NCBI GenBank assembly: GCA_029782475.1
Contig: JARPSM010000046.1
Span: forward strand, 1-35,219
Direction of reading: 5' to 3'
Length of the DNA: 35,219 nt
DNA from: Nitrososphaerota archaeon
Lineage (GTDB): Archaea > Thermoproteota > Nitrososphaeria > Nitrososphaerales > Nitrosopumilaceae
Shown piece by piece: positions 1 to 35,219 of the stretch (positions within the stretch are counted from its first letter, which is position 1; every line of letters begins with the position of its first letter). A program made the position numbers and the translations under genes. The notes under the pieces were generated by a model, which saw only the letters and a program-made list of their open reading frames with translations, was not told the DNA's origin and ran no database searches.

Positions 1-52
1 GTTGCAAATATTTTATCATTTGATTCCCAGATATTTTTGATAACTTTGACAT
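1..52 (-). CDS. hicA: HicA-like mRNA interferase toxin, N-terminal fragment (runs off window)
   Basis: Minus-strand translation from ATG at 52: MSKLSKISGNQMIKYLQ..., typical HicA/YcfA N-terminus. Its ATG overlaps the hicB stop (TAATG). Confidence 0.7.
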   Translation of the reverse strand, partial: MSKLSKISGNQMIKYLQ

Positions 53-264
53 TATTGTTCTATTATAAGCATGTTAAAATCAGTTGAATTTCCACTCTCT
101 TCAGCTGCTAGTTCTACTGCTTCTTTCATGTTTTCTACAATTTCTCCAAATGTATCGCCTTGTGAATTGGCATGTAATTCATCACATCTCCCAACGAATA
201 CACCATCTTCAAGATCTTTGACTATTGTTACTGCATAGGTCTTTTTTTGTATGATTGTGCTCAT
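52..264 (-). CDS. hicB: HicB-family antitoxin
   Basis: 70 aa 'YAVTIVKDLEDGVFVGRCDELHANSQGDTFGEIVENMKEAVEL', HicB partial RNase H fold signature; followed by hicA. Confidence 0.85.
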   Translation of the reverse strand: MSTIIQKKTYAVTIVKDLEDGVFVGRCDELHANSQGDTFGEIVENMKEAVELAAEESGNSTDFNMLIIEQ

Positions 265-345
265 AATACAAATAGTCTAAAAAGTGTTAAAAATATTGCT
301 AATCTTTTGTGTATTTTTATGAGTAATAAAAAATGATTAATTGTA

Positions 346-365
346 TCAACTCTGTCGGGAGTTGA
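346..365. promoter_or_regulatory. Hairpin/inverted repeat TCAACTC-N6-GAGTTGA upstream of hicBA
   Basis: Perfect 7-bp arms read directly; lies about 80 bp upstream of the hicB start. Confidence 0.35.
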
Positions 366-459
366 CGCATACATGCAAAAAACTCGACAAAAATTGAAAA
401 TACTAAAAAACAAATCGATACAAGTGTTACTTGTTAATAAAATTCTGACAAGTGCATAA

Positions 460-1000
460 TCAATTATCCAGTCTCATCAACAGATCAGACAAGGAAGTGT
501 TTAGCTCATTAAGAGATTTTGCGCCAGTGATAACTATCTTACCTGATGCAAATATAAGAAAACTGCTGCTTGAGAGTCCCTTTAATATCATTCCAGGAAA
601 TATTTCAGGATCATACACTGCACTTGGAATTTCAGATGATAGTATGTCTATTGGGAGAGGATTATGTGTATCAGCAGTAGCTACTATATTTCTGATGACT
701 GGGTGAATTTTGATATCATGAGCAAGGCCTTGTTCAACAAGATAAAATTTTGCGTTATGCAGCTGCTTGATTGCTTTGTTTGGAGATGGTGTGCCCCACT
801 GAGATCATTTTTCCGCTAGGAAATACGGTTACACGCCCTTTCATATCAGGCATCTTAACATAACCGCATCTGCCACCATAGATGGCCTGATCATATATGC
901 CACAAGAGAGATCTGCCATACGTGTTACATCTACTGTCTGTTCCAAGCTAGCAGTGCATACCACATTGTTGACCTTTGCCTTGACATTCAAAAATTTCAC
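460..1000 (-). pseudogene. Divergent TATA-binding protein (TBP) paralogue with a +1 frameshift
   Basis: First half is the 755..1000 ORF (VNNVVCTASLEQ...GRVTVFPSGKMISVG). Removing one base from the CCCC run (+ strand 794-797) continues it as ...GTPSPNKAIKQLHNAKFYLVEQGLAHDIKIHPVIRNIVATADTHNPLPIDILSSEIPSAVYDPEIFPGMILKGLSSSSFLIFASGKIVITGAKSLNELNTSLSDLLMRLDN*. Confidence 0.85.
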
Positions 1001-1145
1001 ATTGTTGAGAGTTTTTTTGTACTATTATTTGTGCAGATACCAGCCACAATCAGATTGCAAAAATTGCCATCTAGGCTTGCCAAGAAAAAAATCTAATTTT
1101 GCAAACATAGGTACAAAAATACACGCACTGCAAAACTGATTAGAC

Positions 1146-2072
1146 TTGATAATCCAGACAAGACAGCGAAGCATCACATTATTTGAAGAGTCAATAAAAT
1201 CAAAATACACGAAAAAAAATTACACATCCAATCTGAATCATTTCAAAGACTTTGCAGGAATAAAGAACATTGATGAAATCTTGACAATATCACAGCCTGA
1301 TCTGCAATGCATGTTGGAGGATTACCTGATGGCATTAAAGCAAAATGCAAATCCCAACTCCGTTCCATCTAAATTTCGTGGAATAAAGCACTTTTGTGTA
1401 ATGAACAGAATCAATCTCAACTGGGAGATAATACGCAAAATGTTTCCACAAGTACAGAAAACCCAAACCCTCAGATCATACACAGAGGACGAGATAAGAC
1501 GGATTTTATCAAACACAAAAAACCTGCGCAACTATGCACTGATCCATTTCATTGCATCGACTGGAGCCAGAGTGGGTGTTTTTGATCACAAGCTAACAAT
1601 GACACATATGAAAAAAATGCCAATGGGGTGTTATGCAGTGAAATTCTATGCAGGACACGTAGAGGAATACTGGAGCTTTCTTACCCCACAGGCTACAAAA
1701 GCACTAAACAGATATCACTGCTTTCGCAACATGAAACATGTTGAGGACATGCCAATTTTTTCATCAAAGGGTTCATCGCATCTTCGGTGGAATTCTGTCA
1801 GATCAGTAATGTCAAGGACAGTCTCAAAAAGCATAACCAGAAGCAGGGAAAACGGCAGATATGAAGTTCAGATAAATCACGGATTCAGAAAGAGGTTCAA
1901 CACCATACTAAAAATGAACAACTCTGTAAACTATAACATTGCAGAGAAACTGATGGGGCACAGAAACGGCCTTGATGGGGTATATCTGACGCCTACTCTG
2001 GACGAATTGTTTGCAGAATTCAAAAAAATCATAAGGAAACTAGAGATATCTCCGGAGGCAGGACAAAGATGA
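1146..2072 (+). CDS. Tyrosine recombinase / integrase family protein
   Basis: SAM-like N-terminal region; 'STGARVG' (Arg), 'HGFRKRFNT' (HxxR), 'MGHRNGLDGVYL' (H...Y) catalytic motifs. Confidence 0.88.
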   Translation: MIIQTRQRSITLFEESIKSKYTKKNYTSNLNHFKDFAGIKNIDEILTISQPDLQCMLEDYLMALKQNANPNSVPSKFRGIKHFCVMNRINLNWEIIRKMFPQVQKTQTLRSYTEDEIRRILSNTKNLRNYALIHFIASTGARVGVFDHKLTMTHMKKMPMGCYAVKFYAGHVEEYWSFLTPQATKALNRYHCFRNMKHVEDMPIFSSKGSSHLRWNSVRSVMSRTVSKSITRSRENGRYEVQINHGFRKRFNTILKMNNSVNYNIAEKLMGHRNGLDGVYLTPTLDELFAEFKKIIRKLEISPEAGQR

Positions 2073-2470
2073 CTGGTCAGAATAAGATTGCAATTGTTTT
2101 TCAAATTTTGTTATGGTGCGAATCAAAAATTCTCATTGATTTTTGAAATTTCCCTATACATTGATGTTTTTTCTCCTCACTGCTCTCAAATACATCCATC
2201 ACACATAGATAATCTCAGATTGTATTAAAATTAATCTGGTAAAATTTTTACGATTATTTGAGATCATCAATCAGTTAACATGACATGGTTTTTTCTCAGC
2301 TAGAAACAAAATCTCACCGTCATTCCTTCCAATATTGTGAAACAATAAATTCATCTTCCACCATATCTTGAAATTGACAATCCCGCACATGATGCAACCA
2401 TGGCGACATAATCTGCTACCCCAGGATCAGATTTAGGATGAACTGTGTGTGATTCTTTTGCAAGTCATAT

Positions 2471-3520
2471 TTGCCAAAGTTTGAATCATACAAAACAGAT
2501 TATGCCTGCATCAAATTACTATTAAATGTCAGATTGGAATGGCATTCTATGCTAGACAAGATAAAGCAGGCCAGAAAACTCGAGAAGAGTGGAAGATATA
2601 GAGATGCCATAAAGTGCTATGACGAGGCAGCAAGGGTAGATCCCACTGATGCCTTTGTACATGTCTGCAAAGCGGTGGCATATGAGAAACTTGATGAGAT
2701 GGATAAGACAATTGCGTGTTTTGATGAGGCAATAAGAATAGATCCTGATTTTACTTTGGCACATGTCTGCAAGGGGGAGACGTACAGAAAGTACGGTAAA
2801 AATGAAGAGGCTCTTGCATGTCTTGATAAGATTGTAGGTTTGGAGCCAGACGCTGAGACAGCATGGGGGTTTTACAAGAGAGGGTATGTGCTGTACCATC
2901 TAGGAAGAGGTGAAGAGGCAATGGCCAACTTGGACATGGTGTTAGATCTGGATCCGAATTACAAAAATGCATACTTTTCCAAGGGGGTAATGTTTTCAGA
3001 CATGTACAAGATGACCAAAAAGCCAGACATGCTCAGAGAGGCAATACACTGCTATGATGAGGCAATAAGAATAGATCCGAATTACGATGACGCGCTATAC
3101 AACAAGGGACTGCTGCTTGAAAGAGAACGCATGCCAGAGGAGGCCATGGTGTGTTTTGACGAGGCAATAAGAATAGATCCTAGCAAAGATGCAATACACG
3201 GTGAGAAAGGAAATATACTTTTAGATATTGGCAAGTACAAGCAGGCCATTGCCTGTTTTGATGAGGCAATCAGGCTAAATCAGGACAATTCATCTGCAAT
3301 GTACAACAAGTCAAAGGCATACTATCTCTTGGATATGCCAGAAGATGCACAATATTGGCTCAAAAAGGCATACAAACTAGATCCACATTTACCAGATTGT
3401 GAATGCCTGCTTGGTATGTTAAAGGAGAGAATCTACTTTAACCGCGGCCTACATGATGCATGCAAGATGGATCATGATGATGCATGCAAGATGGATCATG
3501 ATGATGAACATGCAAAGTAA
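2471..3520 (+). CDS. Tetratricopeptide (TPR) repeat protein; real start possibly 2549
   Basis: Successive 34-aa TPR units, e.g. 'AIKCYDEAARVDPTDAFVHVCKAVAYEKLDEMDKTIACFDEAIRIDP'; MLDKIKQARKLEKSGRY at 2549 looks like the natural N-terminus. Confidence 0.9.
   Translation: MPKFESYKTDYACIKLLLNVRLEWHSMLDKIKQARKLEKSGRYRDAIKCYDEAARVDPTDAFVHVCKAVAYEKLDEMDKTIACFDEAIRIDPDFTLAHVCKGETYRKYGKNEEALACLDKIVGLEPDAETAWGFYKRGYVLYHLGRGEEAMANLDMVLDLDPNYKNAYFSKGVMFSDMYKMTKKPDMLREAIHCYDEAIRIDPNYDDALYNKGLLLERERMPEEAMVCFDEAIRIDPSKDAIHGEKGNILLDIGKYKQAIACFDEAIRLNQDNSSAMYNKSKAYYLLDMPEDAQYWLKKAYKLDPHLPDCECLLGMLKERIYFNRGLHDACKMDHDDACKMDHDDEHAK
3455..3502 (+). repeat. Tandem 2 x 24 bp repeat encoding DACKMDHD x2 in the TPR protein C-terminus
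   Basis: gatgcatgcaagatggatcatgat occurs twice back-to-back. Confidence 0.95.
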
Positions 3521-4084
3521 TTTGCCATTACATTGAATTGTATTTAGTGTGGATCAAAAATCTTTAGCTTAATTTTTGTATGGTGTCAGGTCGTCTCAAA
3601 CACTTTTTCCAACATTTCTATGGGATTTTTACATTTGCTTGTGCCAGTATTAGGTCATCAATATTTCAAACATTCTCATGCCACCAGCCACAGCTTGATT
3701 TTTCTGTAAAGTACCTGGCATGTGTATCCCTCACTCAGACTGGCTGTTTGTAGAATCCATTCTGAAATGATTTACAAAATGCAAGAGTCAAGGTCATAAT
3801 TTTATTTGATAGACAAAACGTGATATTTTGGCATCATGCTGTAGTCATTATATCCTCCGAATACCTTAGAACCACATGTCCCAATCTTGATACAATAAAA
3901 TTTATCGACAGAAATCCTTGATTGTGAAAAATCTTTGATTGATAGCATACGATTTTTTTGTATTAGATGTATTTTTAATTGGGTGGATGTTTAGGTCGTG
4001 CCTGATTATTGCCCATCTGTGAATCGTATGAGTTTGGGTCATCCACTTTATCGGGCACAAAAATGACAGTCTGAAGCAAATTTT

Positions 4085-4705
4085 ATGCATAATCCAAAAC
4101 TCGACCTAAACGCCCACTTGGTAGATATGTCTATAATGCCAATAGCCCAAATATCAATAATGCAAATTGAGAGTGAATTATTATCAGAGATTAAAATTGC
4201 AAATACTGTTTCTACAGCTGATCTAAATCAAAAAGTAGACATTGCATCATTTAATGAATATGAATACCTGAATTCTGATTTAGACCTTTATCGTTGTGGA
4301 TATGTTAAAGATAGCAAAATGATTGGAAGAGTTACTATATTTGGAAATGGAAAAATGATTTCAGTTGGAACTAAAAGTCCTAAACAGTCATTTAGAGAAT
4401 TAAGAAAGGCTTTGAAAATCTTACAGGGGCATGGATTAGTAAAATCTCGTAAACTTGAGCCGCAAACCAGAAACATTGTTGCAAATACTGATTTTAAAAA
4501 ATTACTCGATATAGAAAAATTGGCAAGAACTCTTCCAAAATCAATGTATGAACCAGAGCAATTTCCAGGATTGATTCATAGAATGCATCACAGCGTTGTT
4601 GCATTAATCTTTGCTTCGGGAAAAACTGTTATTGTTGGTTCAAAATCAATAAAAGACATAAATTCTGCATATTTTGAATTAGGCCAATTTTTTAACAAAA
4701 TGTAA
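4085..4705 (+). CDS. Divergent TATA-box-binding protein paralogue
   Basis: Second repeat near-canonical: 'RNIVANTDFKKLLDIEKLARTLPKSMYEPEQFPGLIHRMHHSVVALIFASGKTVIVGSKS'; first repeat atypical 'LDLYRCGYVKDSKMIGRVTIFGNGKMISVGTKSP'. Confidence 0.9.
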   Translation: MHNPKLDLNAHLVDMSIMPIAQISIMQIESELLSEIKIANTVSTADLNQKVDIASFNEYEYLNSDLDLYRCGYVKDSKMIGRVTIFGNGKMISVGTKSPKQSFRELRKALKILQGHGLVKSRKLEPQTRNIVANTDFKKLLDIEKLARTLPKSMYEPEQFPGLIHRMHHSVVALIFASGKTVIVGSKSIKDINSAYFELGQFFNKM

Positions 4706-4764
4706 ATTTTTTAAAATTTATTGATGTTTTGGCTTGCTAGAAATCATAATCAAAACTAAAGAAA

Positions 4765-5607
4765 TCAAACACATTCTGTGACAATTACAAGCCAACACTT
4801 GATAGAGTAATCTTTTGTTTTCATGGAATCATCATCATACGATTTGATTTCAGAGTGAAATCTTCTTTTTATCACGGAAATACCGTCTCAGTTTTGTTTC
4901 TCTCATGGTAAATGATTCATCAAATTCTCTTCTCATTGATTTTCTATATTTTCCATGTGTATCTGAAATCAAATTATCTCTCTAACTGGAATCATAGAAA
5001 TAACATTTTCATCTTGAATCATCTTGTGTATTGGTTCTGAATTGTATCCTTTGTCCAATACCATAATCTGCATTGCAGTAACATAAGCATTTGTGAGAAT
5101 AGTTTTGGGAAATGCTTGATACCATGAGATACTGATGGTACTGAATCACAACTGCACAAACAAGCTGGGATTCCATATCTGATCCTGCTGAGCATTTTGT
5201 AAATGCATGCCTGAGATTGCATCTGTAGGAATAGTAAGGAGTTGCATGTCTGTTTTCAAATCCTGTCACATCAATTCCTGTAAATATGGAATCAGGTGAT
5301 ATAATTTGGATGAATCATCCTTTGCAACATGTAATGTTCCCTCGCTGATTCGAGCTGCTGCCTTTTGCAGTGTTGTAAAATGCGGGATTGTTTTTAGTTG
5401 TAATTGTAAAACAATCTCAGTTGCTACATCCAGCCATTCAACAAATGACTTGTAGCTTTTTGAGTCGTACTGTCTAAGGACTAGTAAAATGATGTGCTGG
5501 TGTATTGAAAATGTATGCTTTGATTTTGGATACAAAAACAATGGAACATTGCATTTCTTTAGAATCTGGCGCATGAGGGAAATCATGCGTTGGCATTTGT
5601 TTTTCAT
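4765..5607 (-). pseudogene. Degraded DDE (IS4/IS5-type) transposase
   Basis: Pieces in different frames join into one protein: ...SKHTFSIHQHIILLVLRQYDSKSYKSFVEWLDVATEIV... / GIDVTGFENRHATPYYSYRCNLRHAFTKCSAGSDMESQLVCAVVIQ / HGIKHFPKLFSQML / SEPIHKMIQDENVISMIP / SDTHGKYRKSMRREFDESF... VIKRRFHSEIKSYDDDSMKTKDYS. At least three frameshifts. Confidence 0.8.
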
Positions 5608-5764
5608 AAAATGAGAAATCTTTGATGGTTCATGGATCTGAATGGCTAATTTGTTCTACAATATGCTAAAATCCTCATGATTTCTAGGAAGCCAGAATTT
5701 TCTTGAAATTTTTTAATCTCTAAACATTTTTACGATGTTCAACTATAGTCTGCTTGAAGATTAA

Positions 5765-6505
5765 ATGATTAAAGATAAAGTTGCAATAATTACTGGAGCC
5801 AGCAGTGGAATAGGATTTGCTACTGCTTTGGCCTTATCAAAAGCAGGTGCAAAAGTTGCAATAGGTGCTAGGAGAGTAGATAGATTAGAAGAACTAGCAA
5901 AAAAAATCACATCTGAAGGTGGAGAAGTATTTTTTCAAAAATTAGATGTAACACAAAGATCTGAATGTGAAAATTTTGCAAAAGCCGTTTTGGAGAAATG
6001 GGGCTCTATTGATATTCTTGTAAATAATGCAGGTTTAATGCCTTTGAGTTTATTCAAAAGTCTCAAAGTTGATGAATGGGATAGAATGATTGATGTGAAT
6101 ATCAAAGGTGTTTTGTATTCTACAGGAGCTGTAATCTCACATATGAAAGAAAAAAAATCAGGCCATATAGTTAATCTTTCATCAGTAGCAGGAAGAATAG
6201 TTTTTGCTGGTGGTAGTGTTTATTGTGCAACTAAATATGCCATTGCAGCATTTACTGAAGGATTAAGACAAGAATTTAGTGTTCGTTCTAACATTAGAGT
6301 AACTAGTATTGAGCCAGGAGTTGTTGCAACAGAACTTAATGATACCATTACTGACGAATCCTTGAAAGGATTTGTTGAAAATGCAAAGAAAATGGAAGCA
6401 TTACAAGCAGAAGATATTGCAAATGCAATTTTATATGCAGTTGATTCCCCAGCACATGTTAATGTAAATGAGATTTTAATACGACCTACAACTCAAGCAC
6501 TTTAA
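5765..6505 (+). CDS. Short-chain dehydrogenase/reductase (SDR)
   Basis: TGASSGIG cofactor motif, NNAG, YCATKYA (YxxxK). Confidence 0.95.
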   Translation: MIKDKVAIITGASSGIGFATALALSKAGAKVAIGARRVDRLEELAKKITSEGGEVFFQKLDVTQRSECENFAKAVLEKWGSIDILVNNAGLMPLSLFKSLKVDEWDRMIDVNIKGVLYSTGAVISHMKEKKSGHIVNLSSVAGRIVFAGGSVYCATKYAIAAFTEGLRQEFSVRSNIRVTSIEPGVVATELNDTITDESLKGFVENAKKMEALQAEDIANAILYAVDSPAHVNVNEILIRPTTQAL

Positions 6506-6506
6506 G

Positions 6507-7655
6507 TTGACAAATATTCCACATGTTGTAATTTTAGGTGGAGGCTTTGGTGGACTTTCAGCTGCGAATGAATTAAGAAACACATTACCATCATCACAAG
6601 TAACAATTACTGTAATTGATAAAAAAGACTGGTTTATGGTAGGATTTGCAAAGTTATGGATCATAAATGGAACTCGTACTTTTGAAAATTCAACTGGATC
6701 ATTAAATGAATTACAAAAAAAAGAAATTGATTTTATTAAAGATGAAATTATATCAATTAATTTTGAAAATAAAAATATAAAAACAAAAACTAAAGAAATT
6801 TCATTTGATTTTCTAATTATTTCAATGGGGGCAGTATTAGCTCCTCAAAAAATCCCTGGATTAGAACAAAATGGATTTAATCTTTATGATCATAATCAAC
6901 TTTTAGAAATACGTGAACAACTTGAGAGTATTAAATCTGGAAAAATTGCAATTTCTATAATGGGAATGCCTTACAAATGCCCCCCAGCACCATTTGAGGC
7001 TAGTTTATTGATAGATTCTATGCTTCGAAAACGAGGAATTCGTGATTCTGTGAAAATTGATTTTTACAGTCCTGCTCCTATTACTTTACCAGCTGCTGGA
7101 CCTGAAGTTAGTAAACAAATTCTTGAACTAGTAAATGCCGAACAAATTGTTTTTCATAATTCATGTAAAATAAAATCTGTTGAATCTAAAAAATTAATTT
7201 TTGAAGATAGTGAAGCTGATTTTGATATACTTTTAGCTATTCCACCACATATTGCTCCTAAAGTAATTTATGATTCTGGATTAGCTAAAGAATCTGGATT
7301 TATTCCAATAGATAGAGATTGTAAAACATCGATTGAAAATGTTTTTGCAGTAGGTGATGTAACTAGTTTAACAGTTGTAGAAAAAATGGCAGTTCCAAAA
7401 GCTGGAATTTTTGCAGAAGGAGAAGGTATTACAGTAGCACAAAATATTATAGCAAAAATTCAATCTAAAGAAGAATCTGCATTGTTTGATGGAAAAGGTG
7501 GCTGTTTTATTGAATCTGGCAGAGATACTGCATCTGTAATTGAAGTTGATATGTTTTCACAATCAAAACCATTGACAAATCTTACAGAGTCAACTAGTGA
7601 TAATCTTTCTAAAAAAATAGAGTTTGAAAAAGAAAGACTATCAAAATGGTTCTAG
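6507..7655 (+). CDS. FAD-dependent pyridine nucleotide-disulfide/sulfide:quinone oxidoreductase-like protein (TTG start)
   Basis: GGGFGGLSAANEL dinucleotide-binding motif; 'GMPYKCPPAPFEASLLID' SQR-like; 'VFAVGDVTSL' FAD motif. Confidence 0.88.
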   Translation: MTNIPHVVILGGGFGGLSAANELRNTLPSSQVTITVIDKKDWFMVGFAKLWIINGTRTFENSTGSLNELQKKEIDFIKDEIISINFENKNIKTKTKEISFDFLIISMGAVLAPQKIPGLEQNGFNLYDHNQLLEIREQLESIKSGKIAISIMGMPYKCPPAPFEASLLIDSMLRKRGIRDSVKIDFYSPAPITLPAAGPEVSKQILELVNAEQIVFHNSCKIKSVESKKLIFEDSEADFDILLAIPPHIAPKVIYDSGLAKESGFIPIDRDCKTSIENVFAVGDVTSLTVVEKMAVPKAGIFAEGEGITVAQNIIAKIQSKEESALFDGKGGCFIESGRDTASVIEVDMFSQSKPLTNLTESTSDNLSKKIEFEKERLSKWF

Positions 7656-7656
7656 T

Positions 7657-7866
7657 TTATTCATCTGAATCTTTACTTTTTGAGAGATGTTCTAAAATTG
7701 CTTTAACTCCTACATCTATTTCTTGATTATTCTTTGAAAGATTGAGTTTTTCTGGAATGTTGTTTTTAAAATCTTCAGATTCTGTTTCTATACTTCTTCT
7801 TTGAACACAATCAAGATGATCCTGATTTGTAGCAGAAATTTTGTGACAAATATTGCAAAGTTTCAT
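7657..7866 (-). CDS. Small protein with CxxC...HxxC zinc-binding-like N-terminus
   Basis: MKLCNICHKISATNQDHLDCVQRR...; convergent with the upstream oxidoreductase gene. Confidence 0.6.
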   Translation of the reverse strand: MKLCNICHKISATNQDHLDCVQRRSIETESEDFKNNIPEKLNLSKNNQEIDVGVKAILEHLSKSKDSDE

Positions 7867-7922
7867 TAATTTTATTTATCAATAGGACGATTTAATAATT
7901 TCATTTTGTACCTCTGAAACGA

Positions 7923-7996
7923 GGGATCGTAGTCTAGCTTGGTATGATACTAGTCTGGGGGACTAGTGGTCGCAGGTTCAAATCCTGCCGATCCCA
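7923..7996 (+). tRNA. tRNA-Pro (anticodon GGG), no encoded CCA
   Basis: Acceptor GGGATCG/CGATCCC, anticodon stem CTAGT/ACTAG with loop CTGGGGG, T-arm GCAGG-TTCAAAT-CCTGC. Confidence 0.95.
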
Positions 7997-8758
7997 TTAT
8001 AATTTTAGAATTTTAAGTAATTTTTCAAAATTTTCTCGTGATTTTTCTTGTTTGTATAATTTCAATGCTTCAATAATTTTCTCTTTGGATGAATTTTTGT
8101 AAATTTTTTGAACTTTTTTAGAAATTCCCGATCCAATGAAAAATGCTTGAGTAATTGATGTAACATTGGATGGCTTTCTCTTTGTACTTGAACTTTCAAA
8201 ATCGATCAATGAAGATTTTGTTTTTCCTACAATAACATGTTTTGAAATATTACTCAATTCACCATGATCAAATCCAATTTGGTCTAATCTATAACAATCT
8301 TCTAATACACTTTTTATTGTTAATTTTAATTTTTTTGCACTTCCAACTCCTTTTAACATCTCAATCCAATTACTAAATTTCTCTCCTTCAAGATATTCCA
8401 TAGCTAGGAAGTTTTTACTAACATCAATCATTTTTGGACCAACTTTAACTGAATTTACTAATTTTAACAACACTGCTTCATTTTTCATATCTGTTCTTGG
8501 AGAATCAGTTCTTCTAATTTTTAGGGCAACTTCTTTGTTACTTTTCTTTGCAATTACTACAACACCTGTGTATCCTTTTCCTAAAATCTCTAAACTCCCA
8601 AGTGTGGTAGGGCCAGTTAAAGCAATTGATTTAATTTTTAATTTTTCTAATTCATTTATTCTTGATTTGATTTGACGGTTAGTTGCATTTGGATACCCTA
8701 TAACGTTTGAATATGGTTCTTCTAAAAATTTTTTAATTGAAATGAAGGAGTGTGCCAT
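7997..8758 (-). CDS. Archaeal protein-kinase-like protein (COG2112-type)
   Basis: 'GKGYTGVVVIAKKSNKEVALKIRR' glycine loop/VAIK-like, 'MEYLEGEKF', 'DHGELSNISKHVIV', 'LIDFESS' DFG-like; overlaps cca. Confidence 0.8.
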   Translation of the reverse strand: MAHSFISIKKFLEEPYSNVIGYPNATNRQIKSRINELEKLKIKSIALTGPTTLGSLEILGKGYTGVVVIAKKSNKEVALKIRRTDSPRTDMKNEAVLLKLVNSVKVGPKMIDVSKNFLAMEYLEGEKFSNWIEMLKGVGSAKKLKLTIKSVLEDCYRLDQIGFDHGELSNISKHVIVGKTKSSLIDFESSSTKRKPSNVTSITQAFFIGSGISKKVQKIYKNSSKEKIIEALKLYKQEKSRENFEKLLKILKL

Positions 8759-10064
8759 CTACTGAAATCAATTCAGCTGCTTCCTCTTTAATTGATTTAC
8801 TTAGATTTTTGTTTCCTACAAATATCTTGAAACCTTGTTTAAAATCTCCTTGAAGACCTTTTGGTATGCCTACTTGAAGATTTTTCTTCAAAAATTCTTT
8901 CATAAAATTTACTGCATCAGTATGATTTCTTTTTTCTAAAGAAATTATTTTTTTATTATTTCCCACCCATACCAATTCTGCATTTTTGAGATTTTTAGCA
9001 ATAAAACTATGTGTGCTAGCCTCTCTGAAAAATTCAGGTCCGCTTTTGGAATAGATTTCATTGATTTTGGTAGATTCTAAAAAGAACAAAAGATAGGCCT
9101 CTTTTTGTTGATCTATGTGAGATTTACTTCTCAGTACAGTAAACCCTCCCAATTCTAACTGAGTGGACAATGTTGAAGTTGCTCTTTTGATTTGCCCCCA
9201 GATAATATCTGGGCTTCTAGCTTTAAAATTAAATTTTACAACCAATAAATTATTCCAAAATTTATTTGATATTTTTGATTTTCTAATTTTAAAAAATCCT
9301 ATACTTGGTTTTTGTTTGAACGCTCTTGAAATAAGAATAAATTTTCCAATATTTTCATCAGAAATAGCAGCAGCTAAATTTCGATTATTATCTATAGGAT
9401 CAATTACAACAATTGATGTATCGAATTTTTTAGTTGTTTTTCCGATGATTTGATTTTCATTAATTTTTGAAATTGATTTAATTAGATTTTCAAAACTTTT
9501 AAATTCTAAAATCAAAACTTCTAAAATATATCCACTAAATCCTTGTTTTGCTATTTCTGCACCGTAAATTCCGTTTGATTTTAGAAATGTCTTCAAAACT
9601 CGCACTTCGTTTCTCATTTTTGGTGTTAATGATTTTTTCATAAATTTTGTATGAAATGGGGATCTATCTGCAGCACTTTTCCATTCTCCAATTTTTACAT
9701 CATAACATGGTACGACATTGATCTTAGTATTTTTGATTTTAGCTTCAACGTATGGGTGTTGAGAATATCTAACATAAGGAGAATATTTTTTTAATGAATC
9801 AAATCCAATTTTTTTAGAAATTTTCTCAAATTTTTCTTCAGATACATTTTTTTTAAATTTAATGAAAATATCTACATCTGCATCTTTAGTTAGCCAAGTT
9901 TCCTTAGCAAATGATCCGCCAAATTCCAATCCTACCACTTCTGAATATTTTTTAATTTCTTTTTCAACCAAGCTAAAAGATGTTTCTGCAATTTGCTTTT
10001 TTGATTTTTCTATTATTTTTGAAGGTATCACAGTTTTAGAAACTTTAGAAATCATTGGATTCAT
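8733..10064 (-). CDS. cca: Archaeal (class I) CCA tRNA nucleotidyltransferase
   Basis: 'GLEFGGSFAKETWLTKDADVDIFIKF' nucleotidyltransferase GS...DxD motif; domain order matches archaeal CCA enzyme. Confidence 0.95.
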   Translation of the reverse strand: MNPMISKVSKTVIPSKIIEKSKKQIAETSFSLVEKEIKKYSEVVGLEFGGSFAKETWLTKDADVDIFIKFKKNVSEEKFEKISKKIGFDSLKKYSPYVRYSQHPYVEAKIKNTKINVVPCYDVKIGEWKSAADRSPFHTKFMKKSLTPKMRNEVRVLKTFLKSNGIYGAEIAKQGFSGYILEVLILEFKSFENLIKSISKINENQIIGKTTKKFDTSIVVIDPIDNNRNLAAAISDENIGKFILISRAFKQKPSIGFFKIRKSKISNKFWNNLLVVKFNFKARSPDIIWGQIKRATSTLSTQLELGGFTVLRSKSHIDQQKEAYLLFFLESTKINEIYSKSGPEFFREASTHSFIAKNLKNAELVWVGNNKKIISLEKRNHTDAVNFMKEFLKKNLQVGIPKGLQGDFKQGFKIFVGNKNLSKSIKEEAAELISVDGTLLHFN

Positions 10065-10606
10065 TTTTTTACATTAACCTCCACCAAATCTGAATAAATT
10101 GGTCCATTTGCAGTAAGCATACTTTTTTTCAATTTAATATTTGACACCCTTTGAATTCCAAAATTTACCATTTTATGATTTTCCAATTCTCCTGATATAT
10201 CTCCAATCTTCTTTTTAATTCTAAATACTGTGATATGAGGTTTGAATGGTTTATTTGAAAAAAATCCTAGTGGTTCTAATACTTTTTCCACTTTTTTGGA
10301 TAGTTGAATTAACATATTTCCTCCAATTTCATCTGTTCCAATCCAAACGACTCTTGGAAATTTGGGCTTGGGAAATACTCCAATTTCTTTTAGATTGACA
10401 TCAAAACTTGAAAATTCGATCGTTTTAAGAGCTTGAATAATTTTTTGAGTAATTTCATCTGAAATTTCCCCTAAAAACTGTAAAGTGAAATGTAGATTTT
10501 TCAATTCTACTGCTTTAGCATCAATATTGACTTTTTCTTGAAATTCTTTAATTGAATTAATTATATCATTATTTTTAATTTCAATAGCTACAAAAACACG
10601 CATCAT
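10061..10606 (-). CDS. thpR: RNA 2',3'-cyclic phosphodiesterase (LigT/ThpR)
   Basis: 'MRVFVAIEI', two HxT motifs 'LHFTLQFLG' and 'KPHITVFRIK'. Confidence 0.93.
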   Translation of the reverse strand: MMRVFVAIEIKNNDIINSIKEFQEKVNIDAKAVELKNLHFTLQFLGEISDEITQKIIQALKTIEFSSFDVNLKEIGVFPKPKFPRVVWIGTDEIGGNMLIQLSKKVEKVLEPLGFFSNKPFKPHITVFRIKKKIGDISGELENHKMVNFGIQRVSNIKLKKSMLTANGPIYSDLVEVNVKK

Positions 10607-10672
10607 GATATTTTTTGAAGTATGTTTATAATAATTTCCGGTAGCTTCATAGACGAGTCTTTTTTTTGATAT

Positions 10673-11224
10673 ATGTTGACAAAACTAATTGTATGTTTAA
10701 CAGGAATGCCTGGAGCAGGCAAGTCTACTATTGCTGAAGGATTACAATCCAAAGGCTATAAAATTATCAATATGGGAAACAGTGTCAGAGAAGAAGCTAA
10801 AAAAAGAAATCTAGAATCCACTAGAGAAAATTTAGGTAAATTAATGCTTGAGTTAAGAGAGAAAAATGGTCCTGGTGCTATAGCTGAATTAGTTAAACCA
10901 CAAATTGAATCTTCAATTTCAAATGTAATTTTAATTGATGGAGTTAGATCAAATGATGAAATTCAAGTACTAAAAAAATATGGTATAGTAAAATTATTAG
11001 CAGTTCATGCTTCCACTGATACTAGATTTGATTTCTTACAAAAAAGAGGAAGAACAGATGATCCTCAAACAAAACAACATTTTGAAGAAAGAGATAATCG
11101 TGAATTAGGAGTAGGTGTAAGTAATTCTATTGCACTTTCTGATAATGCAATATCTAATGTTGGTAAAACAAAAGAAGAATTAATTGAACAAACTTTTAAG
11201 ATTATTCAAAAATGGTTAGAATGA
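10673..11224 (+). CDS. UPF0200-type P-loop kinase-like protein
   Basis: 'CLTGMPGAGKSTIAEGLQSKGYKIINMGNSVREEAKKR' Walker A and family context with UPF0201. Confidence 0.85.
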   Translation: MLTKLIVCLTGMPGAGKSTIAEGLQSKGYKIINMGNSVREEAKKRNLESTRENLGKLMLELREKNGPGAIAELVKPQIESSISNVILIDGVRSNDEIQVLKKYGIVKLLAVHASTDTRFDFLQKRGRTDDPQTKQHFEERDNRELGVGVSNSIALSDNAISNVGKTKEELIEQTFKIIQKWLE

Positions 11225-11613
11225 AAATTCCAAACATTAATTGTAAAATTGAAATGATTTGTCCAGTAAACTTATCAGAGGATTCTGAGAAAGTTATACA
11301 AGCAATTTCTAATGTTTTTCCACACTCAACTATAAAAAATGAAAATTTTTCAATTAAAGCCCAATCAAATGAATTAAGATCTTTAGAAAAAATTTATGAA
11401 TCTATTTCATCCACACAATCTCAAAAAAGTTATACGCGTAATTTAGAAAATAATTTGGATGGAAATAGTTCTTGGTTTTTTCTAAATAAACAAGCGGCTT
11501 TTGTAGATCAAGTCGCAATATGTGATGAAGTAGAAGAGTCCCCCCTTGGACCAATTAAGGTAATCTTGAATTCATCTAATATTGATGGAATAATAGATTG
11601 GATTTCTTGTTAA
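11221..11613 (+). CDS. UPF0201-type protein (ATG overlaps upstream stop, ATGA)
   Basis: 'MKIPNINCKIEMICPVNLSEDSEKVIQAISNVFP...'; fixed partner of UPF0200 in archaea. Confidence 0.7.
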   Translation: MKIPNINCKIEMICPVNLSEDSEKVIQAISNVFPHSTIKNENFSIKAQSNELRSLEKIYESISSTQSQKSYTRNLENNLDGNSSWFFLNKQAAFVDQVAICDEVEESPLGPIKVILNSSNIDGIIDWISC

Positions 11614-11700
11614 ATTAGCTGAAAATTAGCTAAGAAAATTCACTCATTTTTGACTATTTTTTTCAGTTTGAATCTAAAATCTATTTTTTTGAATTACTCT

Positions 11701-12441
11701 ATGATGTTCATTAAACTAGGCATAATGGTAGGTATCGTAATCTTGGGAGGTATGATATTTTCAAATGAAATTGATAACTTGTTTCCTACAACTTCGGCAA
11801 CTGTACTTGATTCTCTAAAAAATGATGTAAGTATTTTCGGTTCAAAGGCTTTTGATTCAGTAGAGCAAAGGATTGATTCATCAATAGATAAGATCGTAGA
11901 TAAAACAAGTAAATCAATATCTGATGAAATTAGTGATGCTGGAGATAAAATATCCGATGAAATCTCTGAAGTAAAAGAATCATCCCAAAAAACAATTCAA
12001 GAAGAAATTTCAAATTTTAATCCAATAGAATCAATTCAAAATATTTTTACTGGTAGTTCAAATTCTGGTTCAACCAATCAATCATTAACTAGTTAATCAT
12101 CAATTGATAATATTTCATCTCAAAATACTATTTTAAAAATACCTGAAACTCTTTCTTTATCTACTAAACAGCAATCAGATGATAATATTTTACTTCAATA
12201 TGTTGATACAAGTGGAAAAACAAAAAGTGTTAATGTGATAATTAGAACTGCTGATAAAGAAATTTTTTCTGGTACTTTTTTTACTTCAAATTTTGATACA
12301 AATGTAAATGATGCAACAGGAATTCCATATTATGTAGATATGATCGTAGAGCATGAAGATTATGGGACAGTTACTTCATCAGTTTATAATCCAGGAGATT
12401 CTTCTGATACTAAAATTAACGGCATTTTTTCTCAACCTTAG
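11701..12441 (+). pseudogene. Membrane-anchored coiled-coil/secreted-type hypothetical protein, interrupted by an in-frame TAA at 12094
   Basis: 11650..12096 and 12235..12441 are in one frame; the intervening codons (12097-12234) are fully open: SSIDNISSQNTILKIPETLSLSTKQQSDDNILLQYVDTSGKTKSVNV. Confidence 0.65.
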
Positions 12442-13160
12442 TTTTTTTTAAATAGTAAAACTAATTTTGATAGAATTTCTACATTTGTATTTCTAATAAT
12501 TTCATCCATTTTCTCTGACATCTCTGTTTTTTCTGGATTAATTTCAATTAATGTTGCATTATTTTGTTTTGCATATAGTGGAAGTGTATTTGCTGGAGAT
12601 ACTACAAGTGATGTTCCCACTATGACCATTAAATCACACTGACTTGCAAATTCAATAGCATTTTGCCATACATTTTGTGGTAGCGGTTCTCCAAACCATA
12701 CTACATCTGGTCTTAGTATATTTCCGCATTTACAAAGTGGTGGAAAATCAGAAATTTCAGTTAAAATTTCTTCATTATAATCACAAACAGAACATTTGAT
12801 CTTTGCAATACTCCCATGTAATTCTAAAACATTTGAACTTCCAGCTTTTTTGTGTAATCCATCAATATTTTGTGTTAGAACCGTGACTTGAGCATGTTTT
12901 TCAAGTTCAGCAATAGCATTATGTTCTGGATTTGGTTGTGCCTGAAAAATATTATTTCTTCTCTCATTATACCATTCCCACACCAATTTAGGATTCTCAT
13001 AAAATGCATCAATGGTAGCAAGTTTCATTGGATCATAATTTCGCCATAATCCATCTTTTCCTCTAAATGTGGGGATTACACTTCCTTGTGAAATTCCAGC
13101 TCCTGTTATAAAAACAATTTTTTTATAATTTTTAATTTGTTTGCTGATTGATTCAAACAT
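12438..13160 (-). CDS. cobB: Sir2-family NAD-dependent protein deacylase
   Basis: 'FITGAGISQGSVIPTFRGKDGLW', 'LTQNIDGLHKKAG', Cys4 zinc site CSVCDY...CKCG, 'VVWFGEPLP'. Confidence 0.96.
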   Translation of the reverse strand: MFESISKQIKNYKKIVFITGAGISQGSVIPTFRGKDGLWRNYDPMKLATIDAFYENPKLVWEWYNERRNNIFQAQPNPEHNAIAELEKHAQVTVLTQNIDGLHKKAGSSNVLELHGSIAKIKCSVCDYNEEILTEISDFPPLCKCGNILRPDVVWFGEPLPQNVWQNAIEFASQCDLMVIVGTSLVVSPANTLPLYAKQNNATLIEINPEKTEMSEKMDEIIRNTNVEILSKLVLLFKKN

Positions 13161-13161
13161 T

Positions 13162-14061
13162 TCATTTAATTTCTATTTCTAAGAGATCTTTTGCAGTAAT
13201 TACTGAATCATGAATTTCTTTAGCTTCTTTCAAATGCCCTTCTTCATTTTTGTATCTAGCTGAAAAATGTGTTAAAACTAAATTTTTTACTTTAGCATTT
13301 TTTCCTAATGTTGCAGCTTGTTTTGCAGTAGAATGACATGTTTCTTGTGCTCTATCTTTCTCTTCTTCTAAAAATGTTGAATCAAATACTAGATAATCAC
13401 AATTCTCAAAAAATTTTTCTAATTCTCTAGTTGGCATTGTATCACCAGAAACTCCAACTTTTTTACCTGGACGTTTTTCATCTAATACTTGATCTGGATT
13501 TATTATTTTATCATTAATTGTAATATTTTGGCCTTTTTGTAAATCACTCCATAATTTTCCTTCAGGAATTCCTAATTGATTGGCTTTGTCTAGATTAAAT
13601 CGTCCAGGTTTATCTTTTTCTTCAAACAAATATGAAAAGGCTGTTACTGAATGATTTGCTTTACATACGTAAATAGAAAATTTTTCATTTTCAAACACTT
13701 TTCCTTCTTTGATGGTAGTAATCAAAACAGGAAATGATAATCCAAAATTTAACACTTTGATGTTTGCTGCAATGAATTCTTCAATCCCATTTGGTCCAAA
13801 AATTTCTAATGTTTCAAATCTATTTTGCATTGACATAGTTTGTAACAATCCTAAAATCCCTATACAGTGATCTCCATGCATATGTGTAACAAATAATTTC
13901 ATTTTTTTATTCCAACCCAAGCCAGATTTCATAAATGATATTTGAGCAGCTTCACCTGCATCAAACATTAAGATCTCACCATCTCTTTCTAAACAAATAC
14001 ATGATAATCCTCTATTTTCAGTGGGTTGGGCAGCAGAAGTACCTAAGAATACAAGTTTCAT
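13162..14061 (-). CDS. rnz: Ribonuclease Z
   Basis: 'FLGTSAAQPTENRGLS', 'FVTHMHGDHCIGI', 'VVSGDT'-like 'GVSGDTMPT', 'LTHFSARY'. Confidence 0.96.
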   Translation of the reverse strand: MKLVFLGTSAAQPTENRGLSCICLERDGEILMFDAGEAAQISFMKSGLGWNKKMKLFVTHMHGDHCIGILGLLQTMSMQNRFETLEIFGPNGIEEFIAANIKVLNFGLSFPVLITTIKEGKVFENEKFSIYVCKANHSVTAFSYLFEEKDKPGRFNLDKANQLGIPEGKLWSDLQKGQNITINDKIINPDQVLDEKRPGKKVGVSGDTMPTRELEKFFENCDYLVFDSTFLEEEKDRAQETCHSTAKQAATLGKNAKVKNLVLTHFSARYKNEEGHLKEAKEIHDSVITAKDLLEIEIK

Positions 14062-15005
14062 TTTATCAGAATTGTTCTTGTCAAGCTTTTATGCCTATAG
14101 ATATGGTATTTTTTTAATCCACTTAATTTTGAGTTAAAATCCATTTCTTTTTTGTACATAATTGCCACTCTTTTTCGTTTGGGAAGCATTGAGAAAAATT
14201 TCTTCAATATTTCTTGAGGTTTTTCTGATGTTTTTGAGGCTGTCCCATATGGTAAATCAGTTACAATTCCATCAAATTTATCAGATATTTTTGATAATTC
14301 ATGAAATTCTGAATTCAAAATTTTTGAATGATAATTGTTAATCTTGAGATTTTTTTTAGCAATTTCACACATTTTTCCATCAAAATCTAATCCTATCCCG
14401 TGAATTCCCATAGATTCTGCCTCAAGTAGTGTAGTACCTGTTCCACAAAATGGATCGCATACAGTTTCTCCTTTTTTCATCCCAATCAGATTAATCATTA
14501 CTCTGGTTAGTTTCCAATCCAATTCATGAGGATATTTCTTGATCTTTTTTGGTCTTACCTGTTCTTTAGTTCGTTTTGAAAATCCAAAAAAGTTTTCATT
14601 ATTTGTAAAAATGAGATATACTGTAATATCTGGATTTTCTAAATTTACTTTTGCATGAGAGAATTTTGATATCATGTCTCCCATAGAACTTTCTAATTCT
14701 GGAACGTTGAATTGATTTAATGATAAATTAATCACTCTACAAACAAAACTTTTTGCATTTTTTAAAACACCCACATTTTCTTCATCTAAAAATAATCCTG
14801 ACATTTTTCTTAAAATTTGCCCTGAAGTTTTTACAAATGTAGCACGTTTTGCTATTTCGTTTACATTGGTTTTAGATTGAACTATTACTAAATTAGAAAT
14901 TATTTTTATTTTAGAAAATCTATCATACATTTTTGCTATTGCTGTAATCTCATCTGTTGCAAGTTCTAGATAATCTTTGGATAAAACAAAAAAGCTTTCT
15001 GGCAT
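14058..15005 (-). CDS. tRNA (guanine10-N2)-methyltransferase-like (THUMP + N6/N2 MTase)
   Basis: 'CDPFCGTGTTLLEAESMGIHGIGLDFD' SAM site and 'TDLPYG' catalytic motif. Confidence 0.88.
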   Translation of the reverse strand: MPESFFVLSKDYLELATDEITAIAKMYDRFSKIKIISNLVIVQSKTNVNEIAKRATFVKTSGQILRKMSGLFLDEENVGVLKNAKSFVCRVINLSLNQFNVPELESSMGDMISKFSHAKVNLENPDITVYLIFTNNENFFGFSKRTKEQVRPKKIKKYPHELDWKLTRVMINLIGMKKGETVCDPFCGTGTTLLEAESMGIHGIGLDFDGKMCEIAKKNLKINNYHSKILNSEFHELSKISDKFDGIVTDLPYGTASKTSEKPQEILKKFFSMLPKRKRVAIMYKKEMDFNSKLSGLKKYHIYRHKSLTRTILIK

Positions 15006-15007
15006 AA

Positions 15008-15886
15008 TTAAATTGCCTTTGCAATAGTATCAGAAATATCTACAATGGATGTTTTACCTGGAATTGTATTTGCACTAATAATTTTTGTAACACCAGCTTT
15101 TCTGATTTTACTCTCAGCATCATTCATTAAAAGTGCGTGTGTACATGCAACATAGACTTTTTTACATTTTTGTTTTTTAAGAAATTGAGTAGCTTTTACA
15201 ATACTTCCTCCGGTACTAATCATATCATCAACTAATATCAAATCTCTATTTGCAACTTCATCAAGATTCTTTGTTTTAATTTGAACTTTGCCTGTTTTTC
15301 TATCTCTCTTTTTCTCTAAAGCAATGTATTCTGAGCCTAATTCTTTTGCAAATTCTTTTGCTCTTTCTTTTCCTCCTTGGTCTGGTGATACAACAAGTGG
15401 GTTTTTCAGGCTCAATTTCTTGAAATATCTTACAAGTTCAGGAATTGCAGACACATTTTTTGTTTTAATTGAAAAATGTTTGAATCCAATCATACTGTGA
15501 ATATCAACTGTAATAATTTTTGATGCACCAGCTCCTTTGAATAATTTACCAAGAACTTTCATTGTGACAATTTCTCCTGGTAAAAATTCTCTATCTTGTC
15601 TTGCATATCCCATATATGGAATCACAGCAATTGTTTCTGACGATGTTTCTTTAGCTTTTGAAATAAGTGATAATGCTTGAATTAGATTTGTATCAACTGG
15701 AGGATAAATAGATTGTACAACAATAGATTTTTTTTTTGATATATTTCCGCTTAGTGTGATCTTACTTTCTCCATCAGTAAAAACCCTTACTTGTGATTTT
15801 ACAAAATTTGCCTTTATTTTTCTAGATAATTTTCTTGCTACATCTTCAGATGATTGACCTGCAATTACTGATAATTTACTCAACAA
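15008..15886 (-). CDS. prs: Ribose-phosphate diphosphokinase
   Basis: 'IPYMGYARQDREFLPGE', 'VSPDQGGKERA', PRPP motif 'DLILVDDMISTGGSI'. Confidence 0.97.
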   Translation of the reverse strand: MLSKLSVIAGQSSEDVARKLSRKIKANFVKSQVRVFTDGESKITLSGNISKKKSIVVQSIYPPVDTNLIQALSLISKAKETSSETIAVIPYMGYARQDREFLPGEIVTMKVLGKLFKGAGASKIITVDIHSMIGFKHFSIKTKNVSAIPELVRYFKKLSLKNPLVVSPDQGGKERAKEFAKELGSEYIALEKKRDRKTGKVQIKTKNLDEVANRDLILVDDMISTGGSIVKATQFLKKQKCKKVYVACTHALLMNDAESKIRKAGVTKIISANTIPGKTSIVDISDTIAKAI

Positions 15887-15925
15887 GAAAATGTGAATTA
15901 ATGGGATTCTTAAGTTTTGAGAAGA

Positions 15926-17668
15926 TTATTCATCCTCACCACTACCGCGACCAATATCCCCTATACCGTATTTGTCAATAACCTCATTTCTTTTATCCTT
16001 GAGCTTATCGATCTCTTCTTGTTCACGTTTTTCATCTCCTTGGTATACTGTTCTAATTGGCCATGGAATTCTAATGTCATATCTTTTGAATTCTTCATAC
16101 ATGATCATTCTAATGTCAGTTTTTGTTTTGAATTGTGCTCCATAATCTCTAACATAAACCCATAATGAAAAATCTAATGCGGAATCATTGAACTGGTTAA
16201 ACCTTACAACTGGTTGATTGATATCAACATGAATATCTTTATCACAACCACAACTTGATTGATTATGTTTCAAATATGGGCATCGAATTTGTCTAATGAG
16301 ATGTCTACCTTTTCCATCAACAACTTCTTTCATTGCACGTTTCCCAACCTTGACTAGAATAGCTGAAACTTGCTTAGGATCATTAAGATATGAAACACCT
16401 ACATCAACGATTGCAGGGACCATCTTTATTCCCTGTGTATAGTTAATCACTTGTGCATTGACTAGTTGTCTAGTTGGAATTATTGCAATGGATTCATTTA
16501 ATGCATCTCTAAGATAGGTTACTCTAGGAGTAATTTTGTGCACATAGCCATTATATCCTGTATCTAGTTTTATGCGCTCACCTTCAAGAAATATCTTATC
16601 TTTTCTAATGAGAATATATGCAAAATAATTCTGCATAGTCTCTTGTAATGCTAATCCTAAACCAATTGCTAATCCACCTGTTGCTGTGGCAAGATAAATC
16701 AAATCAACTCCCCACCAAGCAACAACTCCCAAAATTGTTACAAGAAAAATTCCTATTGGAATAATTTGTTTTGCAGATTTTGGAATTCCCTCACTTTTTC
16801 TTTTTGCATATCCAGGAGGACGAGAACTTGGAATTATTGGCTCATAACTGTTGATTCTTTTCTCTCCTCTCCAGACATCAATAGGAAAAATTTCATCAGG
16901 CTTTGCACCTGGTTTTAGCTTTCGTCCAGATTGATTATTGCCAGAAATACATTTTTGATAATATTTTTCATATTTTGTTCGTTCTGATTTTTTCCATTCT
17001 TCAAATGGTTTATCAACTAGTTTTTCATATCCTCCAATTGGATTTCCTTTGGCTGTTCGAAACTGTTCCAATTCCAACATACCTTCTTTCGTTTTTAACA
17101 ATTCTTTGAATTCTTCCTCGTCCATATCTTCTGGAGTTACTTTTGGTGGAAGCCATGTGTACAATTTATGAAATAAATCATCCCCATCATCGATAAATCC
17201 TCTCATTTCAAACCACGCATCAAAATCAACTTTTTCTAACTCAGTTTTTTCACGTTTGTTAAGAGCAATTGGGATAAGATGAGAAATTGTATAACCAATT
17301 ACCAAAATATTGAATGTGTTGAGAATCTTTGCAAACGTTTCTGCAGGTGATATGTGTTCATCCCCAACTATTGACAAATCCTCTCCAAACAAAAGTCCTG
17401 TTTGTATGTGTATATTTATTGCAGTAATTAACGCAATTGCAAAAAATGGTAAGATTGCTCTACGTACAAATCGTGAAAAATGAGGTTTTTGATAATAAAA
17501 TTTTTGAGAACCAACCCAACGTGATAATTGTTTATACCCAATAGATATTCCAATAATTCCTATGATCATTACAGAAAATGCAATTTGAATTGATTCATTT
17601 GATGCTAAAAGCTGTGAAACTGTTTCTAATTCTCCAACTGGAATTTGTGTCAAGTCATCTTCAGCCAT
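15926..17668 (-). CDS. Mechanosensitive channel (MscS family)
   Basis: Multiple N-terminal TM segments; 'LAIGLGLALQETMQNYFAYILIRKDKIFLEGERIKL' MscS pore/beta domain. Confidence 0.9.
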   Translation of the reverse strand: MAEDDLTQIPVGELETVSQLLASNESIQIAFSVMIIGIIGISIGYKQLSRWVGSQKFYYQKPHFSRFVRRAILPFFAIALITAINIHIQTGLLFGEDLSIVGDEHISPAETFAKILNTFNILVIGYTISHLIPIALNKREKTELEKVDFDAWFEMRGFIDDGDDLFHKLYTWLPPKVTPEDMDEEEFKELLKTKEGMLELEQFRTAKGNPIGGYEKLVDKPFEEWKKSERTKYEKYYQKCISGNNQSGRKLKPGAKPDEIFPIDVWRGEKRINSYEPIIPSSRPPGYAKRKSEGIPKSAKQIIPIGIFLVTILGVVAWWGVDLIYLATATGGLAIGLGLALQETMQNYFAYILIRKDKIFLEGERIKLDTGYNGYVHKITPRVTYLRDALNESIAIIPTRQLVNAQVINYTQGIKMVPAIVDVGVSYLNDPKQVSAILVKVGKRAMKEVVDGKGRHLIRQIRCPYLKHNQSSCGCDKDIHVDINQPVVRFNQFNDSALDFSLWVYVRDYGAQFKTKTDIRMIMYEEFKRYDIRIPWPIRTVYQGDEKREQEEIDKLKDKRNEVIDKYGIGDIGRGSGEDE

Positions 17669-17826
17669 GTAAAATCACCATTCTAATCAAACACATGTCC
17701 TAGAATACAAAGGTTAACCCATATTATCATTATTTTTTTTAAACTCACAACTATTTTCTTAAAGTTCAAAAAATTTCATGCCTAAATAGTCTAACTTTTA
17801 TCAAGGGTAAATGCACTAATTATAAA

Positions 17827-19173
17827 ATGACCCAGCAAGAATCAGTATGGGATGGTGCACCATCACTCAAATCTTATACATTATCAAATTTTCGCACTCT
17901 TCCACAAATTCAAAATCTTGGTGAAGAAATACAATTTGAAATGGAAGTTGTAGGAAATGTCTTGCCATTTAAAGCAAATAATTATGTTGTTGAACAATTA
18001 ATTGATTGGAACAATATTCCAAATGATCCAATGTATGTTTTAACTTTTCCTCAAAAAGGAATGCTGAAATCAGAACATTATAAAAAAATGGAAACAGCTT
18101 TAAAAAATAATTCTGATAAAAAGGAAATAGCAAATATAGCAAATGAAATTCGTTTACAATTAAATCCACATCCTGCAGGACAAATGGAGCTAAATGTTCC
18201 AATGTTAAAAGATGGAACTAAACTTTATGGAATGCAGCACAAATATAAGGAAACTTGTCTCTTTTTCCCTAGTCAAAGTCAAACTTGCCATGCTTATTGC
18301 AGTTTTTGTTTTAGATGGCCGCAATTTGTTGGAATGGATGAAATGAAATTTGCTATGCAAGAAGGTGAACAATTAGTACAATACGTTACAGAACATCCTG
18401 AAATTAGTGATGTGCTTTTCACTGGTGGTGATCCGATGATTATGAAAGCAAAAATATTTTCAAAATATATTGATACTATTATTGAATCAAAACCTCAAAA
18501 TCTAAAAACAATTAGAATTGGAACAAAAGCTCTTTCTTATTGGCCTTACAAATTTTTAACTGATTCAGATTCTGAAGAAATGTTGGATGTATTTAGAAGA
18601 ATAACTGATAATGGATTACATCTTGCATTTATGGGACACTTTAATCATCTAAATGAATTATCTACAAAAGCTGTAAAATCTGCTATCAAAATAGTAAGAA
18701 AAACTGGTGCAGAAATTCGAACTCAATCCCCTCTTTTAGCACACATTAATGATGATGCTGATATGTGGGCAAAAATGTGGACTAAACAAGTTCAACTTGG
18801 TTGTATACCATACTACATGTTTGTTGTAAGAGATACTGGCGCTCAACACTATTTTGGAATTTCATTAGTTAAAGCATATGAGATTTTTAGTAAAGCCTAT
18901 TCTTCTGTTAGTGGATTAGCTAGAACTGTTCGTGGTCCTAGTATGTCTGCAACTCCAGGAAAAGTGCAGGTAGTAGGAACATCAAAATTAAATGATCAAA
19001 AAATACTCATTTTACGATTTTTGCAAGGAAGGAATCCTAATTGGGTAGATCAACCATTTTTTGCAAAATATGATGAAAATGCTATCTGGTTAGATGATCT
19101 AAAACCTGCATTTGAAGAGAAATTCTTCTTTGAAGATGAACTTGATGTTATCAAAGCATCAAAGATGAGTTAA
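17827..19173 (+). CDS. Radical SAM protein, lysine 2,3-aminomutase (KamA)-like
   Basis: 'CHAYCSFCFRW' CxxxCxxC cluster motif; 'VLFTGGDPMIM'; 'ATPGKVQVVG' candidate PLP-Lys region. Confidence 0.85.
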   Translation: MTQQESVWDGAPSLKSYTLSNFRTLPQIQNLGEEIQFEMEVVGNVLPFKANNYVVEQLIDWNNIPNDPMYVLTFPQKGMLKSEHYKKMETALKNNSDKKEIANIANEIRLQLNPHPAGQMELNVPMLKDGTKLYGMQHKYKETCLFFPSQSQTCHAYCSFCFRWPQFVGMDEMKFAMQEGEQLVQYVTEHPEISDVLFTGGDPMIMKAKIFSKYIDTIIESKPQNLKTIRIGTKALSYWPYKFLTDSDSEEMLDVFRRITDNGLHLAFMGHFNHLNELSTKAVKSAIKIVRKTGAEIRTQSPLLAHINDDADMWAKMWTKQVQLGCIPYYMFVVRDTGAQHYFGISLVKAYEIFSKAYSSVSGLARTVRGPSMSATPGKVQVVGTSKLNDQKILILRFLQGRNPNWVDQPFFAKYDENAIWLDDLKPAFEEKFFFEDELDVIKASKMS

Positions 19174-19262
19174 TTACAACAAATTTTATAATTTACATGA
19201 CTAACTTGACAATTCTAACTTACAAGATAGCATTAGTAAACTAATTTAGAATTAATATCAAA

Positions 19263-20708
19263 TTGAACTCAGATCAAGTATTACAGACTATTCAAGATGA
19301 AAATATATCATTCATAGACTTTTGGTTTGTAGATATTTTCGGTGAACTTCATAATGTTGGAATGCCAAGCTATGCAATTGACAAAAATAGTTTTGTAAAT
19401 GGTCTTGAAAAATTAGATGCAAGTTCAATTGTTGGTTTCAAATCTGTAAATAATTCTGATATGATTTTAATGCCTGATCCAAACTCATTCAAAATTCTTC
19501 CTAATGACTATGATCCAGGTAATAGAAAAAATGCAAGAATTTTCTGTGATCTTTATGATGGAAGTACAAACAAAGAATCAAGATATGCCAGAGATTCTAG
19601 AGGCATAGCTTTCAAGGCATCAGAGAAATTAAATGAATTTGGATTTACTCATACTAATTGGGGTCCTGAGATAGAATTTTTTGTTTTTGATGCAATCAAT
19701 GTTTATCCATCTCCATATGCAGCAACACATTCTGGAGGAGGTTCAGGTTACTCAATTGAATCCAAAGAATCCCCTTGGGCAAAAGGAAATGTAAGTACTG
19801 CAATTGATATCAAAGAAGGATACTATCCATCACAACCAAAAGATACTCTTAATGGTTTTAGAAAAGATGTCTGTGAAGATTTATACAATTATTTTGGAAT
19901 AAAAATTGAAGCTGAGCATCATGAAGTTGCAACTTCTGGTCAATGTGAAATTAATTTAGTTTATGATGAAATGATTGCAATGGCAGATAATGTTATTGCA
20001 GTTAAAAATTTAGTAAAAATTAAAGCTAAAAGAAAAAATAAAGTTGCAACATTTATGCCAAAACCAATTTTTGGTGACAACGCATCTGCTATGCATACAC
20101 ATCAGAGTTTATGGAATAAAAATAAGAATGAAATGTATGATGAAAATGATAATGTAGCACAAATGAGTCAAACTGGCAGATATTATGTTGGTGGAATTCT
20201 AAGTCATGCTTCAGCACTATGTGCGATATCAAATCCTACAACAAATTCATACAAACGTCTTGTTCCTGGATTTGAAGCACCAGTCAATGTTTGTTGGGGA
20301 TTGGCAAATCGTTCTACAGCCATTAGAGTTCCAATGTATAATCGAAATCAAGAAAAAAGTAAGAGAATTGAATATCGTGTACCTGATCCAACAGCAAATA
20401 TCTATCTTTTAGAGGCTGCATTACTACTTGCAGGACTAGATGGAATTAAAAATAAAATTGATCCTGGTGATCCGGTTGAAGAAAATGTCTACAAGCTTTC
20501 TACAGAAAAGAAACGAGAATATAATATTGGATCTCTGCCTGTATCTTTGAAAGGTGCATTAGATTCTTTGTCTAGTGATTCAAATTTCTTAATAGATGTT
20601 TTTACAAAAGATTTCCTAGATGCATATTCTGAATTAAAATATAAAGAATATACTGCATTTGCACAAACTCCAACAGCTTGGGAAGTTTCAATGTATGCAG
20701 ATGCATAA
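19263..20708 (+). CDS. glnA: Glutamine synthetase type I (TTG start)
   Basis: 'NWGPEIEFFVF', 'AEHHEVATSGQCEINL', 'KPIFGDNASAMHTHQSLW', 'NPTTNSYKRLVPGFEAP'. Confidence 0.97.
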   Translation: MNSDQVLQTIQDENISFIDFWFVDIFGELHNVGMPSYAIDKNSFVNGLEKLDASSIVGFKSVNNSDMILMPDPNSFKILPNDYDPGNRKNARIFCDLYDGSTNKESRYARDSRGIAFKASEKLNEFGFTHTNWGPEIEFFVFDAINVYPSPYAATHSGGGSGYSIESKESPWAKGNVSTAIDIKEGYYPSQPKDTLNGFRKDVCEDLYNYFGIKIEAEHHEVATSGQCEINLVYDEMIAMADNVIAVKNLVKIKAKRKNKVATFMPKPIFGDNASAMHTHQSLWNKNKNEMYDENDNVAQMSQTGRYYVGGILSHASALCAISNPTTNSYKRLVPGFEAPVNVCWGLANRSTAIRVPMYNRNQEKSKRIEYRVPDPTANIYLLEAALLLAGLDGIKNKIDPGDPVEENVYKLSTEKKREYNIGSLPVSLKGALDSLSSDSNFLIDVFTKDFLDAYSELKYKEYTAFAQTPTAWEVSMYADA

Positions 20709-20778
20709 TTGGTATAAACATCGATTATTTCATGAAAATTAGTAAAACGTTTTTAAAATCAGATTTAGTTTTTTTAGT

Positions 20779-21438
20779 ATGCAATTAAAATTATTTTTAT
20801 TATTTTTATTAATCATTCCAGGTCTATCTGGAATTGCATATGGTCATACTGTTGATGCTGTAGGTGAATATAGAGTAGAAATTGGTTGGATGAATGAGCC
20901 TGTGGTATCAGGAGAAACTAATGCAATAGAATTCTATGTTAGTCCACTAATAGCATGCCCAGAAATCCCTGAATTACCTAAATGTGCAGAATCTCAAAAA
21001 TTTCAGAATGGAATTTCAGATTTGAAAAAAACCGTTAAGATAGAATTAATTTACAAAGATGAAAGCATCACACTTCCTTTATCGCCTGATCATAATATTT
21101 CAGGAAAATATTATGCATTTGTAAATCCAACTCTTTCTGGATTTTATCAAGCAAATATTTTAGGAATGATTGTTGACACTCCAATTAGTTTATCCATGCA
21201 TCCTCCTAAAGTTTCTGAACGTGCATACATTGAATTCCCTGAACCATCCGATATTACAATTACACAAATGATTGATGGACATACTGCATTGATTGAAGAT
21301 GTCAGTAGTTTGAAAGATTCAGTAGTCATTATAGAAAATAATCAATTCAATGATATGGGAATTATTGGAATAGGAGTTGGAATAATTGGAATTATTATTG
21401 CAATTATAGCTCTTATAAAATCAAATAAACCTAACTAG
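20779..21438 (+). CDS. Secreted/membrane-anchored protein with signal peptide and C-terminal TM helix
   Basis: N-terminal hydrophobic 'LKLFLLFLLIIPGLSGIAYGH', C-terminal 'GIIGIGVGIIGIIIAIIALIKSNK'. Confidence 0.7.
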   Translation: MQLKLFLLFLLIIPGLSGIAYGHTVDAVGEYRVEIGWMNEPVVSGETNAIEFYVSPLIACPEIPELPKCAESQKFQNGISDLKKTVKIELIYKDESITLPLSPDHNISGKYYAFVNPTLSGFYQANILGMIVDTPISLSMHPPKVSERAYIEFPEPSDITITQMIDGHTALIEDVSSLKDSVVIIENNQFNDMGIIGIGVGIIGIIIAIIALIKSNKPN

Positions 21439-21520
21439 AATTTACTATTTTCATATACTTGATATTCTATGTAATAACCTACAAGTATAGGAATTTGAAA
21501 AATTATCATTGGTATAGAAT

Positions 21521-22669
21521 ATGGTAGAAAGTAATTATGATATCCTGGGAATTATTGAGGGTTCAACAGAAAAAGAAATTAGAGATGCATTTAGACGATT
21601 AGCTCTTCAATATCACTCCGATCGTGGAGGTGAAAATGAACAATTTATAAAAATTAAACAAGCATATGATGATCTAAAAATAGGTAAAAAATATCCCGAA
21701 ACAGACTATGAAAAATTAAAAAATTCTAAAGTGTATTCTGGTGATTCTGAGGCTGATATAAGAAGAAAAAATCAAATTTTAGGTCAAGAACTATTCAAAG
21801 AAATGAAAGCTGCTGAAAAATGGGCTGCTACTTTGAATAATTCAAACACGACTGGATCTAGATTGTTTGGTTCAAAAACTCTTGGAGAAATTGAATTAGA
21901 ACGAAAGGTTACTGGTGCTTTATCGATTAAAGGAAATTTTATGGCAGGAAGTTTTTCTTATGATGGTCCAATAATTATGCAAGGGAGTATTACTAGTCCA
22001 TCATGGACAGAAGAATTTCAGACAAGTATTCATCTAATTAATGGAGATTTTAAATTCATCAATCCATTAGAAAATAAATATAAAATTGATAATGGTGCAA
22101 AAATTATTGTAGATAATGGTAATGTTGTTATTGGAAATGTTTATGGAAGAAAATTTAAAATTGAAGATCCTGTTCGTGTAGGGGTTTTTCAAATTCAAGA
22201 ACACAGAACTCACATATCTGCATTAAATGGAAAAATTATTGCAGAAAATATTGCAAATACAGTATTACTTGAAGCTGACTCTGTTATTGTTTTGAACGTC
22301 GAAGATGATGTAAAAATTTCTGCAAGAGAAATTTTATTTTATGGTGGAAAGTTAACTTTTGATTCTGAGATTTTGTTAAAAGAAGGTGGAACGATTAGAT
22401 TTTTTGAGAATTTTTCTATTCAGGGTTTAAGCGGTGATGCAATAATTAAACTTGAGAATGGCAAAAAAATACGACTATTTGATCTTAAAACTAAGAAAAT
22501 CAAAGATTTAGCTGATGAATTTGTATCAAACAAAGAGAACTACATCAAAGATGCTACTATGGTTGGTCATGGATTTACTATAACCTATGCAATGCTAGAT
22601 GATCTCTCATTGAAACCTGCTAAAAAGCAAAAACAAGGATGGGGATCAAAGTTTGGATTTTTTAAATAA
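21521..22669 (+). CDS. J-domain protein (atypical HSD motif) with C-terminal beta-rich domain
   Basis: 'YDILGIIEGSTEKEIRDAFRRLALQYHSDRGGENEQFIKIKQAYDDLK'. Confidence 0.85.
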   Translation: MVESNYDILGIIEGSTEKEIRDAFRRLALQYHSDRGGENEQFIKIKQAYDDLKIGKKYPETDYEKLKNSKVYSGDSEADIRRKNQILGQELFKEMKAAEKWAATLNNSNTTGSRLFGSKTLGEIELERKVTGALSIKGNFMAGSFSYDGPIIMQGSITSPSWTEEFQTSIHLINGDFKFINPLENKYKIDNGAKIIVDNGNVVIGNVYGRKFKIEDPVRVGVFQIQEHRTHISALNGKIIAENIANTVLLEADSVIVLNVEDDVKISAREILFYGGKLTFDSEILLKEGGTIRFFENFSIQGLSGDAIIKLENGKKIRLFDLKTKKIKDLADEFVSNKENYIKDATMVGHGFTITYAMLDDLSLKPAKKQKQGWGSKFGFFK

Positions 22670-22744
22670 TAATCTGTATACCTATTATTTTTAGTCGTGA
22701 TAATGACCATTTCTCATAAATATACCTATTTTTGAAAATTATCT

Positions 22745-23326
22745 ATGAAAAAGATAGAGGCTATAATTAAACGAAAAAATTTCCCTGCCATTAAAACTAA
22801 TTTGAATATAGTTGGAACTTACATAATTGATAAACGAAATTTAGATGATAGCCATATTTACGATGAATCTCAAGGCTCTCGAGTAGGTTTAACTGGATTA
22901 AAGTCAGTACCATTAGCAAAAATTGAAATGGTAGTTTCTGATAAAGATGCAAGAAAAGTTGTTGAAATGATTTCAAAAAATTCTGGCTTGTCATCAAATC
23001 ATGGTGGAAAAATCTTTGTTTCTGAAATGGAAGAAGTTGTAGATATGGCAACACTTGATGGAAAGCAAGATCTTGAAATATCTTTAGATAAAAAATTAGA
23101 ATCAAAATCATTACCAAAACGTAGTAGATTTGTACCATTACAAAAATTTACTTTACAAAAACTACAAGAAACATATGAAGAAAACAAAGAAACACTTCGA
23201 AATGATTACAGAATAAAATCTTTTAGTGATTTTGTAAATTACTGTATTATGAAATCACTTCCAATTCTAGAAAAACAATTAAAGAATCCTACAATTATCT
23301 ATGAAAATAATTTTGGCGATTTCTAA
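22745..23326 (+). CDS. P-II-like signalling protein with ~80 aa C-terminal extension
   Basis: 'MKKIEAIIKRKNFPAIKTNL...GLTGLKSVPLAKIEMVVSDKDARKVVEMISKNSG...GGKIFVSEMEEVVDMAT' P-II fold; extra 'FVPLQKFTLQKLQETYEENKETLRNDYRIKSFSDFVNYCIMKSL'. Confidence 0.75.
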   Translation: MKKIEAIIKRKNFPAIKTNLNIVGTYIIDKRNLDDSHIYDESQGSRVGLTGLKSVPLAKIEMVVSDKDARKVVEMISKNSGLSSNHGGKIFVSEMEEVVDMATLDGKQDLEISLDKKLESKSLPKRSRFVPLQKFTLQKLQETYEENKETLRNDYRIKSFSDFVNYCIMKSLPILEKQLKNPTIIYENNFGDF

Positions 23327-23415
23327 TAGTAGCCATTAAACAAAGCTAATCCTACTAATATCATACCTACTGCTGCAAGTACTAATTTTGCAATAGCAAT
23401 TTTGGATATTTTCAT
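23323..23415 (-). CDS. Unlisted 30-aa single-TM small protein
   Basis: ATG..TAG: MKISKIAIAKLVLAAVGMILVGLALFNGYY; ATGA-coupled to the upstream 42-aa ORF. Confidence 0.55.
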   Translation of the reverse strand: MKISKIAIAKLVLAAVGMILVGLALFNGYY

Positions 23416-23540
23416 ATAGATAAACCTACAATTAATGGCACAACTATAATTCCAACTATTGTTGCTACTTTGAGATAATCTCTACCGTGAAGTGGTTGCA
23501 TCTTTTCTCTATGAAATAATTTGCTTTTACGTAAATTCAT
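23412..23540 (-). CDS. Unlisted 42-aa small protein with C-terminal TM segment
   Basis: MNLRKSKLFHREKMQPLHGRDYLKVATIVGIIVVPLIVGLSI; starts 9 nt after the glnK stop. Confidence 0.6.
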   Translation of the reverse strand: MNLRKSKLFHREKMQPLHGRDYLKVATIVGIIVVPLIVGLSI

Positions 23541-23548
23541 AATTTTTC

Positions 23549-23878
23549 TTAGATTGTACTTTCCCCTTCAGCACCAGTTGCAATATCTACTGCTCTTAAA
23601 ACTTGAGAAACAAAGATTTTACCAATTCTACCTTTTTCTTTGATGATTGCTATAACTTCATCTTCTTTTGAATCTGCAACTATAACCTCTAAATGATATT
23701 TATCGTTAAATTGTGGCACAAAAATTTCACTACCTTTTGATGCGTGAATTTCCGGACCTGGTTTCTTTCCTCTTCCTCTAACTTTGGAAACTGTAAGACC
23801 TCCTATACCTATTTCCTTTAATCCTTCACTAATTGCCATGACATCATTTTTGCCAAGTATTACTTCTATTTTGAACAT
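23549..23878 (-). CDS. glnK: P-II nitrogen regulatory protein (GlnK-type)
   Basis: 'MFKIEVILGKNDVMAISEGLKEIGIGGLTVSKVRGRGKK...GRIGKIFVSQVLRAVDIATGAEGESTI'; divergent from amt. Confidence 0.93.
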   Translation of the reverse strand: MFKIEVILGKNDVMAISEGLKEIGIGGLTVSKVRGRGKKPGPEIHASKGSEIFVPQFNDKYHLEVIVADSKEDEVIAIIKEKGRIGKIFVSQVLRAVDIATGAEGESTI

Positions 23879-23886
23879 TTAATTAT

Positions 23887-23902
23887 TGTAATTTCAATTA
23901 CA
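23887..23902. promoter_or_regulatory. Perfect palindrome TGTAATT-TC-AATTACA between glnK start and its TATA-like element
   Basis: 7-bp perfect arms; AT-rich TTATAT element immediately upstream on the minus strand (about 23903-23911). Confidence 0.45.
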
Positions 23903-23927
23903 CATATAATTTCTGGTTTTGATAACT

Positions 23928-23942
23928 AAATGATAATCATTT
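23928..23942. promoter_or_regulatory. Perfect palindrome AAATGAT-A-ATCATTT in glnK/amt intergenic region
   Basis: Read directly; 7-bp perfect arms. Confidence 0.4.
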
Positions 23943-23993
23943 GTATATCAAATTTAGACATTGTTATTAATTCTAAATTAACCATTTTTTTTA

Positions 23994-25322
23994 ATGGTTC
24001 TGGATTCTGGAGATACAGCATGGATGCTTGTCGCAGGTAGTCTCGTGTTACTAATGATCCCTGCATTAGGTCTTTTTGAATCTGGACTTTTAAGAAAAAA
24101 GAATGCAGCATCAATTTTCATGCAGATCTTCTTTGGTTTAGCACTTTTGAGTGTCATGTGGTTTATTTTTGGATTTAGTGTTTCCTTTGGTGATTCAACT
24201 GCAGGATTAGTTGGAAATTTTGATTGGGTATTTCTTAAAGGAGTTCCATCTGATGCACCATTGGAACAATATGCTCCAACAATCCCTGGCGTATTATTTG
24301 TTAAATTCCAATTAATGTTTGCAGCAATTACTCCACTATTACTTACAGGAACTATTGCTGAAAGAATGAAATTTAATTCATTTATCATATTCATTGCAGC
24401 ATGGTCTATGCTAATCTACTATCCTCTAGTTCACTGGGTTTGGGGCGGTGGATGGTTAGCAGATCTTGGTGTTGTCGACTTTGCTGGTGGTATTGTAATT
24501 CATACAAGTGTTGGAATGGCAGCCCTTGCTGCCGCACTAGTACTTGGTAGAAGAAGAAACTATGGTCCTGCAATAATGATTCCTCATAGTATACCACTTG
24601 CTGTTTTAGGTTCTTCATTATTGTGGTTAGGATGGTTTGGTTTCAATGCAGGTAGTGCACTTTCAGCATCAGGCGGTGTTGCTGGTAATACAGTAATTGT
24701 AACTCACATGGCATCATCTGTATCTGCTTTAATTTGGGCAGGACTTTCATGGATTAGAACTGGAAAACCATCAGTTGTAGCTACAATTAACGGTGCAATT
24801 GCAGGTCTTGCTGGAATTACTCCTGCATCTGGATTTGTTAGTGCTGAACATGCATTTGTAATTGGTATTGCAATAGGCGTAATATCATACTCTGGTGTAG
24901 TGTTATTCAAAGAAAAATTAAAGATTGATGATGCACTTGATGTAAGCTCTGTTCACGGTGTTGCAGGTATTGTTGGTGCGTTAGCTATAGGAATTTTCGC
25001 AAGTACTGCAATTAATCCTGGAGGAGTAGATGGACTGTTATTTGGAAATTCAGATCAACTCTGGATTCAAGGAGTAGGTGTTGGTGTAGCAGCTGCTATG
25101 GGATTTGGTGGAACTTGGATAATTCTTCAAGTGTTAAAACATACTATAGGAATTCGAGTTTCTGCTGAAGTTGAGGATATAGGATTGGATATTAGTGAAC
25201 ATGCTGAATCTGCATATTCTGATGAGGAGGAATTTTTGTTAGATATGGATGATTATAAAGATGAATTACAAGAAAAAGATAAAATACTTTTTAAAAAGAA
25301 ATCAAACAGTGTTAAAAAATGA
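23994..25322 (+). CDS. amt: Ammonium transporter (Amt/Rh family)
   Basis: 11-TM protein 'DSGDTAWMLVAGSLVLLMIPALGLFESGLLRKKN', 'HWVWGGGWL', 'DFAGGIVIHTSVGMAALAAALVLGRR', 'WFGFNAGSA', 'DVSSVHGVAGIVGALAIGIF'. Confidence 0.97.
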   Translation: MVLDSGDTAWMLVAGSLVLLMIPALGLFESGLLRKKNAASIFMQIFFGLALLSVMWFIFGFSVSFGDSTAGLVGNFDWVFLKGVPSDAPLEQYAPTIPGVLFVKFQLMFAAITPLLLTGTIAERMKFNSFIIFIAAWSMLIYYPLVHWVWGGGWLADLGVVDFAGGIVIHTSVGMAALAAALVLGRRRNYGPAIMIPHSIPLAVLGSSLLWLGWFGFNAGSALSASGGVAGNTVIVTHMASSVSALIWAGLSWIRTGKPSVVATINGAIAGLAGITPASGFVSAEHAFVIGIAIGVISYSGVVLFKEKLKIDDALDVSSVHGVAGIVGALAIGIFASTAINPGGVDGLLFGNSDQLWIQGVGVGVAAAMGFGGTWIILQVLKHTIGIRVSAEVEDIGLDISEHAESAYSDEEEFLLDMDDYKDELQEKDKILFKKKSNSVKK

Positions 25323-25684
25323 CAGTCAACTATGATGAATTATCAAAGCAAGTCCTTGATTTAGATCCTAAAGTTAGATTTGCTGGTGTTGCAAATAGTA
25401 AGGGTGAGATGATTGCTGGTGGACAAAAAGAAAATGTAGAAAAAATCTTAGATGGTGAAAATGTCAAGATGTCAATTCACTATGCATTGCAAAAAAGAGA
25501 TCTTTATACAAATTTAGCATACAAACTAGGCAAAGAACAATCATCAATTACAGAATATGCAATAGTTACTATGATTAGCATTCCAATTAATTCTAATGAC
25601 TTGTTTATGATTAGTACAGAACCAAGAGCAGATTATTTAAAAATCATTGATTTTGTTCATGCTGCCCTAAAAAATTCTGAATAA
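25319..25684 (+). CDS. Small conserved-type protein coupled to amt (DUF6659/roadblock-like guess)
   Basis: ATG overlaps amt stop (ATGA); 'YDELSKQVLDLDPKVRFAGVANSKGEMIAGGQKENVEKIL'. Confidence 0.75.
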   Translation: MTVNYDELSKQVLDLDPKVRFAGVANSKGEMIAGGQKENVEKILDGENVKMSIHYALQKRDLYTNLAYKLGKEQSSITEYAIVTMISIPINSNDLFMISTEPRADYLKIIDFVHAALKNSE

Positions 25685-25740
25685 AGGCAATTTTAGCCTC
25701 AAAATTTTTGTTTTTGAATTAAGAAATATCTCTTCTGATC

Positions 25741-27486
25741 TTATTTTCTTCTTTTAACTTCAAAAATACTGTAACCATATTTTTTCTTCATTTCAATAGA
25801 ACAGAATTGCGCAAATTCGTATTCATCAAAGTCTTTCAAAATTTCATATAGATTGATGCCAACTACTATACTATTTTTTGGACAAAGTGAATTTATCTTA
25901 AAACATCTATTTACGGTTGGCCCAAAAATATCTGAAATTTTTGAAGTAGTACTCTCAGCTACTTTTACAGAACCATATGTTGCACTAATTTTATAATCTA
26001 ATTCATCTATATTTTCTGCATTAAGTTCTTTTTTTAATTCACCATGAGATTCAATCATATTCAAACAACATTCTAAGATATTTTTCATTGCTTTGACATT
26101 ATTTGGATCAACATTTGCAAATCTAAACATTAAAGCATCTCCGATGTTTTTTACTATTTCTCCATTATATTTACGGACAATTTTTGCCATAAAATTAAGG
26201 AAAATTTCATACATTTTACTAACATCATCATCAGACAATCTAGATGATATTCTTGTAGAGTCTGTCATGTCAATAACACCTACACAATCATTTTGTTCAT
26301 GTTGAGAAAATTTTAACAAAATATCTTCTTGTTGTTTAATGACATCTTCTTTTTCTTTAATCTCAATTAATGATTCTTCTAGTTTTTGAGCCATTGAATC
26401 AAATGCATGTGATAATTCCCCAATTTCATCACCAGTTGCAATGTTTGTTCTTACTTCAAAATCTCCACTTGCAATTTTATTTGCCGCATTTTTTAATTTG
26501 AGTAATGGTCTTGAAATTGATTTTGATATTACAAATGCAACAATTCCCATTCCTAGTGTAATTACAATTCCAGTATAGAATATTCTATTTTGAAGGATAT
26601 CTATTGGTTTTTCTACTTCTGCCTGATCAATTTCTACAAGTAATACGATGCCTAAATCATCTGCGCAATAAGATGATCCATAAATTGGAACATTCCTGTA
26701 ATCTTCATAAAATCCTAAAAATTCTTCTCCTTGATTGAAACATTTCTGTACAGCTAATGTATCCACTTTTTGTTTGAATACTACATCTTCAATAAATCTA
26801 GATTCAGATAACATCATTAATTGATTATTTACAATGTATACTTCACCAGATTCCCCTAATCCACTTCTATTGACTAAAACATTATCAATTGAAGATGTTC
26901 TCATTCTAGAAATTATCACTCCTATGGATTCATCACCTATTTTACTGTCATCTGCAAAAATTGGTGAGATAACAACTATTTTTTTACCAATTTCTGCTGA
27001 TTCAAACACAACAAATGATTCTTTTAATCCTCTTTGAAAGAATTCATCTTCAATGAAATCTTCATTTGTATTACCACCAAGAGAAAAAAATATTTTCCCA
27101 TCGTTTCCAATAATTTTAGTATCTTCAAATCCTATGGAATATCCAATCAATTCTTGGAATGCTTGAATTTGAATTAAAAAATGTCTACGATTATTTTCTT
27201 GAGATTCTTTTAATTTGTCTTTAGGAATTTGATTCATTTCGGAAACCAATAATTGAATCATAGGATCATTTGCAAGAATATTATTTTGTTCAATCCTTGA
27301 TTCAAAAAGTAATCTTAGTGTATCTCCTCTTACAATTGATTCTCCAAATAATTGATCACCTACTCTTTCAACTATAATTTGATCTGCATAGTTGAAGCTT
27401 AGAAATCCTGTTATTGAAAGAGCAACAACTGATACAATCATTACCAGAAAAATGAATTTTTTACTTAAATTAAATGAGATTGCCAT
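25741..27486 (-). CDS. Membrane sensor with HAMP domain and class III nucleotide cyclase domain
   Basis: N-terminal TM, extracellular sensor, second TM, HAMP 'SKSISRPLLKLKNAANKIASGDFEV', cyclase 'GVIDMTDSTRISSRLSDDDV...NGEIVKNIGDALMFRF'. Confidence 0.88.
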   Translation of the reverse strand: MAISFNLSKKFIFLVMIVSVVALSITGFLSFNYADQIIVERVGDQLFGESIVRGDTLRLLFESRIEQNNILANDPMIQLLVSEMNQIPKDKLKESQENNRRHFLIQIQAFQELIGYSIGFEDTKIIGNDGKIFFSLGGNTNEDFIEDEFFQRGLKESFVVFESAEIGKKIVVISPIFADDSKIGDESIGVIISRMRTSSIDNVLVNRSGLGESGEVYIVNNQLMMLSESRFIEDVVFKQKVDTLAVQKCFNQGEEFLGFYEDYRNVPIYGSSYCADDLGIVLLVEIDQAEVEKPIDILQNRIFYTGIVITLGMGIVAFVISKSISRPLLKLKNAANKIASGDFEVRTNIATGDEIGELSHAFDSMAQKLEESLIEIKEKEDVIKQQEDILLKFSQHEQNDCVGVIDMTDSTRISSRLSDDDVSKMYEIFLNFMAKIVRKYNGEIVKNIGDALMFRFANVDPNNVKAMKNILECCLNMIESHGELKKELNAENIDELDYKISATYGSVKVAESTTSKISDIFGPTVNRCFKINSLCPKNSIVVGINLYEILKDFDEYEFAQFCSIEMKKKYGYSIFEVKRRK

Positions 27487-27624
27487 TTTTGTTCTATGTA
27501 TTCTTTATACAAATATCACTCTTTTTGAGTATATTATGCCTGTAGTAATTCTTTGAATTGATAATTGCTTGCAATGTTGAAAATGACCTCTAGTTTTTAA
27601 TTAATTGAATTATGGCTATAAAAT

Positions 27625-28617
27625 ATGAATTTTTTGCTATATTTTTTACTTTTTATGATTTTGGCTTTTACATCTTTTGCATATGCTGAAGAATACGTTA
27701 TTGATATTCCAATAGGGGCATACAATCCAGAACTAAATACTGTAGCAGAAGTGTGGTATGATCCACCTCGATTGTTTGTAACTGTAGGTGATACTGTAAT
27801 CTGGTATAATGATGACAAAGAAGGTCATACTGTTACAAGTGGAGAAGGTTCAGGAAGATTTGGTTGGATGAGTGATAATTTTGGAAAACCAAATGGAGTT
27901 TTTGATAGTGGCAGATTTATGCCAGGCAAATCTTGGTCATACACATTTGAGGATTCCGGTACATTTTCTTATTATTGTACCATTCATCCATGGATGGAAG
28001 GAATTTTAATTGTAGAAAAACAAATTCCTGATTATCCACATGATGCAACTGGCACAAAGTTGGAATTTCCTTTGTTACAATATACACCAGACAGAAACAT
28101 AGAAGTAAATCTATCGTGGGATCCTCCAGTTATTAAAATTCATGAAAAAATTCAATTTGTTTATCAATTCTATGATCCACAAACAAATTCTAATCTTGCA
28201 GAAATGAAATATAATTTTATAATTTTTCAAAATGGACAAGAAATTTTTAGAGATGAAGGACTAAGTCAAATTGGAGGAGATTATAGAAATTTTGTTTTTA
28301 GTGATTCTGGATCTATCATAGTGAGAATAGAAGGAATTCAATCACCTTCAATTTTTGCTGAGGAAAGTGTTACTGTGTTTGGAGACATTGAAAGTAAAGA
28401 ACAACGTTCTGTTGATTTTACTACTGCAGTTTATGATAATCCGGAAAAAACATCCCATGAAACCTATCATACAAAGCCGGCTCAAAGATTAACAACATAT
28501 TACGAATTAATGTTATTCATTATTCTTGTTCCAGGTATAATGTTCCTTGTAGCTATGTTTTGGCTAAAGCAGAAACCTAAAATCAAAGATGATACACCGG
28601 GTGCTATTAAAATTTAA
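27625..28617 (+). CDS. Plastocyanin-like blue copper protein with signal peptide and C-terminal TM
   Basis: 'GHTVTSGEG' His and 'GTFSYYCTIHPWMEGILIVE' C-x(4)-H-x(3)-M type 1 copper ligands. Confidence 0.92.
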   Translation: MNFLLYFLLFMILAFTSFAYAEEYVIDIPIGAYNPELNTVAEVWYDPPRLFVTVGDTVIWYNDDKEGHTVTSGEGSGRFGWMSDNFGKPNGVFDSGRFMPGKSWSYTFEDSGTFSYYCTIHPWMEGILIVEKQIPDYPHDATGTKLEFPLLQYTPDRNIEVNLSWDPPVIKIHEKIQFVYQFYDPQTNSNLAEMKYNFIIFQNGQEIFRDEGLSQIGGDYRNFVFSDSGSIIVRIEGIQSPSIFAEESVTVFGDIESKEQRSVDFTTAVYDNPEKTSHETYHTKPAQRLTTYYELMLFIILVPGIMFLVAMFWLKQKPKIKDDTPGAIKI

Positions 28618-28652
28618 AATAATAAAAAGAAATTAAAAATTGATGAATTAAT

Positions 28653-28952
28653 CTAATCGATTAATTCAGTCCAACCTTTGACGAAGACTGAGTTCTTGTA
28701 GAGTGGAACTGGTTGTCCAACAGTAAAGTCCATTGGTCGCATCCAAAAGATTGCTTTTGTTGGGCATACACCAATGCATGCACCATCTGAAATACATCTT
28801 TCTGGGTAGAACACAAATGCTTTACCTCTCTTCCAGCCTTCAACTGGTTTTACTCTTAGGACATCTGGTCCAAGTGTGGTACAGATTTCTACACATAGTG
28901 CGCATCCGATACACATTTGTTCACTGATGTCTGGAATTATTCCTACAGGCAT
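28653..28952 (-). CDS. 4Fe-4S dicluster ferredoxin
   Basis: 'CIGCALCVEIC' and 'CISDGACIGVCP' cluster motifs. Confidence 0.93.
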   Translation of the reverse strand: MPVGIIPDISEQMCIGCALCVEICTTLGPDVLRVKPVEGWKRGKAFVFYPERCISDGACIGVCPTKAIFWMRPMDFTVGQPVPLYKNSVFVKGWTELID

Positions 28953-28993
28953 AATGAATTATTTCTTGATTTGATCTTTATATAATTTACCTT

Positions 28994-29038
28994 GAAATAT
29001 CGTACTATAACGGTGTTTGATATTTCATAACGGCGTTT
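28994..29038. promoter_or_regulatory. Composite repeat upstream of ferredoxin promoter: GAAATATC...GATATTTC plus 2x ATAACGG(T/C)GTTT
   Basis: Direct repeat copies at 29007 and 29027 (20-bp period); 8-bp inverted arms at 28994 and 29019; TATA-like ttatataa between this and the ferredoxin start. Confidence 0.5.
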
Positions 29039-29063
29039 TAATTTTGATCGCTATCATGGATCT

Positions 29064-29660
29064 TTATTTTCTATTTCCATCTGTTTGTTCTAAAGTGCTA
29101 ATTACCAAGTTATTTTCAGTTTTTTTAAGAAAATAAACACCAGTTTTTTCTGATTTGATTACATGTCTTCCACCTGGTGAAAGAACCCAACCATCATTTT
29201 CCTTTTTTCGTGCGATTCCAGTTATCAGAACAGATGATTTAACATGATTCCCAATTGATGAGAGTAACATTACACATGAATTAATGAATATGGCTGATTC
29301 TAAATCATCAAACAAATTGTAGACTCCATTAAAGGAGTCAATAATTACCAAAAATCTGTTTTTTGATACTTTGGAAATAATTTCTGAGAATTTTTCTTCC
29401 CAATCTGCTTTATCTGGGCAAAAGATTGTTAAATTTTCTTTTTTCTGAATCATTTTAGATTCGACATATCCTGTGTATAGTAAATCCATGTCAATGAAAA
29501 TTATTGGATCTTCAGTTGAATTGATTAATTTATCAAGAAATTCAATTTTGTGGAATGGTTTTGAACATAAAATAACATTTGGATTATTTTGTTCAAATTT
29601 AATTTGAATTTGTGTTAAATCATTACCAATAATTTGCTCAGGATTTTTATCCAACACCAA
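29064..29660 (-). CDS. RecA/KaiC-fold-like protein without recognisable Walker A
   Basis: 'PIIFIDMDLLYTGYVESKMIQK', 'FLVIIDSFNGVYNLF' Walker B-like, 'VLITGIARKKENDGWVLSPGGRHVIKSEKTGVYFLK'. Confidence 0.5.
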   Translation of the reverse strand: MVLDKNPEQIIGNDLTQIQIKFEQNNPNVILCSKPFHKIEFLDKLINSTEDPIIFIDMDLLYTGYVESKMIQKKENLTIFCPDKADWEEKFSEIISKVSKNRFLVIIDSFNGVYNLFDDLESAIFINSCVMLLSSIGNHVKSSVLITGIARKKENDGWVLSPGGRHVIKSEKTGVYFLKKTENNLVISTLEQTDGNRK

Positions 29661-29683
29661 ATTAGCATTCTACAGATATAATA

Positions 29684-30835
29684 ATGAATTTGGTATCTAA
29701 AGACATTTCAGATGATTTTCCAACCTCCGAGAAAATCTATCTCAATAATGCATCTGTTTCTTTAATGCCTACTCAAAGCATTAAAGCCATGAAAGAATTT
29801 CTAACCACATACAATTCTATTGGCCCTGATTCAAAAGAATCAGAACCTTTTGTAAATGATAAATTACAAAATGTACGAAAAACTATTGCAAAAATCATTT
29901 CTTGTCAACCTGATGAAGTTGTTCTTACTCAAAGTACCACTGATGGAATAAACTTTGTAGCAAATGGATTATCTTTTGGTGATGACTCTAATATGATAAT
30001 TCGTGGAATGACACATGAACACCATTCAAATTTTTACCCATGGATTAAATTACAAGAAAAAATATCCATTCAAAATTTACTCATTGATGATGATGGTTTT
30101 TTCAAATTAGATGATTTAGAATCACTTGTTAATGACAAAACAAAACTAGTTGCACTTAGCCATGTATTGTATAATACTGGTGCAATCATACCTGTAGAAG
30201 AAATAGGAAAAATTCTTGAAGATAAGGTTCCATTTTTCATTGACAGTGCACAAAGTATAGGTTGTATTGGAGATATCGATGTTTCGAAAATTAAATGTGA
30301 TTTTATGTCATTTAATGGATCCAAATGGCTTTGTGGTCCTATGGGCACAGGATTATTTTATTGTAAAAAAAGTTCTAGTAATTTATTAGAACCCAAAACC
30401 ATTGGCGGCGAATCTGCAATCATTTCAGATGATTCAAAATTAACATACAAAGAATTACCAGATAAATTTCAAACCGGATTTAGAAATTATGTGGGAATTG
30501 TTGGATTAGAATCATCTGCCAATTATTTATTAAAATTTGGAATGAATAATATTCGCGAGAAAAATCAAAACTTGTCTAATCTTTTTAGAGAAGAATTGTC
30601 AAAAATTCCAAATGTTATTTTGTATGGGCCAGAGAATCCAAACGTTAGAACCAGTATTGTATCTTTTAACATCAAAGGATTTGATTCACAACAAGTTGTT
30701 GATAAACTTGAAAAACAAAATATCATTTTAGCAGTAAGGGAAATCATGGAACAAAAGATTGTACGTGTATCTCCACACTTTTTTAATACTGAATCTCAGA
30801 TTTTAGATGTAATTGATGCTATAAAGAAATTATAG
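29684..30835 (+). CDS. Class V aminotransferase / cysteine desulfurase family
   Basis: 'YLNNASVSLMPTQS', 'THEHHSNFYPW', 'FIDSAQSIGCIGDIDVSKIKCDFMSFNGSKWLCGPMGTG' PLP-Lys motif. Confidence 0.92.
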   Translation: MNLVSKDISDDFPTSEKIYLNNASVSLMPTQSIKAMKEFLTTYNSIGPDSKESEPFVNDKLQNVRKTIAKIISCQPDEVVLTQSTTDGINFVANGLSFGDDSNMIIRGMTHEHHSNFYPWIKLQEKISIQNLLIDDDGFFKLDDLESLVNDKTKLVALSHVLYNTGAIIPVEEIGKILEDKVPFFIDSAQSIGCIGDIDVSKIKCDFMSFNGSKWLCGPMGTGLFYCKKSSSNLLEPKTIGGESAIISDDSKLTYKELPDKFQTGFRNYVGIVGLESSANYLLKFGMNNIREKNQNLSNLFREELSKIPNVILYGPENPNVRTSIVSFNIKGFDSQQVVDKLEKQNIILAVREIMEQKIVRVSPHFFNTESQILDVIDAIKKL

Positions 30836-31102
30836 GTTTTCTTGTTCTTCTATTACCATCATTGTTAGTGTAGATTGAACTTTGTTAATTTTTCTAACTT
30901 TGTTGGTAATGATTACACGTAATTTTTCAGCATCATTTGAAGTTAATTTTAGGACAACATCGTATACTCCGTATACGCCTTGAACTTCATATTTTACATC
31001 TTCTTTTTCAAGAATTTGTTTTACTTCACTAATGATTGATTCATCTGATCCTAAATCGGAATTTAATAGAACATATGCTGTAGGCACAAGTGGTTTTTTC
31101 AT
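30830..31102 (-). CDS. Stand-alone Lrp/AsnC ligand-binding (RAM) domain protein
   Basis: 'PTAYVLLNSDLGSDESIISEVKQILEKEDVKYEVQGVYGVYDVVLKL'; no HTH. Confidence 0.85.
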   Translation of the reverse strand: MKKPLVPTAYVLLNSDLGSDESIISEVKQILEKEDVKYEVQGVYGVYDVVLKLTSNDAEKLRVIITNKVRKINKVQSTLTMMVIEEQENL

Positions 31103-31162
31103 GAGACAGTATTTAACTTTTCATCCTTTAAAATTGATTAATCACCAATACGTTGTGATAAT

Positions 31163-31804
31163 GTGAAACCATTAGATTTGTCACTTACAATATCAGAATC
31201 TATTCCAAGTTTTCCTGGTTCTCCAACTCCTCAATTCATTGATTGGTCAGATATAGCACATGATGGGTATAATCTTGAATTATTATTCCTAAGTTCACAT
31301 ACAGGAACGCATCTAGATGCCCCTTATCATTTTGATAAAAATGGATTAAAAATACATCAAATCCCTCTTGATAGGCTTTTTGGAAAAGCAATTCTAATCA
31401 AACTCAAAAAATCAAAGAATGCTGCTATTACTAAATCAGATATCACATCATTTGAAAAAAAGAATAGTAAAATACCAAATCATTCTTCAATCTTTTTCTT
31501 TACAGATTGGCAAAAAAATCTGAAAAAAAATAATTATTTTACTGAAAATCCTGGATTAGATGCATCATCTGCAAAATATCTTGCATCTAAAAAAATTAAC
31601 TTAGTTGGTATAGATTCTCCAAGTATAGATCTTGGAAATGATGAATCATTCTCTGTACATCATATATTATCTAAAAATAATATTTTGATAGTAGAAAATT
31701 TGGCAAATATGAATAAAATACGATCTTTAAAATTTAATTTCATAATTCTTCCATTAAAGCTAAAAGATGCCACAGGTTCCCCTGTTCGTGCAGTAGCATC
31801 ATAA
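31163..31804 (+). CDS. Cyclase-family (kynurenine formamidase-like) hydrolase (GTG start)
   Basis: 'LSLTISESIPSFPGSPTP', 'SSHTGTHLDAPYHF' metal-binding HxGTHxDxPxH. Confidence 0.9.
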   Translation: MKPLDLSLTISESIPSFPGSPTPQFIDWSDIAHDGYNLELLFLSSHTGTHLDAPYHFDKNGLKIHQIPLDRLFGKAILIKLKKSKNAAITKSDITSFEKKNSKIPNHSSIFFFTDWQKNLKKNNYFTENPGLDASSAKYLASKKINLVGIDSPSIDLGNDESFSVHHILSKNNILIVENLANMNKIRSLKFNFIILPLKLKDATGSPVRAVAS

Positions 31805-31850
31805 TCGGACTTACGTAATACTAAAAATACAGAGTAATCCTAAATTCAAC

Positions 31851-32345
31851 ATGAGTAAACCTGGTAATATTTGGAGAAAGGTTCACGGTAAAATTACAAA
31901 AAAACCCACAAACTTTTCTTGGTTAATTGAAGAAAAATTAGCAGGTTCAGGTATTCCAACAAGTTTGGATGAATTTGATTGGCTTCTAAATCAAGGAGTT
32001 AAATCAATTGTAACTATGACTGAACAATCACTACCAGATGAATGGGTTGATAATATTGGGTATCTTCATGTTCCAACTCCTGATTTTACAGCTCCTGATA
32101 TGGATAGAATAGACTCAGCAGTTGATTTCATTCATGAACAAATTAAAAATGATCAAGCCGTAATGGTTCATTGTGCAGCTGGAATGGGAAGAGCTGGAAC
32201 AATACTTGCTTGTTATTTTATAAAATACAAAAAATTTTCAGCTATTAATGCAATTAAAAAAATCCGAGAAGAAAGACCAGGTTCAATTCAATCTGAAGTA
32301 CAAGAATTAGCTATCGGATTTTATGAAAAACATGTAAGAAATTAG
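31851..32345 (+). CDS. Dual-specificity protein phosphatase
   Basis: 'VMVHCAAGMGRAGTILACYFI' HCx5R motif. Confidence 0.93.
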   Translation: MSKPGNIWRKVHGKITKKPTNFSWLIEEKLAGSGIPTSLDEFDWLLNQGVKSIVTMTEQSLPDEWVDNIGYLHVPTPDFTAPDMDRIDSAVDFIHEQIKNDQAVMVHCAAGMGRAGTILACYFIKYKKFSAINAIKKIREERPGSIQSEVQELAIGFYEKHVRN

Positions 32346-32346
32346 T

Positions 32347-32493
32347 TTAAACAAATTCTGAAACCAATTTTCCATCTACAACTTTAATCTTCAAGGTTTT
32401 ATCTTCTTGAAAAAACAAAGTTAATCCACCGTCTGCATCAGGATCTTCTACTTTCACAAGTTCTAACATTTTGATTGGGTCAAATTTTTCCAT
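32347..32493 (-). CDS. 48-aa small protein, paralogue of the upstream 50-aa ORF (unlisted)
   Basis: MEKFDPIKMLELVKVEDPDADGGLTLFFQEDKTLKIKVVDGKLVSEFV. Confidence 0.7.
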   Translation of the reverse strand: MEKFDPIKMLELVKVEDPDADGGLTLFFQEDKTLKIKVVDGKLVSEFV

Positions 32494-32503
32494 TCATATT
32501 CAC

Positions 32504-32656
32504 CTATTCTGGAATTGATACGGTCTCAATTTTACCATCAACTGCTTTTATGAACATAAACCTGTTATCTTTGAAGATAAATGTAATTCCATCTTCTTTA
32601 TCTGGTTCTTCAACTTCAAGTATTGGTTGTCCTAGCAGACCATCGTATTTTGCCAT
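32504..32656 (-). CDS. 50-aa small protein, paralogue of the downstream 48-aa ORF (unlisted)
   Basis: MAKYDGLLGQPILEVEEPDKEDGITFIFKDNRFMFIKAVDGKIETVSIPE. Confidence 0.7.
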   Translation of the reverse strand: MAKYDGLLGQPILEVEEPDKEDGITFIFKDNRFMFIKAVDGKIETVSIPE

Positions 32657-33036
32657 TAATTATTACCCAAAAAAGTTCCTTATATCCCTAATTGATCTTT
32701 GGCATTTTTTTATAATAATCAACATTTCAGCAACTGTCAGTATATTACAAGACTATCTGCTGACTAATTTTTTCTATTCTGTAATTTTTTGAGCCTGATG
32801 ATGATAAAAAAAAACAATGTTTTTGGCAGATTTGCAGTTAGATGGGCATGATATATCCTTCAACTGCATGGAATTTTAAAAATGATCAATTTCAATGTCT
32901 CAGCATTTGCAGGACCTCTTGGATCAGAGCATTCTGGTTTTAAAAACATTGAATATCGAGCCTTGTTTGAATATACAAACATCCCAAAACAATGAGAGGA
33001 GCAAAGCCTCCAAAGGCTAGGGGTATTGCATGAATT

Positions 33037-33697
33037 CTAATCTAGATCTACAAATCTATCTTCAAGAAAATTATATGGTCTTCTTTTTGGTATATCATCA
33101 CACATGGTAATTTTACCTGCTCGGGGATCTATAATATCTACAAAATCATTCGAGTCAGAAATTGATCTCATTATGGCAAATGCACAGATTTTGCATCAGG
33201 AAATGCTTCAGCAAGTCTATTTACACCACCAAGAAATGTTGAACTTCTAGTAACTACGTCGTCAACTACAACAATTTCTTTAGGTTCAAACAATAATCTC
33301 TAACCTTCATTGACTCATAGTGTTCTAATGGATTTGCTCTCTTGGATCCAATTCTTTGACTAGATGATTTTGCTACAGAAATAACCCGTTCTAAACATGA
33401 TTCAGATGATCTGCCTAATCCATTATTGACTAGTTCTGTTGTAATGCGTTCTGGCACTCAAAGCATTCCTGGTATTGGTAATGAACTTTTTGGAATGAAT
33501 ACAAGAATTGTATCTGAATTAAAAAAATCTACAAATGGATATTTCTTAATCTCTTTTCTTAATGCTTGTGCAATATATTCTAATGTTGAAATTCCTGAAT
33601 TCAGAACATTACCCTGTTTAAGATTTCTCATAGTTGATTTTGATTCTTCAGCTTTTTGTGATGCTCCACGTACAGAATAACTCAAAAAAAGGACCAA
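33037..33697 (-). pseudogene. Decayed phosphoribosyltransferase-domain protein
   Basis: Fragments join: ...FIPKSSLPIPGML*VPERITTELVNNGLGRSSESCLERVISVAKSSSQRIGSKRANPLEHYESMKVRD/LLFEPKEIVVVDDVVTRSSTFLGGVNRLAEAFPDAK/ICAFAIMRSISDSNDFVDIIDPRAGKITMCDDIPKRRPYNFLEDRFVDLD*. One in-frame TGA and two frameshifts; 'VVVDDVVTRSST' is the PRPP-binding motif. Confidence 0.85.
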
Positions 33698-33709
33698 ATT
33701 TTATTTCAG

Positions 33710-33845
33710 ATATAGCGAAGAGACAAAGTTCGTGAACTAAAAATCATCTAAAAACTAGTGATTAGTGGATTTTGCCAAGCTAAATATGAATAATCAAAAT
33801 GAAATGCATGGAAAATGACTCACGAACTTATGCTTCTCGCTATAT
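33710..33845. repeat. 136-bp interval bounded by 26-nt imperfect inverted repeats
   Basis: ATATAGCGAAGAGACAAAGTTCGTGA (33710-33735) vs reverse complement of 33820-33845, ATATAGCGAGAAGCATAAGTTCGTGA; the outer 9 and inner 9 nt are perfect. Confidence 0.8.
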
Positions 33846-33856
33846 GTCCATTATGA

Positions 33857-34552
33857 TTATAGTTGAAATAATTCTGTCATTTTAATATTTGATGGAATAA
33901 CTTCTAAAATATCTAGAGGATCATCAAGTTCCATTGCACCATATTCCATCATTTCCTTTGGCCATTTTAATTTTGGATTATGAACTACTTGTTTACAAAT
34001 AAACAATGGTCTTCCCAATCTTAATGTCTCCCATCCTTGATACAATGATCCGCTTCCATCTTTAGCTTCTACAATTACAGATGCATCAGAAATTAATGCC
34101 ATTGTACGATTTCGCAAGGCAAAATCTTTAGGAGTAGTTTTGTAACCTATTGGATATTGAGAAACAACTAGATGATTCTTCATAATTTCTTTTTGTAATT
34201 CGATATTTTCTTTTGGATATGTTTTGTTTAATGGTGTTCCAAGTACTGCAATAGTTTTGCCACCATTTTCAATGGCCATTTTATGTCCTACCGAATCAAT
34301 TCCTTTTGCTAGACCGCCTATGATTATGACCTCATTTTCTATGAGTATCTTTGAAACTTCTTTAGCAGCTACGAGTCCTTCTTTTGTTGGTTCTCTTGTA
34401 CCAATAACTGAAACTCTAGCGTTCGGTAATGGTGGTTTCATTTTTCCTTTATAGTAAATTACTGGAGGTGCATATTTTATTTCAATATCATTCAATGAAT
34501 GTCCGAGCAAATTTTTCAAGTCAATGTATTGGTATTCTATTTCTTCTGCCAT
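33857..34552 (-). CDS. DprA/Smf-like Rossmann-fold protein
   Basis: 'VSVIGTREPTKEG', 'IIIGGLAKGIDSVGHKMAIENGGKTIAVLGTPLNKTYPKEN', 'FALRNRTMALISDASVIVEAKDGSGSL'. Confidence 0.9.
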   Translation of the reverse strand: MAEEIEYQYIDLKNLLGHSLNDIEIKYAPPVIYYKGKMKPPLPNARVSVIGTREPTKEGLVAAKEVSKILIENEVIIIGGLAKGIDSVGHKMAIENGGKTIAVLGTPLNKTYPKENIELQKEIMKNHLVVSQYPIGYKTTPKDFALRNRTMALISDASVIVEAKDGSGSLYQGWETLRLGRPLFICKQVVHNPKLKWPKEMMEYGAMELDDPLDILEVIPSNIKMTELFQL

Positions 34553-34753
34553 TTTCTCTCATATGTTACGTGATCAGATCTTTTTTAAAACTTTCATGAA
34601 GATCTTCTTCTAACCATAATTAATTATCTGCAACCTTGTCTAGTTAATTTGTTATTACTAATATTTGGCTGATATTCATATTCACACTGGTTTGGTTCAG
34701 ATATTTTTTGACAAAAATTGAGTATATAAGAACCTGAAAACAACTGTTCATAG

Positions 34754-35219
34754 ATGGATCTGCCAGAACCTATATCTAAACAATTTTCAAATTTAATGCA
34801 TGATATTGAAAATGGTCAGTTAAAGATACCACAGTTTCAACGTGATTTTGTCTGGGATATTAAAAAATCAGCTAGTCTGCTTGATAGTGTTGTAAAAGGT
34901 TATCCGGTTGGAACTTTTATTTTTTGGAAGACAAAAGAAAGATTACGATCAGTAAAGAATATCGGAAATTTATCATTACGAGAATCGCCTGAAAATGATT
35001 ATGTGCATTTTGTACTTGATGGTCAACAGAGAATAACTAGTCTATTTGCAGCATTAAAAGGTGCAATAATTGAGCGCAAAGGCAAAAAAGAAGATTTTTC
35101 AGAAATGTTTATTGATTTGGAATCTGCCGAGGATGAAAAAATTGTTACAACGGAAACAAGTAATTCGAATTTATCACAAATTATCAAGCTAAATACTTTG
35201 CTTGAGGGAGATTTTACAA
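34754..35219 (+). CDS. DUF262 (ParB/GmrS-like) domain protein, truncated by window end
   Basis: MDLPEPISKQFSNLMHDIENGQLKIPQFQRDFVWDIKKSASLLDSVVKGYPVGTFIFWKT...HFVLDGQQRITSLFAALKG; QFQRDFVW and DGQQR motifs. Confidence 0.9.
   Translation, partial: MDLPEPISKQFSNLMHDIENGQLKIPQFQRDFVWDIKKSASLLDSVVKGYPVGTFIFWKTKERLRSVKNIGNLSLRESPENDYVHFVLDGQQRITSLFAALKGAIIERKGKKEDFSEMFIDLESAEDEKIVTTETSNSNLSQIIKLNTLLEGDFT

Follow-up and report, generated by a model that had tools for sequence, protein, structure and literature searches.

Two conserved, predicted single-helix membrane proteins encoded behind glnK in Nitrosopumilaceae are probable helpers of ammonium uptake

Introduction

Nitrosopumilaceae rank among the most abundant microbes of the sea. 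According to a 2023 review, whether ammonium transport is coupled to oxidation is unknown (PMC10432482). The window analyzed here, i.e. the whole 35,219-nt stretch of contig JARPSM010000046.1, raises a question that touches on this problem: directly behind a glnK gene, itself divergent from an ammonium transporter gene, two very short open reading frames follow each other on the minus strand. Are these frames genes, and do their products act on the transporter? The answer bears on the way in which ammonia-oxidizing archaea (AOA) reconcile taking up ammonium for assimilation with using it as fuel, as a pair of small proteins attached to the Amt1-GlnK unit provides two concrete targets for study. 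What is new here is the presence, in the amt1-glnK block of marine AOA, of two previously unlabelled, conserved membrane proteins with one predicted helix each.

Results

Organization of the locus

The first gene of the presumed operon is glnK (23878..23549, minus strand), which encodes a P-II family protein of 109 aa (PF00543, 57.9 bits). Its stop codon is TAA (23551-23549), and the ATG of ORF42 lies 8 nt further on (spacer at 23541..23548, minus strand), rather than 9 nt as given in the preliminary description; in relatives, this junction consists of overlaps or short spacers. ORF42 (23540..23412, minus strand) encodes a predicted single-pass membrane protein of 42 aa (MNLRKSKLFHREKMQPLHGRDYLKVATIVGIIVVPLIVGLSI), and ORF30 (23415..23323, minus strand) another one of 30 aa (MKISKIAIAKLVLAAVGMILVGLALFNGYY). 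The TGA of the former and the ATG of the latter share an ATGA stop-start overlap of -4 nt (23412..23415, minus strand). Re-reading of the sequence bore out the coordinates first proposed for this succession of glnK, 42-aa ORF, ATGA and 30-aa ORF.

Two plus-strand genes flank the unit. The amt gene (23994..25322; PF00909, TIGR00836) is separated from glnK by an intergenic region of about 115 nt (23879..23993), the presumed promoter region of both units. At the other end, a P-II-like gene of 193 aa (22745..23326; partial match to PF00543) overlaps ORF30 tail-to-tail by 4 nt. The unit had been described as lying opposite amt; more exactly, amt is divergent from glnK and it is the P-II-like gene that is convergent with ORF30. 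The PF00543 match of the 193-aa protein is confined to the second half of P-II (residues 53-100), and a P-II-like gene convergent to glnK or ORF30 is an arrangement kept in much of the family.

ORF42 and ORF30 as genes

ORFs as short as these, the second of which overlaps a convergent gene tail-to-tail, could belong to a regulatory leader or a non-coding 3' region in which reading frames are incidental. In a first-order Markov simulation of the AT-rich gap, a comparable ORF arrangement arose by chance in one of 20,000 draws, but the gene status of ORF42 and ORF30 is settled by conservation more than by this simulation. Pooled over 37 distinct loci carrying glnK, ORF42, and ORF30, in which synonymous sites are near saturation, pN/pS was 0.31 for ORF42 and 0.29 for ORF30 (0.22 for glnK), so that the selection check suggested for both ORFs points to purifying selection. 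Differences at codon positions 1, 2, and 3 amounted to 0.26, 0.14, and 0.43 in ORF42, and to 0.24, 0.14, and 0.43 in ORF30 (37 loci), a bias which resembles that of glnK, the third position being the most variable. Frames are conserved in close relatives, where broken ones would have spoken against genes, and all two-gene loci read retain the ATGA overlap, even though synonymous sites are near saturation. Furthermore, the ORF42 protein is preserved even where the gene is inverted (see below), and an Rfam scan returned no match. These results make incidental reading frames very improbable. The view that both ORFs encode genuine peptides translated from the glnK operon is thus upheld by conservation, purifying selection, strict synteny and the conserved ATGA overlap, and on this sequence evidence we consider them almost certainly genuine genes of the glnK unit.

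When the window is compared with its closest relatives, ORF30 shows few synonymous changes (five nonsynonymous to one synonymous against L002), a number too small to be informative. Position 19 of ORF30 is I in the window and T in nearly all other loci.

Coupled translation at -4 nt overlaps is documented in archaea, where the two genes so joined frequently code for partners in a heteromeric complex (PMC6728339, PMC10666635). We infer from the conserved overlap that ORF42 and ORF30 form a translationally coupled pair, in which, by analogy with known archaeal coupling, translation of ORF30 would depend on that of ORF42. Nitrosopelagicus-like genomes and streamlined Nitrosopumilus genomes have a gene for a soluble protein of 90 aa with repeated RGT motifs between the two ORFs (1581-1853 in L045, 1575-1847 in L062, and 1946-2212 in L060). 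Its overlap with ORF30 measures 4 nt in 14 of the 15 loci and 1 nt in the remaining one, L060, and it has no significant match in Pfam.

Features of the predicted proteins

The preliminary description ascribed a basic N-terminus and a C-terminal transmembrane helix to the 42-aa product and an almost wholly transmembrane nature to the 30-aa one, and both hydropathy and AlphaFold2 agree with it, predicting one helix each. In ORF42, a basic N-terminal segment (RKSKLFHREKM) precedes a helix that runs to the C-terminus, with charges of +7/-2 on the N-side and 0 on the C-side; AlphaFold2 places a single helix at residues 19-41 (mean pLDDT 81, from 19 sequences). In ORF30, charges are +3/0 ahead of the helix and 0 on the C-side, and the helix is placed at residues 5-26 (mean pLDDT 90, from 20 sequences). 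By the positive-inside rule, both proteins are predicted to be N-in/C-out. With one predicted helix, at most 50 aa and a positive N-side, both thus have the features of single-pass small membrane proteins. Across the 37 loci, K24, G30, I32, and P35 of ORF42 are invariant, as are S4, K10, L11, A14, G17, L25, and F26 of ORF30, in which G22 is found in 36 of 37.

Searches of Pfam, NCBIfam, PHROGs, and the PDB gave no significant match for either protein. ORF30 obtained weak scores only, with a PHROG (E=0.16) and, in the PDB profile search, with PetM (E=0.099), the latter judged to be due to chance. No paralogues of either ORF were found in the same genome. A type I toxin-like peptide was considered and rejected, as the ORFs occur in one copy, in strict synteny with glnK and without paralogues in the genome. 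A literature search, conducted mostly among non-subscription journals, found no description of these ORFs, although they may be labelled as hypothetical proteins in the annotations of some AOA strains. Such small genes, as this case illustrates, escape profile libraries.

Distribution across genomes

With the single ORF42 sequence as a query, matches were obtained in 67 of the 250 genomes of the family. For the genus of the window, i.e. 95 Nitrosopumilus-type genomes, GlnK-bearing ORF42 carriers were counted by profile. One and the same set of 57 of these 95 genomes carries the GlnK orthologue, ORF42, and an intact ORF30, and the synteny check called for in the preliminary description found both ORFs with glnK in 57 of 57 GlnK-bearing genomes. 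The 38 genomes without this GlnK have no intact ORF42 or ORF30, one start-less ORF30 remnant being all that remains. As neighbouring genes are lost together, co-occurrence alone is no proof of joint function; what the table for this genus adds is that no genome keeps glnK yet loses the small ORFs (0 of 95).

The window-type Amt is also found in 57 of the 95 genomes, and this set differs from the GlnK set at G113 and G156 only: in G113, Amt lies near a contig end and no glnK is seen, and G156 is a fragmented assembly. A second Amt type (about 46% identity) is near-universal in the genus and is present in most of the 38 genomes that lack the window-type Amt.

The ORF30 remnant belongs to G100 (L059 2037-2123). 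It has no ATG, GTG, or TTG start and lies beside the gene that normally comes after the locus. It was rejected as an independent ORF30 and is a deletion scar, glnK, amt1 and ORF42 being gone from this genome. An ORF30 match in G118 (E=0.007), inside a 415-aa frame, was judged to be due to chance.

Outside the genus, the pair is present in g14 (Nitrosopelagicus-like), in G231 and G232, and in G027, G039, and G047 (genera g11 and g13). At the other loci read in genera g5, g11, g13, g15, and g16, glnK is found without the pair, usually with a convergent P-II-like gene or some other gene directly after it. Pair-bearing loci are clustered on an Amt+GlnK tree, requiring 2 changes as compared to 11.1 with shuffled labels. 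The whole amt-glnK-ORF42-ORF30 block occurs in G039 (L010), G027 (L011), and G047 (L049), the rest of their genera being without the pair. G039 and G047 branch among the carriers in the tree but bear the codes of non-carrier genera, which suggests that the entire block was transferred laterally or that mis-binning occurred. When 400 genomes of the class were searched with the ORF42 profile, no convincing member was seen outside the family, and IMG/VR, searched with ORF30 and GlnK, gave no viral copies. Within the genomes searched, ORF42 and ORF30 are restricted to Nitrosopumilaceae.

ORF42 away from glnK

ORF42 is not always tied to glnK. In g5 and g11 genomes, short relatives occur as solitary genes at a distance from glnK (e.g. 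MGRFKPLEKKDYVKIAVIFGIITVPLIFAVSI), and G032, G035, and G037 carry such a relative without a GlnK orthologue in the genome. In addition, the orientation of ORF42 between glnK and ORF30 is reversed, with an intact frame, in G231 and in 'Nitrosopumilus sp. b1' (L104, same locus type), so that the gene is outside the glnK transcript there. The stand-alone relatives and the inversion suggest that ORF42 may have a function outside the glnK unit or may act in trans.

They also fit a different explanation, namely that the pair belong, as small structural or assembly subunits, to some other membrane complex, respiratory or otherwise, and are mere passengers in the glnK transcription unit. Archaeal complexes do hold overlooked single-helix subunits, such as AmoY and AmoZ (PMC10030591), but these are different, larger, amo-linked genes. 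Moreover, members of the genus without glnK and Amt1 have neither ORF, although their core energy metabolism is presumably intact, and ORF30 is found only in the glnK unit, one decayed remnant excepted. We therefore regard membership in another complex as unlikely.

Several of the stand-alone short relatives (L031-L040) adjoin a DUF4352 membrane-anchored protein. At L075 2634-2853 (G231), where ORF42 is inverted, one pair of 10-nt perfect inverted repeats (2619-2628 and 2852-2861) brackets both small ORFs. Finally, the KDYxKI-helix motif of ORF42 recurs in open frames of 90-97 aa in g13 (L041, L044, and G049:C20:7081-7155), with profile E-values from 2e-8 to 4e-7. These frames are possible distant relatives, but extend into a longer C-terminal part that contains Cys.

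GlnK and Amt type

GlnK closes AmtB by inserting the T-loop, a step that is governed in E. coli by uridylylation of Y51. When the window GlnK is aligned with the E. coli GlnK structures (2ns1/1gnk), the residue facing Y51 is I and the B-loop is five residues shorter. Near the C-terminus, DxA is found where E. coli GlnK has RxR. Judging from its sequence, canonical ATP binding by the window GlnK is doubtful. The shortened B-loop region is also present in AOA GlnKs outside the carrier group, and thus does not single out the carriers. A search of the genome for GlnD (PF08335) found none.

Deep-ocean lineages reportedly lack low-affinity amt genes (Amt1; Nmar_0588) and retain the high-affinity type, and the Amt2 gene is reported to track habitat rather than species phylogeny (PMC7490402). 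From this pattern and the patchy distribution of the window amt (57 of 95 genomes), we infer that it is of the low-affinity Amt1 type.

Discussion

A role in ammonium uptake

ORF42 and ORF30 are probably small helpers controlling ammonium uptake. A functional tie of the pair to Amt1/GlnK appears rather likely, and carriers of both ORFs also carry the window Amt type, two contig-edge cases aside. Docking on Amt or GlnK, as initially proposed, is plausible from a comparison of genomes: it is compatible with carriers having this Amt type together with GlnK, and with a locus behaving as a unit. On balance, we lean towards a small hetero-oligomer of ORF42 and ORF30 in the cytoplasmic membrane, modulating the low-affinity-type Amt together with GlnK. 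The two helices would pack together and on Amt1, possibly through a small-residue face of ORF30 (A14, G17, and G22) and the ORF42 helix. Some observations run counter to such a role: many genera have amt and glnK but neither ORF, and ORF42 has short relatives away from glnK (g5/g11) and is inverted in one lineage.

How the pair would act is a more tentative matter. A specific GlnK-adaptor mechanism is one possibility, though a doubtful one: the basic juxtamembrane segment of ORF42, on the cytoplasmic side, would either hold GlnK on Amt1 or release it. Such a membrane adaptor would suit a GlnK that lacks the uridylylation tyrosine, in a genome without detected GlnD, and the proposal draws on Methanosarcina mazei, also without GlnD, which needs the small protein sP36 for GlnK1-AmtB1 binding. 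In its full form, it is a speculative scenario of a new kind of Amt regulation: a two-component, membrane-integral adaptor would replace uridylylation in the docking of GlnK on the low-affinity Amt, having arrived together with the glnK-amt1 locus and disappeared with it where Amt1 is absent. If this is true, lineages reported to be without low-affinity Amt, such as those of the deep ocean (PMC7490402), should lack this control layer.

The nearest alternative to the adaptor proposal is control of the amount of Amt1. The pair would then serve as a protease adaptor or protector, like MgtR, MgtU, and MgtS for Mg2+ transporters, instead of docking GlnK. The size class and topology of ORF42 and ORF30 are those of stability-controlling small membrane proteins (PMC10710835), and the linkage to Amt1 is the same under both proposals. 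However, no protease link is seen in the locus, and a place behind glnK, not amt, is slightly better for a GlnK-centred role; we thus hold control of Amt1 amount to be quite unlikely.

Comparison with known systems

In the classical glnK-amtB pair, as in the window, amt and glnK are adjacent and GlnK is expected to dock on Amt. Here, however, the two genes are divergent, Y51 is replaced, the B-loop is shortened, and glnK is followed by genes for two additional membrane proteins.

AmoX, AmoY, and AmoZ are another example of small helical membrane proteins that were recognized late in ammonia-oxidizing archaea (PMC10030591). AmoY (9.6 kDa) and AmoZ (12.8 kDa) are amo-linked (Nmar_1506/1507) and present in all AOA (PMC10030591), whereas ORF42 and ORF30 are smaller, glnK-linked and found in Nitrosopumilaceae only. 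Identity with AmoY/AmoZ was thus rejected on size and linkage, and neither the amo linkage in streamlined genomes nor the conservation in all AOA that mark AMO accessory proteins is seen for ORF42 and ORF30.

The protein closest in proposed function is sP36 of M. mazei (61 aa), which is required for GlnK1 binding to AmtB1 (PMC10714827). As with the pair, this is a small protein of an archaeon that lacks GlnD, and it is linked to Amt and GlnK; the adaptor role proposed here would be the same. In contrast, sP36 lacks a transmembrane helix and moves between the cytoplasm and the membrane (PMC10714827), whereas ORF42 and ORF30 are predicted to be membrane-integral and two-component. The features of the sP36 family (about 60 aa, no transmembrane helix), as given in the description of sP36, set ORF42 and ORF30 apart from it. 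Homologues of sP36 are described from Methanosarcinia, Halobacteria and some bacteria, as opposed to Nitrosopumilaceae for ORF42 and ORF30.

Finally, AcrZ, MgtS, MgtR, and MntS are likewise proteins of about 30-50 aa acting on transporters (PMC10710835), but their transporters are other ones, and no sequence relation was found in Pfam, NCBIfam, PHROGs, or the PDB. For AmtB, the same review of small transporter modulators names GlnK/PII only (PMC10710835). Judged by sequence features, the ORF42/ORF30 pair looks like a small-protein transporter modulator that is a member of no described family, and the best reading of its likeness to sP36 or AcrZ/MgtS is that it is functional, not homologous.
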